Below are positions 1-64,000 of a stretch of DNA of 64,000 nt, one piece after another. The translations under genes were made by a program, and so were the position numbers. This DNA comes from Synergistaceae bacterium (GTDB lineage: Bacteria > Synergistota > Synergistia > Synergistales > Aminobacteriaceae): NCBI GenBank assembly GCA_017439345.1, contig JAFSJJ010000039.1, forward strand, positions 1 through 64,000. The letters are read 5' to 3'. Numbering within the stretch: the stretch's first letter is position 1; every line of letters starts with the position of its first letter. The notes below the pieces were generated by a model. It saw only the letters and a program-made list of their open reading frames with translations. It searched no databases and was not told the origin of the DNA.

Positions 1-43
1 ACTGAAAAATATACACGTGTTATTCATTGTTGTCAAGCCTTTC

Positions 44-81
44 ACAAAAAATTTCCCTCCCCTGAATGACTCAGAGAAGGG
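44..81 (-). terminator. Terminator of the rubrerythrin gene
   Basis: On the minus strand a G/C-rich hairpin (arms at about 55-66 and 71-81) is followed by a run of T (plus-strand A at 45-51). It lies just past the rubrerythrin stop codon and has the form of an intrinsic terminator. Confidence 0.65.
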
Positions 82-97
82 ATAAAAACTTCACGCT

Positions 98-637
98 TTA
101 ATAATTCTCTGCGTTGATCTCAAAATATGATTTCGGATGAGCACATGCCGGGCAGATTTCAGGAGCTTTAACTCCGACTACGATATGACCGCAGTTTCTG
201 CACTCCCACACTTTGACTTCACTGCGGGCAAAGACTTCCTGAGCTTCGACGTTCTTTAATAATGCCCTGTAACGTTCCTCGTGATGTTTCTCGATGGCTG
301 CTACGAGTCTGAATTTCGCTGCGAGTCCCTTGAAGCCCTCTGCCTCTGCTGTCTTGGCAAAGCCTTCGTACATGTCCGTCCACTCGTAATTTTCGCCGTC
401 TGCTGCTGCTGCGAGATTAGCTGCTGTGTCTCCGATTCCTTCAAGCTCCTTGAGCCACATTTTAGCGTGTTCCTTCTCGTTGTCTGCTGTCTTGAGGAAT
501 AACGCCGAAATCTGCTCATAGCCTTCTTTCTTAGCTACTGAAGCAAAGTAAGTGTATTTGTTGCGTGCCTGCGACTCTCCTGCAAAAGCCGCCTGTAAAT
601 TCTTCTCGGTCTGAGTACCTGCGTATTTGTTCGCCAT
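98..637 (-). CDS. rbr: Rubrerythrin
   Basis: This non-haem di-iron peroxidase reduces hydrogen peroxide in the cytoplasm of anaerobes using electrons from reduced rubredoxin-like partners. The 179-residue protein has an N-terminal ferritin-like four-helix domain with iron-ligand motifs (GES around E21, EKEH at 54-57, EKHHE further on) and a C-terminal rubredoxin-like domain with C146/C149 and C162/C165. I chose the ATG at 637 over one at 658 because GGGGGAAA lies about 8 bases ahead of it and MANKYAGT is the usual family start. It lies about 50 bp downstream of the hydrogenase gene on the same strand and may be co-transcribed with it. The family call is secure. Confidence 0.96.
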
Positions 638-686
638 TTTGTAAATTTCCCCCTTCATTAAATATTAGCGATTATTATAACATGCT

Positions 687-2207
687 TTACTCTTCAAGCT
701 GAGGCAGAATGCTTTCAAATTCGCTTTCGTATGCGTGAGCCTTCTCCGTCTTCTTCTTGATTTTATTCACCTCGTTAGCTGCCTGACTGATTAATTCTAC
801 AGTTCCTGCTCCTCCTACACAGCCTCCGGGACAGCCCATGCCTTCGAGCAAGTAGCCGTTATATTTTCCTGCTTTTGCTAACTGAAGCATTTTTCTGCAA
901 TTATCAAGACCTTCTGCGTACGCTACATTAACGACTCGTTCAGGGTGAGTATGTTTTATGCAGTTTACCACAGCTGAAGCGACTCCTCCCGACACTGCAA
1001 AGCCCCGGCCGTCAGCACTCGCGGAATTCGGAACTTCCATAGACTCAAGCGCATTGAAATCTACTTCTTTAGCCTCGAACATTCCCAAGACTTCCTCAAA
1101 TGTAAGCACGAAATCTATATCACTGCGAATACTTTTGCGGCTCGCTTCGAGTTTCTTAGCTGCACACGGTCCGACAAACGCAACTTTACAGCCCGGATGT
1201 TCCTTCTTGAGTAATCGACCTGTTAAGACCATAGGAGTCAAAGCCATGCTGATACACTCTGCGAACTGGGGAAATTCCTTCTTGGCCATGACGCTCCACG
1301 CAGGACAACATGACGTACCCATGAAGGGCAGCTTATCGGGGACTTCGTTAATGAAGTCTTCAGCTTCCTGTAACGTGCACAAATCAGCACCGATAGCAAC
1401 TTCTACCATGTCATGAAATCCCAGAGCCTTGAACGCAGAACGCATTTTCTCAGGTGCTAAATCTTTCCCGAACTGTCCGGCTACAGCAGGAGCAATCGCA
1501 GCATAAACAGGAACTTCACTTCTTATAGCCTGGATACACTGGAAAATTTGAGCCTTATCAGCAATCGCCCCGAAAGGACAATTCGCTAAACACATTCCGC
1601 ATGAAACGCACTTATCTTGATTAATCTCTGCACGTCCGAATTCATCTGTTATAATCGCCTTCATTCCGCACGCTTTGGCACACGGTCTCTCAAGACGCAA
1701 AATTACCCCGTATTGACACACTCCCATACAACGCCCGCACTTAACGCACTTTGACTCGTCAATATGAGCCTGTCCCTTCTCGAAATAAATTGCGTCTTTA
1801 GGACAAACTTGACTGCACGGACGAGCAAGACACCCTTGACACTGGTCGCTGATCACTACTTTATTATCAGGACATGAATGACAAGCGAATTTGATTATGT
1901 TGATTAATGGAGGCTGATAATATTTCTCAGGGTGAACGCACTCTTCAGCACCTGTTGAGACCGGAGCATGTTCACTTGCTTTGCGTAAAGGCAGACCCAT
2001 TGCAAGCCTCATTCGTTCTCTGACTATGGCACGTTCAAGAAATACGCTCTCTCTGTAGCGCGAGACTTCACCTGGAATTATTCTATACGGTATCAATTCC
2101 ATCTCGGACAAGTCGCCCTCTTTGTAGTTATAAGACAACTTTGCGACCTCTGCGAAAATTGCGCGCCTTATATCGTTAATCGATGTGTGAATTCCTCTCA
2201 TACCCAT
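687..2207 (-). CDS. Monomeric [FeFe] hydrogenase, group B type, with ferredoxin domains
   Basis: This is an iron-only hydrogenase that interconverts protons and H2, probably with ferredoxin, in fermentative redox balance. The 506 residues hold a cysteine-rich iron-sulfur region (about 109-135), two ferredoxin-like clusters (CVKCGRCMGVC near 154 and CVSCGMCLANC near 200) and the H-cluster domain with its three motifs: TSCCPAW at 298-304, GPCAAKK at 346-352 and EGMGCPGGCVGG at 455-466. GPC replaces the usual MPC in the second motif, as in group B/B3-like enzymes. No maturase genes (hydE, F, G) or HydB/C partners are in the window. A promoter-like ATGACA-N17-TATAAT sits upstream. The domain call is sure; the group is inferred. 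Confidence 0.93.
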   Translation of the reverse strand: MGMRGIHTSINDIRRAIFAEVAKLSYNYKEGDLSEMELIPYRIIPGEVSRYRESVFLERAIVRERMRLAMGLPLRKASEHAPVSTGAEECVHPEKYYQPPLINIIKFACHSCPDNKVVISDQCQGCLARPCSQVCPKDAIYFEKGQAHIDESKCVKCGRCMGVCQYGVILRLERPCAKACGMKAIITDEFGRAEINQDKCVSCGMCLANCPFGAIADKAQIFQCIQAIRSEVPVYAAIAPAVAGQFGKDLAPEKMRSAFKALGFHDMVEVAIGADLCTLQEAEDFINEVPDKLPFMGTSCCPAWSVMAKKEFPQFAECISMALTPMVLTGRLLKKEHPGCKVAFVGPCAAKKLEASRKSIRSDIDFVLTFEEVLGMFEAKEVDFNALESMEVPNSASADGRGFAVSGGVASAVVNCIKHTHPERVVNVAYAEGLDNCRKMLQLAKAGKYNGYLLEGMGCPGGCVGGAGTVELISQAANEVNKIKKKTEKAHAYESEFESILPQLEE

Positions 2208-2247
2208 TGTGTAAAGTCCTCCTGATTCAATCTTAATACTTTATGCA

Positions 2248-2276
2248 ATTATACGGGAGCAAAAATCTTTTGTCAT
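2248..2276 (-). promoter_or_regulatory. Candidate vegetative promoter of the hydrogenase gene
   Basis: On the minus strand ATGACA (2271-2276) and TATAAT (2248-2253) are separated by 17 bases, about 40 bases upstream of the hydrogenase start codon. Only the -35 departs from consensus. Confidence 0.55.
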
Positions 2277-2299
2277 TGCTAAGATAACGTGAATTTTTC

Positions 2300-2327
2300 G
2301 TATTAGTAATTGTATTAGTAACTCAGT
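2300..2327. repeat. Copy 1 of a 28-bp dispersed repeat
   Basis: These 28 bases are identical to 50456-50483. Each copy holds two tandem GTATTAGTAA units 12 bp apart. This copy lies about 93 bp upstream of the hydrogenase start, just beyond its candidate -35 box, and 9 bp past the end of the MFS gene. It could be an operator with two half-sites on one DNA face, or a relic of a small mobile repeat. Confidence 0.6.
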
Positions 2328-2336
2328 CAGTGAAGA

Positions 2337-3524
2337 TTACTTGTTCTTGTTAGGGACTCTTATACTAGCAGCATATGCACTATTAAGCAACCCGAATACT
2401 GCGGACATTATAAATAACGTCTCAATTCCCAGAGTCTGCCATATCCACCCGCCGAATAATGCTATTAATATCGTGATTAAGTGATTGACTGACACTCCGG
2501 TTGAAATCGTTGCTTTGACTTCCTCTTGATTATCCGAAATGTCTTGAACATATACATTTGAAGCCATCGAAGCAAGAGATATAACAGAGTCAAGAATGTA
2601 ATTCACACAGCATACTATAAAAGCGACTCTCATAGAGAACATGTGATGAGCAAATCCGTAAAAGAAGCACACTATGACAAGAATCAAAGTATCTGCGACC
2701 ATGACGATTTTATAACCGAGCTTGTCTATGATTTTCCCTATTATAGGCGAACATACGAAACTAGCTATAGCTGACAGAGCGAATAATATGCTGATTGCCA
2801 TTGCTCCAGCTCCGTAGAATAAAACGAGTAAATAGGGTCCGAACGTGAAGAAAATTTGCTTTCTTGCTCCGTAGAAAATTTCTAGCATGTAAAATTTCGT
2901 GTACTTCCTGCGGAAATAAAATCTGCTGACGTTTTGATCCTGAATGCTCCTGCCTGTCATGTTAAGCGATATAAAGAAGCCTATAACTATAATTACCGTT
3001 GAAGCCGTAAAAGTGAACCTGTAAAGATATTTCATGCCTGCAAGAAAGTAAAATATTACTGCGACAAGTATATAGCCTGCCAAAGTCCCAAATTGATACG
3101 CTGAATTCTGAATGCCGAGTGCTGCTCCTCCCCTGCCTTCTTGAGAATATTGCAATGCTAATGTGCTTCTCATTCCGAACTGCATATGTTCACCGAGTGA
3201 ATACACGAATACAGCCATAGTAACAGGGACTCTCTGAGCGGGTACAAGAACCTGCATAGTCATTCCTGCTAACATGACGAGTGCGCCTGCCTTGAAGATT
3301 TTCTCCGCACTGAATTCATATAACACAGCTAACACGAACACTAACAGGAAGCCGGGAAGCTCGCGAAAGAATTCTGAGACTCCACGGTCAAATTGATTCA
3401 TATTGACTATTTCGGCTAAATAATTATCGATGACTGCCTTATATAACCCGTAAGCAAGCCCGAACGTTACGAGCGAGATAATAAATGTCTTGTAATTTGC
3501 TTCAGATTTGAAGACTGAACTCAT
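2337..3524 (-). CDS. Major facilitator superfamily transporter
   Basis: A 395-residue inner-membrane protein with about 12 hydrophobic segments, the usual MFS length and topology. The N-terminal half ends with a loop near residue 205, and the second half starts with a TKFYMLEIFYGARKQ segment. GGAGG lies about 13 bases before the ATG at 3524. The substrate cannot be read from the sequence. It is divergent from the flavoprotein gene at 3609, and the two share an 84-bp intergenic region. It could be a sugar, drug or organic-acid carrier. Confidence 0.8.
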   Translation of the reverse strand: MSSVFKSEANYKTFIISLVTFGLAYGLYKAVIDNYLAEIVNMNQFDRGVSEFFRELPGFLLVFVLAVLYEFSAEKIFKAGALVMLAGMTMQVLVPAQRVPVTMAVFVYSLGEHMQFGMRSTLALQYSQEGRGGAALGIQNSAYQFGTLAGYILVAVIFYFLAGMKYLYRFTFTASTVIIVIGFFISLNMTGRSIQDQNVSRFYFRRKYTKFYMLEIFYGARKQIFFTFGPYLLVLFYGAGAMAISILFALSAIASFVCSPIIGKIIDKLGYKIVMVADTLILVIVCFFYGFAHHMFSMRVAFIVCCVNYILDSVISLASMASNVYVQDISDNQEEVKATISTGVSVNHLITILIALFGGWIWQTLGIETLFIMSAVFGLLNSAYAASIRVPNKNK

Positions 3525-3608
3525 AAAAAATTATAACCTCCGATTGAACTTGATAAATCTGATAATATATCATTATGCAGCATAAATTTTGCAGGAGGGT
3601 AATATATC

Positions 3609-4280
3609 ATGAAAGCACTATTTGTAAACGCCTCACCGCGAAAGAACTGGAACACCTTCAAGATGCTTGAGAGTGCAATGAAGGGAGCAGGCGACTCAGG
3701 GGCAGAGACGAAATTAATTCACCTTTACGATTATAATTTCAAAGGCTGTGTGTCATGTTTTGCATGTAAGTTAAAGAATGCTAAGACTCAGGGCTTGTGC
3801 GCATACCGCGATGACTTGAGACCGGTACTTGAAGAGGCTTTGAACTCTGACATCGTAGTTATAGGCAGTCCGATTTATTTCTCATATCCGACAGGGATGA
3901 TGCGTTCATTTCTTGAGAGATTCATATTTCCGATTATGAGCTACAGCTTTGGCCCGGACGGGAAGAGACTCAGCGCAATTGACAGAAAGATTTACTCAGC
4001 TGTGATTTACACTATGAATTGTCCTGAAGATTTAGCCGCAAAGATTCATTATCCTGAATATCTCGAGCCTAATGCTAATGCTATGCAAACGGTTCTTGGC
4101 TACTGTGAGACCTTGTGCGCTTACAACACGTATCAATTTGCGAATTATGACAGATACGAAGCTAACATGTTCGATGAGAAAAAGAAAGCTGAACATAGAG
4201 AAAAAGTTTTCCCCGAGGACTTAAAGAAGGCTTATGAACTCGGAGCGCGTTTAGTTGCTAAGGCTAAGGCTCATGAGTAA
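3609..4280 (+). CDS. Flavodoxin-fold FMN oxidoreductase (iron-sulfur flavoprotein-like)
   Basis: The 223-residue protein starts with the flavodoxin-like strand and phosphate loop MKALFVNASPRKNWNT, typical of NADPH-dependent FMN reductases. A cysteine cluster follows (CVSCFAC near residue 41, then GLC), as in iron-sulfur flavoproteins or the electron-accepting multimeric flavodoxin family. The segment VVIGSPIYFSYPTGMMRSFLER is the usual second FMN-binding loop. It is a cytoplasmic electron-transfer or reductase protein of unknown partner. GCAGGAGG lies about 10 bases before the ATG. The downstream exported-protein gene overlaps its stop by 8 bp. Confidence 0.85.
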   Translation: MKALFVNASPRKNWNTFKMLESAMKGAGDSGAETKLIHLYDYNFKGCVSCFACKLKNAKTQGLCAYRDDLRPVLEEALNSDIVVIGSPIYFSYPTGMMRSFLERFIFPIMSYSFGPDGKRLSAIDRKIYSAVIYTMNCPEDLAAKIHYPEYLEPNANAMQTVLGYCETLCAYNTYQFANYDRYEANMFDEKKKAEHREKVFPEDLKKAYELGARLVAKAKAHE

Positions 4281-4755
4281 GAAATTTATTGCAGTAATAT
4301 TTATCTTGTTATATGCGTCATGTGTATTTGCGTTTAATGCTCCTGAAGGCTTTGCAGGAATCAAGTGGCGCAGTTATTTTCACGAGTTCGACAACATGAA
4401 AGAGTATGCTCGCAAAGGAATACGCTTTAAAGTTTTTACTCGTGAAGGCGATAATATTGCCCTGAATAATATTCGTCCTGTTCATGTGTTCTATAATTTT
4501 CTTGACGGCAGGTTTTCAGGAGTCAATATGGTCCTCGATATATCAGACAAGGACAAGGCACTTGACATATTAACCAGACAATACGGAGCTTGCAGGAAAC
4601 TTAACGAGTTCTCTTATATCTGGGAATTTCCGGAGTGTGATCAAATATTCCCGTTCATAATCAAAGCAGAGAGTCTTGAAATTCGCGGAGGCAGCAGAAT
4701 ATTTAACGTTCAGTATTCGACACCGGAAGAAAGCGAATTCGTCAGCACTCTATAA
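4273..4755 (+). CDS. Exported protein of unknown function
   Basis: I do not recognise this 160-residue protein. From the ATG at 4273 it begins with a clear signal peptide (MSKKFIAVIFILLYASCVFA), which argues against a start at 4255 that would put LRLRL ahead of the signal. The mature part has alternating beta-rich segments and a GFAGIKWRSYF motif after the cleavage site, like small envelope proteins of Gram-negative bacteria. It overlaps the stop of the flavoprotein gene by 8 bp and is probably translationally coupled to it. A hairpin with a T-rich tail follows at 4764-4803. Confidence 0.7.
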   Translation: MSKKFIAVIFILLYASCVFAFNAPEGFAGIKWRSYFHEFDNMKEYARKGIRFKVFTREGDNIALNNIRPVHVFYNFLDGRFSGVNMVLDISDKDKALDILTRQYGACRKLNEFSYIWEFPECDQIFPFIIKAESLEIRGGSRIFNVQYSTPEESEFVSTL

Positions 4756-4763
4756 AAAAATTT

Positions 4764-4803
4764 CCCCTTGAACGTGCGATAAAGAACTTCAGGGGGATTT
4801 ATT
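4764..4803 (+). terminator. Hairpin terminator after the exported protein gene
   Basis: CCCCTTGAA (4764-4772) pairs with TTCAGGGG (4788-4795), including a G-T pair, and is followed by ATTTATTAT. It is a weak to moderate intrinsic terminator. Confidence 0.5.
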
Positions 4804-4928
4804 ATAATGTTTTACCCGATAATAATATTAAAAATATCTCATCCGTAATTCTTGCCTTGAAGTCAATTAGAAAGAACAAGCAGGCTCTAAAATATTTCCA
4901 AGATAAAACGAAAGGAGCTTTTCAAATC

Positions 4929-5180
4929 ATGGAAGAATTAGAAATCGCAGTCGGCGCAGGAGCAACAACAGGAGCTTTAACAGGAGCAGGGATAATCTCA
5001 TCAAGCGGAACTGTAGCAGGCTTAGTAACAGAATGTGCAACAGGGGCAGGCGTTATGGAGTTCGTTACTTTTGGCAAAGGAGCAGCAGCTCTCATAGGAG
5101 GTCTCGGTCCTGTAGGTCTTGCGATTGCAGGGATAGGCGGAGTTGCTTTAATCGCACACGCTTTGAGCAGTAAAAATTGA
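4929..5180 (+). CDS. Small glycine/alanine-rich hydrophobic protein
   Basis: The frame is open from 4857, but AAGGAG (4912-4917) lies 11 bases before the ATG at 4929, giving an 83-residue protein. It begins MEELEIAVGAGATTGAL and is almost wholly Gly, Ala, Ile, Leu and Val, with repeated GxxxG spacing (glycine-zipper-like) and a short basic tail SSKN. There is no classical signal peptide. Such peptides insert into or oligomerise in membranes; bacteriocin-like, holin-like or toxin roles are all possible, and none can be proven here. It stands alone, followed by a strong hairpin terminator. A second glycine-rich protein, this one exported, is encoded at 42820-43269. Confidence 0.6.
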   Translation: MEELEIAVGAGATTGALTGAGIISSSGTVAGLVTECATGAGVMEFVTFGKGAAALIGGLGPVGLAIAGIGGVALIAHALSSKN

Positions 5181-5193
5181 TAACGAATATCAA

Positions 5194-5238
5194 TCCTCCT
5201 GACTCTGAGCTTATCTCATCAGGAGGACATAATTTTTT
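5194..5238 (+). terminator. Intrinsic terminator after the small glycine-rich gene
   Basis: TCCTCCTGA (5194-5202) and TCAGGAGGA (5218-5226) form a perfect 9-bp stem, followed by a T-rich tail ending TTTTTTCT. It separates this gene from the convergent dehydrogenase gene. Confidence 0.8.
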
Positions 5239-6261
5239 CTAGTCAAATATCAGTGAGATCTTTCTGATTGAAGGGTCTCTGCTGTCCACGAAATCAAATG
5301 CCTTCTGAGCCTCCAAGAACGGGAACGTATGAGACACTGCGCCGTTGAGATTCACTTTATGTTCATTGACCAGCTTGATTACTTCGCCGAACTTTCTATT
5401 CTGAAGCCTTGAGCCTCGAATATCTAACTCCTTTGAAGTTATCACGAATTGATTTATCTCATCAGGAGCTATACTGAATCCCATCGTAATAACTCTAGTA
5501 GCGTTGCCTGCTGCCTGACATGCACTTAACAAGCTGCCTTTGACACATGCCGCATCAACCGTAACAGTGGGGCCGTAGCCTCCGGTTAATTCCTTAGCGC
5601 GCTTCACTAAGTCTTCATTTCGTGAGTTAATCTTGTACGTAGCACCGTTTGCAAGAGCTTCATCAAGTCTTGCTTCGTCAATGTCTGCCATGATGATACT
5701 ATGAGGGTTAAAGAGTTTTACTATTCGCAATAAGCTGCTTCCTAATGCTCCTGCGCCGATTATAAGCACATCATCTTCTGACTCTAACTGCGCACGTGAA
5801 CAGCACTGAACGGCAATAGTAGTAGGTTCAATCATGACAGCGTCTTTGTATTCAAGAAAGTCCGGAATAACGTAGCAGTCGCCTTCAGGGACAGCCATAA
5901 ATTCTCTATAACCTCCGTCAATGTGAACGCCTCGAACCTGCAAATTCTGACAGACATTAGGACGCGACTTTTTGCAGGCGTAACAGTGTCCGCAGGCCGT
6001 AACCTGATCTATTATGACTCTTTCGCCTACTTTACGGGTCTTGACGTTTGAGCCGACTTCTACGATTTCGCCGACTATCTCATGACCGATGACTCTGGGA
6101 TAAGTTGCAGCAGCGTTGGTGCCGTGATAAATTCCTACGTCAGAGCCGCATATACCTGAAGCCTTGATCTTGACTAAGACGTTATCATGTTCGTTGATTT
6201 CGGGCTTTGGCATGTCGATAATCTTTAACTCATTTGGTTTAACGATTTGTACTGCTTTCAT
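5239..6261 (-). CDS. Zinc-dependent alcohol/polyol dehydrogenase
   Basis: A medium-chain dehydrogenase/reductase of 340 residues that probably oxidises a polyol or sugar acid with NAD(P)+. Catalytic zinc ligands are visible as C38 (GICGSD) and H60-E61 (GHE). Four structural-zinc cysteines are C90, C93, C96 and C104. The nucleotide-binding loop is the GAGALGSS segment near residue 170. It resembles the sorbitol, threonine and L-galactonate dehydrogenase group. It follows a TRAP transporter operon on the same strand (dctP, dctQ, dctM), so it likely acts on the imported compound. The exact substrate is unknown. Confidence 0.88.
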   Translation of the reverse strand: MKAVQIVKPNELKIIDMPKPEINEHDNVLVKIKASGICGSDVGIYHGTNAAATYPRVIGHEIVGEIVEVGSNVKTRKVGERVIIDQVTACGHCYACKKSRPNVCQNLQVRGVHIDGGYREFMAVPEGDCYVIPDFLEYKDAVMIEPTTIAVQCCSRAQLESEDDVLIIGAGALGSSLLRIVKLFNPHSIIMADIDEARLDEALANGATYKINSRNEDLVKRAKELTGGYGPTVTVDAACVKGSLLSACQAAGNATRVITMGFSIAPDEINQFVITSKELDIRGSRLQNRKFGEVIKLVNEHKVNLNGAVSHTFPFLEAQKAFDFVDSRDPSIRKISLIFD

Positions 6262-6284
6262 GATAAATTTTTCACCTCGTTAGA

Positions 6285-6371
6285 TTTATGAATCTTACCC
6301 CTCTAAATCTCCCCTTGTCAGGAGCGACTTGACTCTTGCACCGTCACTGTGAAGGGAAGGCCGGGAAGGGT
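6285..6371. other. Intergenic segment with a degenerate inverted structure
   Basis: The 110-bp gap between dctM and the dehydrogenase contains CTAAATCTCCCCTT and, 40 bases on, AAGGGTTTAG, an imperfect inverted repeat. It might be an attenuating hairpin that lowers dehydrogenase expression relative to the transporter, or a decayed interspersed palindrome. No gene is visible. Confidence 0.3.
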
Positions 6372-7655
6372 TTAGATTCCATATAGCAAGCCTACCAGCC
6401 ATAAAGTTACAGGCGGGCAGTAAGTTACGAGTAACAACACGATAAAATTACAGATTAAGAACGGGATTATAGCTTTCGTTCCCTCTGCAATAGAAATTTT
6501 CCCGATTGAAGTCGTGATAAATAAGCAAACTCCGACAGGGGGAGTCGTTAAGCCTATGACGAGATTTAACACGCACATGACTCCGAACTGAATCGGACTG
6601 ACTCCGAGCTGAGTTACAACAGGAAGCAATACCGGGAACAAGATAGTTAATGCTGCTATAGTCTCCATGAAACAGCCTACGAATAACAGGAAGATATTTA
6701 TTATCAGCAATATCACAAACTTATTTTGAGTCACAGAAAGAATCCAATTCGCTATCATTGTAGGGATCTGCTCTTTAGTGAGGACGTAAGCAAAGACGTT
6801 AGCAAAACCTACAAGGACCATTATTCCGGCTGCTCCGACCATTGAGTCGCGTATGACTGCAAGGGCTGACTTAATGCTCAATTCGCGGTATATAAAGAAG
6901 CCTACGAACAAAGCGTAAAGAACTGCGATAATACTTGCTTCAGTAGGTGTTACGATTCCTGTTAATATTCCTGCAAGAATTATGACCATCATCAATAACG
7001 CCCAGAAAGCCTCGCGTCCTGACGAAATTATCTCTCTGAAAGTTGCCCGCCTCTCGTTCTTGGGATAATTGCGCTTCACCGAGATAACCCACGCTACAAT
7101 CATCATGCCTAAGCCCATTAGGACTCCGGGAATGACTCCGGCAACAAACATCTTTGATACGCTGATACCCGTTAGAGTACCCGCCATAATCATTGGAACA
7201 GAAGGGGGAATTATAGGGCCGATACATGAACTCGCAGCAGTTACAGCAACCGAATAATCAGCATCGTAGCCGTCTTTGACCATTGCAGGAATGAGAATCC
7301 CTCCCAGTGAAGCAGCATCAGCCGCAGCAGTTCCGGAGACTCCTGCGAAGATCATTGAAGCTCCTATATTTGCAAGGCCAAGACCTCCCCGAATGTGGCC
7401 GATGACTTTATCGCAAAATCTTACTATCTGATAAGTAATGCCGCCTGTGTTCATTAAGTTGCCTGCTAACATGAAGCCGGGAATGCATAACAGCGTGAAC
7501 GAGTCCAAGCCTGAAAAGAATCTCTGAGCGAACGTTACAAGAGGCATGTTCTCGAGAATGAAATATAAGAGGCTCGAAATTCCCAGACAGTAAGCGACAG
7601 GGAAGCCTACGAACAAGAATACAAGAAAGCTCAGGAATAAGACAGCTACACTCAT
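6372..7655 (-). CDS. dctM: TRAP transporter large permease, DctM family
   Basis: The 427-residue, roughly 12-segment inner-membrane subunit of a tripartite ATP-independent transporter, which uses an ion gradient to import organic acids delivered by the DctP receptor. Family features are the N-terminal FVGFPVAYCLGISSLLYF segment, the GLANIGASMIFAGVSGTAAADAASLG stretch, PPSVPMI near residue 150 and the C-terminal LTTPPVGVCLF. Its ATG overlaps the dctQ stop by 4 bp, so the two are translationally coupled. Confidence 0.95.
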   Translation of the reverse strand: MSVAVLFLSFLVFLFVGFPVAYCLGISSLLYFILENMPLVTFAQRFFSGLDSFTLLCIPGFMLAGNLMNTGGITYQIVRFCDKVIGHIRGGLGLANIGASMIFAGVSGTAAADAASLGGILIPAMVKDGYDADYSVAVTAASSCIGPIIPPSVPMIMAGTLTGISVSKMFVAGVIPGVLMGLGMMIVAWVISVKRNYPKNERRATFREIISSGREAFWALLMMVIILAGILTGIVTPTEASIIAVLYALFVGFFIYRELSIKSALAVIRDSMVGAAGIMVLVGFANVFAYVLTKEQIPTMIANWILSVTQNKFVILLIINIFLLFVGCFMETIAALTILFPVLLPVVTQLGVSPIQFGVMCVLNLVIGLTTPPVGVCLFITTSIGKISIAEGTKAIIPFLICNFIVLLLVTYCPPVTLWLVGLLYGI

Positions 7656-8194
7656 GATTTAACGACCTCCTCAACGTCATAATTTCCGATTGTCTCTTCT
7701 TCAGGACTCTTTAATAAATCTTTTGTATCAGTTCCAAACGCGAGCAGAATAATTTTTATCGAGTAAGAAATTGCCTGCAAAATCACGAATAACAAGACAG
7801 AAAAGTTAATCCACTGCATGGGAATCTGCATAGCTGTTGATACCATTCTGAAGCGTAAGAATACAAATTTCGGCATTGAGTAATACGCAAGATAAACATC
7901 AAATAATATTAAGATCGTACAGACTATAATCTCATAAATTTTCTTGAAGCCTGCGCTGAATTTTGAAGTGAACATATCGACTCTTGCATATTCGTCTTTC
8001 ATTGAGACGACTCCGGCACCTACTGCAACAGAATATATAAATAAGTATCTCGCAGCCTCTTCAGTCCAAGACGGTACAACGGGTAAAAATGTCCTGCTGA
8101 AGACCTGAACGACTACTGCAGCAATATAGCCTATCATTCCGATAACTGCCAGGAAAGACAACAGCCAGTAATAAATTTTCGTTAAGATTTTCAT
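7652..8194 (-). CDS. dctQ: TRAP transporter small permease, DctQ family
   Basis: The 180-residue small membrane subunit has four hydrophobic segments, with the family pattern VVQVFSRTFLPVVPSWTEEAARYLFIY in the second one. It pairs with DctM in the inner membrane. It lies 78 bp after dctP and overlaps dctM by 4 bp. GGAG lies about 10 bases ahead of the ATG. Confidence 0.93.
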   Translation of the reverse strand: MKILTKIYYWLLSFLAVIGMIGYIAAVVVQVFSRTFLPVVPSWTEEAARYLFIYSVAVGAGVVSMKDEYARVDMFTSKFSAGFKKIYEIIVCTILILFDVYLAYYSMPKFVFLRFRMVSTAMQIPMQWINFSVLLFVILQAISYSIKIILLAFGTDTKDLLKSPEEETIGNYDVEEVVKS

Positions 8195-8272
8195 GATGAG
8201 TGAAGACTCCTTTTTATAAAAAAATAGCCGATGCGCAAAGATTTACACACCGGCGCAAATTATTTCGTTAAG

Positions 8273-9268
8273 TTATTTGGGTTCAGCAGCCTTTATCTTG
8301 TCATATAGTGGCTTCAAGTATTTATATTCGCCTTCCATTAACTTCTGCATTGCTCCATCAGCGAGTTTTGCAAATGCTGCCTGGTCAACGTCATTAATGA
8401 TTTCCATTCCTTTGGACTTCAGGAAGCCTTCGAGTTCTGCCTCGTCCTTCAAGAATAATTCATGCTCGTAAGCCTGCATTTCTTTGCCGACTTCAAGAAC
8501 GATTTTCTGCAAATCAGCCGGTAATGACTGGAAGGTCTGCTCACTGAGTGCGAAATATAACCATGTGCGTAAATGTTCAGTCTTGCATAAATACTTCTGG
8601 ACCTCGTAGAAATTTCCCGACTTAATCATTGCTAACGGGTTCTCCTGACCCTGAATAGTTCCGCTCTGGAGACTCGTGAACACTTCTGAGAACGCCATAG
8701 GTGTAGGCTTTGCTCCGAATGCCTCGAAAGTTGAAACGGTGATTGTTGAAGCAGGAGTTCTGATAATTACGCCTTTAATATCATCAGGAGTCCTGATTGG
8801 CTTATTTGCTGTAACGTCTCTTGGTCCTCTGACGAAGTAAGCAAGACATCTAAAGCCTGCACCGTCCATGAGCATTAAGTCTTCGATTTCCTTACCGATA
8901 GGGCCGCCTGCAACTGCCTCAACGTGGACATCGCTGGTCATCAAGTAGGGAACGCCGAGAATTCCTAACTCAGGTACATAGGTCATCATTGACTCGCCGG
9001 TAATAACTACATCGACTCCGCCGCCTGTTAATGCTGATTGAATCGTGTCGATCTCGTTGCCTAACTGGCTGTTAGGGTAAATCTTGACTTCGATCTTGCC
9101 TTCTGAACGCTTCTCAACTTCCTGCTTGAAGAACTCGCACGCCTTGTGCCATGAGTGAGCCTCGTCTACTATGTGAGTTACAGTGATTGTGTATGGTGCA
9201 GCAAATGCGCATGTAACTGATAAGAGAACGAAAGCAAATACTAAAGCTGCGGAATAAAGTTTTTTCAT
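8273..9268 (-). CDS. dctP: TRAP transporter periplasmic solute receptor, DctP family
   Basis: The 331-residue extracytoplasmic binding protein has a signal peptide (MKKLYSAALVFAFVLLSVTCAFA). The mature part matches the family: HSWHKACEFFKQEVEKRS near residue 40, YPNSQLGNE, and the conserved TPMAFSEVFTSLQSGTIQGQENPL around 190 that carries the carboxylate-binding region. The linked dehydrogenase, and mannonate dehydratase elsewhere in the window, suggest a hexuronate or aldonate as substrate; that is inference. GGAGG sits upstream of the ATG, and a good promoter lies at 9321-9350. Confidence 0.95.
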   Translation of the reverse strand: MKKLYSAALVFAFVLLSVTCAFAAPYTITVTHIVDEAHSWHKACEFFKQEVEKRSEGKIEVKIYPNSQLGNEIDTIQSALTGGGVDVVITGESMMTYVPELGILGVPYLMTSDVHVEAVAGGPIGKEIEDLMLMDGAGFRCLAYFVRGPRDVTANKPIRTPDDIKGVIIRTPASTITVSTFEAFGAKPTPMAFSEVFTSLQSGTIQGQENPLAMIKSGNFYEVQKYLCKTEHLRTWLYFALSEQTFQSLPADLQKIVLEVGKEMQAYEHELFLKDEAELEGFLKSKGMEIINDVDQAAFAKLADGAMQKLMEGEYKYLKPLYDKIKAAEPK

Positions 9269-9320
9269 GAGTATAACTTGCCTCCTGATTATAAATATAA
9301 AATTTTTATTGGGTGAACAA

Positions 9321-9350
9321 ATTATACGTGATATTTAATAATTCATGCAA
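9321..9350 (-). promoter_or_regulatory. Candidate promoter of the dctP-dctQ-dctM operon
   Basis: On the minus strand TTGCAT (9345-9350) and TATAAT (9321-9326) are 18 bases apart, about 52 bases upstream of the dctP start. Confidence 0.55.
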
Positions 9351-9384
9351 TAAGGCTTTGTGCTTAACTCGTATCATGATGACT

Positions 9385-10419
9385 TTAGCGTGTTATGAAT
9401 CTCTTCAATAGGGTCAATGCAGTAACACACTTGCGGAGTAATATAATCATTGGCTGAAAGATATACATCAAGTGAGGGCATTTATCGTAGCCGGTGAATA
9501 AGAGCTTGTTAATTCGGCGGGTTCGACTCCAGAGTTCGAGACAGTATTTGCTGTTACGAAAATTTTTTACTTTGTCCCTGAAAGACTCAAAAAGTTTTAT
9601 CTTGATTCGTATTGAAATGTTATCAGGAAACAAGAACATACATAAATGCTTTAAGTATTGATACTGCATTAAATCATTATATTCTTGAGAGTTCACTTGA
9701 GATTTTATGTAGTCTTCAAGATGACTGAGAGTTTTTGCCATTTCGAGAAGCCTCTCATCGCCCTTTCTTGAGACTCCTTCGTTATTGCTTCTATAATAGT
9801 AATTAACTGTCTTAGAGAACACTACGAACGGTTTATGAAGTCCAAATGAGCAGTTAGTCAACAGGTCTTCAGGCATGGAAATATCTGCGTAATCAAGATA
9901 ACCTGCATTAATAACAAATTCACGGCGGTATAACTTAGGGAACACGGAATGAAATATTTTGTCACTCATCATGAGTTCAAAGAATTCATAGCCCTTGCAT
10001 GATGTATATTTCTCGTAGCCTCCTGCTTCGTGAAAGCTGCCGTCACTATTCTGAAAAAAGAATCTGCTCGCAGCAATGTCAACCCGTTCACTATGAGAGT
10101 CAAGCTCACTGACAAGATTGCTCAACATGTCAGGATTAAGCCAGTCATCTCCGTCAACGAAGCAGATATACTCGCCCTGAGCTCCCCTGACTCCTGCCTT
10201 TCGCGCACTGACACAGCCGCCGTTCTCTTTGTGAATTATCTTGACACGCGAGTCTCCTGAAAATTTCTGTGCAGCTTGAAGCGTGTTATCTCTTGAGCCG
10301 TCATCGACAAATATTAACTCGAAATTATTATAGTCCTGAGCAAGCACTGACTCTAAACACTGTGAAATATATTGCTCGATGTTGTAGCCTATCACGATTA
10401 CTGATATTCGGGGACTCAT
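9385..10419 (-). CDS. Family 2 glycosyltransferase, copy A
   Basis: An inverting GT-A glycosyltransferase of 344 residues that probably adds a sugar to a surface glycan. Visible motifs are the N-terminal strand ISVIVIGYN, VDDGSRDNT near residue 38 and the metal/nucleotide-binding DGD at 89-91 followed by DWLNPDM. The C-terminal 100 residues are variable and basic. It is a close paralogue of copy B at 10602-11651. The first 110 or so residues are nearly identical and the rest diverges. Each copy has its own promoter, heptanucleotide array and leader. The acceptor and sugar donor are unknown. Confidence 0.9.
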   Translation of the reverse strand: MSPRISVIVIGYNIEQYISQCLESVLAQDYNNFELIFVDDGSRDNTLQAAQKFSGDSRVKIIHKENGGCVSARKAGVRGAQGEYICFVDGDDWLNPDMLSNLVSELDSHSERVDIAASRFFFQNSDGSFHEAGGYEKYTSCKGYEFFELMMSDKIFHSVFPKLYRREFVINAGYLDYADISMPEDLLTNCSFGLHKPFVVFSKTVNYYYRSNNEGVSRKGDERLLEMAKTLSHLEDYIKSQVNSQEYNDLMQYQYLKHLCMFLFPDNISIRIKIKLFESFRDKVKNFRNSKYCLELWSRTRRINKLLFTGYDKCPHLMYIFQPMIILLRKCVTALTLLKRFITR

Positions 10420-10483
10420 GAGGCGAACCCCCTGACTTGATGAGAAGAGAAAACGTTATTACTTAGTGAAGAGCATAATAATA

Positions 10484-10522
10484 CGATAACCGATAACCGA
10501 TAACCGATAACCGATAACCGAT
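10484..10522 (-). repeat. Heptanucleotide tandem repeat array in the leader of glycosyltransferase A
   Basis: CGATAAC on the plus strand (GTTATCG on the coding strand) is repeated 5 full times plus 4 bases over 39 bp with no mismatch. It starts right after the -10 box and forms the 5' untranslated leader, 65 bases before the ATG. In-frame stops between array and gene show that it is not translated as part of the protein. Copy B has 7.6 units. Confidence 0.95.
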
Positions 10523-10548
10523 TGTAGCGCGTTATTTATCATTGTCAA
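10521..10548 (-). promoter_or_regulatory. Promoter of glycosyltransferase A
   Basis: On the minus strand TTGACA (10543-10548), a 16-base spacer and TACAAT (10521-10526). The last bases of the -10 box run into the first repeat unit. The same arrangement is found for copy B. Confidence 0.8.
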
Positions 10549-10601
10549 GCCCCTTTCTGATTGAATTTACGGCATTATATCACAAAGGAGCCTTGCGCTA
10601 T

Positions 10602-11651
10602 TTAAACGTGAGAAGTTATGTACCTATGCAGAACCCTCTTCAATCGAATGAACATGCTAAAGAACTTGCGGTTTAATATAATCACAGGCTCAAGGATATA
10701 CATTAAATGAGGACACTTGTCATAGCCTATGAGTAAGAGCTTGTTGGCAAGTCGGGTTCTGTTCCAAGGTTCGAGACAGTATTTGTTGTTCCTGAAGCCT
10801 TGTAATTTTTCACGGATAAAACTAGCAGCTTTGATTTTTGACTTGTTTGATATATTTCTAGAGTAAAGAATAAACTGTAAATTATGCAACCATAGATATT
10901 GTATCAAGTCGTTATATTTGTCATGGACTCTTGGATGAAAATATTCCTCGACATACTCAAGAGATTTAAGCAGATCTAAACAAAGTTCGTTAATTCTTCT
11001 AGTGGCTCCCTTCTCGTTGTACCTGTAGTAATAATTTACTGTCTTAGAGAACGCAGCAACAGGTTTGTGAAGAGCAATACATAAATTCATTACAAAGTCT
11101 TCGGCCATCGCTGTAGGACGATAATCAAAGAAGTCTGCATTAATTATAAATTCCCGTCTATAGAGTCTTGGAAACACTGAATGCCATATTTTTTCAGTAA
11201 TCGTTAAATCAAGATATTCATATTGATGACATATTGATATTCCTTTGTAGTTCTCAGCCTCATAAAAAGTTTTGTCCGGATTCTGAAAGAAGAAATTACT
11301 CACAACAATATCAACGCGTTCATCATGAGAGGTAAGTTCATTAACGAGATTGCTCAACATGTCAGCATTCAGCCAGTCATCACCGTCAACAAAGCAAATA
11401 TATTCACCCTGAGCTTCCCTGACGCCTGCTTTTCGTGCACTGACACAGCCGCCGTTCTCCTTGTGAAGTATCTTGACTCGTGAGTCTCCTGAAAATTTCT
11501 GTGCTTCCTGAAGAGTATTATCTCTTGAGCCGTCATCGACAAATATTAACTCGAAATTGTTATAGTCCTGAGCAAGCACTGACTCTAAACACTGTGAAAT
11601 ATATTGCTCGATGTTGTAGCCTATCACGATTACTGATATTCGGGGACTCAT
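10602..11651 (-). CDS. Family 2 glycosyltransferase, copy B
   Basis: A 349-residue paralogue of the neighbouring enzyme, with the same N-terminal GT-A fold: ISVIVIGYN, VDDGSRDNT and DGDDWLNADM near residue 89. The last 200 residues differ in detail (for example ATRRINELCLDLLKSLEYVEE), suggesting a changed acceptor. Nucleotide identity with copy A is near-perfect from the leader through the first 170 or so bases of the gene and then falls, as expected if gene conversion keeps the 5' ends alike. It lies between the nuclease gene and copy A, all on the minus strand. Confidence 0.9.
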   Translation of the reverse strand: MSPRISVIVIGYNIEQYISQCLESVLAQDYNNFELIFVDDGSRDNTLQEAQKFSGDSRVKILHKENGGCVSARKAGVREAQGEYICFVDGDDWLNADMLSNLVNELTSHDERVDIVVSNFFFQNPDKTFYEAENYKGISICHQYEYLDLTITEKIWHSVFPRLYRREFIINADFFDYRPTAMAEDFVMNLCIALHKPVAAFSKTVNYYYRYNEKGATRRINELCLDLLKSLEYVEEYFHPRVHDKYNDLIQYLWLHNLQFILYSRNISNKSKIKAASFIREKLQGFRNNKYCLEPWNRTRLANKLLLIGYDKCPHLMYILEPVIILNRKFFSMFIRLKRVLHRYITSHV

Positions 11652-11712
11652 GAGGCGAACCCCCAGACTTGGTGAGAAGAGAAAACGTTACTTAGTGAAG
11701 AGCATAATAATA

Positions 11713-11765
11713 CGATAACCGATAACCGATAACCGATAACCGATAACCGATAACCGATAACCGAT
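11713..11765 (-). repeat. Heptanucleotide tandem repeat array in the leader of glycosyltransferase B
   Basis: The same CGATAAC unit as at 10484 is repeated 7 full times plus 4 bases over 53 bp without mismatch, directly after the -10 box of the promoter. It has exactly two units more than copy A, while the bases on both sides are almost identical, so the number of units has changed since the duplication. Confidence 0.95.
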
Positions 11766-11791
11766 TTTAGCGCGTTAATTATCATTGTCAA
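11764..11791 (-). promoter_or_regulatory. Promoter of glycosyltransferase B
   Basis: On the minus strand TTGACA (11786-11791), a 16-base spacer and TAAAAT (11764-11769), matching the copy A promoter except in the -10 box. The duplicated segment extends upstream to about 11836. Confidence 0.8.
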
Positions 11792-11851
11792 GCCCCTTTC
11801 TGATTGAATTTACGGCATTATATCACAAAGGAGCCTGAGAAAATTTTTGCT

Positions 11852-12466
11852 TTACTTCCCTGCCCAGAGTCCTTTTCCCGCGCTCCGAGCTTCCGATTGA
11901 AACTTGTTGAATAAGTCTTTATAGCGTCTGTTAGGATTTATTATCATAACCTTTGCATAGCCTCCTAATAATAATCTAGCGTTGAACATGTCCCTTCTAA
12001 TAGTGTTCTCGTTGATTGAGTCAGGTCTCTCAAGCCACACATAAGCCAAATGTCTCTGGTATCTGTCAAGGGGTGAAGCGTCGTACTCAAGCCAAACCCG
12101 CCTGCCGGTTAAGCTCTGTTTCGTGAAATTGCTTGCTTCTTTGCCGTAAAATTGCACAGGTTTATTCGGGTGAACTGTCTCGGGAGTGTCGACTCCCAAT
12201 AATCTGACTCTCCTGTCTTGGCCTTCAACGTTAATAACTGCTGTGTCGCCGTCAACTACTTTAGATACTATGCCTTCAATTATGCCCGAAGTGTTTTGAC
12301 TCTGATTCTGATTTTGAGTTGGAGTCTCTGTCTTGAATATAGAAGGTAACTCGCCGTTAAAGAAGTACCCTGCAATTATAATTATTGCCAGCAGGATTAA
12401 TTTTCCCGGTGAGAGCTGCTTCAAGTCTTCGAGTGAAATATTTTTGTTAGATTTCTTTCTTGCCAT
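11852..12466 (-). CDS. Membrane-anchored thermonuclease (SNase family)
   Basis: A 204-residue staphylococcal-nuclease-like phosphodiesterase. After a basic N-terminus, a hydrophobic segment at 23-36 (LILLAIIIIAGYFF) serves as anchor or uncleaved signal, followed by a Gln/Asn-rich linker and the OB-fold nuclease domain from residue 61. Residues matching the known active site are all present: D74 (DGDT), R88, D93, T94 and E96 (RLLGVDTPE) and R138 (DRYQRHLAY). It would degrade DNA or RNA outside the cytoplasmic membrane. The ATG lies 3 bp after the C69 peptidase stop with a GGAGG site, so the two are likely co-transcribed. Confidence 0.93.
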   Translation of the reverse strand: MARKKSNKNISLEDLKQLSPGKLILLAIIIIAGYFFNGELPSIFKTETPTQNQNQSQNTSGIIEGIVSKVVDGDTAVINVEGQDRRVRLLGVDTPETVHPNKPVQFYGKEASNFTKQSLTGRRVWLEYDASPLDRYQRHLAYVWLERPDSINENTIRRDMFNARLLLGGYAKVMIINPNRRYKDLFNKFQSEARSAGKGLWAGK

Positions 12467-12469
12467 GAG

Positions 12470-14236
12470 TTAAAACCTCCTGATCTGAATTTTCACACTG
12501 CCTGCATGTCTATTGCCTGATGAGTCAACAAGACACAAATATAAATCTGTAAAACATGGAGTCGCACTTTCAAGCCATTCACACGAAGAGAACTCGAGCT
12601 CAAGAAAATTTTTTGACTCGGACAAGTTCACGCACTCAGACCACTTATTGACGGGTAAATACGACGGTCCGCACCTGCATTGAGACTTATCGAGCGTCAT
12701 AGAAGATAGTTTATCAATTGGAATTTTCACAGTGAAAGTTTTTCCGGGAATTGCGTTATTAACAGCTTCAGCAGGAATGATATTTAACTCGCGCTTCAAG
12801 TTGTTCATGCAGCCTTCAACACCTGCCGACCACGACATTAACGAGCCTTCCATCATGGCACGGGCAACGTCAGGATCGCTCTTGAGCCTTAACTCTATTT
12901 GAGGGTCAATAGCTTTGAGTGCGCGTTCAATGTGTTCCTCAAGAATCTTTATTTCACGGTGAACTATATCAGATTTCTCACGGTAAAGAATATCGCACGC
13001 TGTCTGAACTTCCATAGCTCTGAACCACGCGTTATTTTTATAGTCCATGTCCTCAGGCTGAGTCTTGAAGTGTTCATTTAATGAAGTGTCGGAGTCTTTG
13101 TCCTCGTAGCCTTCAGGTTTGTCAATTATTCCGTTGTACCATGCAAGATAAGGAGAGAAACAAGGCCTGCCCAGTGCCTTATATAATATTATTCTCTCAG
13201 GAGTCCTTCTGACTCTGATTATAGTGCTTTCGAGGGTGTCAATATTGCAAATAGTCAAAGGCTTCATGAAGTGCGGAGTATTGCCTTCTGAATTGTCAGA
13301 GCTTGTGTTCTCAAAGTGAGTGCGTAAAATCTTCTTCAGAGTCTCAATATTGACTTTGTGAGCAGGTTTTATCGAGAACGGGAGAGGTTCCCACTTTTGA
13401 GTCAGTAGTCCGGACAGCTCTATCTCTAATAAAATCTCGAATGCCCTAACATGCCTGTGAGTGTTCTTTTCGAGTCCGTAAGAGTCTTCAGCTTGATAGA
13501 CTTTCGCAAAATCAAACGTGCTGCCTGAGTCAGGGTTAAACCATCCGCGTTTAATTGCATAGTCAATGAGTTCGTTATATCCGTGAGCTTTCTTATTAGG
13601 TTCGTGAATAGTGTAGTGATTTGGGATAACTGCAACTTCATCATCGGGGACCCTTTGAATAGCGTAGTGTTTGCCGTGAACTATCTGCATTACATAAATT
13701 TCGTCCCAGTCAGAGAATGCATAAGACCTCCCGCTTGACGCATAGCCGTACTTGTCGACCAGAGCGCAGGCAACTTCAAGAGCTTCTTTCGCAGTGTGAG
13801 CTTTCTCCGCAACGAGTCTTCTTAGTCCGTAGCCGATTCCGCCGTTGAGTAATTCCGGGTTGTCTTCACGTGATTCAGCGCAGTTGTTCGAGCATATGAC
13901 TACACCGTGACCATTAACATATAAATCACAGAATGAAGGGCCGGGATTATCTGGGTTGTAAGTCCTTGCTTCTGACCATAATAAATTAGTCCGTGTATCG
14001 TTGAGTTCAAGTGTTGATAAATCAGACTCAAATTTTATAGTGCTGCCCTTAGGTCTTCTTATCTTATTCACTAAATGAGTCTGCATTGTGTATCGTCCCG
14101 GAGCGTCCTCGTTATGAGCGACTAAGACTTCACCGGTTGATGAAGCGTTGCGTCCTACAAGAATAGTCATGCAGGCTTGAGAGGGTGATGACTTGATTAA
14201 CAATATGAATATTGCGATGACAAAAATTAATGCCAT
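12470..14236 (-). CDS. Secreted C69 family dipeptidase
   Basis: An Ntn-hydrolase peptidase of 588 residues related to PepD. A signal peptide (about residues 1-21) ends at QA, directly before C22. C22 starts the mature chain (CMTILVGRNASSTGEV) and would be the N-terminal nucleophile, followed by the typical AHNEDAPGRY. The middle region contains GYGLRRLVAEKAHTAKEA and SDWDEIYVMQIVHGKHY, usual for the family. It probably cleaves dipeptides in the periplasm for uptake. It is the first gene of a likely two-gene unit with the nuclease, and is divergent from the AsmA/TamB-like gene. Confidence 0.9.
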   Translation of the reverse strand: MALIFVIAIFILLIKSSPSQACMTILVGRNASSTGEVLVAHNEDAPGRYTMQTHLVNKIRRPKGSTIKFESDLSTLELNDTRTNLLWSEARTYNPDNPGPSFCDLYVNGHGVVICSNNCAESREDNPELLNGGIGYGLRRLVAEKAHTAKEALEVACALVDKYGYASSGRSYAFSDWDEIYVMQIVHGKHYAIQRVPDDEVAVIPNHYTIHEPNKKAHGYNELIDYAIKRGWFNPDSGSTFDFAKVYQAEDSYGLEKNTHRHVRAFEILLEIELSGLLTQKWEPLPFSIKPAHKVNIETLKKILRTHFENTSSDNSEGNTPHFMKPLTICNIDTLESTIIRVRRTPERIILYKALGRPCFSPYLAWYNGIIDKPEGYEDKDSDTSLNEHFKTQPEDMDYKNNAWFRAMEVQTACDILYREKSDIVHREIKILEEHIERALKAIDPQIELRLKSDPDVARAMMEGSLMSWSAGVEGCMNNLKRELNIIPAEAVNNAIPGKTFTVKIPIDKLSSMTLDKSQCRCGPSYLPVNKWSECVNLSESKNFLELEFSSCEWLESATPCFTDLYLCLVDSSGNRHAGSVKIQIRRF

Positions 14237-14365
14237 AGATTTAATCTCCTGTGTAATTATGCAAAAAATTTATGTAGACTGTGTAATTAACTATATCACG
14301 TTTTATAGCTTATAATTTACAGCAATTTTCATAAAGATATAAATATAAATAGAGAGGTGAATTTC

Positions 14366-17300
14366 TTGCAAGACGAAATAAGTCTTGTAAATGAAATAAT
14401 TATGATACCAGAGAAACAAAGACGCAGGCGGCCAGGCAGTCATCCTCAACATAAACGCAGCGGAAGGGGCTTCATGAAATTCCTGCTAGTAATAGTACTT
14501 CTCCTCGTAGTTCTGGGGATAATATTTTCATTTGCTGACATCGGAGGCAGTGTCATTCTTAACTATGCGCAGAAATATATTCACGATAACTACAAATTAA
14601 CTCTCAACGCAGAAAGCATTACGGGTAACCCTGTCAAAGGCTACTCACTGAATAACTTTGAGCTTCTGGACTCTAACGGCAATAAAATTTTGTCAGCAGG
14701 TTCGTTGTCAGGCCGCGTGAATTTCCCGGCACTCTTAACGGGTAAAATCAGACTCGCTGAAATCTCACTCGGAGGCGTAAGCATGGACATTGACCAGTTC
14801 ATAAAGACTCTGCAAAACTTCAAGCTCCCTGCGACTTCATACAAGAGACATGAATTAATATTCTCTACAACTCCTGCATATGCTGATGACTCGCAGAATA
14901 TTCCTGACATTCCGGTTGACAGAGTTAGCTTAACAGACAGCAAATTTACTTCTGAATTCGGAGTCATTGACGTTAACGAGATCGGCGCGGACTTGGCTAA
15001 TTTTGACATCGACATTGACGCAGCTATTAACAACATTCCCGTTAAAGGCGTTATCGACATGGGAGAGTCGGCAGGTCTGACGGCAATTAACAGGTCAGAT
15101 ATAAATTTCGGCTCAGGAAAGATCATAGCAACAGGAGGACTCGTGAATAACGCTCTTGATTTACATGCTTCGATTCAGGGACTCGACTTGAGCGAGATGA
15201 CTGCGCTTTATCCTGCGTTGTTGAGTTCTTCGGACTTTGAGGGCAGTGCTAATCTCAATCTTGACATAACTGGAAGCATTGACGACCCGAAAATTTTAGG
15301 AAGCGTAGACTATAAAGGCTCAAAAATTTATGCGTTCCCAGTTGAAAGGGTCAGTGCTAATCTTTCGTATTCTGATAATCGAATCACAGTCAACAACATT
15401 CAGGCTAATGCGTTCAACATTCCAATTCAAGGCGAACTCGCAGCAGCTTCAAGACCTAACGAACCTCTTTCAGTCATGATAAAACTTGACGGCAGCGAGG
15501 CAAATTTGGACGGTCTCGACAAGATATTAAACGTTCCGGATTTAAAAGGGTTATCGGGCAAAGTCTCAACGTTCAACACTAATATAAGCGGTCCTGTTAA
15601 TGCTCTTAACGGGTTAATTAATTTCACAGCTCCTAAAATCTCGTACTCGGGGCGGACGTTAAGCAACATTAAGGCTCAAATCAAACTTGCTCACAGCGAC
15701 ACAGCTACACTTAACGGCAAATTTAATTTCGAGGGCTCTCAAGGATATTTAAACGGGAACATTGCTTCATTCTTAGTAAAGCCAAATCTGAACGTTACAG
15801 CTAAGATCGTTGACTTGGACATTAAACGCGTTGAAGATTTAATCCCCGACGCTTCAGATTATAAACTTGCAGGGAAGATAACAGCCTCAGTGAACGTCAA
15901 AGGCAGTGCTTCAAATCCTGTTATATCCGGTTCACTAAGCAGCCCTGAATTTTCGGGAATGGATCAGAAGATTACTAAGCCGGTAATAAATTTCTCGTTC
16001 GCAAAGAAGACTTTGACTCTAACAAAGACAGAAGGGACTCTAAACGGAATGCCTATCAGTATAACGGGTACTATATCGCCTCTTCCGTCAGATAATCCCT
16101 CACTGAATATAAACGCAACTATAACAATGAGTCCTGCTGCTCTGAAAAATTACGTTCCTGATATAGATAATTATGCTTTAAAGGGTAACGTCAACGCAGG
16201 AATAAAGATTCAAGGCAGTGTGAATGCTCCGTCAATAAATCTTTTAGCGTCATCGCAGAACATTCAAGCAATGAACATGATAACCGCAAAGAATCTTGAA
16301 TTAACTACAGCACTTAACGGAGACTTAAGCAAGCTCGATAAGCTCAACATCAACGCTTCGGCAAAGAGCATAACAGCAAGCGGAGTAACATTCACGAATG
16401 CAAATGCTTCTATCAGCAAGAACGGCGACATAATTACTCTTGGAGGCTTAAACGCTCAGGCAGGCTCAGGAAGTATAACGGGTTCGGGAACTGCTTCGGT
16501 GTCAGGGAAGGCTCCACTAGATTTTAACTTCAAATTCACGAATTTAGATCTTGCTCCGTTGGCTTCGGCTTCAGGTGTTGACTTGAAGGGAAAATTAACG
16601 GGAAATCTTAAAGTTTCAGGGAGTAACGCTAATCCTGCAATCAATTTCAGTGCTAACGTTCCGAGTATAAATGCATCAGGTTTCACTCTTGAAAAGTTAA
16701 TCGCGGAAATTTCAGGAAATATGCAAGACATCAAGCTAAACAAAGTCCGTGCAGAAGTTGAAGGCGTTGAAGTCAGTGCTACAGGTAATGTTCAAGTTAG
16801 TCCTGCTTTGAAATTAAATATCGCTCTGAACGGGAAAAATATTAAGCTCGAAAGATTACTCAAAGATTACCCGGACTTGAAGGGCAACTTATCAGGAGTC
16901 GCTAACCTTGCATTCAATCTCACAGGCAATGATAAAAGCATTTCGGGCAAAGGCTCTCTAACGTCATCAGCAATCACGGCATACGGTCTCAAGCTGACGA
17001 GCATAAATCTTCCTCTTGCATACTCGGGCAATAACTTCACGTCATCAGGAGGCACGGCTAAACTTTACGGAGGCACGGCCAAGAATAATTTAACGTTCGA
17101 TATTAACGCAATGAAATTCACTGATAATATTGACGTATCAGGACTTGACGTTAATGCACTCATTCAGGACGTATCAGGAGGACTCGAAGGCAAGATTACG
17201 GGAACGGGCAAGCTCTCAATGAAGATCAACGGAACAGCTAAAGGCAAGACGGCTTACTCAGGCAGCGGCAATTTCTCAATGGGAGCAGGAGCTATAACGG

Positions 17301-18064
17301 GCTTCAAGTGGCTCAATCTCATTACAAGACTTCACAAGAGCGACGGTATAAAATATTCAAGCGTAAATGCGCCTCTGACTCTCCAGACTGGAAAATTAAT
17401 TATTAAATCCGGTTCAATCGCAAATGCTGTGAAAAACGATGCGTTATACAAGTATGCGAAGCTCTCACAGAACGGAACTGTTGACTTCAGCGGCAAAGAT
17501 ATAACCCTAAACTTCATGACCGAAAGCAGCATTAACTATCAATTAATCAACGCTCTTCAAGGAGGCAGCGCAGGAGCTCTTCAGGCATTATTCAAGGGAG
17601 GTACATCGAGCTTCACTGAAGGTTTGCAGGCATTCCTTCAGGGAGGAGTTACAGGAGCTCAGGATAAAGGCTCAGCAGGAGATTTCAGGACAGTTACTCT
17701 CAAGATTTCGGGCAAAGCGTCTTCACCGTCATTCTCAGGACTCAAGATCGGCGAGTCTACTGTCAAGGCTCAGGGGGACTCTGACAACAAGAACAACAAG
17801 ACTCAGCCTCAGACACCTACAAAAGAGAATGCACAGCAGGCGATTCAGAAGAAGGGCGAACAGTTAATAGATCAAACGCTTGATAGAATTCTGCCGACTA
17901 AGACAACGACAACGACTCCAGCTGCGACTCCGGCCAAGACTAATAACAAGACTCAGAATCAAAAGCAGACTCGCGAACAAAAGAAAGAAGAATTAAAAGA
18001 ACGTGCGCGTGAAGAATTAAAGAAGGGACTTCAAAAGGGTTTAGGAGGTTTATTCAAGAAATGA
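14366..18064 (+). CDS. Large AsmA/TamB-like envelope protein
   Basis: A roughly 1,230-residue protein with a basic N-terminus, one transmembrane anchor (FLLVIVLLLVVLGIIFSFA) and a very long periplasmic part of beta-rich repeats (patterns such as GSxxNPxISGSL and LNGxxxSITGTI), as in AsmA/TamB-like proteins that bridge the envelope and move lipids or assemble outer-membrane proteins. The AsmA_2-like C-terminal segment is seen around FSMGAGAITGFKWLNLITRL. The tail is Thr/Lys/Gln-rich and ends EELKKGLQKGLGGLFKK. The frame is open from 14357 (GTG), but AGAGAGGTGA points to TTG at 14366; an ATG at 14402 is a third option. Its stop overlaps the M50 peptidase start. Confidence 0.8.
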   Translation: MQDEISLVNEIIMIPEKQRRRRPGSHPQHKRSGRGFMKFLLVIVLLLVVLGIIFSFADIGGSVILNYAQKYIHDNYKLTLNAESITGNPVKGYSLNNFELLDSNGNKILSAGSLSGRVNFPALLTGKIRLAEISLGGVSMDIDQFIKTLQNFKLPATSYKRHELIFSTTPAYADDSQNIPDIPVDRVSLTDSKFTSEFGVIDVNEIGADLANFDIDIDAAINNIPVKGVIDMGESAGLTAINRSDINFGSGKIIATGGLVNNALDLHASIQGLDLSEMTALYPALLSSSDFEGSANLNLDITGSIDDPKILGSVDYKGSKIYAFPVERVSANLSYSDNRITVNNIQANAFNIPIQGELAAASRPNEPLSVMIKLDGSEANLDGLDKILNVPDLKGLSGKVSTFNTNISGPVNALNGLINFTAPKISYSGRTLSNIKAQIKLAHSDTATLNGKFNFEGSQGYLNGNIASFLVKPNLNVTAKIVDLDIKRVEDLIPDASDYKLAGKITASVNVKGSASNPVISGSLSSPEFSGMDQKITKPVINFSFAKKTLTLTKTEGTLNGMPISITGTISPLPSDNPSLNINATITMSPAALKNYVPDIDNYALKGNVNAGIKIQGSVNAPSINLLASSQNIQAMNMITAKNLELTTALNGDLSKLDKLNINASAKSITASGVTFTNANASISKNGDIITLGGLNAQAGSGSITGSGTASVSGKAPLDFNFKFTNLDLAPLASASGVDLKGKLTGNLKVSGSNANPAINFSANVPSINASGFTLEKLIAEISGNMQDIKLNKVRAEVEGVEVSATGNVQVSPALKLNIALNGKNIKLERLLKDYPDLKGNLSGVANLAFNLTGNDKSISGKGSLTSSAITAYGLKLTSINLPLAYSGNNFTSSGGTAKLYGGTAKNNLTFDINAMKFTDNIDVSGLDVNALIQDVSGGLEGKITGTGKLSMKINGTAKGKTAYSGSGNFSMGAGAITGFKWLNLITRLHKSDGIKYSSVNAPLTLQTGKLIIKSGSIANAVKNDALYKYAKLSQNGTVDFSGKDITLNFMTESSINYQLINALQGGSAGALQALFKGGTSSFTEGLQAFLQGGVTGAQDKGSAGDFRTVTLKISGKASSPSFSGLKIGESTVKAQGDSDNKNNKTQPQTPTKENAQQAIQKKGEQLIDQTLDRILPTKTTTTTPAATPAKTNNKTQNQKQTREQKKEELKERAREELKKGLQKGLGGLFKK

Positions 18065-18675
18065 GATTAATAAGCGATCCAGTAAGATTATTGCTTACAT
18101 TGCCTGCGTTATTGTGGGCGTTGTCGTTTCATGAGTTCTGTCACGGTTTTGCAGCTAAGATGGTCGGTGATCCAACTGCTGAACGTTCGGGAAGATTGAC
18201 TCTGAATCCATTCCAGCACTTTGACTTACTCGGGACGTTAATGCTTTTATTCGTGGGCTTCGGGTGGGCTAAGCCTGTGCCTATCAACATTCGTTATTTC
18301 AGACATCCGAGACGCGATTTAATAATAGTCTCTCTCGCAGGAGTAGCAGGAAATATATTAACAGCAATTATTACCGTACTATTTTTCAGGTTTGCGGGGA
18401 CGAGATTTTATTTAGTAACAGGTCAGGCAGGATTAATATTTTTATATCAAATGGTAAGTATCAACATGGGACTTGCAGCTTTTAACCTGATCCCTATTCC
18501 ACCGCTGGACGGTTCGAGGGTGCTTGAGGCGTTTCTGCCTTATAAATACATGCATATATACAACTGGCTTGAACGTTACGGAATGATTATATTATTGCTG
18601 CTCTTGTTCACAGGAGTAATTAACGTGTTATTTGATCCGATTATAAGACTCTTGTGGAATTTGCTTCCGTATTAA
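18061..18675 (+). CDS. Site-2-protease-like M50 family peptidase
   Basis: A 204-residue integral-membrane zinc metalloprotease of the compact SREBPase/YwhC type. The zinc motif HEFCH is at 24-28 in the first membrane segment, and the second conserved motif NLIPIPPLDG is at 142-151, with D150 as the third zinc ligand. There are about six hydrophobic segments. It would cut substrates within the membrane. The ATG overlaps the stop of the AsmA/TamB-like gene by 4 bases (ATGA), so the two are translationally coupled. A terminator follows directly. Confidence 0.92.
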   Translation: MRLISDPVRLLLTLPALLWALSFHEFCHGFAAKMVGDPTAERSGRLTLNPFQHFDLLGTLMLLFVGFGWAKPVPINIRYFRHPRRDLIIVSLAGVAGNILTAIITVLFFRFAGTRFYLVTGQAGLIFLYQMVSINMGLAAFNLIPIPPLDGSRVLEAFLPYKYMHIYNWLERYGMIILLLLLFTGVINVLFDPIIRLLWNLLPY

Positions 18676-18686
18676 AGAATTTTTCT

Positions 18687-18723
18687 CCCTCTGAAAGTTT
18701 TATGCTTCGGAGGGATTTTTTTT
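18687..18723 (+). terminator. Intrinsic terminator after the M50 peptidase gene
   Basis: CCCTCTGAAAG (from 18687) pairs with CTTCGGAGGG (to 18714) through a short loop, followed by about nine T. It lies between convergent genes. Confidence 0.8.
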
Positions 18724-19600
18724 ATTGCAGGCGTTCTAGTGCTTTCTTTGCTCCTGAATGTCCCTGAGCTGCGGCACTCTGATAATATCTTCGGGCTTCA
18801 TTAATATTTCTGGGAGTTCCGTTGCCTTGTTCGAGCATGACTCCTAACCAATACTGCCCGTCTGAATTCCCCTGTTCAGCAGCTTTCCTGTACCAGTAAA
18901 CGGACTGTGTATAGTCACACGGCAGCCCCCCTAATCCTGTTGTGAACATAGTGCCTAATTTGACCTGAGCCTCTGCATTGCCGCCTCTCGCGCTTTTTAT
19001 CAAGTCATTTACTTTTGGTGAATATTTTTGCTCATCGATTTTTTCTTGAGTCTTAACGTCTTTAACTTCAGGCTCAATCTTTAGTGTTATATCAATCTTA
19101 GGCTTTGGCTTTATAATATCTTCTTTCTTATCTTCTAATTCTGGGATATTATTTTCTAATCTCTTCAGAGCTTCTATTGCGTCTTGATAGTTCTGATCTG
19201 CGGCCTTCTGATACCATTTACGTGCTTCAGCGATGATTTTATTAACGCCCCTGCCGTGTTCGTACATGACTCCCAGATTATATTGAGCTGCCGGCACCCC
19301 CTGCTCTGCTGATTTTCTATAATATAATACAGCAAGAGTGTAATTCTGTTCGTGTTCATATTTTTCACCGAGTAAATACTGTACCCATGAGTCGCCTGTA
19401 TCTGCTGCATGTTCAATTTTCTCTAAAGTTGTGTAGTGCTTTGTCTCTTCGATAATAATTTGTTCTGATTTTTGTTTTCGTGAGTCAAGAATTTTCTTAA
19501 TCCAATATCCTGCTCCTATGAAAGCTGCGACAAAACCTGCTCCGATCATTTCGCCTAAATTCTTTGTAATTCCCTCGATAAAGCCTTCCCAAAAACTCAT
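18722..19600 (-). CDS. Membrane-anchored Sel1-repeat protein
   Basis: A 292-residue protein with an N-terminal glycine-rich transmembrane segment (MIGAGFVAAFIGAGYWI), a charged linker and two pairs of Sel1-like (TPR-related) repeats. The repeats AQYNLGVMYEHGRGVNKIIAEARKW and AVLYYRKSAEQG lie near 70-145, and AQVKLGTMFTTGLGG and GQYWLGVMLEQGNGT near 210-290. A Lys/Glu-rich spacer (155-200) separates the pairs. Sel1 repeats mediate protein-protein contacts, often in envelope signalling; the partner is unknown. It stands alone, convergent to the M50 gene and divergent from argG. Confidence 0.85.
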   Translation of the reverse strand: MSFWEGFIEGITKNLGEMIGAGFVAAFIGAGYWIKKILDSRKQKSEQIIIEETKHYTTLEKIEHAADTGDSWVQYLLGEKYEHEQNYTLAVLYYRKSAEQGVPAAQYNLGVMYEHGRGVNKIIAEARKWYQKAADQNYQDAIEALKRLENNIPELEDKKEDIIKPKPKIDITLKIEPEVKDVKTQEKIDEQKYSPKVNDLIKSARGGNAEAQVKLGTMFTTGLGGLPCDYTQSVYWYRKAAEQGNSDGQYWLGVMLEQGNGTPRNINEARRYYQSAAAQGHSGAKKALERLQ

Positions 19601-19714
19601 TTTTTATTACCTCGCAAATTATAATTTTATTTTAAAATTTTATAGCATTTTTATCCGTATTGAAATTATAATTACACAAAGACTTTTTATTCACGAAAGA
19701 AGGAATCATTTTAC

Positions 19715-20947
19715 ATGACAGAGAAGAAAGGCAAGGCAGTATTAGCTTATTCAGGAGGTCTTGACACTTCAGTTGCAGTAATGTGGCTCACTGAACAGGG
19801 CTATGACGTAATCACAATGACGGCAGATGTAGGCCAGAAGGACGTTGACTTACAGGCTGCGAAATCAAAGGCTCTTCACAGCGGGGCAGTCAAGGCGTAT
19901 ATATTCGATCTCAAGAAAACTTTTGTAGAGAATTACGTTTATCCTTCACTTAGAGCTAATGCAATGTATCAGGGAACTTACCCGCTGGTATCGGCTTTAT
20001 CTCGTCCGTTAATCGCAAAGACCCTTGTTGATATAGCTAACAAAGAAGGAGCTGTCGCAGTGGCTCACGGTTGTACAGGCAAGGGGCAGGATCAGGTCAG
20101 AATCGAAGTATGCGCAACGGCTCTGAATCCTAAAATCAAAGTATTAGCTCCTGTTAGAGACTGGCACTTCACCCGCGAGGCCGAAATAGAATACGCAGCC
20201 AAACACGGTATCCCGGTCAAGGCAACAGCAAGCTCACCCTACAGCACAGATGATAACTTGTGGGGACGTTCAATAGAGTGCGGACTTCTCGAAGACCCAT
20301 GGAACGAACCTCCCGAAGACGCTTATGAGATGACATCGAATCCCCTTGAAGCTCCTGACAGGGCAGAATTTATAGAAATCAGCTTTGAGGGCGGTATACC
20401 TGTAGCACTTAATAACGAGAGAATGCACGGAGTCGAGTTGATTCAGAAATTAAACAAGATTGCAGGCAGTCACGGAGTCGGACGCGTTGACATGATCGAA
20501 GACAGACTTGTCGGCTTCAAATCGCGTGAAGTCTATGAATGTCCCGGTTCAACAGTATTGCTTGCTGCCCATAGAGCAATGGAGACTCTTACACTTGATA
20601 AGCAGGTTCTCAAGACGAAGCGCGAACTCGAAACGAGATTTGCAGAATTAACTTACGAGGGCTACTGGTTCTCGCCGTTGCGTGATGCAATTAATGCTTT
20701 CATGAATGACACTCAGCGTTATGTGAACGGTACTGTTAAAATGCGTTTATTCAAAGGTCAGGCAGTAGTCAGGGGACTCAAGACATCAAAGAGCATTTAC
20801 AGGCACGATTTAGCAACTTACTCAGAGGGCGATGCGTTCGATCACTCCGCAGCAGTAGGCTTTATAAACATCTGGGGGCTTCCCGTTAGGACATGGACAT
20901 CAACTTGGCCGAGACAGGACGAAGCAGAAATTCCGATTGAAGCGTAG
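19715..20947 (+). CDS. argG: Argininosuccinate synthase
   Basis: A 410-residue cytoplasmic enzyme that joins citrulline and aspartate with ATP to give argininosuccinate in arginine biosynthesis. The PP-loop ATP motif AYSGGLDTSVAV is at about 10-21, and the conserved GCTGKGQDQVRIE and SPYSTDDNLWGRSIECG stretches are present. Length is normal. GAAGGAA lies 10 bases before the ATG. No other arginine gene is in the window, so it appears to be an isolated transcription unit ending in the hairpin at 20961-20992. Confidence 0.97.
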   Translation: MTEKKGKAVLAYSGGLDTSVAVMWLTEQGYDVITMTADVGQKDVDLQAAKSKALHSGAVKAYIFDLKKTFVENYVYPSLRANAMYQGTYPLVSALSRPLIAKTLVDIANKEGAVAVAHGCTGKGQDQVRIEVCATALNPKIKVLAPVRDWHFTREAEIEYAAKHGIPVKATASSPYSTDDNLWGRSIECGLLEDPWNEPPEDAYEMTSNPLEAPDRAEFIEISFEGGIPVALNNERMHGVELIQKLNKIAGSHGVGRVDMIEDRLVGFKSREVYECPGSTVLLAAHRAMETLTLDKQVLKTKRELETRFAELTYEGYWFSPLRDAINAFMNDTQRYVNGTVKMRLFKGQAVVRGLKTSKSIYRHDLATYSEGDAFDHSAAVGFINIWGLPVRTWTSTWPRQDEAEIPIEA

Positions 20948-20960
20948 TAATAAAAATTTT

Positions 20961-20992
20961 GCGGCTCTGAGTGATTCGGAGTCGCTTTTATA
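20961..20992 (+). terminator. Intrinsic terminator of argG
   Basis: GCGGCTCTGA (20961-20970) pairs with TTCGGAGTCGC (20975-20985), including wobble pairs, followed by TTTTATAT. Confidence 0.7.
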
Positions 20993-21003
20993 TAATTAGG
21001 GGG

Positions 21004-21033
21004 TTGACAACATTGAAAGAATTTGTGTATAAT
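21004..21033 (+). promoter_or_regulatory. Promoter-like boxes overlapping the start of the DUF1919 gene
   Basis: TTGACA (21004-21009), an 18-base spacer and TATAAT (21028-21033) match the consensus exactly. The heptanucleotide array begins at 21034, the next base. The proposed TTG start (21013) lies inside the spacer, so if this promoter is used the transcript would begin within the array. The layout mirrors that of the two glycosyltransferase promoters. Confidence 0.55.
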
Positions 21034-21732
21034 CTTGCGTCTTGCGTCTTGCGTCTTGCGTCTTGCGTCTTGCATCTCTTATGCCGTGTTATAAACTTTA
21101 TTCCGCGTAAAATATTAAATCGAAGCAGAAAAATTTATCATGACCGGCTCATTAAATCCAATAGGAAACGACTCGCGAACAAAAATTTTTCGATAATTGC
21201 TAAGGACTGCGCCGGTACTTTAATACTTCATGAACTTGGCCTGCGTTTTGACACTCCTACAATAAACTTATGGTTCAATGCAAAAGATTTCGTGAAATTC
21301 TGCTCTAACCTGAAATATTATTTTTCTCAAGAAGTTATAGAGCTTCCTGAAGCAGACTCAGGCGTAAACTATCCGGCAGGGACTCTTGGCACTGGTGAAG
21401 AGAGAATAACTATATACTTCATGCACTATAAAAATTTTCAGGAAGCAAGATCAAAATGGGACGAACGCAAACAGCGCATTCACTGGGATAATTTATATTT
21501 CATTATGACCGATGGAGAAGGTTGCAATGAAAGACTTGCGCAGGAATTCGACTCTCTTACGTATGAACATAAAGCCTTATTAACTTACCGAGAATTAAAC
21601 GGCATTAAATCAACAGTGAAATTTGCTTTGAATACTCCTATTGAGAGGGGAAATTTATTTGCTTATAAGTCTAAAATTTCTCTAGGGCGCGCTATTGACG
21701 ATTGGGATTATGTATCTTTTCTGAATTCATGA
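21013..21732 (+). CDS. DUF1919 family protein, probable surface-glycan gene, with coding repeats
   Basis: About 240 residues, most matching DUF1919, a family found in capsule and exopolysaccharide loci with no proven activity (FSIIAKDCAGTLILHELGLRFDTPTINLWF and later IHWDNLYFIMTDGEGC). No ATG, GTG or TTG occurs in frame between the array and the domain, so translation must start at or before the array. TTG at 21013 has AGGGGG 9 bases ahead; GTG at 21025 and TTG codons inside the array are alternatives. The 7-bp array is then translated as LASCVLR repeats. Loss or gain of one unit would shift the frame. As sequenced, the frame is open. Confidence 0.75.
   Translation: MKEFVYNLASCVLRLASCVLHLLCRVINFIPRKILNRSRKIYHDRLIKSNRKRLANKNFSIIAKDCAGTLILHELGLRFDTPTINLWFNAKDFVKFCSNLKYYFSQEVIELPEADSGVNYPAGTLGTGEERITIYFMHYKNFQEARSKWDERKQRIHWDNLYFIMTDGEGCNERLAQEFDSLTYEHKALLTYRELNGIKSTVKFALNTPIERGNLFAYKSKISLGRAIDDWDYVSFLNS
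21034..21075 (+). repeat. Heptanucleotide tandem array in the DUF1919 gene
   Basis: CTTGCGT is repeated five times exactly and a sixth time as CTTGCAT, 42 bp in all. It begins at the base after TATAAT and lies inside the open frame. Three units make 21 bases, so it encodes a 7-residue repeat, and any other change in number alters the frame. Confidence 0.95.
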
Positions 21733-21783
21733 AACTGTTATAATTTCTCTTAATATTTTTGCTCAGAAGGAATTATGATTATA

Positions 21784-22770
21784 ATGAGAAAAAGTTTTTA
21801 CGTGCTGATTCTTGCCTTATCTCTTGCATTTGTGGCAGGCTCTAACGCTCAAGAGTTCAAAGCATGGAATCTTGACGAAATGATTCACCCTGATTTAAAG
21901 CAGTCATTCTTGAAATCACCTCGAGTTGACATAACGCCCGAAAATCTTGAAGAGGTCCGCCAAAGTTTTGCTTCTTTTGCGAGGCCTCATGAAGACCCTG
22001 CTGTAGAAATTCATAATGAAATTATCGGCGGTAATATGCGCGTTCAAGTTTATAAGCCCGCGGGAGTAAAAACAAAACTTCCTGGAGTCTTATGGATTCA
22101 CGGAGGAGGACACATTACAGGCAATCCTGACAGTGATGACGAGCTTTTTATTTACATCGTGAAGCGTGCAAATTGTATACTAGCTGCACCTGATTATAGA
22201 TTAGCTCCTGAGTTTCCATATCCGGCTGACTTAGATGACTGCATGACGGCTCTAAGATGGCTTGCAGATAATCCCGAAGTTAATGCGGATAAAATTGCTG
22301 TTGCAGGTCTAAGCGCAGGAGGAGGACTCACAGTTGCCGTAACCCTCAAAGCACGTGATGAAGGAGGCCCGGCTATTTGCTTCCAGATGCCTTTATACCC
22401 AATGTTAGATCATAGAAATATAACGCCTTCAAGTTATCAGATTACAGACAAACGGGCATGGTGCAGAGACTTTAATATTACAGCATGGAAAATGTATTTA
22501 GGAGGCAGGGAACCTGATATTTACACTTCACCGGCACTTGCTCAAGACTTATCGAATTTACCTCCGGCTTATATCATGGTCGGGACTCTTGATCCGTTCA
22601 GGGACGAGACTTTAACTTACGCGCAAAGATTAATGCAGGCCGAAGTACCTGTTGAGCTTCATGTTGTTCCGGGAGGGACTCACGCTTTCGAGATAGTATT
22701 TCCTGATGCTCCCATAAGCATTAAGGCACGAGAAGAATATATTAACGCACTGGCAGACGCATTGAATTAA
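21784..22770 (+). CDS. Secreted alpha/beta-hydrolase (esterase/lipase, HSL-like)
   Basis: An exported serine esterase of about 328 residues with a signal peptide (MRKSFYVLILALSLAFVAGSNA). In numbering from an ATG at 21775 the oxyanion motif HGGGH is at 109-113 and the nucleophile S180 lies in GLSAGG, a variant of the usual GDSAGG. The acid (GTLDPFRDE, about 275) and the histidine (GTHAFE, about 305) complete the triad. It probably hydrolyses acyl or acetyl esters outside the inner membrane, perhaps from plant polysaccharides. AGAAGGA precedes 21775 closely; 21784 gives the better signal peptide. Confidence 0.88.
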   Translation: MRKSFYVLILALSLAFVAGSNAQEFKAWNLDEMIHPDLKQSFLKSPRVDITPENLEEVRQSFASFARPHEDPAVEIHNEIIGGNMRVQVYKPAGVKTKLPGVLWIHGGGHITGNPDSDDELFIYIVKRANCILAAPDYRLAPEFPYPADLDDCMTALRWLADNPEVNADKIAVAGLSAGGGLTVAVTLKARDEGGPAICFQMPLYPMLDHRNITPSSYQITDKRAWCRDFNITAWKMYLGGREPDIYTSPALAQDLSNLPPAYIMVGTLDPFRDETLTYAQRLMQAEVPVELHVVPGGTHAFEIVFPDAPISIKAREEYINALADALN

Positions 22771-22782
22771 CGCAAATAAAAT

Positions 22783-22824
22783 CCCGGCCTCGTGATTAGA
22801 TTATAAGACCGGGAGCAAAATTAT
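22783..22824. terminator. Terminator between convergent genes
   Basis: CCCGGCCT (22783-22790) pairs with AGACCGGG (22806-22813), with one G-T pair. AT-rich sequence flanks both sides, so it may serve the esterase gene and the zinc-ribbon gene. Confidence 0.6.
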
Positions 22825-22842
22825 TTCTGATTCGTTATTAAT

Positions 22843-23097
22843 TTACTTATTAGCTTCGTCAAGAGCAGCATTCAAAGCACATACTGCGCAGGACTCTTTT
22901 GCACTGTGAACAGTTCCGCACTTCGGGCAGGTAATCATATCGCTGTCAGCCGCAAATAATTCGACTCTGTGGCACTCAGGACACTCGTAAATATCAACGT
23001 GAACCCTGTCTGCCTTAAGAAACGCGCTTCCCATAGGATAACTCGACTCCCTGAGCTTTAATGCTTTATGACATGCTGAACAAATTTTATCGGCCAT
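22843..23097 (-). CDS. Small zinc-ribbon protein
   Basis: An 84-residue cytoplasmic protein from ATG 23097 (AAAGGTG upstream; the frame is open to a GTG at 23112). Four CxxC-type knuckles are visible: CSAC near the start, CPEC in the middle, CPKC, and CAVC near the end, enough for two zinc ribbons. The function is unknown. The pattern suggests an RNA- or protein-binding adaptor. It stands between the esterase terminator and the DUF4491/DUF4405 pair. Confidence 0.75.
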   Translation of the reverse strand: MADKICSACHKALKLRESSYPMGSAFLKADRVHVDIYECPECHRVELFAADSDMITCPKCGTVHSAKESCAVCALNAALDEANK

Positions 23098-23149
23098 GTG
23101 AATAATACACACCTTTCATGATTAATTAATAAAAATTTCGCAAATTATA

Positions 23150-23443
23150 TCACGATTGCTTAATTCGTTTGGGATTTGCAGGAAACCAGCCCTTTTTGAC
23201 TCTCTCTTCCTGTTCCTTGAGTTCGCGGATACACCATAGAAGGCAGCAGCCCAGCACTCCCAGTATTGATGAGATAAGCTCGCTTTGAATCATTAACGAA
23301 GCTATACAAGCTATAAGACCCAGAACAAGAAACACAGGCCATATTTTACTCGAGAAATAATACTCGCCTTTAACTACAACAGGGTGAAGAATGCCTATTA
23401 TCAAGAAGCTGATTATTCCCGTTATTATTCCTGAAAAGTTCAT
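23150..23443 (-). CDS. DUF4491 family small membrane protein
   Basis: A 97-residue inner-membrane protein with three hydrophobic segments and the family's typical ending, in which RVKKGWFPANPKR follows the last helix; the GILHPVVVKGEYYF segment is also characteristic. The function is unknown. It lies 3 bp after the DUF4405 gene and is clearly co-transcribed with it. The family call rests on remembered similarity. Confidence 0.8.
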   Translation of the reverse strand: MNFSGIITGIISFLIIGILHPVVVKGEYYFSSKIWPVFLVLGLIACIASLMIQSELISSILGVLGCCLLWCIRELKEQEERVKKGWFPANPKRIKQS

Positions 23444-23446
23444 GAG

Positions 23447-24151
23447 CTAAAAGCCTCCTGTCTGAGTCCCGCATAACGTGTAAAGTGATAAGCCGATTAA
23501 CAGGACGCACGAAATTATCACGCAGGGACGTAAATATTTACCTGTTAATATTCTTGTAGTCTCATAGCCTGCCAGAGTCCATAAAACGAACATCGAAATA
23601 TTATCGAGTAACACAAGAGCAAAATTTTTATCGTAGTCAATAAAAGCGAATTGATTCCTTAACGTTATATAGCTGAATATGTCCGCATTCAAGAAAGCAT
23701 ATAATCCCCAGCCCGAAATTATTATTGCGATTATCACAGGCCAAGACGCTTTAATTTTCCCTGCGACTGCTCCCCAGTAAAGGCCAGCGTGAACAGCCAT
23801 CAGGACAAAGCATAGATACGAGCTCGACAAGTGAGAGACCCTGACAAATGAAGTAAGGGACTCGATATTCAGAGCCGGAAAAGTTTCGGACATGATTAAC
23901 CCGCTGAAGACCGACATGAAGAACGCAATTAACAGCGCGAAATTTATTATCACAGTGAAAGATCTCAAGAGGGTATATCTGCCCTTGAATAATGCCTTGT
24001 ACCAGATTCGATTCAAGTAAACGTGAAAGATTACTATTACGAACATAAAGAAGCCTATATACTCGTGCAATGTCGTATCAGTTATCTGCATTGACATCAG
24101 GAGCATTAGTGCCGCAGTCATTAAGATGTCAACAATTCGCTTTGTCCTCAT
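23447..24151 (-). CDS. DUF4405 family membrane protein (cytochrome b561-like)
   Basis: A 234-residue protein with about six hydrophobic segments. Histidines are placed as in b-type-haem-binding DUF4405 proteins: TTLHEYIGFFMFVIVIFHVYLN in the first pair of helices and RVSHLSSSYLCFVLMAVHAGLYW in the later pair. This suggests a membrane electron carrier, but haem binding is inferred. It is upstream of the DUF4491 gene. It begins 6 bp after the uxuA stop on the same strand, so uxuA, DUF4405 and DUF4491 may form one operon. Confidence 0.75.
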   Translation of the reverse strand: MRTKRIVDILMTAALMLLMSMQITDTTLHEYIGFFMFVIVIFHVYLNRIWYKALFKGRYTLLRSFTVIINFALLIAFFMSVFSGLIMSETFPALNIESLTSFVRVSHLSSSYLCFVLMAVHAGLYWGAVAGKIKASWPVIIAIIISGWGLYAFLNADIFSYITLRNQFAFIDYDKNFALVLLDNISMFVLWTLAGYETTRILTGKYLRPCVIISCVLLIGLSLYTLCGTQTGGF

Positions 24152-24157
24152 GATTGA

Positions 24158-25240
24158 TTAATTATTTACCTTTGCGTTCTTGTCGATTGCTTCCCAGAGT
24201 CCCCACAGGTACTCAGCACCCAAAGCCCTGTCGTAGAGTCCGTAGCCCGGTCTGCCCTTCTCGTCCCAAATCATTCTGCCGTGATCTGGTCTTACGTAAG
24301 TGTCGGGGCATGTCTCATAGATTGCCTTCATGATTTCGTACATGTCAAGATCTCCGGTGCATGAAAGGTGAGCAGCTTCTCTGAACTTGTGATAGCCCAA
24401 GAATTTAACGTTGCGGACATGCATTGAGCCTATTCTGTTCATCTTGCCGAAATGTCTTATTATCTCAGGAATATTATTATCAGGATTTGAGCCAAGTGAA
24501 CCAGTGCATAAGCATACAGTGTTAGCCGGAGAGTCATGAAGAGCTACTATCTTGTCATAGTCGGCTTGAGAGTGAGCTATTCTAGGCAGTCCAAATATCG
24601 GCCATGCAGGGTCATCGGGGTGGCAGGCCATCTTAACGCCTACTGATTCGCATACAGGGATTACGGCATCAAGGAAGTATTTATAATTCTTGCGCAGGTC
24701 ATCAGGAGTCATGCCTTCATATTGTTTTAATGTCGTCTCGAGTAATGCGAGTCTCTCAGGTTCCCAGCCCGGTAACGTGAAGCCTTGCGACTCTTCAGCA
24801 GTCTTCTTGACTATCTCAAGTGGACCCATTTCTCCCAAATCTTTCTCGTCAAAATAAAGACTGTTCGAGCCGTCTTCAGGAATAACGCGCGCTAAGTCAG
24901 TCCTCAGCCAGTCAAACACCGGCATGAAGTTATAGATTATGACTTTGACTCCGTATTTCGCAAGAGTCTTAATCGTCTTGATATAATTCTCGATGTACTC
25001 CTCGCGTGAAGGGAGTCCCATCTTAATATCTTCGTGGACATTGACGCTTTCAATTACTTCGAGTTCGAGTCCTGCTGCGTGAACTTCATCAACGAGAGCC
25101 TTAACTTCTTCTTCTTCCCAGTTGACTCCTGCGGGTTTGTCAAGAAGTCCCATCAATCCGGAAACTCCTGCGATCTGCTTGATGTACTTCAATGGGATAG
25201 GGTCAGCCTTTGAACCGTACCAGCGAAATGTCATCTTCAT
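24158..25240 (-). CDS. uxuA: Mannonate dehydratase
   Basis: A 360-residue enzyme that dehydrates D-mannonate to 2-keto-3-deoxy-gluconate in glucuronate breakdown. The TIM-barrel sequence is typical: [15 protein letters not shown] at the start, [15 protein letters not shown] near 130, [16 protein letters not shown] near 207 (metal ligands), [13 protein letters not shown] and [11 protein letters not shown] near the end. An AAGGAGG site lies 12 bases before the ATG. It fits with the TRAP sugar-acid-type operon at 5-9 kb. No uxaC or uxuB is visible here; the zinc dehydrogenase at 5239-6261 might supply a neighbouring step. Confidence 0.96.
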
Positions 25241-25384
25241 GATAAAAAACTGCCTCCTTATAAAATTAATTATGGAATGAGAAATATTTTACGGGAAAAT
25301 TATTAGTGTGAACAATCAGTAAAAGAAATGATAATGTTATATAATACAGCATAAATCTTTATCTTACATTAACGGAGAAGTCAA

Positions 25385-25822
25385 ATGATTCAAGAGAAAA
25401 AAGTTATAGTATTTGTCAGCCATTCATCAGAAGATTATGACGATGTAATGAAATGGGTAAATTTAATCGAAACAAAAGGCTTAAAATGCTGGATCAGTGA
25501 GCGTGATTTATCTGACGATTGTTCTTCATGGCCGAAAGAAATCATGAATGCGCTTTTTAATTCTGATTCGGTGCTGTTGTATCTTACCAGAAGCTCTGCT
25601 GACAGCGGCCAAGTAGAAAACGAAATAAGTAATGCCTCAAACAAAGGTATGAATGTAGTTCCATTAATTGCAGAAGACTTTGAGATACCTGATAGGCTTA
25701 AATATCATATTGGCAAATACGAATTTATTTATTCATATCAACGTGATATAAACGACGTGCTTAATAAAAGTTTGTATAAAAGACTGCTTAAAAATTTTAA
25801 CGCAGAACGTAAAAAATTTTGA
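25385..25822 (+). CDS. TIR-domain protein
   Basis: A 145-residue protein made almost entirely of one TIR domain: beta A with the BB-loop region FVSHSSED (10-17), GLKCWISERDL (32-42), SDSVLLYLTRSS (60-71) and SGQVENEI (74-81). E80 sits where the catalytic NADase glutamate falls in TIR_2 proteins. Bacterial TIR proteins cleave NAD+ or make ADP-ribose signals, often in phage defence. The stop TGA (25820-25822) is followed in the same frame by 15 sense codons and the ATG of the next gene, so the two may once have been a single gene. Base composition looks more A-rich than its neighbours. Confidence 0.88.
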   Translation: MIQEKKVIVFVSHSSEDYDDVMKWVNLIETKGLKCWISERDLSDDCSSWPKEIMNALFNSDSVLLYLTRSSADSGQVENEISNASNKGMNVVPLIAEDFEIPDRLKYHIGKYEFIYSYQRDINDVLNKSLYKRLLKNFNAERKKF

Positions 25823-25867
25823 AGGATTACTACATCAAAAGAATTCACAGCATTTTCTTATAAAGTA

Positions 25868-27106
25868 ATGAAGAAATATTACGGGGAAAATTTCTTTACA
25901 AGCATTAACGGAATTGAGTACCCTGTATTCTGCATTGAAGCTGTTCCGTTCCTCCAATCATCAAAAGCATCGAGTATTAAATACTATGACACTATCTGCG
26001 ATTATAGTGATTCTCACAGAGCCGGTTTTGAAGGTTTTGAAGTTACTGCTCATCAGAATTATAAAAATCAAAAATGGTATCCCGAATACAGCCGCATACT
26101 AGATGGTCGAATACGTTTTCCCAATCGTCCAGGATATATGCTCGATAAAATAATTACAGATAAAAACGGCAGGCTTCTTAAAGTTCTGGTGCACATCGGA
26201 ACATATGCAGAAAATGTATATTCTACTCACGTCCTTGAGTATGAGCTTTATCGTGCCTTCATGGAATATCATGACAAAGATATTGACGAGCCAGATATTT
26301 GGCAGGAACTGAAAGAAAGCATGACTATCCGAAACAGTATGCATAAGAATATAGGCAGTCCTGACGAAAGCGGATATTTTGAACGCATGAGAGCATCTCT
26401 TCTGAACGGAAGCGGCAGAGAAGCTCTGTTAGGTGTTCAAATGCTGGTAATTATCTTTTCTGAACGTAGCAAACGCTATGAAGTAAAGTTAATTGAACGG
26501 TCTAAAATGGTTGCGATAAAACCGGGCATTTATCAGTTCATTCCTTCTGGAGGCTTTGAAATTCTTAATGATTCTGACGATGATGAATATGACGACCTGG
26601 AACTAAAAGAAAATTTATCGCCAGGATGCGCTGTTTTTCGTGAATATCTTGAAGAATTGTTTAATGCTCCTGAGTTTGAAGGCAATGGAACCGGCAGTAT
26701 TGAAGAACGATTATTAAAAGATTCAAGAATAATCACAATCGAAAATATGCTTAAAAACGGCAAGGCTTCTTTTCATTTTTTGGGCAGCGTCATAGAGCTT
26801 GCAGGGCTGAGACATGAATTATCGTTTGCGCTTATTATTCATGACAAAAATTATTCAAAAACTCGGTTCATTGCAAATGATGAGTGCAAAAAAGGAAGAG
26901 TTATTAACATTGGAATAGCTGACTTTAATAACGCAAAAAGTATATGGGATAATCTTCATGCTCCAAGTGCTGCAATGTGGAAAATGTTTACGCACACAAG
27001 ATTATTTAAGAAGCTTGAACATTCTGAAAGGAAAAATACTTCAATACTATCTTTTCTGCATAATGCGTATTTTACAGTTAAAGATAATTTCACAAAGCAC
27101 CGATAA
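25868..27106 (+). CDS. Nudix-like domain protein partnered with the TIR gene
   Basis: A 412-residue protein of no named family. Residues 1-180 are not recognised. From about 190 there is a Nudix-type pattern: the strand LLGVQMLVIIFS, ERSK then PSGGFE (226-231), and the Nudix-box core REYLEELF (258-265) with R, E, E and E present. An acidic insert (234-246) separates PSGGFE from the box. Nudix enzymes include ADP-ribose hydrolases, so it could act on a TIR product, as sensor, effector or off-switch; that is inference. No ribosome binding site precedes the ATG, and the frame is continuous with the TIR gene apart from one TGA. A candidate flagellar promoter overlaps its 3' end. Confidence 0.7.
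   Translation: MKKYYGENFFTSINGIEYPVFCIEAVPFLQSSKASSIKYYDTICDYSDSHRAGFEGFEVTAHQNYKNQKWYPEYSRILDGRIRFPNRPGYMLDKIITDKNGRLLKVLVHIGTYAENVYSTHVLEYELYRAFMEYHDKDIDEPDIWQELKESMTIRNSMHKNIGSPDESGYFERMRASLLNGSGREALLGVQMLVIIFSERSKRYEVKLIERSKMVAIKPGIYQFIPSGGFEILNDSDDDEYDDLELKENLSPGCAVFREYLEELFNAPEFEGNGTGSIEERLLKDSRIITIENMLKNGKASFHFLGSVIELAGLRHELSFALIIHDKNYSKTRFIANDECKKGRVINIGIADFNNAKSIWDNLHAPSAAMWKMFTHTRLFKKLEHSERKNTSILSFLHNAYFTVKDNFTKHR
27079..27106 (+). promoter_or_regulatory. Sigma-28-type promoter ahead of flgM
   Basis: TAAA (27079-27082), 16 bases, then ACCGATAA (27099-27106), close to the flagellar sigma consensus TAAA-N15-GCCGATAA. It overlaps the last codons and stop of the Nudix-like gene, about 66 bp upstream of flgM. 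The flagellin promoter has the same 16-base spacing. Confidence 0.6.
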
Positions 27107-27172
27107 ATAATGCAAATAAAATTTATTTTCAGGATAGATAATTGAATTTTTCAGGGAGGAGAGTGAAACACG

Positions 27173-27466
27173 ATGATAGGGAGAATATCCGGGCAGTATA
27201 ATCTTGATGCAGTAAGCAAGAAGAAATCTAGGCAGAATGTATCTTACACCGGCGGCTTCACAGCAGAGTCAGAGTCAGACAATGCTAATATAAGTTCATT
27301 CGGCTCACTGCTCGCTAAAGTCAATGCAGAAATGAAAAATATTCCGGAAGTCCGCGAAGATGTCGTGTCAGAATTCAGGGGAAAGATCGAATCCGGTACT
27401 TACAATCCCCCTCTTGATAAGCTGGCAAACACTTTAATGATAGCCGGGATTCTTGATATAGAGTAA
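27173..27466 (+). CDS. flgM: Anti-sigma-28 factor FlgM
   Basis: A 97-residue protein whose C-terminal half has the FlgM pattern: VREDVVSEFRGKIESGTYNPPLDKLANTLM, the helix that binds FliA. The N-terminal half is polar and probably disordered, which suits export through the hook-basal body. FlgM holds sigma-28 until the hook is complete and so times late-gene expression. GGGAGGAG lies about 10 bases before the ATG. It is first in the order flgM-flgN-flgK-flgL. Confidence 0.88.
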   Translation: MIGRISGQYNLDAVSKKKSRQNVSYTGGFTAESESDNANISSFGSLLAKVNAEMKNIPEVREDVVSEFRGKIESGTYNPPLDKLANTLMIAGILDIE

Positions 27467-27472
27467 TTAATC

Positions 27473-27928
27473 ATGCGTGCTGAAGTCGAAGAGTTAATTA
27501 ACGCTGTTCTTGACGAGGCTGACTGCATTGATGATTTAATCGAAGTCATCAGGGAGCAGAGAGAAGCTATGCGCGCACGTGATACAGAGTCAGTAAATGA
27601 ACTCATGGACGAAGCAAGAGATATATTTTTCGAGACCCAGACCCATGAAGGCATAAGAAACGACTCGGCAAAGAGACTCGCTGCAAAGTTAAATTGCGAA
27701 CCTTCGGCGGGTTCTATTGCATTGAAACTTGAAAACGATGAACGACCAAAATTTAACGGGGCTGCCGACAGATTAACGCAGTCCATTTTTGTATTAAAAT
27801 CTGAGATGATGATAATTAGCGGCCTCATAGACCAGAACGAAAAATTTTCTGCAATGCTGCTTTCTGAATACCGCAGAATTTCAGGAGGAGAAGCTGCACA
27901 GGCTGGTTCGGCTGAATTCAGGGGGTAA
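27473..27928 (+). CDS. flgN: Flagellar export chaperone FlgN
   Basis: A 151-residue, mostly alpha-helical acidic protein with two long helices at its N-terminus (VEELINAVLDEADCIDDLIEVIREQREAM), as in FlgN, which escorts FlgK and FlgL to the export gate. Its position directly between flgM and flgK (gaps of 6 and 9 bp) makes the assignment firm although sequence identity in the family is low. Confidence 0.82.
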   Translation: MRAEVEELINAVLDEADCIDDLIEVIREQREAMRARDTESVNELMDEARDIFFETQTHEGIRNDSAKRLAAKLNCEPSAGSIALKLENDERPKFNGAADRLTQSIFVLKSEMMIISGLIDQNEKFSAMLLSEYRRISGGEAAQAGSAEFRG

Positions 27929-27937
27929 AGTGTTATT

Positions 27938-30900
27938 ATGAGTAGTACATTCGGAGGAATAGAATTAGGCAAGACTGCATTAAATGCCTTCAGACTGGGA
28001 ATGCAGACAGTAGGGCATAATATCGCAAACATGGGCACTGAAGGTTATTCACGCCAGAGAGTCAATTATGCCACAAATACTCCTATGGACTTGCCTGGTA
28101 TCGGCCAGGTCGGTCAGGGTGTTCACATCAACGACATTGAACGAATCCGCGATGAATTTCTTGATTTCCAGTTCAGAGATACTCAGACTGCATTGGGCTA
28201 CTGGGAGAAGGTCAGCGAGCTTTACGACAGCATTCAGAATTACATTTCAGAGCCTAATTCATCAGGTATAAGAGACGCTATGAACACGTTCTTTACTGAT
28301 TTGCAGACCTTGCAGCAGTCCCCCGAAGATACTTCGACAAGACGCAGCCTTGTTGAGTCAGCACGTTCACTCGGTGATATGATTGCAACCCTAACAGACA
28401 ATTTTCAGACTTATAATAAATCCGTCAACACTGAAATTGAAACCGAAGTCGCAGATATAAACCGAATGCTCTATGACATTGCAGCCTTGAATAAAGAAAT
28501 TGCCAGCGCAGAAGCCCTTGATCAGAACGCTAATGATTTGCGTGACTCTCGTGATTTGATACTTGATAAGCTCTCCAAGAAAATAGATATTACTTATAAT
28601 GAACCCCTTGAAGGCAGTGACGGAGTACCGGGAGAATTTTTCGTTACGCTTAACGGCAGGGCAATAGTTCAGGGTACTCACGTCAGGGAATTAAAGGCTC
28701 ATGCGTTCATCTGGGATAATCAGGTTTATTATGACGTTCAGGTCTCAGAGAATGAATTTGATATAGTCAGCAATCCAAGTGTAGCAGATATTCTTGCGAC
28801 AGGTCCTGAAGGGAATTATTTACTCTCAGTAGATCGCATAGCAAACGGCGTTGAATGGACTACAGGGGGCGGAGATGCACACTGTCTTGAAGTTCGCGGT
28901 GCTGTGAGTTCCTATTTTGCAGGCGGAGTAATTCTTGACTCAGACTCTAATGATATTCCCTACAAGCTGTCATTCAGAGTCCTTGATGATAGCAATACAC
29001 CTTCAATATTGACCGTGAAAATTGACAAGGCAGACGGCGGCGGATGGAATCTCAGGGCAGAAATCAACGGTGAACCTGAGACTCAGACAACGACAGATTC
29101 AGAAGGCAATACAATAGAAGTCCCTGTTGATCCGGTCAACGTGGACGAACTCACAACAGATAATCTTGCAGCATTTATAAACTCTAAGGCAGGAGAACAT
29201 AATATAAATCTCTCTGTTACAGTCAATGAAGACGATAACGGCAATAAAAATCTTACGTTCAAGGCAGGAACTATCAACGAGAATTCACCGGTCGAAATCA
29301 CGGATTATTCAGGAATGTTAGGCACCCTCACGGAGATAAAAGCAGAATTAACGCAAGTCAACATGAGAAGCAGAGTCAACAGCATTGACGAAGCATTGAA
29401 TATATCAGGCTCATTCAGGATTCAAGTCGGGACTCAGGGTACGCGGGTAACGTCAAAGATTTTCACTAAGAATCCCAGCGAAAATTTAGAGCTAGGCGAA
29501 ATTTTGAGTGCAGGTGAAGCAGGCGAGAAGCATACATTCAGAATCGGCGTATCTGATGACCAGGTCGACATAACTGCATCATGGAACGCTTCAACTAGTT
29601 CATGGACATTAAGCAGCGACATAGGGAACTCAGTTACTTATGATGACACTATCAACGTTGAGGAGTTCGCAAAATTTTTATCAGACACTGTAGCAAGAAG
29701 CGCATCTTCAGGCGATAATTCGGAGTTCTCGAAGCTCAGAGTTACCGCAGGGCCTCAGACAGGAACTAAGACGCAATTTTATATAGAGTCAAGCAATAAT
29801 CATTTAATCTCTATTTCTGACGTTACGGGCAATCTAGCAGAACGCATGAACATGGCCAATGATAACCCCGTAATCACGATTAATGTAGAAAGTTCCGACT
29901 CATTGGCGACAATACGCAACAAGATTAACGAGAAGTATCAAGCCGAACTTGGAATAACTCAGCCTGAACAATGGGTACATGCTTCAGTTCATCAGGACAG
30001 CGATCAATCATGGTATTTAACTATTGCAGCGGACGTTGCCGGAGAAGCTCAGAGAATTACTCTCATGGGAGCCGAAGATGGAAATATGCAGGTCTTGCGA
30101 AGACTTGGCCTCACCAAGAACGAAGAAATCACTGTTGACGTAAACGGCACTGAAGAGACCAGCTACAGAGAAGTTACTTATATACCGCCGACAGGAATAG
30201 CTCAGGACGCAGCATTCTCGTTTAATGGAGTTCGTTATCTTTCGAGTGATAATATGTTCAAAGAGGCTCGAAGAATTCCCAATGTCAGCACGGACGGAAG
30301 CTCTAATTACAGTGCATCGGTGTTAAGCGAAGTCAGCGAAGGTATGTGGTTCAACCTCAAGAACGCCGGAATTACTTCAATCACAGTAAAACATCATGTC
30401 AGGGGCGGTTCAGTCAAGGGACTCGAAGAAGTCAGAGACGGACTCTTACCCAACGTTAAGGACGCTTTGAATGAAGTTGCATTCAATCTCGCAAAGAATT
30501 TCAATGCATATCAATATTCAGGCTACGGAATAGCTAACGAGATTAACACAACGGGTACAGCGTTCTTCAAGCCTTTAGCCATGAAATCAGGAGCAGCGAA
30601 ATCACTAGCAGTCAGTGATGAAGTCCAGGCAAATATTTCACTGATAGGGGCAGCAATGGGTCTCAAGGACGAGAACGGCATAGCATCAAGCGGCAAATCC
30701 GGAGGCTCAGGAGACGGGACTAACGCCTCAAGAATGGTAAATCTTAACTGGGACAAAATCGTTGACGGAACTACGACTCTTAGCGGAGTATATGACGCAA
30801 TGCTCACGGAGATAGGCGCAGAAGCAGCTCACGCGAACTTGATGTATAAGACTCAGCAGACAGTTTCGGATCAAATAGACTCTCAGCGTCAGGCAGTCAG

Positions 30901-31036
30901 CGGAGTCAATCTCGATGAAGAACTTGTTGACATAGTTATTCTTAACCGTGCATTCGGAGCTATGGCAAGATACGTTACTGCAATAGATGAAATGCTGAAT
31001 ACTATAATTAACGGATTCGGTTTAGTCGGCCGATAA
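27938..31036 (+). CDS. flgK: Flagellar hook-associated protein FlgK (HAP1), enlarged
   Basis: The hook-filament junction protein, 1,032 residues against about 460-650 in most bacteria. The N-terminal coiled-coil domain is clear (IELGKTALNAFRLGMQTVGHNIANMGTEGYSRQRVNY), as is the C-terminal segment with AHANLMYKTQQTVSDQIDSQRQAVSGVNLDEE and ILNRAFGAMARYVTAIDEML. Between them, about residues 290-830, lies a large beta-rich insert with acidic, Thr/Ser-rich stretches repeating a pattern of the type ITVDVNG...LRNKINEKY. The insert should form an exposed outer domain. It is exported without a cleaved signal. Confidence 0.93.
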   Translation: MSSTFGGIELGKTALNAFRLGMQTVGHNIANMGTEGYSRQRVNYATNTPMDLPGIGQVGQGVHINDIERIRDEFLDFQFRDTQTALGYWEKVSELYDSIQNYISEPNSSGIRDAMNTFFTDLQTLQQSPEDTSTRRSLVESARSLGDMIATLTDNFQTYNKSVNTEIETEVADINRMLYDIAALNKEIASAEALDQNANDLRDSRDLILDKLSKKIDITYNEPLEGSDGVPGEFFVTLNGRAIVQGTHVRELKAHAFIWDNQVYYDVQVSENEFDIVSNPSVADILATGPEGNYLLSVDRIANGVEWTTGGGDAHCLEVRGAVSSYFAGGVILDSDSNDIPYKLSFRVLDDSNTPSILTVKIDKADGGGWNLRAEINGEPETQTTTDSEGNTIEVPVDPVNVDELTTDNLAAFINSKAGEHNINLSVTVNEDDNGNKNLTFKAGTINENSPVEITDYSGMLGTLTEIKAELTQVNMRSRVNSIDEALNISGSFRIQVGTQGTRVTSKIFTKNPSENLELGEILSAGEAGEKHTFRIGVSDDQVDITASWNASTSSWTLSSDIGNSVTYDDTINVEEFAKFLSDTVARSASSGDNSEFSKLRVTAGPQTGTKTQFYIESSNNHLISISDVTGNLAERMNMANDNPVITINVESSDSLATIRNKINEKYQAELGITQPEQWVHASVHQDSDQSWYLTIAADVAGEAQRITLMGAEDGNMQVLRRLGLTKNEEITVDVNGTEETSYREVTYIPPTGIAQDAAFSFNGVRYLSSDNMFKEARRIPNVSTDGSSNYSASVLSEVSEGMWFNLKNAGITSITVKHHVRGGSVKGLEEVRDGLLPNVKDALNEVAFNLAKNFNAYQYSGYGIANEINTTGTAFFKPLAMKSGAAKSLAVSDEVQANISLIGAAMGLKDENGIASSGKSGGSGDGTNASRMVNLNWDKIVDGTTTLSGVYDAMLTEIGAEAAHANLMYKTQQTVSDQIDSQRQAVSGVNLDEELVDIVILNRAFGAMARYVTAIDEMLNTIINGFGLVGR

Positions 31037-31057
31037 AATTTACTAGAACCCGTTAGA

Positions 31058-31110
31058 GAATTTCGCCCTTCTCGGAAAGAGGAAGAAACCGGGGAGGGAA
31101 TTTTTTTATA
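31058..31110 (+). terminator. Possible hairpin between flgK and flgL
   Basis: CCCTTCTCGG and CCGGGGAGGG form an imperfect stem followed by seven T and an AT-rich stretch. It could be a partial terminator or processing hairpin that tunes flgL relative to flgK. AAGGAG precedes the flgL start. Confidence 0.4.
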
Positions 31111-31149
31111 GATATATAGGCACATAACATAATAAAGGAGTAAATAAAA

Positions 31150-34100
31150 ATGTTCAGCCGAATGACAACAGCAACAATGTACGGCAGCCTGTTGAGTTCC
31201 CTGCAAAACAGCATGAGAAATATGCAGGAGTTACAAAAACAGATTGCTACAGGAAATAAATACACGAAACTATCAGATAACCCGACAGCTATATCAAAGG
31301 CTCTGGGAATCGAGTCAGCCCTTGACGCTAACGAGCAGTATCAATACAACACGCAAAATGCTGCAACTATGCTCAAGTATTCGTACTCGGCACTAAATAA
31401 CGTCCTCGATGCAGCTCAGACAATCAGGGGGCTTATCATTCAGGCAGGAGACGGCGCACTTGATGAGAGTCAGCTCAAAGATATAAATGACCAGATCGAA
31501 GCCAACAAGAAAATCATGCTCGACAATCTTAATACACGAGTCGCAGGTCAATATATTTTCGGAGGCACTGACACTTCAACACGGCCATTCACTGAGAACT
31601 CAGACGGCAGCATAAGCTATAACGGCACTGATCAAAGAATTCAATACGCTGTTAATGATAGTCTCTTAGGCGATGTCAGCTTTTCAGGAAGCGATATAGT
31701 TCCGACCGATGAAGACTCTTACTTTATATGCTCTCATTATGTGCCTGCGGACTGGGTATGGCAGGGACGCGAAGAGAAAGTTCAAATTACTGTAGGAAAT
31801 AGAACGCTCTCTGTATTTATCCCTGAAGACTGGAGCGACAACGATTATAATAAAACAAGCACTCAGACGACAAATTACACTGATCACAACGGCTACAGGG
31901 ATCCTAATGAAGTTACGGGCATAACTTTATCTGACTTAGCAAGCATTATTAATAATTCACTTCAGGAACAAGGCGCAAGTTCTCTAGTCAATGCCTATAT
32001 TGAACGCGATGATAATACGGGAATGCAGCAAATGATCATCAAGAGCAATACAGGTGAGAAAATCGGCATAACGGGATGGCCTGATACTGATTATATGCCT
32101 ATGCCTGCAACTGTAACAAGTGAAGATTTAAGCGCAGTGGACTTCACAGCAAATAACGGCGGTCTCAAGGGCGTTATGGGTAATAATAATCTGGTCAGCT
32201 GGAGAGGTTCTGATGATTCAGGAACTCTGACAATCAATGTCGATGATAGAGAATATAATTTTGACTTGACTCAATTCACAACTTCTACGGCTCTTGTTGA
32301 TGCGATTAACTCTCAAATTTCAGGCGAGGGCGATGGGACTCCTTTTGCTTCTCTGACTTCAGGGAATTTATCAGGACGCTTGATTTTGCAGACATCAAGG
32401 GGAGATGTTCGAGTTTCAGGCACTAATAACGCTATGAGTGAATTATTCGGACTGGACGGAGCTTCTACTCTGACGGCGACTTCTTCAACGCTGACAATAA
32501 AGCTCAATGAACAGGACTCAAGCACTGCGAAAATATATATCAATGCCGAAGACTCAGTAGAGACAATTGCAGAGAAAATCAATGCCATTCAGGGAGTCTA
32601 CGCACGAACTACAGCTGACGGAAAAAGAATAGTAATCATTGCTCAAAGGACAGGTGATTTGCCCTCAGACAGACTTCACATTAACGAGGCTGAAGAAGAG
32701 CTTCATTATCCATCACTCACTATTATAGGTTCAGGCGGTGCAGCAGAAATGTTTGACTTTGACGAGAACAACGCGTTAAAAGCAGTCTCACAGCGCAGAA
32801 TAGTAGATCAGAGTCATATCGATATATTCGATTATCTCGGAATGGAAACAGCTATGAAGAGCCGCGAATTTGCTCCTGACGAAAAATTACAGGTTAAGGA
32901 CGGAGAACAGCTTCACTGGAGAGTCATTTCAGGAGGCAAGGCAGCAGATATTAAGCTCAACGCCGGAGAATATACCCTTCAGGACATAGCTGACAGACTC
33001 AAGAATGCGGGTGCAGGATGGCTTGAAGTTACAGTGAGTGAAGACAAAGATGATGATTACGGAACAGGAACTCTTGACTCTGAAGCTATGACTCAAAGAC
33101 TCGTCATGAGGGGCTACAACGGCGAACAGGTTTTATTTATCGACATGAACGAATATAACTATGCTGACAAAATGGGACTCTCGACTGCTCTTAGAACTGA
33201 CGGCTACACTGACTCAAGTGCAGGAACAGGAACTAAATGCGTTAATTTCCCTTCAGCTCCATGCGTTGATGACAATATAGGCATTCCATTAAGAGTCCAA
33301 ATGAACTGCGGAATGTATTACGATGTCAATATCAAGCGCGCCGATGTTGTTGACCCTGAAACAGGCTTCGTAGACCGCAACAAAGTCATGAAAGCAATAG
33401 TTAATTCAGTAAACGCACAAGAAGGCCATGATATTATGGGCTGCACTGTTCATGTAAACAAGTCCGGCCAAGAGATAAAAGACTCTTCAGCGATATATTT
33501 TCTTTCAGGTGAAGCGTTCACTGTAGTTGACATGCCGTTTGATGACCCTGTATGGAACTCGTACTCAGGCGGTATAGCTGCACAAATGGGAATTCACGGC
33601 GGAGTTACTTCTAACTTGCAGAATACTACGATACCTACGAGCGACTCTATGACATTCGGCGAGGCTTACTCAGAGGCAGGCGAAACTTTCAGGGCAGGCA
33701 CTATCAGATTCTCGAATCTCGGCCACTCCGTAGAAATTGACGTTAGCGAGTCAGATACAGTAAAAGACGTTATGGACAGATTACGCACTCAAGCAGGGGA
33801 CTGGCTGTATATTAATTATTATGACCAGCACATGGGCAACACTCAGGACTCGGCAGCTAGGAACTCAGGCGATTATCCGTTAATATCGTTCTCTTCAGTG
33901 GACGGCTCAGCAGTGAATATTCTTGATGTCAAAGGCCACATTGCACAGGACGCTTTGGGAATCTCTACAGGCATTCAGACGAGAGTCAACCCTGACGGCA
34001 CGGGCGAAGGCTACATGTCTGACTCTTACAAATGGGACGTGGAAAATCAATCATTCCCGGCAGATACTCTAACAATCACAGTTGCAGGCTACTCTCACAC

Positions 34101-34785
34101 TATAGACTTGACTGCAATTAGAGACGTTACGGACGACACTGTTATTAAAGGCGATGACTTAGCAGCGTTTATCAGTGCAAGAATGCAGGATTATGACGTA
34201 AAAGCAGAAATCAATCAAGACAACGAGCTAATGATTTGGTCTGAGAGGGGCTATTCAATTAAGATAGACTTTGCAGGCAGTAATGATAACATTTACTTCT
34301 TTGGCGGTGATGACGACAGCAGGACTTACTACAGGGGCGGTTATAATCTTGACGGCGATGCTAATACCAGAGGCATTGACGATACTTTTTACGACTCAGG
34401 CATTCACACCCAGAACGCTACGATAAGAAGCGGTGCTAATACTACCAGACAAAACGGCTTCGGGGTAATCAATGACGTTATTGCAGCAGTCAAAGCAGGA
34501 AACACTGACGCATTGACAGATAAATTGCTGCCTCGAATCGATAACTTTATTAATAATATCTTAACCGTAATGTCAGAGAACGGAGCACTTCAGACACGCT
34601 ACGAGTACAACACTGACAGGCTCATAACTGAGAACGCAATCATGACGGACGAACATGACAAGCTCATAACGATTGACCCTGCGGACGCAATTTCGCAGTT
34701 AATGGTAGCAGATTACATGTATCAAGCTAATCTTGCAATCATTTCACGAATCATTCAGCCGAGTTTATTAGACTTCCTGAGCTAG
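31150..34785 (+). CDS. flgL: Flagellar hook-associated protein FlgL (HAP3), very large
   Basis: The junction protein next to the filament, 1,211 residues where 300-400 is usual. The conserved ends are intact: N-terminal MFSRMTTATMYGSLLSSLQNSMRNMQELQKQIATG with NLNTRVAGQYIFGGTDT near 130-147, and a C-terminal helix domain (FGVINDVIAAVKAGN onwards, ending IISRIIQPSLLDFLS). Some 900 central residues form a beta-rich insert with repeated units of the type FDLTQF.TSTALVDAINSQI and TAKIYINAEDSVETIAEKIN. The insert probably projects from the cell surface. AAGGAG lies about 11 bases before the ATG. A terminator follows. Confidence 0.9.
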   Translation: MFSRMTTATMYGSLLSSLQNSMRNMQELQKQIATGNKYTKLSDNPTAISKALGIESALDANEQYQYNTQNAATMLKYSYSALNNVLDAAQTIRGLIIQAGDGALDESQLKDINDQIEANKKIMLDNLNTRVAGQYIFGGTDTSTRPFTENSDGSISYNGTDQRIQYAVNDSLLGDVSFSGSDIVPTDEDSYFICSHYVPADWVWQGREEKVQITVGNRTLSVFIPEDWSDNDYNKTSTQTTNYTDHNGYRDPNEVTGITLSDLASIINNSLQEQGASSLVNAYIERDDNTGMQQMIIKSNTGEKIGITGWPDTDYMPMPATVTSEDLSAVDFTANNGGLKGVMGNNNLVSWRGSDDSGTLTINVDDREYNFDLTQFTTSTALVDAINSQISGEGDGTPFASLTSGNLSGRLILQTSRGDVRVSGTNNAMSELFGLDGASTLTATSSTLTIKLNEQDSSTAKIYINAEDSVETIAEKINAIQGVYARTTADGKRIVIIAQRTGDLPSDRLHINEAEEELHYPSLTIIGSGGAAEMFDFDENNALKAVSQRRIVDQSHIDIFDYLGMETAMKSREFAPDEKLQVKDGEQLHWRVISGGKAADIKLNAGEYTLQDIADRLKNAGAGWLEVTVSEDKDDDYGTGTLDSEAMTQRLVMRGYNGEQVLFIDMNEYNYADKMGLSTALRTDGYTDSSAGTGTKCVNFPSAPCVDDNIGIPLRVQMNCGMYYDVNIKRADVVDPETGFVDRNKVMKAIVNSVNAQEGHDIMGCTVHVNKSGQEIKDSSAIYFLSGEAFTVVDMPFDDPVWNSYSGGIAAQMGIHGGVTSNLQNTTIPTSDSMTFGEAYSEAGETFRAGTIRFSNLGHSVEIDVSESDTVKDVMDRLRTQAGDWLYINYYDQHMGNTQDSAARNSGDYPLISFSSVDGSAVNILDVKGHIAQDALGISTGIQTRVNPDGTGEGYMSDSYKWDVENQSFPADTLTITVAGYSHTIDLTAIRDVTDDTVIKGDDLAAFISARMQDYDVKAEINQDNELMIWSERGYSIKIDFAGSNDNIYFFGGDDDSRTYYRGGYNLDGDANTRGIDDTFYDSGIHTQNATIRSGANTTRQNGFGVINDVIAAVKAGNTDALTDKLLPRIDNFINNILTVMSENGALQTRYEYNTDRLITENAIMTDEHDKLITIDPADAISQLMVADYMYQANLAIISRIIQPSLLDFLS

Positions 34786-34802
34786 AAATTATTTATCTCT
34801 TT

Positions 34803-34842
34803 CTCTCTGTCTGATTTAATATCGGGCAGGGAGATTTTTTTT
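34803..34842 (+). terminator. Terminator of the flgM-N-K-L group
   Basis: CTCTCTGTCTGA (34803-34814) and TCGGGCAGGGAG (34822-34833) pair over 12 bases with wobbles, followed by eight T. Confidence 0.75.
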
Positions 34843-34916
34843 GCATTAATCTTTCACATAGAATACAATCTTGAAAATTTTTCGAGACTTTAAGACTTTA
34901 ATTAGGGGGACTCACT

Positions 34917-36278
34917 TTGCCTGCAAGCACATCATCAACAGTAAAGGACATGACAACCGGAACAATCTGGAAGCATTTAATAACGTTCGCATTTCCGTTG
35001 TTCATAGGCAATATATTTCAGCAGTTATATAACACAGTCGACAGCGTTGTAGTAGGAAATTTCGTAGGCTCTGACGCTCTAGGGGCAGTAACTTCGACAA
35101 TTCCTATTGTGATTACTCTAATAGGACTCTTTATAGGCTTGGCAATGGGTGCAAGCGTCGTTATCTCGCAGTACTTCGGAGCTAAAGACATTGAGAACTT
35201 ACGCAAAGCTACTCACACCGCAGTAGTCGCGACTGTAATAATGGCTCTGATAATATCTGCAATCGGTTATTACTCGACACCGTTTTTATTACGAATGATG
35301 AACACTCCTCCGACTGTATTTAAAGAAGCTGTCGTCTATCTGCAAATATTCTCGTTAGGACTGGGAGGCACTATGCTGTATAACATGGGTTCAGGAATCC
35401 TGCGCGCTGTAGGAGACTCTAAGAGACCGTTATATTTCTTGATACTTGCTTCGATTCTGAATATATTTCTTGATCTATTATTCGTTATAACTTTTGAGTC
35501 AGGCGTTGCAGGTGTTGCTTATGCTACGATTTTGGCTCAGCTTGTCTCAGGAGTAATTATATTCTGGATATTGTTCAGGAGTCATGAAGTTCACAGCTTG
35601 ACTTGGCACGAAATGAAAATAGATAAAGCTATATTAATTCGAATTATCAAGATAGGATTTCCGGCAGGCTTCCAGATGGCGTTGACTTCATTCTCAAATG
35701 TCTTTGTCCAGGCTTATATAAACGCTTACGGTGCAGCAGCTACAGCAGGATGGGGAATCTATGCACGTGTTGACGCTTTCGTTACCCTTTCGACTCAGAG
35801 TATGGCAATGGCAATAACAACTTTCGTAGGCCAGAACGCAGGAGCTAGACGACCCGACAGAATCAGGCAGGGCTTTAAAGAATGCATAAAAATTTCTATG
35901 AGCATATCAATATCACTAATCGCTATTTTATATATCACAGCTCCGTTTATATCGTCTTTATTTAATCGCGATGCGCAGGTTCTATATTACAGCGTCTTAT
36001 TCTTGAGGCTGAACTGTATCTTTGACCCATTCAACGTCCTTAATCAGACTTTAGCAGGAGCACTCAGGGGAGTCGGCGACTCGAAGTCTCCTATGTTAAT
36101 AATGCTAGGCTCGTTCGTAGTGTTCAGGCAGATCTATTTATTCATTATTTCACGTCTTACACGCTCGATATACTTTATTGCTATAGGCTACCCTGTAGGT
36201 TGGATTGTCTGCTGCACGTTAATGCTGACTCACTTGAGATTAACAGGCTGGGAGAAGAAAATTGCTGCGTTGAAATAG
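34917..36278 (+). CDS. MATE family efflux transporter
   Basis: A 453-residue inner-membrane cation/drug antiporter with about 12 hydrophobic segments. Family signatures are WKHLITFAFPLFIGNIFQQLYNTVDSVVVGN in helix 1 and the matching FPAGFQMALTSFSNVFVQAYINAYG in helix 7, with GAGLRGVGDSK-like loops (SGILRAVGDSKRPL and AGALRGVGDSKSPM). Translation begins with TTG at 34917, with AGGGGGA about 9 bases ahead. The substrate is unknown. It is monocistronic or read together with the downstream protease gene. Confidence 0.94.
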   Translation: MPASTSSTVKDMTTGTIWKHLITFAFPLFIGNIFQQLYNTVDSVVVGNFVGSDALGAVTSTIPIVITLIGLFIGLAMGASVVISQYFGAKDIENLRKATHTAVVATVIMALIISAIGYYSTPFLLRMMNTPPTVFKEAVVYLQIFSLGLGGTMLYNMGSGILRAVGDSKRPLYFLILASILNIFLDLLFVITFESGVAGVAYATILAQLVSGVIIFWILFRSHEVHSLTWHEMKIDKAILIRIIKIGFPAGFQMALTSFSNVFVQAYINAYGAAATAGWGIYARVDAFVTLSTQSMAMAITTFVGQNAGARRPDRIRQGFKECIKISMSISISLIAILYITAPFISSLFNRDAQVLYYSVLFLRLNCIFDPFNVLNQTLAGALRGVGDSKSPMLIMLGSFVVFRQIYLFIISRLTRSIYFIAIGYPVGWIVCCTLMLTHLRLTGWEKKIAALK

Positions 36279-36327
36279 TGTTATACTCGTAAAAATTTTT
36301 GTTGAAGCAGGAAGTGTGTTATTTGTC

Positions 36328-37968
36328 ATGAAAAAATTTGTGCTGGCTCTGTTAATCGTGTTCTTAATGAGTCCTTCCGCAATGTCATCAAGCTATAAAG
36401 AAGGTGAAGTCCTCGCAGTATTTCGAGTCCCTGAAGGTTCGAGCGCAAGAATTTCTGAGATAGCAGGCTCAATCAATGCAAGAGTCGCAGAGACATACGA
36501 GACTTTATCAGAACTTGACGGAAAAATTTTTGTGTTGATTAAGTCAGACTCAAAGACTACTGAAGAGTTAATTAACGAGTTAAAGAATAATCCTGAAGTT
36601 ATAAGCGTCTCGCCTAATTATCACGTCAAGAGACAAAGTGAATCAAGCGAAGTAATCACACCTAATGACCCTTATTTTGACTCGTGCTGGGGAATAAAGA
36701 AGATTCGAGCTCCCGAAGTCTGGCCTTACACTACAGGGAGTCATAATATTTACGTAGGAGTTATTGACTCAGGAATATACTCTCACCCTGACTTACTCGC
36801 AAATATTTCGCAGGATTTATCAACGAACTATACTACAGTGAGCGGAGACTATGACAAAACTTTTTCAAGATGGGACGCTGACATGGGAGGACATGGGACT
36901 CACGTTTCAGGAATTATAGGAGCAGTAGGCGATAACGAACTTGGAATTTCCGGAATAAATTGGGATGTAAGCATGTTTTCTATAAGAGTCTTAGATAACA
37001 GCGAGTACGAGACTATAAGCGAGGAAATTCGGGCAATAAATTATCTTGCTGAGTTACTGAAAAATAATCCCGACATGAAAATTGCTGCAGTTAATATGTC
37101 GTTAGGAGCGTATCTGCCTATCAGTCCGAGTGAAATGCAAAATAATGTCTATTGGATGGCGTTCAAGGCCCTTGATGACATGAACAGGGTCTTAATAGTT
37201 ACAGCGGCAGGCAATGCTTCTGTAAAATTCGGCAGTGCAATACCATTTGACGATCCGGCTTATGCCTTTAAAAACATGAAAGAATTTAGCAAGGGAGAAT
37301 ATCCTTATCCTGCAGGTTTTACAGGACTCAAAAATTTTATTACAGTTGCAGCAATTGACTCCAGCGACAAGGCAGGAGTTTTCTCAAATTTCGGCGATAG
37401 TGTAGACATTACAGCACCTGGCGTAGATATTCTCAGCACGTACTCGCCATTAACGGACGGCAGCACAATGTATCAATATCTTAGCGGAACTTCAATGGCA
37501 GCACCACATGTAACAGGAGCAGCAGCTTTGTTGATGTCGGCCTTCCCTGATTCGACTCCTGAGCAGATCAAGAATGCGTTATTAACCGGAGCTAATAAAA
37601 ATATAAATCCCCTTGTATATCCGTATGAAGGCAATGTAAACAGATATATAACACGGCAAATTAATTATATTGACATGAATTACGGCGGATTATTGACTTT
37701 GGAATCGCGAGACATGATGATTCAGGAGATAACTCAAAATACCAGAGAGATATTCTCACCGTATAAACAGTATGACGGGAAATATAAATTATCACGAAAC
37801 GGACTGCTTGACGTTAAGGCTGCTTATGACATCTTAGCGTCTCAGCCTGAAGCTAACGTTATTCAATCATCGTCAGGAGGGTGCAATATTGCTTACTCGT
37901 TCACGTTCTTGATTCTCGCAGGAGTCATTTTAGCTGAATACTCAATCAAGAAAAAAATTAATGCGTGA
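36328..37968 (+). CDS. Exported subtilisin-like serine protease with Synergist-CTERM-like tail
   Basis: A secreted S8 peptidase of 546 residues. From the ATG at 36328 there is a signal peptide (MKKFVLALLIVFLMSPSAMS), an inhibitor-I9-like propeptide (about 25-100) and the catalytic domain with D147 (VIDSG), H189 (GGHGTHVSG) and S389 (SGTSMAAPHV). The C-terminus reads SSSGGCN, a hydrophobic helix and KKK, as in the Synergist-CTERM sorting signal; the cysteine may be lipid-modified or cut during anchoring, by analogy with known CTERM systems. An in-frame GTG at 36316 would extend the signal and is less likely. AGGAAG precedes it. Confidence 0.92.
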   Translation: MKKFVLALLIVFLMSPSAMSSSYKEGEVLAVFRVPEGSSARISEIAGSINARVAETYETLSELDGKIFVLIKSDSKTTEELINELKNNPEVISVSPNYHVKRQSESSEVITPNDPYFDSCWGIKKIRAPEVWPYTTGSHNIYVGVIDSGIYSHPDLLANISQDLSTNYTTVSGDYDKTFSRWDADMGGHGTHVSGIIGAVGDNELGISGINWDVSMFSIRVLDNSEYETISEEIRAINYLAELLKNNPDMKIAAVNMSLGAYLPISPSEMQNNVYWMAFKALDDMNRVLIVTAAGNASVKFGSAIPFDDPAYAFKNMKEFSKGEYPYPAGFTGLKNFITVAAIDSSDKAGVFSNFGDSVDITAPGVDILSTYSPLTDGSTMYQYLSGTSMAAPHVTGAAALLMSAFPDSTPEQIKNALLTGANKNINPLVYPYEGNVNRYITRQINYIDMNYGGLLTLESRDMMIQEITQNTREIFSPYKQYDGKYKLSRNGLLDVKAAYDILASQPEANVIQSSSGGCNIAYSFTFLILAGVILAEYSIKKKINA

Positions 37969-37974
37969 TATAAT
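37966..37974 (+). promoter_or_regulatory. Extended -10 promoter of the liv-type operon
   Basis: TGATATAAT (TG-N-TATAAT) overlaps the stop codon of the protease gene, about 42 bp before the binding-protein ATG. No clear -35 is present, as is common for extended -10 promoters. Confidence 0.5.
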
Positions 37975-38016
37975 CTTTAAAATTTTTCCAATTATCAAAG
38001 GAGTTGTTTATTAATC

Positions 38017-39147
38017 ATGCGTAAACTTTTGGCAGCGTTAATGCTCGTGTTAATGCTTTGTTCTGTCGCAGCAGCCGATGATGACGTTATCAAGATTGGT
38101 GTATTCAACTGCTTGACCGGTCAAAATGCTTTCGGAGGACAACTAGAACTCGAAGGGACTCAATTAGCACATTCGCTCTTTCCTACTATACTCGGCAAGA
38201 AGGTCGAGCTCGTCATAGTCGATAACAAATCAGATAAAGTCGAAGCAGCTAATGCAGTAACAAGACTCATCGAGAATGACAAAGTCAACGCAATAATCGG
38301 AACTTACGGCTCATCACTTGCAATGGCAGGCGGAGAAGTCGCAGAGAAGGCAGGTATCCCCGTAGTCGGAACTTCATGCACCAACCCTCTTGTAACTCTT
38401 GACAAGAAATTTTACTTCAGGGCTTGCTTCATCGATCCTTTTCAGGGCGCAGGAGCAGCAACTTACGCATTCAGGAATCTTGGACTCAAAAAGGCAGCTA
38501 CACTCGTTGACATGAGCAATGATTACAGCGTAGGACTCGGCAAGTTCTTCAGGGACTCTTACAAGAAAATGGGCGGTGAAATAGTCGCTTCACTTCTTTA
38601 TCAGACAGGAGACACTGATTTTACAGCACAGCTCACTTCATTAATCGAAGCTGACCCTGATATAGTATTCTTACCTGCATACTTTGCTGAAGGTGCAATA
38701 GTCCTCAAGCAGGCTAAAGAACTCGGCGCAAAATTTAAATTTATCGGCGCGGACGCTATGGACAATCCCGAAATCGTAACTCTTGGCGGAGACGCTGTAG
38801 AAGGCTTCATGCATACGACTTTTGCTTATGATCCATCAATGCCGGAAATGAACGACACTGCGAAGGCTTTCACTGAAGCATGGAACAAAGTTCACCCTGA
38901 TAAAGCTCCTAACGTAAACTGCGCACTCGGTTATGACTGCTATATCATGCTCAAGGACGCAATCGAGAGAGCCGGAAGCACTGACCCTGCGAAGATCCGC
39001 GATGCATTAGAGACTATAAAGGATCTCCCGACAGTAACAGGAATGACCACGATTAACGCTACCCATGACGCAGAGAAGGATATGGGAATCGTAGAGATCA
39101 GAGACGGCAAAAAGACATTTATCGGCATAGTCAAACCCGAAGTATAA
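38017..39147 (+). CDS. livK: Branched-chain amino-acid-type ABC transporter substrate-binding protein
   Basis: A periplasmic binding protein of 376 residues, type I fold. It has a signal peptide (MRKLLAALMLVLMLCSVAAA) and the family start IKIGVFNCLTGQNAFGGQLELEGTQLA. Later regions AIIGTYGSSLAMAGGEVAEKAGIPVVGT and FMHTTFAYDPSMPEM are as in LivJ/LivK. It would deliver leucine, isoleucine, valine or related amino acids or amides to the permeases encoded next. AAGGAG lies about 13 bases before the ATG. A hairpin follows (39198-39232), so the binding protein may be made in excess over the membrane subunits. Confidence 0.93.
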   Translation: MRKLLAALMLVLMLCSVAAADDDVIKIGVFNCLTGQNAFGGQLELEGTQLAHSLFPTILGKKVELVIVDNKSDKVEAANAVTRLIENDKVNAIIGTYGSSLAMAGGEVAEKAGIPVVGTSCTNPLVTLDKKFYFRACFIDPFQGAGAATYAFRNLGLKKAATLVDMSNDYSVGLGKFFRDSYKKMGGEIVASLLYQTGDTDFTAQLTSLIEADPDIVFLPAYFAEGAIVLKQAKELGAKFKFIGADAMDNPEIVTLGGDAVEGFMHTTFAYDPSMPEMNDTAKAFTEAWNKVHPDKAPNVNCALGYDCYIMLKDAIERAGSTDPAKIRDALETIKDLPTVTGMTTINATHDAEKDMGIVEIRDGKKTFIGIVKPEV

Positions 39148-39197
39148 ACCCGTCCTGTAAGTAAATTATTTATTTAACAACGTGAAAATTTTTAGGG

Positions 39198-39232
39198 GAA
39201 GGGTAAGCAATAACGCCCTTCTCTTATTTTAT
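39198..39232 (+). terminator. Partial terminator between binding-protein and permease genes
   Basis: GAAGGG (39198-39203) pairs with CCCTTC (39216-39221), followed by TCTTATTTT. It is short, fitting a read-through hairpin inside the operon. Confidence 0.5.
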
Positions 39233-39267
39233 TTATATTTTATTAGCGCGTAAGGTGATGATACATT

Positions 39268-40164
39268 TTGAATCTCAATATATTTATTCAGCACTTCATT
39301 AACGCTTTGAGTCTTGGTTCGTTATACGGCCTCGTTGCTGTGGGTTACACGATGGTCTACGGGATACTAAGACTCATAAACTTTGCTCACGGTGATATAT
39401 TCATGCTCGGAGCTTATTTCGTTTACTTCGCTACGATAGTCTATAAACTTCCTTGGGCAGTCGGAGTAATTATCGCGATTATATTAACAACAATCTGCGG
39501 ACTCCTCGTTGACAGAATAGCATATAAGCCCCTGAGAGAAGCTCCCAGAATTTCCGCGTTAATCAGTGCAATAGGTGTCTCGTTCTTCATTGAAAACTTT
39601 GCAGTCGTAGTCTTTACAGGAATGCCCCGCCCGGTCGTTCAGCCAAAGATATTAATGGAACCTATTATCATTAACGGAGATATAAGGCTTATACCTCTTG
39701 GGATTCTCGTTCCTGTTGTAGCGTTTATTCTCGTTGCGGGTCTGTTATGGCTGTTGTACTGCACTAAACCCGGTCTTGCAATGCGTGCAATTTCGTTCGA
39801 TATTGAGACGACTCGAATGATGGGAGTCTCTGTTAATAAGATTATTGCTCTTGCGTTCGGTCTTGGCTCGGCGTTGGCAGCAGTCGCGGGCATAATGTGG
39901 GCTTTGCGTTATCCCAGAGTTGAGCCTTTCATGGGAATGACTCCGGGAATCAAGGCATTTATAGCGGCAGTCTTCGGGGGAATAGGCTCAGTACCCGGCG
40001 CAATGATAGGGGGATTAATTCTAGGCTTCGTTGAGATTATGTCAGTTGCATTCTTCCCGACTCTGTCAGGCTATAAAGACGCGTTTGCATTCATGTTATT
40101 AATCATGATTCTATTATTCAAACCGACCGGCTTATTAGGTGAAAGACTGGAGGACAAGATATAA
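39268..40164 (+). CDS. livH: ABC permease, LivH type
   Basis: A 298-residue inner-membrane subunit with about eight helices. The typical LivH start is YGLVAVGYTMVYGILRLINFAHGDIFMLGAY, and the EAA-like loop AISFDIETTRMMGVSVNKIIALAFGLGSALAA lies near residue 170. It begins with TTG at 39268 preceded by AAGGTGATG. The stop overlaps the ATG of the next gene by one base. Confidence 0.93.
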   Translation: MNLNIFIQHFINALSLGSLYGLVAVGYTMVYGILRLINFAHGDIFMLGAYFVYFATIVYKLPWAVGVIIAIILTTICGLLVDRIAYKPLREAPRISALISAIGVSFFIENFAVVVFTGMPRPVVQPKILMEPIIINGDIRLIPLGILVPVVAFILVAGLLWLLYCTKPGLAMRAISFDIETTRMMGVSVNKIIALAFGLGSALAAVAGIMWALRYPRVEPFMGMTPGIKAFIAAVFGGIGSVPGAMIGGLILGFVEIMSVAFFPTLSGYKDAFAFMLLIMILLFKPTGLLGERLEDKI

Positions 40165-41990
40165 TGCGGAGAGCTAGAAATTTACTTCTTACTATAATTA
40201 GTGCTGCTTTATTTGCGTTGTTCCTTGATAAAGCTCCTGAACTCTTAAACGGCTACTGGCAGCGAATATTGAACCTCATAGCTATTAATGCAATTCTCGC
40301 CCTGAGTCTTAATCTTATTTACGGCATGACGGGAATGTTCTCACTTGGCCACGCGGGATTTATGGCGATAGGTGCTTATGTGTCGGCTTTGTTGATTCTC
40401 ACTCCTGCTCAGAAAAATGCGATGTGGATTCTTGAAGATATATATCCCTGGCTCTTGCATGTAAATACACCGTTCATAATTTCTATCATAATTGCCGGAC
40501 TCGTTGCGGCGTTCTTCGGGTGGCTGATTGCGTTACCAGTCTTGAGGCTCGGAGGGGATTATCTGGGCATTGCGACTCTTGGCTTCGCTGAGATAATAAG
40601 AATCTTAATCACTAATACACCTAGACTCACAAATGGATCACTGGGACTTAAGGGAATACCGGCTCATACGACTCTATTCATGAGCTGGGGATGTCTTGCA
40701 ATAGTCTTGTTGTGTATGGTCTGCATGTTACAAAGCAACTTCGGGGGAGTCATGAAGGCAGTTCGTGATGATGAAGTTGCAACTAAGATGATGGGCATTA
40801 ATACATTCAGAGTCAAAGTCCTTGCGTTTACCTTGGGCTGTTTCGGGGGAGGTCTCGGCGGTGCATTGATGGGAAACTTAATCACGACTATAGACCCTAG
40901 AATGTTCATGATAACTCAGACGTATAATATCTTGATGATTATAGTAGTCGGAGGCTTGGGCAGCGTAACAGGTTCGTTAATAGGTTCTGTACTCGTTACT
41001 ACTATGCTTGAGTGGCTCAGGTTCGTAGAGAATCCAATTACAATAGGTAGTATAAATATTCCCGGTATACCAGGCATGAGAATGGTAATTTTCTCGTTGC
41101 TCCTAATCGTCGTAATAATCTTCAGGCGCGAGGGTATTATGGGAATGCGCGAATTTTCATGGGATATATTTTTCCCTAAGAGAAAAGCTAAACCCAAAGA
41201 GTCAGACTCGTATTCAGGGCCGGTCCTCGAAGTCAAAAATTTATGTCTCAAGTTCGGGGGACTCACTGCAATTGAAGACTTGAGCTTTAATATCAATCAC
41301 GGTCAAATTATAGGCTTAATAGGCCCTAACGGTGCAGGAAAGACCAGCGCGTTTAACGTTATCAGCGGCTTCTATAAACCTACATCAGGAGAGATAAAAT
41401 TCATGGGTCATCAAATCGGAGGCTTGAGACCTGATCAAGTATGCAGAGCAGGTATTGCGCGGACGTTCCAGAATATAAGACTATTCGGAAATGAGTCAGT
41501 AATTCGCAATGTCATGGTAGGAGCTAGAATCCGTCAAAAATATTCATGGTGGATGACTCTTTTACCGTTTATCTTCACTGATGTAATACGCGAGGACTCA
41601 ACGGTCAGGGCGAGGGCGTTAGAATTCCTCTCACAGCTGGGACTTGAAGATGTTGCTCACGAGAAAGCCTCATCATTGCCGTACGGTGCTCAGAGAAGAC
41701 TCGAAATTGCAAGGGCATTAGCTACCAGTCCGAAATTTTTATTGCTCGATGAACCTGCAGCAGGAATGAACCCTCAAGAGAGCGAGGAGTTAATGAAGTT
41801 TATTCGTAGACTGCGCGATGAGTTCGACTTGACTATATTATTAATCGAACATGACATGAAAGTTGTTATGAACGTCTGTGATTATATTCAAGTGTTAGAT
41901 CAGGGCGTTCACATTGCACAAGGGACTCCAGAAGAGATTAAGGCAAATCCCCGCGTTGTTGAAGCATACTTAGGGAAGGGAGCGGCTTAA
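40164..41990 (+). CDS. Fused ABC permease-ATPase, LivM-LivG type
   Basis: One 608-residue protein joins two subunits that are separate in most liv systems. Residues 1-325 are a LivM permease (LNLIYGMTGMFSLGHAGFMAIGAY; VGGLGSVTGSLIGS near 262). After a charged linker (about 330-352), residues 353-605 are a LivG ATPase with Walker A GPNGAGKT (387-394), IARTFQNIRLF, signature YGAQRR and Walker B LLLDEPAAGMNP. The frame is uninterrupted, so this is a true fusion. It overlaps livH by one base and abuts livF. Confidence 0.93.
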   Translation: MRRARNLLLTIISAALFALFLDKAPELLNGYWQRILNLIAINAILALSLNLIYGMTGMFSLGHAGFMAIGAYVSALLILTPAQKNAMWILEDIYPWLLHVNTPFIISIIIAGLVAAFFGWLIALPVLRLGGDYLGIATLGFAEIIRILITNTPRLTNGSLGLKGIPAHTTLFMSWGCLAIVLLCMVCMLQSNFGGVMKAVRDDEVATKMMGINTFRVKVLAFTLGCFGGGLGGALMGNLITTIDPRMFMITQTYNILMIIVVGGLGSVTGSLIGSVLVTTMLEWLRFVENPITIGSINIPGIPGMRMVIFSLLLIVVIIFRREGIMGMREFSWDIFFPKRKAKPKESDSYSGPVLEVKNLCLKFGGLTAIEDLSFNINHGQIIGLIGPNGAGKTSAFNVISGFYKPTSGEIKFMGHQIGGLRPDQVCRAGIARTFQNIRLFGNESVIRNVMVGARIRQKYSWWMTLLPFIFTDVIREDSTVRARALEFLSQLGLEDVAHEKASSLPYGAQRRLEIARALATSPKFLLLDEPAAGMNPQESEELMKFIRRLRDEFDLTILLIEHDMKVVMNVCDYIQVLDQGVHIAQGTPEEIKANPRVVEAYLGKGAA

Positions 41991-42725
41991 ATGTCAGAAT
42001 CAATGCTCAGAATCAAAAACTTGAACGTCAGTTACGGTGCTATTCATGCTGTCCGTGATGTCTCTATGGAAATCAACAGGGGCGAAATAGTTACACTTAT
42101 CGGCGCGAACGGTGCAGGAAAGTCAAGCGTTATACGTGCAATAATGGGACTGGTAAAGGCACATGCTGACGAAATGATTTTTACTTCACCTAGAGATAAT
42201 AAAGAAGTCTCGTTACTCGGCAAACCTGCTGAAGCTCATGTTAAGCTGGGAATCTCGTTAAGTCCTGAAGGCCGGAGAATCCTCCCGCAGTTGACTGTAG
42301 AAGAAAATCTTGCGCTCGGAGCTTATATCAGAGATGACGCTAAGGGAATTGCTGAAGATATAGAGTACGTTTATTCACTCTTCCCAAGACTCAAAGAGAG
42401 ACATAGACAGAAGGGCAGCACGTTATCAGGCGGTGAACAGCAAATGTTGGCCGTAGCAAGAGCTTTAATGAGTCGACCTGATCTGTTAATGCTCGATGAG
42501 CCAAGTTTGGGACTCGCTCCTATTCTCGTTGATGAAGTCTTTGAGATTATCAGGACGATTAACTCTCAGGGAAAAACTATATTGCTGGTCGAACAAAATG
42601 CTTTTGCGGCACTCAAGGCAGCTCACAGGGCGTATGTTCTTGAAGTGGGAAGTGTCGGACTCTCCGGGACTGGGTCAGAGTTATTAAATAATCCCAAAGT
42701 CAGAGCGGCGTATTTAGGCGGTTAA
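41991..42725 (+). CDS. livF: ABC transporter ATPase, LivF type
   Basis: A 244-residue cytoplasmic ATPase, the partner of the LivG half of the upstream fusion. Walker A is GANGAGKSS near residue 38, the Q-loop and LivF-specific SPEGRRILPQLTVEENL follow, the signature is LSGGEQQM and Walker B is LLMLDEPSLGLAP. The ATG follows directly on the fusion gene's stop. It is last in the operon and precedes the hairpin at 42755-42787. Confidence 0.95.
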   Translation: MSESMLRIKNLNVSYGAIHAVRDVSMEINRGEIVTLIGANGAGKSSVIRAIMGLVKAHADEMIFTSPRDNKEVSLLGKPAEAHVKLGISLSPEGRRILPQLTVEENLALGAYIRDDAKGIAEDIEYVYSLFPRLKERHRQKGSTLSGGEQQMLAVARALMSRPDLLMLDEPSLGLAPILVDEVFEIIRTINSQGKTILLVEQNAFAALKAAHRAYVLEVGSVGLSGTGSELLNNPKVRAAYLGG

Positions 42726-42754
42726 GTTATGTTAAGTTAATCAGGAAAATAAAA

Positions 42755-42787
42755 GCTCCTCGCTGAAGTAACGGGGAGCAAATTTTT
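42755..42787. terminator. Bidirectional terminator between livF and the convergent gene
   Basis: GCTCCTCG (42755-42762) pairs with CGGGGAGC (42772-42779), followed by AAATTTTTTT. A-rich sequence precedes it, so it can serve both strands. Confidence 0.8.
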
Positions 42788-42819
42788 TTACAGAGTTACT
42801 TTACTTACTCTTCTTATCT

Positions 42820-43269
42820 TTATCTTTTTTTGGTATTTTCATCAGCAACTGCTTCTACCGCTTTTAATCCAAAATACCCGCCAGTACCCAATGCTGCTCC
42901 CTTTAAAACCTCTTTCCCAAGTTCGGGAGCACATACTCCAATAGCAGTACCGCCAGTCAAGATCGTAGCTCCGGCAACAACATCGCTTGTAACTGTCTTC
43001 TCTTCATACAATGCGCCGTAAGTAGCACCTCCGACAACTCCGACTCCGCCTCCAACTGCTAATGCTGTACCGACCGCTACTCCAGCAGGAGGAAAAAAGA
43101 AACACAATGCACCTACGCCTATAGCTGCAAGAACTCCTCCGCCTGCACCATAGAGAACGGCATCACCTGTACGCGAACCTGTGCGGGTTCCCCATGCAAA
43201 TACAGGCTGAACGACTCCGAGCAGCATAGCACTTAACACTAACACCGTAACAAATCTTGAACGTTTCAT
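42820..43269 (-). CDS. Secreted glycine-rich protein behind a variable promoter
   Basis: The frame is open to 43353, but the ATG at 43269 gives a clear signal peptide (MKRSRFVTVLVLSAMLLGVVQPVFA) and has GGAAGGGGAAA ahead, for a 149-residue protein. The mature part is rich in Gly, Ala and Val with GxxxG spacing (AVLYGAGGGVLAAIGVG, GTALAVGGGVGVVGGATYG), as in glycine-zipper envelope proteins, and ends with a basic KKR tail. No family is recognised. Its promoter carries a run of ten C between -35 and -10, so expression may be phase-variable. Confidence 0.65.
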   Translation of the reverse strand: MKRSRFVTVLVLSAMLLGVVQPVFAWGTRTGSRTGDAVLYGAGGGVLAAIGVGALCFFFPPAGVAVGTALAVGGGVGVVGGATYGALYEEKTVTSDVVAGATILTGGTAIGVCAPELGKEVLKGAALGTGGYFGLKAVEAVADENTKKR

Positions 43270-43308
43270 AAAAAAATTTCCCCTTCCGTACAATAAACTT
43301 ATGCGTAA

Positions 43309-43340
43309 ATTATACGGGAACGGGGGGGGGGATTCGTCAA
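43309..43340 (-). promoter_or_regulatory. Promoter with a C10 tract in its spacer
   Basis: On the minus strand TTGACG (43335-43340) and TATAAT (43309-43314) are 20 bases apart, and ten consecutive C (plus-strand G 43322-43331) fill half of the spacer. Loss of two or three C would give the optimal 17-18. The -10 box lies 39 bases before the ATG of the secreted glycine-rich protein. Confidence 0.7.
43322..43331. repeat. Homopolymer tract, ten G (C on the minus strand)
   Basis: A run of ten identical G/C bases in an otherwise AT-rich intergenic region, and the only such run I noticed in the window. Such tracts slip during replication. Confidence 0.9.
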
Positions 43341-43364
43341 GGGCTATGTTCAAGAATTTTTACG

Positions 43365-44486
43365 TTATAACTTTATTTCTATCTTGTTAAGTCCGTCTGA
43401 CTCACTGAACGAATAATTTATATTGCCTTTGGAGACCCTCTTTAATATCATGATTCCCATATGAGAGTCATCTAATAACTCATCATCAGGAATATCAAAC
43501 GGATTGAATTTCTTTCCCGAACCCGCTAAATTTATCAGCGTCGAACCGTCCGCTTCTGAATAAGAGATTTCTATGTTAATATTCACAGAGTCATTCTTAT
43601 CATAACAGCCTGCGAGCATTTCATATATAAGCTCCTCACAGCAAAGTTCAAGCCTGTATGTAAGACTCGAGCTGAGGCCGTATTTCTCTCCGAAGTCGTG
43701 AATTCCTCCGTGCATAGCAAGCAGGTCAAAATCTTTCGATGTGATCTCATAGCTGAAATATTTTAACTTCCTGATAAATGCTATAGTCTTCTCGCGTTCA
43801 GGCGAGTCAAAAATTTTGTCGGGTGTACCCTGCTCGTAAATTCCTCCGTCAGCAAAGAATAATACTCTATCAGCAACTTCACGGGCAAAGTTCATCTCAT
43901 GAGTTACTATTAACATAGTCAAATTATTCTTAGCAAGCATTCTTATCATCGCAAGAACTTCACCTACCATAGTAGGATCAAGCGCGCTTGTAGGCTCATC
44001 GAACAATAACACTTTCGGATTCATCATTAACGACCTGCAAATTGCTATTCTCTGCTGCTGTCCTCCTGATAACTGATGAGGCATTGAATGAACTTTTGAA
44101 GTCAGACCGACTTTTGAGAGCCACTCTAACGCTTTGGTCTCTGCTTCTGGTCTCGGCATTCCTAATAACTTAACAGGAGCGAGGCACAAATTATCAATGA
44201 CATTCATATTAGAGAACAAATAAAATTTCTGGTATACCATTCCCATCTTGCGCCGTATTTGATTTATATCTGCTCCCCTTGCTGTGATTTCTTGATTGTC
44301 GATAAATATCTGTCCTGAATCAGGAACTTCAAGAAGCTCTAAACTCCTCAAGAAAACGCTCTTGCCGCAGCCCGAACCTCCGATTATTGCAATGCGCTCG
44401 CCTTCAGAGACTTCAAGATTTACACCTTTCAAGACTTGCAGCTTATCGAAAGACTTGCACAAATTCTTAACTTGAATCAAACTCAT
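43365..44486 (-). CDS. Polar amino-acid ABC transporter ATPase fused to a degenerate GHKL domain
   Basis: Residues 1-240 are a GlnQ/HisP-type ATPase with Walker A GGSGCGKS (36-43), LSGGQQQR (139-146), Walker B LLFDEP and H196. Residues 245-373 look like an RsbW/anti-sigma-type histidine-kinase-like ATPase fold: EELIYEML (284-291) aligns with the N-box, AGSGKKFNPF with the G1 box and SHMGIMILKR with G2. The N-box asparagine is replaced by glutamate and the G1 aspartate is missing, so this domain may bind a partner protein instead of ATP. It overlaps the permease gene by 4 bp and ends the binding-protein operon. Confidence 0.85.
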   Translation of the reverse strand: MSLIQVKNLCKSFDKLQVLKGVNLEVSEGERIAIIGGSGCGKSVFLRSLELLEVPDSGQIFIDNQEITARGADINQIRRKMGMVYQKFYLFSNMNVIDNLCLAPVKLLGMPRPEAETKALEWLSKVGLTSKVHSMPHQLSGGQQQRIAICRSLMMNPKVLLFDEPTSALDPTMVGEVLAMIRMLAKNNLTMLIVTHEMNFAREVADRVLFFADGGIYEQGTPDKIFDSPEREKTIAFIRKLKYFSYEITSKDFDLLAMHGGIHDFGEKYGLSSSLTYRLELCCEELIYEMLAGCYDKNDSVNINIEISYSEADGSTLINLAGSGKKFNPFDIPDDELLDDSHMGIMILKRVSKGNINYSFSESDGLNKIEIKL

Positions 44487-45163
44487 GATAAAGCGTTCTC
44501 CCTTCTATGCTGTAAATAATCTGACAGGGCAAATACTCCATGAACGATATATGCAAGAGCGAGATATATCAACATGCCGATTATAATCGTTATCATAGGC
44601 TGCATTGTTCGTGAAGCGATATTATTTATTACTCGGGTCAAGTCTGTAATTGAAACGTAACCTACAACGCTTGTCCATTGAATCAAGTTTACTATAGTAG
44701 ACTGATATACGGGCTTTGCTATTCTGATAACTTGAGGCAGAGTTATTAACCTGAAGGCCTGCCATGCCGAGAAGCCTAATGTCCTTGCTGCTTCAACCTG
44801 GCCGTAGTCCGTAGCACTTATCGAGGCTCTTAATAATTCAGCAACGTGGGCAGCTACATTCAACGAGAAAGTTATTATTGCTATAGTCTCTGCTTCGAGG
44901 CTGCTTCGTGCGAAAATTCCGTAATACATTAACATTAACAGCATTAACACAGGAGACCCGCGCAGAATTAATATATAAATTTTTGCAGGGATATTCAAAA
45001 TTTTTAATTTCGACATTCTCAGGGCACATATCAACGCTCCCAAAAGAGTCCCGAACAACAGCGAGAATACAGAAATATTCACAGTTGCTCCGAGACCCTT
45101 TAATATAGTGTTATACGAACCGCCCTGAATCAAAATTTTATATAATATTTCACTCAGAGGCAT
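44483..45163 (-). CDS. Amino-acid ABC transporter permease (HisM/GlnP family)
   Basis: A 226-residue inner-membrane subunit with about five helices. The family start is LKGLGATVNISVFSLLFGTLLGALICALR, and the EAA loop AARTLGFSAWQAFRLITLPQVIRIAKPVY near residue 125-155 is the contact with the ATPase. It lies 6 bp after the last binding-protein gene and overlaps the ATPase gene. A single permease gene would form a homodimer. Confidence 0.93.
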   Translation of the reverse strand: MPLSEILYKILIQGGSYNTILKGLGATVNISVFSLLFGTLLGALICALRMSKLKILNIPAKIYILILRGSPVLMLLMLMYYGIFARSSLEAETIAIITFSLNVAAHVAELLRASISATDYGQVEAARTLGFSAWQAFRLITLPQVIRIAKPVYQSTIVNLIQWTSVVGYVSITDLTRVINNIASRTMQPMITIIIGMLIYLALAYIVHGVFALSDYLQHRRENALS

Positions 45164-45169
45164 AACTTT

Positions 45170-46057
45170 TTACTCTCCTTCCGGTTCATTAAATCTTACG
45201 TGAATAAATTTTTCCCATGAAAGATAAGGCTCCGACAAAATTATTTCGTCAGGTACATCGGGCTGTGATTCAAGCGATTTATTTACTTCATACCAGAACA
45301 CGACATCTGCACGGCCTGAGACAAGAGCAGCACTTCTAGCACCTGAGTCTATATTAACGGGAACTATATTAACTCTAAGCCGCCTGCCTATCTCTGCAAG
45401 AACTGCAACACTGTAACCGGCTGGAGTCCCGTCCTCAGCAATGAAATCAACGGGAGGCAGATCACCTGTTAAAGCGACTCTGATTGTACCTGCACGCTTG
45501 AATCTCGTGAATCTTATTGCGTTTTCTTTATCGCGTTTCTTTTTATTTATCCCGTAAATATAATCATAGCTCGTATCTTTCGGGAAGTTCTTTATATATT
45601 TATTCTCGAGTTCTTCCAGGGTATTATCATTTTTCATAGAGATTAATGCAGAGTTCCACTTATTGCGCAGGTTGTCATTATCCTTCATGAAGCCGAAACA
45701 TAAAGCCATGTTCCCTGAGTTCGATACACAGCACTGCGAGTACTCTTTATTAATCTTAATGAGATAATCAGCTACGAAATCAGGCAGAATCATTTCTTGA
45801 ATATCATCGCGGGACAAAGCCATCTGCATTAAGTTCAACGTATCATAAAACTTTGCTTGACTTGTAGAGTGATCGCCTCCTGTGATAATCCAGCCGTTGA
45901 CTGACCATGACTTCTTCATTAACATAAAGAACTCTTCAGGTGTTGACTTGAGTCTCGTCAAGAAGCCCACGTTATCAGGTTCATCAAGCTCTTCGCAGTA
46001 AGCACAGCCCGTAAGCATTAAGCATAGTGCCAGGACTAAGAACAAGAACTTTTTCAT
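45170..46057 (-). CDS. Permuted type-II binding protein, paralogue 1 (lipoprotein)
   Basis: A 295-residue exported protein. From the ATG at 46057 the leader MKKFLFLVLALCLMLTGC ends in a lipobox, so it is probably membrane-anchored. The first half carries what is the second lobe in ordinary amino-acid binding proteins (FYDTLNLMQMALSRDDIQEMILPDFVADYLI, then LEELENKYI). The second half carries what is normally the first lobe (VALTGDLPPVDFIAEDGTPAGYSVAVLAEIGRRL and SGRADVVFWYEV). The order therefore appears circularly permuted. Five such paralogues precede the permease in this operon. Confidence 0.78.
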   Translation of the reverse strand: MKKFLFLVLALCLMLTGCAYCEELDEPDNVGFLTRLKSTPEEFFMLMKKSWSVNGWIITGGDHSTSQAKFYDTLNLMQMALSRDDIQEMILPDFVADYLIKINKEYSQCCVSNSGNMALCFGFMKDNDNLRNKWNSALISMKNDNTLEELENKYIKNFPKDTSYDYIYGINKKKRDKENAIRFTRFKRAGTIRVALTGDLPPVDFIAEDGTPAGYSVAVLAEIGRRLRVNIVPVNIDSGARSAALVSGRADVVFWYEVNKSLESQPDVPDEIILSEPYLSWEKFIHVRFNEPEGE

Positions 46058-46062
46058 GACTC

Positions 46063-46947
46063 TTAGCGCGTGCGCTCCCAGTAAAATAATTCCATTAATT
46101 CGTGGCTTAAATCCCATTGTCTTGGAGCATCATTCTTTCTCTTTTCAGCCTTCTTAAGGTGAATAAAGTTATACCAGCCGTAATAGTGATCTGACAATAT
46201 AACGCCGTCGGGAACGTCTGATTGAATCTTTCCTGAAGTATCGACCTCGTACCAGAAGACGACATCAGCACGCCCTGAAGCAAGTACAGCAGTCCTTGCG
46301 CCTGAGTCAACATTGACAAGCTCAATATTTCTCTTTAAGAACATTCCTATTTCAGCAAGTACAGCCGTGTTAAATCCAGCAGGAGTCCCATCAGGAGCAA
46401 TAAAGTCTATCGGGGGCAAATCTCCTGTTACAGCAACTTTTATAGCCGGAGCACCATCGAAATACTTAAACTTTACAGGAGCAGGAGTCTCGCCGTTCGG
46501 GGAAGCTATATAGACTCCTTCAATTGCAGCAAGAATCCAGTTATTGCGCATGTAAGTCAATGCCCTGTTGAACTCTTTCTGAAGCTCTGTGTCATCGTCT
46601 CTAAATCCAAAAGCTAAACCCATTCCGTTAGAACGCAGGACAAGTGCAGCTTCGTAATCAGGATTCATAGCCATAACGTACTTAGCAATTGCATCGGGCA
46701 GGACCATTTGATTAATCTCACCGGAATTCAAAGCCATCTGCATAGCACTCAAAGTGTCATAGAATCTAACGATGATTTCAAGGGCTTCATTATCAGGAGC
46801 AAATGTCCTCTTCCAGACTTCAGCGAATCTCTCTTCACTCGAGTTCATCTTAGAGAGCAGACCAAGAGTTATAACTTTTCTCTCGGCAGCAAATGATGAA
46901 CTCACACACAGAAATAATAATAATGCAGCGATAAAAACTTTTTTCAT
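46063..46947 (-). CDS. Permuted type-II binding protein, paralogue 2
   Basis: A 294-residue exported protein with signal peptide MKKVFIAALLLFLCVSSSFA. It has the same reversed lobe order as its neighbours: FYDTLSAMQMALNSGEINQMVLPDAIAKYV, GLAFGFRDDDTELQKEFN and IEGVYI come first, then VAVTGDLPPIDFIAPDGTPAGF and LASGRADVVFWYEVD. It lies 3 bp after paralogue 3 and 5 bp before paralogue 1. The ligand is unknown but probably an amino acid or small peptide, given the permease family. Confidence 0.78.
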   Translation of the reverse strand: MKKVFIAALLLFLCVSSSFAAERKVITLGLLSKMNSSEERFAEVWKRTFAPDNEALEIIVRFYDTLSAMQMALNSGEINQMVLPDAIAKYVMAMNPDYEAALVLRSNGMGLAFGFRDDDTELQKEFNRALTYMRNNWILAAIEGVYIASPNGETPAPVKFKYFDGAPAIKVAVTGDLPPIDFIAPDGTPAGFNTAVLAEIGMFLKRNIELVNVDSGARTAVLASGRADVVFWYEVDTSGKIQSDVPDGVILSDHYYGWYNFIHLKKAEKRKNDAPRQWDLSHELMELFYWERTR

Positions 46948-46950
46948 GAA

Positions 46951-47868
46951 TTACTCAGACCTCCCGATTACTAAATCAGTATCCCATTCATAATAAGGCG
47001 CAGACAAGATTATGCCTTCATGAGAGTCTTTCATTACACCCTTCATGATATTTGCGTTCTTCTTCGAGAGCTTGAAGCCTTCAGTGTTTCTATACCAGAA
47101 GACTACATCGGCACGTTCTGAAGCAAGAGCCGCACTTCTTCCGCCTGCATCTACGCTGATTAATCTAATATTTTTCTTGAGACGCTTTCCTATTTCAGAT
47201 AATATCGCAGTGTTGTAGCCTGTTGGTCTTCCGTCAGCTGCAATATAATCTATCGGGGGTAAATCTCCTGTAACTGCTACTTTGATAGTCTCAGCTCCTT
47301 TGAACTCATATAACTTTGCGGCAGAAAGCTCCCTTGTAGAGTTTATATATTTATCCTCGAGCTTCTTTAATGTCCCGTCCTTAGCCATTGCGTTTATAGC
47401 TGAATTAAATTCCTTCTGAAGTTTCGTGTTTCCCTTCTTGAATCCAAATGCTATAGTCGAAGGCATCATGTTAAGTGAAAATTTAATCTCGTAATTAGTG
47501 TTATTGCTTATTAAGTACATTCCTACAGCTTCAGGCAGCGTTATCTCATCGAGCTTATGCGATCTCAAAGCCATCTGCATAGCCAGCAGCGAGTCATAAA
47601 AGTAAATAAATCTGCGCGTCTTGGCCAGGTCGAGAATAAAGCCTTCGAGTCTGTCGCCGTCTTCCCAGCCGTTATTATTATCATCATTAGCAGGAATCAA
47701 AGGAGCTAATGACTTTCTTAAATCATCAAGGGCTTTCTGAAACTCTACTTCAGTCGTTCCCAAGTAGGTCAACATGCCTGAATTCATTTTAGCTGCAGCA
47801 AGACTCTCTGAACATAAAGCTGACGATAACGCTAAAACTAGAATTAATACGCTTAAAACTTTTTTCAT
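46951..47868 (-). CDS. Permuted type-II binding protein, paralogue 3
   Basis: A 305-residue exported protein with signal peptide MKKVLSVLILVLALSSALCSESLA. A short acidic insert (NDDNNNGWEDGD) follows an LGTTEVEF segment. The first half has FYDSLLAMQMALRSHKLDEITLPEAVGMYLI and LKKLEDKYI; the second half has VAVTGDLPPIDYIAADGRPTGY and LASERADVVFWYRN. It begins 5 bp after the VanX-like gene stop. Compared with the others, SGR in the late motif is SER. Confidence 0.78.
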   Translation of the reverse strand: MKKVLSVLILVLALSSALCSESLAAAKMNSGMLTYLGTTEVEFQKALDDLRKSLAPLIPANDDNNNGWEDGDRLEGFILDLAKTRRFIYFYDSLLAMQMALRSHKLDEITLPEAVGMYLISNNTNYEIKFSLNMMPSTIAFGFKKGNTKLQKEFNSAINAMAKDGTLKKLEDKYINSTRELSAAKLYEFKGAETIKVAVTGDLPPIDYIAADGRPTGYNTAILSEIGKRLKKNIRLISVDAGGRSAALASERADVVFWYRNTEGFKLSKKNANIMKGVMKDSHEGIILSAPYYEWDTDLVIGRSE

Positions 47869-47873
47869 GATAA

Positions 47874-48569
47874 TTATTTGCTCCTACTCCTAACAGGAAA
47901 AGTAAAATATGTGTCGGGATAAGGCTCATCTTTGAGCGTGAAGTGCCACCACTCAGTTGAAAGAGGCTTGAATCCGTGCTTGATCATTACATCGCGTAAG
48001 ATCATTCTGTTGTTATACTGTTCTTCAGTAATATTCTTGTAGTCAGGGTGCGAGAGTTCACCGAAAAAGTCAAACGTTCCTCCCATGTCGACTTCTTTCT
48101 CTGTGTTCATGTCGAATAGAGTCAAATCTAAAGTGCTGCCTCTTGAGTGTCCTGACTTGTAAGCGATATAGCCCTGCTTGAATAACACTGACTTGTCTAA
48201 ATCCGGGTAAAAGTATTTTTTCATCTTAGTGTCATCTAAATCTTTTGCCCAGTTAGCAAAGTGAGTTACTGCCCTTTGTGGTCTATAAGCGTCGTAAATT
48301 TTGAGTCTGTAGCCTTTAGTGATTAACTCATCGCTGACTTTCTTTAATGCCTGAGCCGCCTCTTTCGTGAGCATTGCAATAGGTTCTTCATAGCCGTTGA
48401 TTCTCGAGCCTACAAAGTTATACGTTGAGTAATATCTGATCTCTAATATAGCGTCCGGTACAACATCAGATAACATCACGAAGCCTGAAGAGTCACTGCT
48501 GGTCTTGGCAAAGCACGAACTCACATTCAGACATAAAACAAAGACTAATGCGAGCAGAAATTTTTTCAT
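47874..48569 (-). CDS. D-alanyl-D-alanine dipeptidase (VanX/DdpX family)
   Basis: A zinc M15D dipeptidase of 231 residues with a signal peptide (MKKFLLALVFVLCLNVSSCFA). Metal and catalytic motifs are present: YDAYRPQRA near 93, SGHSRGSTLDLTL (H and D ligands) near 145 and EWWHF near 210. It should cleave D-Ala-D-Ala in the periplasm, releasing D-alanine from cell-wall turnover. Its place between binding-protein genes of an amino-acid ABC operon suggests that the transporter imports D-alanine or a wall-derived peptide. Resistance to vancomycin is unlikely without vanH and vanA, which are absent here. Confidence 0.92.
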   Translation of the reverse strand: MKKFLLALVFVLCLNVSSCFAKTSSDSSGFVMLSDVVPDAILEIRYYSTYNFVGSRINGYEEPIAMLTKEAAQALKKVSDELITKGYRLKIYDAYRPQRAVTHFANWAKDLDDTKMKKYFYPDLDKSVLFKQGYIAYKSGHSRGSTLDLTLFDMNTEKEVDMGGTFDFFGELSHPDYKNITEEQYNNRMILRDVMIKHGFKPLSTEWWHFTLKDEPYPDTYFTFPVRSRSK

Positions 48570-48599
48570 GATAATATACTGCCTCCTTATTAAAATAAA

Positions 48600-49475
48600 T
48601 TAAAATAATCCCAGAAAACTATTTTTAGCTTTCATTATTAATACATTTTCACATTTCCAGCTGAAATAAGGCACTGAGAGTATTACGCCTTTAGGGACAT
48701 CATCGAACAGATCATCAAATGCATCATGGCCTTCAATATTGCTTTGTGATGACCTGTACCAGAATACAACGTCAGCCCTTCCGGATGATAAAGCCGCAGA
48801 CCTTCCGCCGGAGTCAATATTAATTAACTCTATATTTTTCTTGAGTCTCCTGCCTATCTCAGCAAGGACAGCAGTGTTATAACCCGCAGGCTTTCCGTCT
48901 CCTGCAAACATGTCAACCGGAGGCATATCACCTGTAACAGCAGCTTTGATTACTTCAGCATTCTCGAACTTATCCGGAGCAATTGATGTGACTCTCTCTT
49001 TGCCGTAGCCTGTGATATATTTTGCTTCGAGTGCCTCAAGAGTCCCGTCTGCCTTCATTGAGTTAATTGCATCGTCAAATTCTTTCTTGAGCGCAGTGTT
49101 ATCTGACTTGAATCCGAAAGATATTCCTGATGCCAAAAATCTTGTAGTGAATTCGATCTCGTGAGCCTTGTTATTATTTATCAAGTATCTTGCTGTAGTC
49201 TCAGGAAGCATAATCTCATGAATTCTGCCGGATTTGAGATCCATCATCATAGCCATCAGCGAGTCATAGAACTTCACAACGCGCCGAGTCTTCACGAGCT
49301 GTCTTATGAATTCGTCATCTGAAGCAGCAGCACCTTCTCTTAGAGAGTCCAAGCCTTCCTGAAATTCTGCCTCAGTCGTGCCTAAATAAGTAATAGTCCC
49401 GATAGTAAGCTCCTCTGCAAGAGCTTGGGTGCAAATCAACACACATGCTAACAGGAAAATTATAATTTTTCTCAT
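48600..49475 (-). CDS. Permuted type-II binding protein, paralogue 4
   Basis: A 291-residue exported protein with signal peptide MRKIIIFLLACVLICTQALA. The mature chain starts with ITYLGTTEAEFQEGLDSLR, which resembles the GTT-containing start of the second lobe of ordinary SBP_bac_3 proteins. FYDSLMAMMMDLKSGRIHEIMLPE and LEALEAKYI follow, then VTGDMPPVDMFAGDGKPAGY and LSSGRADVVFWYRS. It lies 1 bp from paralogue 5 and 30 bp before the VanX-like gene. Confidence 0.78.
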   Translation of the reverse strand: MRKIIIFLLACVLICTQALAEELTIGTITYLGTTEAEFQEGLDSLREGAAASDDEFIRQLVKTRRVVKFYDSLMAMMMDLKSGRIHEIMLPETTARYLINNNKAHEIEFTTRFLASGISFGFKSDNTALKKEFDDAINSMKADGTLEALEAKYITGYGKERVTSIAPDKFENAEVIKAAVTGDMPPVDMFAGDGKPAGYNTAVLAEIGRRLKKNIELINIDSGGRSAALSSGRADVVFWYRSSQSNIEGHDAFDDLFDDVPKGVILSVPYFSWKCENVLIMKAKNSFLGLF

Positions 49476-49476
49476 T

Positions 49477-50310
49477 TTACTTCTTGCCTATAAATAAAAT
49501 TTTTGTCCAGCCGTAATAAGGAGTCGAAGTGATTACACCTTCAGGCAGATCCGGCTGTTTGTCGTAGCCCTCGAACGTTGAGAACCAGAACACACCGTCA
49601 GCGCGTCCGGACTTTAACGCAGGAGCCCTCGAACCTGTCTCTACGTTCACAAGTTTTATATTAACGTGAAGCCTGTTTGCTATCTGTGAAAGTAACACAA
49701 CGTTGAAACCTGCAGCCTTACCGTCAGCAGCAACGTAATCAAGGGGAGGCATGTCGCCCGTTACAGCAATATTAATCGTCTTGGCATCGTTGAACTTGGG
49801 AAGCTCTACAACAGGAGGGTTCACAGCAGCAGGACCGGTAATATAATCTCTTGCAATAATGCCTATGACTCCTTCGCGTTCAAGGTCTTCAATTACTTTG
49901 CTGAATCTATCGCGTAACTCTTTTTTCTCTTCAAGGAATCCAAAAGCTAATGCAACGGGTAATTTGAGTACTACAAAGCCGCGGATCTTATAATCAGGGT
50001 TACTCCTGAGCATGTACTCGCCGACAAATTCAGGTGATGTAAACGCGCCTATATCGCCCTTATTCAATGCGAGCTGCAAGATAGTCAGTGAGTCATAAAA
50101 TTTCATAGAGACATTGCCGGACTTGAGTCCCTCGTCTGCCAACTCAGCAAGGACGTAACGTTCTTGAAGCGGCTTGACGGACTCTATAGCGTTCCCTGAG
50201 TCTGCTCCAGGCTTTGAGAGAGAACCTACAACTTCACCGAATGAACACGAACACGATGATAAAACTAGAAGCGTAACGATGAGCGCAAAAAATTTTTTCA
50301 CGTGAATCAC
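49477..50310 (-). CDS. Permuted type-II binding protein, paralogue 5 (first gene of operon)
   Basis: A 277-residue exported protein whose leader ends in SSCSCSFG, a possible lipobox. It has the same order as the others: FYDSLTILQLALNKGDIGAFTSPEFVGEYML, then LAFGFLEEKKELRDRF, then VTGDMPPLDYVAADGKAAGF and LKSGRADGVFWFS. It is the most divergent of the five and heads the operon that runs to the ABC ATPase at 43365. An ATG or TTG nearby could also be used; GGAG lies before the start. Confidence 0.76.
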   Translation of the reverse strand: MIHVKKFFALIVTLLVLSSCSCSFGEVVGSLSKPGADSGNAIESVKPLQERYVLAELADEGLKSGNVSMKFYDSLTILQLALNKGDIGAFTSPEFVGEYMLRSNPDYKIRGFVVLKLPVALAFGFLEEKKELRDRFSKVIEDLEREGVIGIIARDYITGPAAVNPPVVELPKFNDAKTINIAVTGDMPPLDYVAADGKAAGFNVVLLSQIANRLHVNIKLVNVETGSRAPALKSGRADGVFWFSTFEGYDKQPDLPEGVITSTPYYGWTKILFIGKK

Positions 50311-50581
50311 TCCTGAATTAATAAATTTATTTTATATTATCATTATCACTGTGAGGCATGAAAATAAATTCAATGCTCATGTCTTATCTTGCAGACTTAT
50401 TGAATCGCACAGAGCATGTTAATCAAGAGTGAATCTTAATTCATGAAGTGATTCTGTATTAGTAATTGTATTAGTAACTCAGTGTCCGGGGAAGTGCTTT
50501 ATGCTTTAACGAAAGATTTTATATTTATGTGTTATTATTACACGAAATAAAAATTTTTCAAGGAGGTTTTTATTTCTCATT
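50311..50581. promoter_or_regulatory. Divergent intergenic region with one 28-bp repeat copy
   Basis: This 271-bp AT-rich region separates the binding-protein operon (minus) from the orphan binding protein (plus) and should hold both promoters. The minus side has TAATAT-like -10 candidates near 50330. The plus side has TATTAT near 50534 and AAGGAGG ahead of the ATG. No open frame of note is present. Confidence 0.45.
50456..50483. repeat. Copy 2 of the 28-bp dispersed repeat
   Basis: Identical to 2300-2327, with two GTATTAGTAA units. It lies about 99 bp before the plus-strand binding-protein gene and 146 bp before the minus-strand operon. Confidence 0.6.
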
Positions 50582-51589
50582 ATGAATATGAAGAAGTTAA
50601 TTATTTCGCTTCTCTTAGTTTTACTCATCACATTTAGTGCATTTGCAGCAGACAAGCCGAAGATTACAATTTACACTTCAATGTATGAAGACGCAATCGA
50701 TGCAATGACCGAAGCATTACGCGAGAAATTTCCGAATTACGACATTGAATTTTTCTTCGGAGGCACAGGAACTCTTCAGGCCAAGATAGCAGCTGAACAG
50801 GACGCAAAGAAGCTCGGCTGTGATATGCTGATGGTTGCAGACCCGTCTTATTCGCTCGAACTCAAGGCAGCAGGACTCCTTCATCCTTATATCTCGAAAG
50901 AAGCCCAGAACTTAGCACTTGAATATGATCCCGAAGGCTACTGGTATCCCGTGAGAAATCTTAACATGATACTTGCTTATAATCCTGAGAAGTTCGACAA
51001 GAAGGATTTGCCGCAGTCGTTCAAAGATTTTGCTTATAATCCCGACATGAAGGGCGTTATCTCGATGTCCAACCCTTTAACTTCAGGAACAGCTTTAGTC
51101 GCAATATCGGCTCTTAAAGACAAATACGGCTATGAATACTTTGACAAGCTCGCAGCTAATAAAGTCATGATAGAGTCAGGCTCAGTGGCTCTCACCAAAC
51201 TTGAGACAGGTGAATGCAAGATGATCATGATTCTTGAAGAGTCAGTTCTCAAGAAACGCGAGGAAGAAGGCAGCTCACTTGAAGTAATTTATCCTTCAGA
51301 CGGAACTATATGCGTACCTTCACCGATTATGACAATTAAAGACGAATGGAGCGCACACGGTCATTCAAAGATCTGCGAAGAGCTTACGGACTGGTTCTTG
51401 TCGGACGAGGGGCAGAAATACATAGTCAAAGGCTGGATGCACTCAGTGAGAAAGAATCCTCCTGCAATTCCATATGACTCGATTAACACAGCAGATATTA
51501 TCAAGACAGCAATGCCCGTCAGTTGGGAGAATTGTTTGAAGGAACGCTCTGAACTGCGCACTAACTTCGAGGAGAGAGTCAAGAAATAA
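50582..51589 (+). CDS. Orphan family-1-type ABC substrate-binding protein (FutA/AfuA-like)
   Basis: A 335-residue periplasmic binding protein with a signal peptide (MNMKKLIISLLLVLLITFSAFA). It has the ferric-iron or phosphonate-type pattern: ITIYTSMYEDAIDAMTEALREKFP, FFGGTGTLQAKIAAE, DMLMVADPSYSLELKAAGLL and, late, WFLSDEGQKYIVKGWMHSVR. Ordinary systems of this kind have two membrane and ATPase genes next to it; none is here, so it may share a transporter encoded elsewhere or act as a sensor. AAGGAGG lies about 15 bases before the ATG. A terminator follows. Confidence 0.87.
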   Translation: MNMKKLIISLLLVLLITFSAFAADKPKITIYTSMYEDAIDAMTEALREKFPNYDIEFFFGGTGTLQAKIAAEQDAKKLGCDMLMVADPSYSLELKAAGLLHPYISKEAQNLALEYDPEGYWYPVRNLNMILAYNPEKFDKKDLPQSFKDFAYNPDMKGVISMSNPLTSGTALVAISALKDKYGYEYFDKLAANKVMIESGSVALTKLETGECKMIMILEESVLKKREEEGSSLEVIYPSDGTICVPSPIMTIKDEWSAHGHSKICEELTDWFLSDEGQKYIVKGWMHSVRKNPPAIPYDSINTADIIKTAMPVSWENCLKERSELRTNFEERVKK

Positions 51590-51608
51590 TCAATTAAGCA
51601 GGCAAATT

Positions 51609-51658
51609 ACTCTGTCAGGCTCATGAAATCAATCACAAGTCCGGCAGAGTTTTTTTTT
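51609..51658 (+). terminator. Terminator ahead of the ankyrin gene (twin 1)
   Basis: ACTCTGTCAGG (51609-51619) pairs with CCGGCAGAGT (51641-51650), followed by eight T. Stem and loop resemble the hairpin at 52622-52666. Confidence 0.75.
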
Positions 51659-51673
51659 ATAACGTGAATCCAG

Positions 51674-52615
51674 ATGAATATATTTGAGCTTATAATTGCA
51701 GGCTTTAAGCGTTTTGCAGGTGAAATTTTCGGTGCACTCTTCATAACTATTGCGCTTTGGGCATTTCCCAGCCTATGGTCAATATTCAAGTACAAGGGTC
51801 ATAATAACAAAGACGGTACTGACACTGTGAGAGAAATTCAACGTTCAATCGAAGCTCAGCAGGAACATGAAGAACAGCTCAAAAAGGAACTCAAGGCAGC
51901 AGAAGCTTTCAAACAACAGGAAGCTCAACGCAGGGCAGAGGCAGAGAAACAGCTCGAACTCAAACGCTATGAGGAGAGACTCAAGGCAGCAGAAGCTCAG
52001 AAAGCGGAACTCGCGAGGCAGCTGGAGTCAGAACGTAAAGAAAGAGAACGTCTCAGGTCAGAACAAGCCGGTCAAATAAAAGAACTTCAGATGCAAATAG
52101 AATTACAACGTCAGGAGCATGAACGAATCAAAGCAGAGATTCAGAGCAGAGAGACTCTCACAGCTCTTGTTAAGAATCCCCCTGCAATGACCGACGAAGA
52201 GTTTATTAATTTATGCTCATCACAGAACGTAAAAGCGTCAGAAGTTGAAGAAGCTGTTAAGAACGGTGCTAACGTTAATGCCAGAAGCACAGGCAGAGGC
52301 GATACAGCTTTAATGCTTGCAGACAGGGCGGAAATTGTCGAAGTACTCTTGAGACACGGTGCAGATGTCCACGCTAAGAACAAAGAGGGCAATACGGCCA
52401 TGCTTCTCAATTACGGAGCTAAAGTCAATGTCAAAGACTCTGAAGGATATACGCCCCTAATGAATGCTGCAATGAAAGGCAGTGCTAAACTTGTAGAAAT
52501 GCTCATTACGCACGGTGCAAATATCAACGCTAAGAATAATTTAGGCTATACAGCTTTAGATTGTTCGTACAGTAAAGAAGCTGCAGAGATACTCCGCAGG
52601 TACGGTGCAGGATAA
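51674..52615 (+). CDS. Membrane-anchored coiled-coil/ankyrin-repeat protein
   Basis: A 313-residue protein with an N-terminal hydrophobic segment (FGALFITIALWAFPSLWSIF), a long charged coiled coil (about 55-165, Gln/Glu/Arg/Lys-rich, with AAEAxK units), then ankyrin repeats from about 185 (VEEAVKNGANVNARS, VEVLLRHGADVHAKN, LVEMLITHGANINAKN). One unit (GNTAMLLNYGAKVNVKD) is shortened, as if part of a repeat had been lost. It probably forms a scaffold at the membrane; the function is unknown. It sits alone between two similar terminators. Confidence 0.82.
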   Translation: MNIFELIIAGFKRFAGEIFGALFITIALWAFPSLWSIFKYKGHNNKDGTDTVREIQRSIEAQQEHEEQLKKELKAAEAFKQQEAQRRAEAEKQLELKRYEERLKAAEAQKAELARQLESERKERERLRSEQAGQIKELQMQIELQRQEHERIKAEIQSRETLTALVKNPPAMTDEEFINLCSSQNVKASEVEEAVKNGANVNARSTGRGDTALMLADRAEIVEVLLRHGADVHAKNKEGNTAMLLNYGAKVNVKDSEGYTPLMNAAMKGSAKLVEMLITHGANINAKNNLGYTALDCSYSKEAAEILRRYGAG

Positions 52616-52621
52616 AATTTA

Positions 52622-52666
52622 ACTCTGCCTGACTCATGAGAACTCACAAGCCGGGCAGAGTCTTTT
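52622..52666. terminator. Terminator after the ankyrin gene (twin 2)
   Basis: ACTCTGCCTG (52622-52631) pairs with CCGGGCAGAGT (52651-52661), then TCTTTT. It lies between convergent genes. Stem bases and the loop sequence with TCATGA and CACAAG match twin 1. Confidence 0.7.
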
Positions 52667-52686
52667 CACTTCACTAACTAAATTAT

Positions 52687-53100
52687 TTACTCAAAGTTTT
52701 TCTCGATCGTTAAAATATTTTTGCCGTCCTTATATTCATAAGTCATATTGTCCATGCTCTTCTTAACCATGTAGATTCCCAATCCGCCGATTTTACGTTC
52801 TTCAGCAGATAAAGTTATATCAGGGTCAGGCTTTGCTAACGGGTTATAGGGTACACCTTCATCAATCAAAGTTATAGAGACTGAATGGGGCTTGTCTTCA
52901 TTGAGATTGACTCTTATTGTTGCCTTGCCTACTTTAGGGTTATAAGCATAGTGGGCAATGTTCACAAATAACTCTTCGATTGCAATATCAATTTGAGTCT
53001 GGGCTTTAACTGAGCATCCGCTGGCCTCAAGTTCCTGATCAACGAACTCTTGAACTTTCTCAAGATTGTCTACTACAGCTGTGATTACTAATTCTTTCAT
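52687..53100 (-). CDS. RsbW/SpoIIAB-like serine kinase (anti-sigma type)
   Basis: A 137-residue GHKL ATPase of the anti-sigma or switch-kinase type. Motifs are intact: N-box EELFVN (42-47), G1 DEG (80-82) followed by PYNP, and G2 GGLGIYM (105-111). The ATG at 53100 was chosen because GGAGGTG lies ahead of it; the frame is open to 53136 but that part overlaps the phosphatase gene. It follows the SpoIIE-type phosphatase gene by 2 bp. Together they make up two of the three parts of a partner-switching module; the STAS-domain antagonist is not in the window. Confidence 0.9.
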   Translation of the reverse strand: MKELVITAVVDNLEKVQEFVDQELEASGCSVKAQTQIDIAIEELFVNIAHYAYNPKVGKATIRVNLNEDKPHSVSITLIDEGVPYNPLAKPDPDITLSAEERKIGGLGIYMVKKSMDNMTYEYKDGKNILTIEKNFE

Positions 53101-53102
53101 GA

Positions 53103-54749
53103 TTATAAATTTGCACCTCCGAAATATCTTAAGCAAAGCATGGTTATATCATCGAACTGTGGAGCTTCTCCGGTGAACTCGTCAACCTGATGCTTCATGA
53201 ACGATAAAGTTTCCTGCACTGATTGTTTTTGAGTCTTGTTAAGATCTGCAATCATTCTGTCAGTTCCGTAGAGTTCGTCATTAATATTAGTAGCTTCTGC
53301 GACTCCGTCAGTGTAGATAAATAAATTATCGCCGGGGTTTAATGTGAACTCGCTCTCCCTGAACTTCATTCCTTCCATAGTGGCAACTGCTGGACTGTGC
53401 TTTGACATGAAAAGCTCGTAGCCTGAGTCCGCCCTGTAAACAGCCGGGTATTCGTGTCCTGCGTTCGAGCATATTATCTTACCGGTTGAAATCTCCAGAA
53501 TTCCAAGCCACACAGTTACGAATAAATCTGCCTCGTTGCCCTCGCACAACTGGTTATTGACATCGTGCAATATTTCCGAAGGACTGCCTCCCATTTGAGC
53601 CCTGTTCTTGATTAAAGTCTTCGATATGACCATGAACAACGCAGCAGGGACTCCTTTTCCTGAGACATCGGCCATGACCAGAGCAATATGATCATTATCA
53701 ATCATGAAGAAATCATAGAAATCTCCGCCGACTTCTTTAGCAGGATTCATCGAGGCATAAATATCAAATTCATGTCTGTCAGGGAACGGAGGGAATATTC
53801 TGGGCAGCATATCGGCTTGAATTTGTGTAGCTACGTTTAATTCGGCCTTTATCTGCTCTTTCTCCTGAGTAACGCGAGTCAAATTCTCAACGTAATTAAT
53901 AATATTTTCTTCCATTACGTCAATATTCTTTGCGAGCTGTCCTATTTCGTTTCTAGCAGTTATCTTAGCTTGCAGTAATTCTTGAGGCTTGGTGTTCTCG
54001 TTTGCAAATCGCAGCGTCTCATCAGTGATTCTCTTAATCGGCCCTAAAAGATTCTTATTGAGATTCATTGAGTATCTAACGATCGTTAATAATAATATCA
54101 AGCCTGAAATTACAAGAACTTTATTTATATAAGACCGTCTGACCGAGTCAAGCTCTGTCATTTCTTTCTCGACTCCGATTACTCCGATGATTTTGCCCTT
54201 GTTCCTTCGCTGGCTATACACAGGCATCATAACTGTAATGTGATTCCCTGTCTGATGTTCGTCGCTAGTCCTGTAAATTGCGATTTCGACTCTGTCTTTG
54301 CCTTCATCGTAAATTTCTCTGAAAGCCTTTAAATATCTCTCGTCAGTCTGAACAATCGTATATCCTGAAGAGTATGCTCCTAAACGGGCTTTGGAATTCG
54401 CTACGTTCAATAAAAAAGTTATGTTCTGATAATTTTCACCGGATGCCCTGAAGATATATATATACGTTGCGTCCTGAGTATCTACGAGCTTCTGCCATTC
54501 CTTCTTGACTAACTGATACTGAAGCTGCCACTCTCTCAAAGAATAATTATTTGCCCTGAGAAAACTTGTAGTAACCGAGTTAGCAGCTGTCCTTGCCGTG
54601 TTATATGCACTGTTGGCGTACTGGTCTTGAATTGCGTCTGTGAACTCGTAGTAGCCTATAACAATAACTGAGAGACTTAGAGCCGCGAGGACAAATATGA
54701 CACTTGATATGCTCTTGAAAGTAATGTTGTATAAAAACTTGAACTTCAT
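53103..54749 (-). CDS. Membrane-bound PP2C-type phosphatase (SpoIIE/RsbU-like) with sensor and HAMP
   Basis: A 548-residue sensor phosphatase with TM1 at 13-33, a periplasmic sensor region (about 40-205), TM2 at 211-228, HAMP (229-290), a coiled linker (290-312) and a SpoIIE-type PP2C domain (312-545). Metal-binding acids are seen in VGGDFYD (340-346) and ADVSGKG (360-366) and in the late QFDDITM. It should remove phosphate from a STAS antagonist and thereby free the switch kinase. Its ATG overlaps the acyltransferase stop by 4 bp. Confidence 0.92.
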   Translation of the reverse strand: MKFKFLYNITFKSISSVIFVLAALSLSVIVIGYYEFTDAIQDQYANSAYNTARTAANSVTTSFLRANNYSLREWQLQYQLVKKEWQKLVDTQDATYIYIFRASGENYQNITFLLNVANSKARLGAYSSGYTIVQTDERYLKAFREIYDEGKDRVEIAIYRTSDEHQTGNHITVMMPVYSQRRNKGKIIGVIGVEKEMTELDSVRRSYINKVLVISGLILLLTIVRYSMNLNKNLLGPIKRITDETLRFANENTKPQELLQAKITARNEIGQLAKNIDVMEENIINYVENLTRVTQEKEQIKAELNVATQIQADMLPRIFPPFPDRHEFDIYASMNPAKEVGGDFYDFFMIDNDHIALVMADVSGKGVPAALFMVISKTLIKNRAQMGGSPSEILHDVNNQLCEGNEADLFVTVWLGILEISTGKIICSNAGHEYPAVYRADSGYELFMSKHSPAVATMEGMKFRESEFTLNPGDNLFIYTDGVAEATNINDELYGTDRMIADLNKTQKQSVQETLSFMKHQVDEFTGEAPQFDDITMLCLRYFGGANL

Positions 54750-55837
54750 TGCTTAGATAACATCCTCCCTTTTATCAAAGCAAAGACAGAACATGCAATA
54801 ATCGACAGGGTAAACACTATCAGAGAATAAATGCAGACTTCAGCATTAAACTCAACGTCCCAAGTCGGCCCGGATCTGATATAAGTTCCAAGTAAATCAG
54901 AAAATATTACTCCGAACGGACGATGCATAAACATGAATAACAGTGAATTTCTGCCTGCAAACTGAAGGAACTCTGAGACATATTTAACTTTGTCAAGCAG
55001 ACTGCATATTATTATGAAAGCATAGCCCCCGATAAACATCTGAATGAAAACTGTGAACACGCTCCAGCTGCCTATAGTGCCTAACTCGTTCATGAATGCC
55101 CTTGGACTCCCTGAGAAATAAAATATGACCGCATGAATTATTAAAGCAATGACTGCAATAAAATAATTTCCGCATGTCTCTATATGTTCAGCGATCTTCA
55201 AGCCTGCACAGTAATCACCGGCCAGCATTAGAGAAGCATAAACAGGCACAATAGCCAGAGACCATGATAAATGATTTCTATAATCATAGAGCGCAAAACT
55301 TATTAAGAGCATAATCACGCAGACTATAAATAAATTTCTAAAGCTTTGACTCGTGTATCTCATAAAGAAATAAAATACAGGCAGAGTAAAAATCATCGTC
55401 CACATGAACCACGCCTGCGATATAATGTCATATAAGAGCCTGTCCCAGTAATTTGCTTTGAGCGGCAGCAATATAGAAGCAAACTCCGGACGCAGATAAG
55501 TATATACAGCATCAATGCAAATATCTTTGAAAGTGTACGAGTGAAATATCATGCAGTAAGCTCCGCCGATAACGAGAAGGGACAAAGTATATTTCACTGA
55601 AGGTATTAACAGAGCCTTGACCCTGTGAAGCAAGCTGTGTCTTTCGATTCGATAGAGATAGCCTGACAAGCTGAAGAAAAACGGAATTGCAAACCAGATG
55701 CTTTCACCAATGAAGCCTTGAGCAAGTCCGCCATTAGGAGTATATATCAAGTGAAATGCACATACGCATAATATTGCAATGCCCCTTGCTGTATCAAAAA
55801 TTTTGTTTCGTTTTATTTTTAGTAATTTATCGCTCAT
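54746..55837 (-). CDS. Acyltransferase 3 family membrane protein
   Basis: A 363-residue integral-membrane protein with about 10 helices. The family start is KIFDTARGIAILCVCAFHLIY, with the catalytic-type H in AFHL, followed by IPFFFSLSGYLY and, late, LLFMFMHRPFG. Such enzymes transfer acetyl or succinyl groups to surface glycans, peptidoglycan or antibiotics. It lies between the 207-residue degenerate GHKL gene (4 bp) and the phosphatase gene (4-bp overlap), which ties a surface modification to the signalling module. Confidence 0.88.
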   Translation of the reverse strand: MSDKLLKIKRNKIFDTARGIAILCVCAFHLIYTPNGGLAQGFIGESIWFAIPFFFSLSGYLYRIERHSLLHRVKALLIPSVKYTLSLLVIGGAYCMIFHSYTFKDICIDAVYTYLRPEFASILLPLKANYWDRLLYDIISQAWFMWTMIFTLPVFYFFMRYTSQSFRNLFIVCVIMLLISFALYDYRNHLSWSLAIVPVYASLMLAGDYCAGLKIAEHIETCGNYFIAVIALIIHAVIFYFSGSPRAFMNELGTIGSWSVFTVFIQMFIGGYAFIIICSLLDKVKYVSEFLQFAGRNSLLFMFMHRPFGVIFSDLLGTYIRSGPTWDVEFNAEVCIYSLIVFTLSIIACSVFALIKGRMLSKQ

Positions 55838-55841
55838 TGTC

Positions 55842-56465
55842 TTATTGCTTGAAAGTTTTATAAATAGTTAATTCTATGCCGTCCTGATTAATTCCTACTT
55901 GGACATCATCGGCTATGTTTGCAATTATTGACTTCTCGAGTTCGTCCCATGACTCTATATCTTCACGGACATCGCTTTTATATTTCTGCATTGACCATGA
56001 ATAAATTGCGTCGGACATTCCGGAGTCATTTATGCCTATTGCACCGTAATTAAATAATCCTGTGCCGTACTCTGAGTGAATGTCAAAACTTTCCTGAACT
56101 AGATAGAGTCCTCCTTCGATAATGTCTCGTATTCGTTCCATGATGCCGCGCCGTGCAGTGTTCTCGCCTTTGGTTGATGCTGAGATCAATTCGCGCTTCT
56201 TTGAGTAATCGAGTTCTGCTTTTGCCTCAAGGTGAAGGATACATGTTTTATTCTTTGCTTCGAGCCAGTACTCTGCGTTAAATTCTCCTGTTACGGCACG
56301 TACCATGCTGAAGAGTTCTTCTGCTAAGAGTCTTGCATGAAACTTGCTGCGTCTGCTGAGACCCAAGAAGTCTGCAATATGTTCTGTCAAGTTCAGAGCG
56401 TCCTGCATTCCTGAGCCTGTGTTAGAGATTTTTATTTTCTCAGTAGTGATATTTTTTTGCTGCAT
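55842..56465 (-). CDS. Protein with a degenerate GHKL-like N-terminal region
   Basis: A 207-residue cytoplasmic protein of no named family. Residues 20-80 recall the start of a GHKL anti-sigma kinase (LTEHIADFLGLSRRSKFHARLLAEELFSMVRAV, then CILHLEAKAELD), but the N-box asparagine is absent and no G1 or G2 glycine motif follows. The rest is Ile/Ser/Glu-rich. It is the first gene of the four-gene operon that ends with the RsbW-like kinase, and may be a kinase-dead scaffold or regulator. GGGGGAATAA precedes the start. Confidence 0.6.
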   Translation of the reverse strand: MQQKNITTEKIKISNTGSGMQDALNLTEHIADFLGLSRRSKFHARLLAEELFSMVRAVTGEFNAEYWLEAKNKTCILHLEAKAELDYSKKRELISASTKGENTARRGIMERIRDIIEGGLYLVQESFDIHSEYGTGLFNYGAIGINDSGMSDAIYSWSMQKYKSDVREDIESWDELEKSIIANIADDVQVGINQDGIELTIYKTFKQ

Positions 56466-56618
56466 GGAAAAAATTATTCCCCCTTTGTGAACTTTATTAA
56501 AGTTATAACGCCTCGTTGTGAAAAAATTCTTAGAAATTATAAATCATGCATTTATTAATTTGCACTCTAACGCGATATAATCACGAGAAATTTTTTTTTG
56601 AGGGGAGATATATTTATC

Positions 56619-57773
56619 ATGCACTACCGCGAATTAGGCTCGACAGGACTCAAGGTCAGCGAAATTGCTTTAGGCTGCGAAGGTATGACAGAGCAGAATT
56701 ACTCAATGTGCAGAAAGTTATTCGACTTGGCCGAACACTCAGGCATTAATTATTTCGATTTATACTCGTCTGACCCTGAATTAAGATCAGCTGTAGGGAA
56801 CGCTCTCAAGGGAAGACGCGAAAAATTTATCATTCAGTCTCACATCTGCTCAATCTGGAAGGACGGGCAGTATATGCGCTCAAGGAATCTTCAGGAAGTG
56901 AAACAAGGCTTTGAAGACTCATTAAGGCTCTTGCAGGTTGATTATATTGACGTAGGAATGATTCATTACTGCGATGCATTAGATGACTGGGACGCAATTA
57001 TTAATAACGGAATTCTTGATTACGCACGGGAGTTAAAAGCTAAAGGAGTTATAAAGCATATAGGCTTAAGCTCGCACAATCCTCAAGTTGCATTAAAAGC
57101 TGTCGAGAGTAATTCAATCGAAGTGTTAATGTTCAGCGTTAATCCGTGCTATGATTTACAGCCTGCAAGCGAGGACGTTGAAGACCTATGGGCCGATGAG
57201 GCTTACTCACATCACTTGACTAACATGGATCCCGAACGCGAAAGATTATACGAGACCTGCCAGAGTCACGGAGTCGGTATCACTGTCATGAAGTGTTTCG
57301 GGGGCGGAGATTTACTCAATGCCGAGTTATCCCCTGCAGGAGCAGCTTTAACAGTTAATCAATGCATAGCCTACGCTTTGAGTCGTCCTGCCGTTGCATG
57401 TGTCTTAGCCGGAGCGCACTCAATCGAACAATTGAAAGAGTCATTAAATTTCGAGAACGCTTCAGAGTCAGAGAGAGATTATGCCCTTGCGTTGTCTTCG
57501 TTCCCTAAAATCAGCTGGGAGGGTCACTGCATGTATTGCTCTCACTGCGAGCCATGTCCTGTCAAGATAGATATTGCTAACGTTACGAAATTTTTGAATC
57601 TGGCAAAGTCTGCAAGCTCTGAGTCAATTCCTGAGACAGTGAGGGAACATTACAAGCTATTAAAGCATCACGGGGGCGAGTGCATTCAGTGCGGTTCATG
57701 TGAAAAACGCTGTCCGTTCGGAGTCAAGATTCGCGAGAACATGAAAGAGGCTCATAGAGTCTTCGGCTTATAG
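56619..57773 (+). CDS. Ferredoxin-type aldo/keto reductase
   Basis: A 384-residue cytoplasmic oxidoreductase. Residues 1-290 form an AKR barrel: LGSTGLKVSEIALGCEGM, YFDLYSSDPE with the catalytic D and Y region, and VGMIHYCDALDDW with the conserved histidine. The C-terminal domain carries two cysteine clusters, CMYCSHCEPCP and CIQCGSCEKRCP, for two [4Fe-4S] centres, so electrons may come from or go to ferredoxin. I chose ATG 56619 because GAGGGGAGA lies ahead of it. The substrate is unknown. The common Asp-Tyr-Lys-His set is not fully clear, since no lysine is evident after strand 3 (FIIQSH). Confidence 0.87.
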   Translation: MHYRELGSTGLKVSEIALGCEGMTEQNYSMCRKLFDLAEHSGINYFDLYSSDPELRSAVGNALKGRREKFIIQSHICSIWKDGQYMRSRNLQEVKQGFEDSLRLLQVDYIDVGMIHYCDALDDWDAIINNGILDYARELKAKGVIKHIGLSSHNPQVALKAVESNSIEVLMFSVNPCYDLQPASEDVEDLWADEAYSHHLTNMDPERERLYETCQSHGVGITVMKCFGGGDLLNAELSPAGAALTVNQCIAYALSRPAVACVLAGAHSIEQLKESLNFENASESERDYALALSSFPKISWEGHCMYCSHCEPCPVKIDIANVTKFLNLAKSASSESIPETVREHYKLLKHHGGECIQCGSCEKRCPFGVKIRENMKEAHRVFGL

Positions 57774-57778
57774 TCAGG

Positions 57779-57806
57779 TAAAAAAATTTGCGTGAACTGC
57801 CGAAAA
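57779..57806 (+). promoter_or_regulatory. Sigma-28-type promoter of flagellin
   Basis: TAAA (57779-57782), 16 bases, then GCCGAAAA (57799-57806), near the flagellar consensus. It lies about 55 bp upstream of the flagellin ATG, directly after the aldo/keto reductase stop. Confidence 0.65.
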
Positions 57807-57861
57807 TGTTATGTAAGAAGGATGATAATAATTCATTTCAGCAGGAGGCAATTTTAACATC

Positions 57862-59958
57862 ATGATGATAGGCAGCAATAATAATATAACGCTCGCTTAT
57901 AACTCTCTGAACGCTACGAATAAAGCTATGGAGAACACAGCTCGTGCGCTATCGACAGGACTCAGGGTAGCAACGGCTGCTGATGATGCTGCGGGTTTTG
58001 CGATGGCTCAGAAGATGTCTGCTCAGGTTGCAGGACTCAGCAGGGCAATCAAGAACACTCAAGACGGAGTCTCTATGCTTCAGACGGCAGAAGGGGCAAT
58101 GAATCAGATTAACTCTATGCTTCAGAGAATGAGAGAGCTTTCACTTCAAGCCAGCAATGACACTCTAACTACTCAGGACAGAAATTATATACAGCTTGAG
58201 ATCGACGAACTTAAAAATAATATTGACAATATCGCAAGAAATACTACTTTCAATCAAAAGCGGTTACTCGACGGCAGCAGCGCGGCTACATGGTCAGCAG
58301 ATAAGTTAAGCACTCGAGTCAACATAACAGGAGCAATCACTTCAATAGACCAGTTCGGCCAGAAGTCCAGCATAGAGGGCAATTATCGAATCGAAGTTAA
58401 TGCGACTCCGGGAAAAACTCAGGTTCAGAAGACTGGGATATTCACGATTCCAGATAAAAGCGGCAGAGACACTGAAGACTACACGCAGGAGATAAATCTT
58501 GACGAGTTGAGCGAAAATGATTCAAGTTACGGCTGGAAGTTCGAGAACGGAGTCTTGACCATCAACGGCAGCGGTAATTTCAGCATTACGGGTAATAACT
58601 CTGCAAAAATTTCTGTTGAACAGGGAGTCAACGCTAAAATCAGATTCACTGACACGAACACTGACTCTCTTGAGATCGATAATGCTAATGTTACACTAGT
58701 CCTCAGGGGCGATAACGCTTTGACATCAGGGATAGAACTCAAAGGCTCAACGGGAATGCTGACTATTAACAGCTCAGAAGGCTTAAATCGTGAAGAAGGC
58801 ACTCTGACTCTAAGCGGTATAACAGGCACTCAAGGCGACATAACGATTAACGGAGGCTCTATAACATCAAGTGCAGACTCTCAAATCACGGTCAAGCTGA
58901 ACGGAGGCAGTGTTCAGGGAATTAATAACATAATCGACAACACAGGAATTGCAAAGCCTGTAACCCTTGAAGACATTCCCGAATTCTATGACGCAAGCGG
59001 AGTGTTTATGCTCACAGACCCTCAGGAGATAACTATAACTCAAGGGGACGGCAAGAAGGCTTCAGTCATGTTATATAGAACTGACACTATTGAAGACGTT
59101 AGAAAGAAATTGAATGATGCAATTGCAAAAGATATAGGACAGGCAGATTACACTGACAATGAAGATAACTTTGTGAGATTCGTTGAGTCTGGTCATGAAG
59201 ATTCAAGCGGCTTTGAGTCAGTTGCAGGGACTTTCGTAATTCGTTCGGCTGTTCCTGGTTCTAAAGGCGAGTTAAGTTTCTCATCTGACAATCAGGATTT
59301 AATCTCAGCGTTCAACCTTAACACGATTCAAGAGTCAACGGAGACGACTTACAGGGCATCTGTATATAATGCTCACAACGGCAGGGCTATAGCAAAGAAT
59401 ATCATCACTGACGGCAATACTATTAACGGGGTAATAGCTCCTAACGTTAATATAGAATTTGACTCAATGGCGAATATTAAAGCCTCATGGAATGCTAACA
59501 CAAAGAATTATATTCTTGCAGAAGATTCGCTACCGTTCGAGACTACTGTACACATCGTAGACAGGAGCACAGCGTTTCAGGTCGGACAGAATGACGGCGA
59601 AGATATTTATATCAATATAGCTGACATGAGCGCGGCAGCACTTGGTCTTAACAGTGTAAATCTTACGACAAGGCAGGGTGCTAATGAAACAATAGGAATT
59701 CTCGATCAGGCTATTCACATGGTCTCACAGCAGAGATCAAGACTCGGAGCATATCAGAACGAACTTGAATATAACGCTAATAGTCTCACTCAGACTCATT
59801 TGCACATGTCAGAGGCAGAGAGCAGACTCAAAGATGCTGACATGGCGACAGAATATATGGAGTTCGTGAAGCTGCAAATCTTGAACAACACAGGAAATTC
59901 AATGCTGACTCAGGCAAACCAAAGCGCGCAGTCGTTAATGAGTATATTATCAGTGTAA
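57862..59958 (+). CDS. fliC: Flagellin with enlarged central domain
   Basis: The filament protein, 698 residues. The N-terminal D0/D1 region is classic (NNNITLAYNSLNATNKAME, LSTGLRVATAADDAAGFAMA, NTTFNQKRLLDGS), as is the C-terminal one (HMSEAESRLKDADMATEYMEF, then NNTGNSMLTQANQ). The outward-facing middle (about 160-590) contains a beta-helix-like run rich in Gly, Ser, Asn and Thr (GVLTINGSGNFSITGNN; GMLTINSSEG; GDITINGGSI) resembling repeats of surface proteins. It is probably O-glycosylated on Ser/Thr (inference). Expression is likely under FlgM control through the promoter at 57779. Confidence 0.94.
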   Translation: MMIGSNNNITLAYNSLNATNKAMENTARALSTGLRVATAADDAAGFAMAQKMSAQVAGLSRAIKNTQDGVSMLQTAEGAMNQINSMLQRMRELSLQASNDTLTTQDRNYIQLEIDELKNNIDNIARNTTFNQKRLLDGSSAATWSADKLSTRVNITGAITSIDQFGQKSSIEGNYRIEVNATPGKTQVQKTGIFTIPDKSGRDTEDYTQEINLDELSENDSSYGWKFENGVLTINGSGNFSITGNNSAKISVEQGVNAKIRFTDTNTDSLEIDNANVTLVLRGDNALTSGIELKGSTGMLTINSSEGLNREEGTLTLSGITGTQGDITINGGSITSSADSQITVKLNGGSVQGINNIIDNTGIAKPVTLEDIPEFYDASGVFMLTDPQEITITQGDGKKASVMLYRTDTIEDVRKKLNDAIAKDIGQADYTDNEDNFVRFVESGHEDSSGFESVAGTFVIRSAVPGSKGELSFSSDNQDLISAFNLNTIQESTETTYRASVYNAHNGRAIAKNIITDGNTINGVIAPNVNIEFDSMANIKASWNANTKNYILAEDSLPFETTVHIVDRSTAFQVGQNDGEDIYINIADMSAAALGLNSVNLTTRQGANETIGILDQAIHMVSQQRSRLGAYQNELEYNANSLTQTHLHMSEAESRLKDADMATEYMEFVKLQILNNTGNSMLTQANQSAQSLMSILSV

Positions 59959-59967
59959 AAAAGTTTT

Positions 59968-60001
59968 CCCCCGGCCAAGTTTTTATGACTGGGGGATTTA
60001 A
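59968..60001. terminator. Terminator between flagellin and hemB
   Basis: CCCCC (59968-59972) with flanking GG pairs with GGGGG (59991-59995) across a 12-18 base loop; A-rich and T-rich tails lie on the two sides. It serves two convergent genes. Confidence 0.5.
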
Positions 60002-60964
60002 TTATCTAAGCCATTCAGCGAGTTCAAGAGCGTAATACGTGATGATAATATCTGCTCCTGCCCGGACTTGAGATATTGCAATTTCACACGCAATTTTTTT
60101 CTCATCGAGCCAGCCATTGAGAGACGCTGCTTTAATCATCGCATATTCTCCGCTGACTGAGTAAGACGCTACAGGGACAAGGGTATTTTCTTTCACTGTC
60201 TTCAAGACATCAAGATATGCGAGTCCAGGCTTTATTATCAACATGTCTGCTCCCTCGTCAATGTCAATCAATGCTTCTTTGAGGGCTTCACGAACATTGC
60301 GGATATCCATCTGGTAAGTCTTGCGGTCTCCGAATGAAGGTGCCGAACCTGCTGCTTCTCTAAACGGCCCGTAAAATCCTGATGCATACTTCACAGCGTA
60401 AGAAAATATCAGCGTGTCATGAAAGTTATTAGCGTCAAGAACTTCACGAATTGCCTTAATTTGTCCGTCCATCATTGCAGAGGGTGCAACTATGTCAACT
60501 CCTGATTGAGCCTGAGAAAGTGCTATTCTCGCAAGATATTCAAGAGTTGAGTCATTATCGACCTCGTTATTCTTGATTATCCCGCAGTGTCCGTGAGAAG
60601 TGTATTCGCACATGCAGACATCGCCGATTATAGTCAAGTCAGGGAATTCGCGCTTTGAGAGCCTTATTGCCTGTTGAATGACTCCGTCCTCATCGTATGC
60701 AGAGCTTGCAGACTCGTCCTTGTGTTCAGGTATTCCGAATAACAGCACTCCGCCTATATTAGCCTTTGCAGCACGTTCAAGGATTAACGGGAGCTTGTCC
60801 GGGCTGTAGCGTTTCTGACCAGGCATTGAGGGAATATCTTCAATAATGTTTCTGCCTTCTCGAACGAATACAGGATAGATCATCATTGAAGGCGTTAATC
60901 TTGTCTCGCTGGTCAAGTTTCGTATTGCCTGAGTCTTTCGCAGTCTTCGCGGTCTAGTTATCAT
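60002..60964 (-). CDS. hemB: Porphobilinogen synthase
   Basis: A 320-residue cytoplasmic enzyme that condenses two 5-aminolevulinate molecules in haem, sirohaem and corrinoid synthesis. The cysteine-rich DVCMCEYTSHGHCG stretch marks a zinc-type enzyme. The two Schiff-base lysine regions are present (YAVKYASGFYGPFREAAGS and LIIKPGLAYLD). It overlaps the epimerase gene by 11 bp. Corrinoid or sirohaem need is plausible in an anaerobe. Length is normal. Confidence 0.96.
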   Translation of the reverse strand: MITRPRRLRKTQAIRNLTSETRLTPSMMIYPVFVREGRNIIEDIPSMPGQKRYSPDKLPLILERAAKANIGGVLLFGIPEHKDESASSAYDEDGVIQQAIRLSKREFPDLTIIGDVCMCEYTSHGHCGIIKNNEVDNDSTLEYLARIALSQAQSGVDIVAPSAMMDGQIKAIREVLDANNFHDTLIFSYAVKYASGFYGPFREAAGSAPSFGDRKTYQMDIRNVREALKEALIDIDEGADMLIIKPGLAYLDVLKTVKENTLVPVASYSVSGEYAMIKAASLNGWLDEKKIACEIAISQVRAGADIIITYYALELAEWLR

Positions 60965-61946
60965 GTAAAATTTTCAATCCTTCCTCAAGATATATTACAG
61001 GTTTATATTTCAGGACTTCCTGAGCAAGTTTAATCGAAGCTGAAGAGTGCAGAATATCTCCGTCTCTAGGCTTCTCGTAAATCGCTTTAATCTCTTTATC
61101 AGGAGCAAAGACTCTGTAAATCTTCGCAAGTAAGTCATTAAGATTAGTCTTCTCACCGCAGCCGATGTTAAAGACTCGTGAGTCAGCTTCTCGTTCAGTT
61201 GCAGCAAGGATATTAGCAAGCACTACATTTTGTACAGAGCAGAAATCTCTTGACGCTTCACCTGTTCCGTAAATGATGGGAATATTGCCGGACTCTACAG
61301 CATTGATCCATTTGGGAATTACAGCCGCATAAGCTCCGTTTGGGTCCTGTCTCCTGCCGAAGACGTTGAAGTAACGCAGTCCTGTGCATTCAAGATTGTA
61401 GACTCGTGAATAAAACTCTGCCCAGACTTCATTAATATATTTAGTCAACGCATACGGTGATAGTGATCTGCCGATTATATTTTCACTCTTTGGCATGGTC
61501 TCATCATCGCCGTAAACTGCACTTGACGAGGCATATACAACGCGCTTGATGTTGTTTGCTTTGGCTGACTCAAGAATATTCACGAAACCTGACACATTAA
61601 CAGCATTATATTTAACGGGAAGTTTCAAACTTTCAGGGACTGACGCAAGAGCAGCATGATGCAAAACGTAATCGACTCTTTCAGAAGCCTTCATGCAGGT
61701 ATTAATATCAGTGATTGAGCCTTGAATAAAATTAAAGTTTTCAGGATGTCCTGACTCTTTGAGAGCTGCATTAATATTCTCTTCATGGCCTGTGCTTAAG
61801 TCATCGAGTCCCGTAACTTTCTGGCCAAGTGATAATAGTGCTTCAGTCAAGTGCGAACCTATGAAGCCTGCTGCTCCTGTAACAAGCCAGTGATATTGAC
61901 CTGAGAGATTTATTCTTGATGATAATATTTCTGGATATAAACTCAT
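60954..61946 (-). CDS. NAD-dependent sugar-nucleotide epimerase (WbpP-like)
   Basis: A 330-residue extended short-chain dehydrogenase. Features are the Rossmann motif GAAGFIGSH (24-32), the LHHAALASVPES strand, catalytic SSS and YALTK (SxnYxxxK), LRYFNVFGRRQDP, and EASRDFCSVQNVV. The longer N-terminal arm and SVPES pattern resemble UDP-N-acetylglucosamine 4-epimerases of the WbpP/TviC group, so the product would be UDP-GalNAc for a surface glycan. It could also be a UDP-glucose 4-epimerase. It overlaps greA (4 bp) and hemB (11 bp), forming an operon. Confidence 0.9.
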   Translation of the reverse strand: MSLYPEILSSRINLSGQYHWLVTGAAGFIGSHLTEALLSLGQKVTGLDDLSTGHEENINAALKESGHPENFNFIQGSITDINTCMKASERVDYVLHHAALASVPESLKLPVKYNAVNVSGFVNILESAKANNIKRVVYASSSAVYGDDETMPKSENIIGRSLSPYALTKYINEVWAEFYSRVYNLECTGLRYFNVFGRRQDPNGAYAAVIPKWINAVESGNIPIIYGTGEASRDFCSVQNVVLANILAATEREADSRVFNIGCGEKTNLNDLLAKIYRVFAPDKEIKAIYEKPRDGDILHSSASIKLAQEVLKYKPVIYLEEGLKILHDN

Positions 61947-62446
61947 TTCTCTATTGCAGTTATCTTGAGTTTTCTCTGGCCTCTGGGAATCTTGACGATA
62001 ACTTCTTCACCGATTGCATGACCTGTTATAGCCTGACCGACCGGAGATTTCTGTGATATTCTCTGAATGCCTCCAGGACTCATGGCTGCTCCGGATAACT
62101 CTTCAGAGCCTACGAGATCATATATATAGCTTTTCCCTGTGTCCAAGTCATCAAGGCTGATTCTGAGTCCTATGCCTGCCCTAGTAGTGTCGAGCTTCTC
62201 TTCGTCAATGACAACTGCACTGCTTAGGGTGTTCTCAAGGTCCAAGATTCTATCTTCGAGCTTGGCCTGTTCTTCTTTAGCTGCTGCGTACTCTGCGTTC
62301 TCACTGAGATCACCGAATGCCCTTGCTTCTTCTAACTGGCGTGCAACTTCCTGGCGGCGTGTAGTCTTCAAGTGAGTTAATTCTTCGCTGAGTCTTTCAT
62401 AACCGCTTCTTGTCATCTCGTGAGTCTTTGTTGTCTTAGTATTCAT
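61943..62446 (-). CDS. greA: Transcription elongation factor GreA
   Basis: A 167-residue factor that helps stalled RNA polymerase cut back its transcript. The N-terminal coiled coil (MTRSGYERLSEELTHLKTTRRQEVARQLEEA, with the tip acids in GDLSENAEYAAAKEEQ) and the C-terminal domain (SPVGQAITGHAIGEEVIVKIP) are complete. The ATG is preceded by GGTGA. It is the first gene of the greA-epimerase-hemB operon. Confidence 0.95.
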   Translation of the reverse strand: MNTKTTKTHEMTRSGYERLSEELTHLKTTRRQEVARQLEEARAFGDLSENAEYAAAKEEQAKLEDRILDLENTLSSAVVIDEEKLDTTRAGIGLRISLDDLDTGKSYIYDLVGSEELSGAAMSPGGIQRISQKSPVGQAITGHAIGEEVIVKIPRGQRKLKITAIEK

Positions 62447-62555
62447 GATTGAAAATTTTCACCTTCATAATAAAATTTTTGCAGTCTGATAAAATATTAC
62501 CAGATTTAGAAAATTGCAAGTTGATATTTTATTTTAATTAAGGAGTTGTTAATTT

Positions 62556-63272
62556 ATGTCTCAGTATGAAAATTACGTGCCGTACTCTGCCGGAGCAGAC
62601 ACACTTGAAATTACTAATACACTATTCCGCAAAGTCTATCAGTATATGGCACTTGGATTAATATTAACGTCATTCTTTGCGTGGTTCAGCGTCTCGAATG
62701 AAACAATGATTAGATTATTATTCTCGTCTCAAGTTCCCATGATAGTCTTATGCCTTGTTGAACTTGGTCTTGTGTTCGGTCTAAGCCTGAGCATCAACAA
62801 AATCTCTGCCGGAACTGCGTTAATGTTGTTCCTTCTCTACAGCGTCGTGAATGGTCTAACGTGTTCAGTGTTATTGCTGGTCTATACAAGTGAGTCAGTA
62901 TATAAAGCGTTCTTGTCAACAGCAGGAATGTTCGGAGCAATGAGTCTCTATGGACTTTACACGAGCAGAGACTTAACAAGTATGGGCAGCTTCTTGCGAA
63001 TGGGACTCTTTGGACTCATTATAGCGATGTTAATTAATATTTTCGTAGGCTCATCAACGATGGAGTTCTATATCAGCATATTCGGTGTAATAATCTTCAT
63101 GGGTCTGACTGCATACGACACGGCCAAGATTAAGCAGCTCTCTTTGAGTCTCAACGGTGCAGATGACGAAGCAATGGGAAAAATAGCAGTTATCGGAGCA
63201 TTGCAGTTATATCTTGACTTCATTAACTTGTTCATTTACTTGTTAAGGCTATTCGGACGCAAGAGGGATTAA
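62556..63272 (+). CDS. Bax inhibitor-1/YccA family membrane protein
   Basis: A 238-residue protein with seven hydrophobic segments. The family pattern is visible: FLRKVYQYMALGLILTSFFAWF-like start, and the C-terminal IFMGLTAYDTAKIKQL with the conserved aspartates of the pH-sensing pair, then GALQLYLDFINLFIYLLRL. Related proteins leak calcium or protons and interact with FtsH. AAGGAG lies 10 bases before the ATG. Its job here is unknown. Confidence 0.94.
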   Translation: MSQYENYVPYSAGADTLEITNTLFRKVYQYMALGLILTSFFAWFSVSNETMIRLLFSSQVPMIVLCLVELGLVFGLSLSINKISAGTALMLFLLYSVVNGLTCSVLLLVYTSESVYKAFLSTAGMFGAMSLYGLYTSRDLTSMGSFLRMGLFGLIIAMLINIFVGSSTMEFYISIFGVIIFMGLTAYDTAKIKQLSLSLNGADDEAMGKIAVIGALQLYLDFINLFIYLLRLFGRKRD

Positions 63273-63293
63273 TCATAATTTAATGACCATCTG

Positions 63294-63324
63294 CCCCTGC
63301 TGCATCAAGCGGGGGTTTTATTTT
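63294..63324 (+). terminator. Intrinsic terminator after the BI-1 gene
   Basis: CCCCTGCT (63294-63301) pairs with AGCGGGG (63308-63314), followed by TTTTATTTTT. Confidence 0.8.
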
Positions 63325-63361
63325 TGTAGTTAATAGTTAATAAGGAGGAAAAATTTTTTAC

Positions 63362-64000
63362 ATGTTCACACGGGAAATAATCACCATGCCTTCAGATGTT
63401 TCGAGTCAGGGAATAATTAAGCTCCGTAATCTTCTTGATTACTTTCAGGACACAGCGGCCCTTGCAGTCGAAGATATAGAGGGAACTTCTTCAGAGTTAA
63501 TTGCTAAGGGTTATGCATGGGTTCTGCTCAAGTACGAGATTAATATCACGGGTAAACTGCCCTCGCTTGACGAAAAGTTTTATATTAAAACATATCATGA
63601 TCCCTCACACGGTTATAACACTCTAAGAAAATTTCACGTCGAGTCATCATCAGGCCAGGAGATAATCAACGCGAAAACTTCATGGCTTCTTGTTGAGTTC
63701 AAATCCGGCAAACTGGTAAAACCTTCTGCCCATATTCCCGGAATAATGCTCAAGGACACCGCGCAGATAGACCCGGACTTTCAAGACATTCAGGACTTTA
63801 GCGAGTCAGAGAGCATAAAGACTGTTGAACAGCCCGTAAGATTTCATGATATTGACTCAAATTCGCACGTGAACAACGCAGTATATTTCGGTTGGATTCA
63901 TGATTTGACTCCGATTGATTTCGCAAATTATGAGCCTGAGTTTATCGCATGTTCGTTCAGGAGTGGAGCAAAACTCGGTGAAACTGTGAAGATTCTTATT
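63362..64000 (+). CDS. Acyl-ACP thioesterase, cut by the window end
   Basis: The first 213 codons are in the window and remain open at its last base. The hot-dog-fold sequence is typical of the bacterial FatA/FatB-like family: MFTREIITMPSDVSSQGIIKLRNLLDYFQDTAALAVED at the start, AWVLLKYEINITGKLPSLDEKFYIKTY, and the second hot-dog motif RFHDIDSNSHVNNAVYFGWI with the D/N/H active-site residues. It releases fatty acids from acyl carrier protein. GGAGGAA precedes the ATG at 63362. Confidence 0.9.
   Translation, partial: MFTREIITMPSDVSSQGIIKLRNLLDYFQDTAALAVEDIEGTSSELIAKGYAWVLLKYEINITGKLPSLDEKFYIKTYHDPSHGYNTLRKFHVESSSGQEIINAKTSWLLVEFKSGKLVKPSAHIPGIMLKDTAQIDPDFQDIQDFSESESIKTVEQPVRFHDIDSNSHVNNAVYFGWIHDLTPIDFANYEPEFIACSFRSGAKLGETVKILI

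What the first reader, a model, noticed from the sequence alone, without database searches (positions are those of the whole stretch)
21004..21075. Heptanucleotide array translated inside the start of a DUF1919 gene, next to consensus promoter boxes
CTTGCGT occurs 5 times plus one variant. No start codon exists in frame between the array and the DUF1919 domain, so the ribosome must start before or within it. A change of one unit shifts the frame, the classical form of translational phase variation. TTGACA-N18-TATAAT abuts the array, so transcription could be affected as well.
Basis: partly seen in the sequence, partly recalled or inferred. Interest (0 to 1): 0.75.

Follow-up and report, generated by a model that had tools for sequence, protein, structure and literature searches.

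The report
Genus-wide phase-variation switches for surface-sugar genes
The short DNA repeat at the start of this gene looks like one of many slip-prone switches that an uncultured gut bacterial genus uses to turn surface-sugar genes on and off at random, and each switch has a promoter-like sequence laid over its start codon whose purpose is not known.

Summary
In detail: CTTGCGT x5 plus one CTTGCAT, abutting TTGACA-N18-TATAAT, in frame with a DUF1919 gene. It is one copy of a genus-wide cassette. In 18 genomes of the window's genus (uncultured Synergistales) I collected 82 distinct cassettes with one layout: Shine-Dalgarno, TTGACA, usually a start codon inside the spacer, TATAAT, tandem array, then mostly a surface-glycan or surface-protein gene. 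Array periods are 7, 5, 8, 4 and 13, never a multiple of 3. Two more cassettes in the window precede the paired GT2 genes at 9385-11651; they are near-identical but differ by exactly two units, leaving one in frame and one out. In 47 cassettes the array lies inside the gene; assembled copy numbers split evenly between frames (15:14:13). In 33 it lies in a leader ORF; in 32 of these one frame ends at the downstream start codon, and 13 of 32 scanned carry a terminator-like hairpin. Best explanation: frame-based phase variation, of the neuO type (in-gene) and the S. gallolyticus pil1 type (leader). An upstream extended -10 probably makes the mRNA; the role of the conserved TTGACA/TATAAT is unexplained. 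No bench data or within-species length data were available.

The parts
20961..20989 (+). terminator-like hairpin plus T run after argG, upstream of the cassette
   Evidence: folds at -16.2 kcal/mol, z -3.9
20991..20996 (+). possible upstream -10 (TATAAT); closer to the SD than in other cassettes, so weak evidence here
20998..21003 (+). Shine-Dalgarno-like AGGGGG
21004..21009 (+). TTGACA (-35-like box)
21013..21015 (+). most likely start codon, TTG, inside the promoter spacer
   Evidence: in frame with DUF1919 at the present copy number
21028..21033 (+). TATAAT (-10-like box) abutting the array
21034..21075 (+). heptanucleotide array (CTTGCGT)5 + CTTGCAT
21013..21732 (+). DUF1919 gene with the array in frame; ON at this copy number if translation starts at TTG 21013
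10574..10579 (-). upstream extended -10 (TGATATAAT) of GT2 cassette 1
10543..10548 (-). TTGACA of GT2 cassette 1; leader ATG at 10542-10540 (- strand)
10484..10522 (-). array (sense unit ATCGGTT), 5.57 copies; leader out of frame, OFF as assembled
9385..10419 (-). GT2 glycosyltransferase gene behind leader cassette 1
   Evidence: PF00535 E 5.4e-35
11817..11822 (-). upstream extended -10 (TGATATAAT) of GT2 cassette 2
11786..11791 (-). TTGACA of GT2 cassette 2
11713..11765 (-). array (sense unit ATCGGTT), 7.57 copies; leader in frame, ON as assembled
11648..11785 (-). 45-codon leader ORF whose TGA overlaps the GT2 start (ATGA)
10602..11651 (-). GT2 glycosyltransferase gene behind leader cassette 2
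   Evidence: PF00535 E 1.4e-34

Best explanation
The array is a frame-based phase-variation switch, one of at least 16 in this genome and of a family seen in at least 18 genomes of the genus. A transcript starting upstream, usually from an extended -10 promoter about 25-40 nt before TTGACA, carries a Shine-Dalgarno and a start codon placed inside the TTGACA-TATAAT spacer. The ribosome reads through the array; slippage that adds or removes one unit of 7, 5, 8, 4 or 13 bases changes the frame. In in-gene cassettes, including the DUF1919 gene, one frame in three gives the full protein. In leader cassettes, including both GT2 genes of the window, one frame carries the ribosome to a stop overlapping or next to the gene's start, allowing re-initiation and, where a terminator hairpin lies between, probably preventing termination. 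Shown by sequence: layout, periods, frames, leader stops, hairpins. Inferred: slippage in cells, transcription from the upstream -10, ON/OFF expression. The conserved TTGACA/TATAAT over the start codon has no demonstrated role.
For: 82 distinct cassettes, periods 7 (60), 5 (17), 8 (3), 4 and 13, none divisible by 3. Only 1 of 47 distinct units has a stop in the sense direction against 15 antisense. In-gene cassettes with a usable start need 0, 1 or 2 further units in 15, 14 and 13 cases. 32 of 33 leader cassettes have a frame ending at the gene start; against shuffled leaders, 31 of 32 observed, null mean 8.8, maximum 16. Terminator-like hairpins in 13 of 32 leaders against 31 of 400 control regions; four examples fold with z -3.4 to -5.6. 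GT2 twins: flanks nearly identical, arrays differ by exactly two units, and the only leader indel is 3 bases. Extended -10 upstream in 48 of 82 against 48 of 492 control and 67 of 5000 random windows. All five DUF1919 genes with intact 5' ends in the genus carry an array.
Against: No repeat-length variation within a species was seen (one genome per species). 11 of 79 cassettes have no usable ATG/GTG/TTG in the spacer by my rule; at least three of these (unit CAAGCCA; L052, L156, L173) keep an open frame from the TTG of TTGACA. For the DUF1919 gene itself the upstream -10 sits too close to the SD to be convincing, so the transcript start is uncertain. A pure frame switch does not need a consensus promoter over the start codon.
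Confidence: 0.87

Rival explanations
1. The array works in transcription: as the first transcribed bases of the TTGACA/TATAAT promoter, its length tunes promoter escape or mRNA level, as suggested for the hmw promoter repeats.
For: Boxes close to consensus at 16-18 nt spacing; array starts at the end of the -10 box in 37 of 82 and within 4 nt in all.
Against: No period divisible by 3, near absence of stops in sense units and open leader frames point to translation. Copy number does not alter the box spacing. RNA from this promoter would lack the start codon.
Confidence: 0.08
2. Neutral microsatellites that happen to lie near promoters.
For: Simple repeats arise by slippage anywhere.
Against: Fixed position after the -10; 16 of 16 SD-TTGACA-ATAAT hits in ten genomes are followed by about two or more repeat units; none seen among 70 promoters of 12 genomes in other families of the order; strong bias to glycan and surface genes.
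Confidence: 0.03
3. The repeat is kept for the peptide it encodes (an N-terminal extension).
For: For neuO, repeat length has been linked to enzyme activity (PMC13001214).
Against: Unit sequence differs between homologous genes (47 units), many copy numbers are out of frame, and in leader cassettes the peptide is not part of the enzyme.
Confidence: 0.02

Closest known systems
E. coli K1 neuO (AAGACTC)n phase variation
   Same: Heptanucleotide array in the 5' coding region of a surface-glycan enzyme; full protein only when the frame fits (PMC13001214).
   Different: One prophage gene; here dozens of genes, many unit sequences, and a TTGACA/TATAAT pair over the start codon.
Streptococcus gallolyticus pil1/pil3 leader-peptide attenuation
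   Same: Repeat in a leader ORF; the frame decides whether the ribosome reaches a terminator hairpin before the gene (PMC3894217).
   Different: There pilus operons with GCAGA only; here many glycan genes, leader stops that overlap the gene start, and hairpins in only part of the leaders.
Haemophilus influenzae hmw1A/hmw2A 7-bp promoter repeats
   Same: Heptanucleotide arrays close to promoters of surface genes (PMC2651432).
   Different: hmw repeats modulate transcription and lie about 70-100 bp before the gene; here the evidence points to translation through the array.

Membership tests
Frame-based SSR phase variation in the gene (neuO type) | Array inside the coding frame, unit length not a multiple of 3 | tested here: met
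   47 in-gene cassettes, no period divisible by 3
Frame-based SSR phase variation in the gene (neuO type) | Both in-frame and out-of-frame copy numbers occur | tested here: met
   15:14:13 over different loci; not within one locus
Frame-based SSR phase variation in the gene (neuO type) | Length changes within a strain switch expression | not testable with these tools
   one genome per species; no reads or expression data
Leader-peptide attenuation switch (pil1 type) | Array in a short leader ORF upstream of the gene | tested here: met
   33 leader cassettes, two in the window
Leader-peptide attenuation switch (pil1 type) | Terminator hairpin between leader and gene | tested here: inconclusive
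   13 of 32 leaders by scan; not detected in the two window leaders, which may rely on translational coupling alone
Promoter repeat modulation (hmw type) | Copy number alters promoter geometry or level | tested here: inconclusive
   array lies after the -10, so box spacing does not depend on copy number; levels not measurable here

The most novel reading that the evidence does not exclude
The TTGACA/TATAAT pair laid over the start codon is a working part of the switch rather than an ordinary promoter: it may hold sigma-bearing RNA polymerase just downstream of the leader start (a sigma-dependent pause that lets the ribosome catch up), or keep the array's first units melted and so raise its slippage rate.
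Probability: 0.25. Interest if true: 0.8.

Novelty: new variant of a known kind. Interest (0 to 1): 0.66.

Why it matters
It points to a large set of random ON/OFF switches for surface glycans in a phylum where I found no report of such switching (searches; open-access library only). One layout serves both in-gene and leader control, which makes the two modes directly comparable. The promoter-like boxes over the start codon give a clear, testable puzzle about how transcription, translation and repeat slippage interact.

Tried and rejected
Searching the GTDB contigs with the DUF1919 protein gave two relatives; the Bacteroidales one has no array in the stretch read. Phage contigs: 17 pattern matches, none followed by a convincing array. 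The 77-aa minus-strand ORF that starts in the array (20842-21075) has no Pfam match and is treated as chance. TTG at 21004 as start was set aside because the SD would abut it. My first coupling control, other genes in the loci, is high (0.49) because it includes operons; the shuffled-leader control is the cleaner one. Some cassettes were found through the promoter pattern itself, so the strength of the boxes is judged only on the sample chosen by gene family.

Full report
Observation. The DUF1919 frame has no start codon between the array and the domain; the most likely start is TTG 21013, inside the TTGACA-TATAAT spacer, nine bases downstream of AGGGGG. With the assembled 5.86 copies this start is in frame with DUF1919.

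The window is not unique. Two further arrays, CGATAAC on the plus strand and therefore ATCGGTT in sense, lie before the paired GT2 genes at 9385-10419 and 10602-11651. Scanning GT2 and DUF1919 loci of the same genome and genus showed arrays with other units in the same place. Searching for TTGACA-N-TANAAT in the own genome gave 36 hits, of which 11 or 12 are followed directly by an array (my count); five related genomes gave many more, while 70 such promoters in 12 genomes of other families of the order gave none that I could see. The named relative whose contig has the same length as one in G016 is an uncultured Synergistales MAG from red deer (list).

Unbiased check. Because part of the collection was found through the promoter pattern, I also took 118 loci chosen only by GT2 or DUF1919. 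Of 47 arrays of 3 or more copies, 33 have the two boxes within 2 mismatches of 12; the other 14 are second halves of interrupted arrays, one contig edge, or arrays elsewhere. Random positions reach this in 20 of 3000.

Anatomy. 82 distinct cassettes in 18 genomes: periods 7 (60), 5 (17), 8 (3), 13, 4; the array begins 3 nt before to 4 nt after the end of the -10 box, most often exactly at it. An SD-like motif precedes TTGACA in 62 of 82, and ATG is in the spacer of 56. Among 13 promoters classed as controls, the 4 with an SD are by eye contracted cassettes. Of 16 hits to SD-TTGACA-ATAAT in ten genomes, all are followed by repeat units, one with barely two.

Two modes. In 47 cassettes the array runs into a long frame: GT2, DUF1919, GT8, acyltransferase and large surface proteins among others. 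In 33 it lies in a short leader ORF; in 32 one frame stops within -9 to +13 of the gene start, 22 of them as ATGA or TAATG overlaps. Of the 32 leader cassettes with a located gene start, 13 show a terminator-like hairpin between array and gene, against 31 of 400 control regions; the remaining leader cassette was not scanned because no coupled start was found. Two cassettes at contig edges could not be typed.

The GT2 twins are the best single piece of evidence. Homology begins just before the upstream TGATATAAT, flanks are nearly identical, and the arrays differ by exactly two units. As assembled, the gene at 10602-11651 has a 45-codon leader ending in ATGA, while the gene at 9385-10419 has a leader that stops 42 bases early; adding two units restores the overlap in the computation.

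Which promoter. RNA starting from TTGACA/TATAAT would begin inside the array and lack SD and start codon. An extended -10, TGnTANAAT, lies upstream in 48 of 82 cassettes, mostly ending 24-40 bases before TTGACA, and is the likely source of the translated RNA. For the DUF1919 gene the corresponding TATAAT is only 7 bases before TTGACA, so read-through from argG or another start is possible.

Known relatives. The in-gene mode works like neuO and the leader mode like S. gallolyticus pil1. What I did not find described is the combined cassette, its number per genome, and the conserved boxes over the start codon. Sigma-dependent pausing is a known phenomenon and is offered only as a hypothesis for those boxes.

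Limits. One genome per species, no reads, no expression data. Frame states compare different loci, not one locus over time. The literature search covers an open-access library only.

Noticed in passing
L065:1-26, L070:1-22, L072:1-21: Tandem arrays sit at contig ends of the own genome, suggesting that assembly breaks at such arrays and that the count is a lower bound.
   Followed up: partly
L066, L098, L105, L109: Four promoters with SD and TTGACA/TATAAT carry only about 1.3 to 1.9 units: cassettes that look contracted and may be locked.
   Followed up: partly
L086 and L097 (G027), L111 (G031): The same spacer (CAAAAATTATGGCTGTG or nearly so) precedes unrelated genes, as if cassettes spread by duplication or recombination.
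   Followed up: no
L080:2027-2093: A 13-mer array whose unit contains a stop codon; the only unit of 47 with a sense stop.
   Followed up: no
L101, L107, L114, L068: In the GTCAA class the unit is the reverse complement of TTGAC in the -35 box; could pair in RNA or be chance.
   Followed up: no
window 9385-11651: The two GT2 genes are near-identical at their 5' ends and diverge further in, as after a duplication or conversion.
   Followed up: partly
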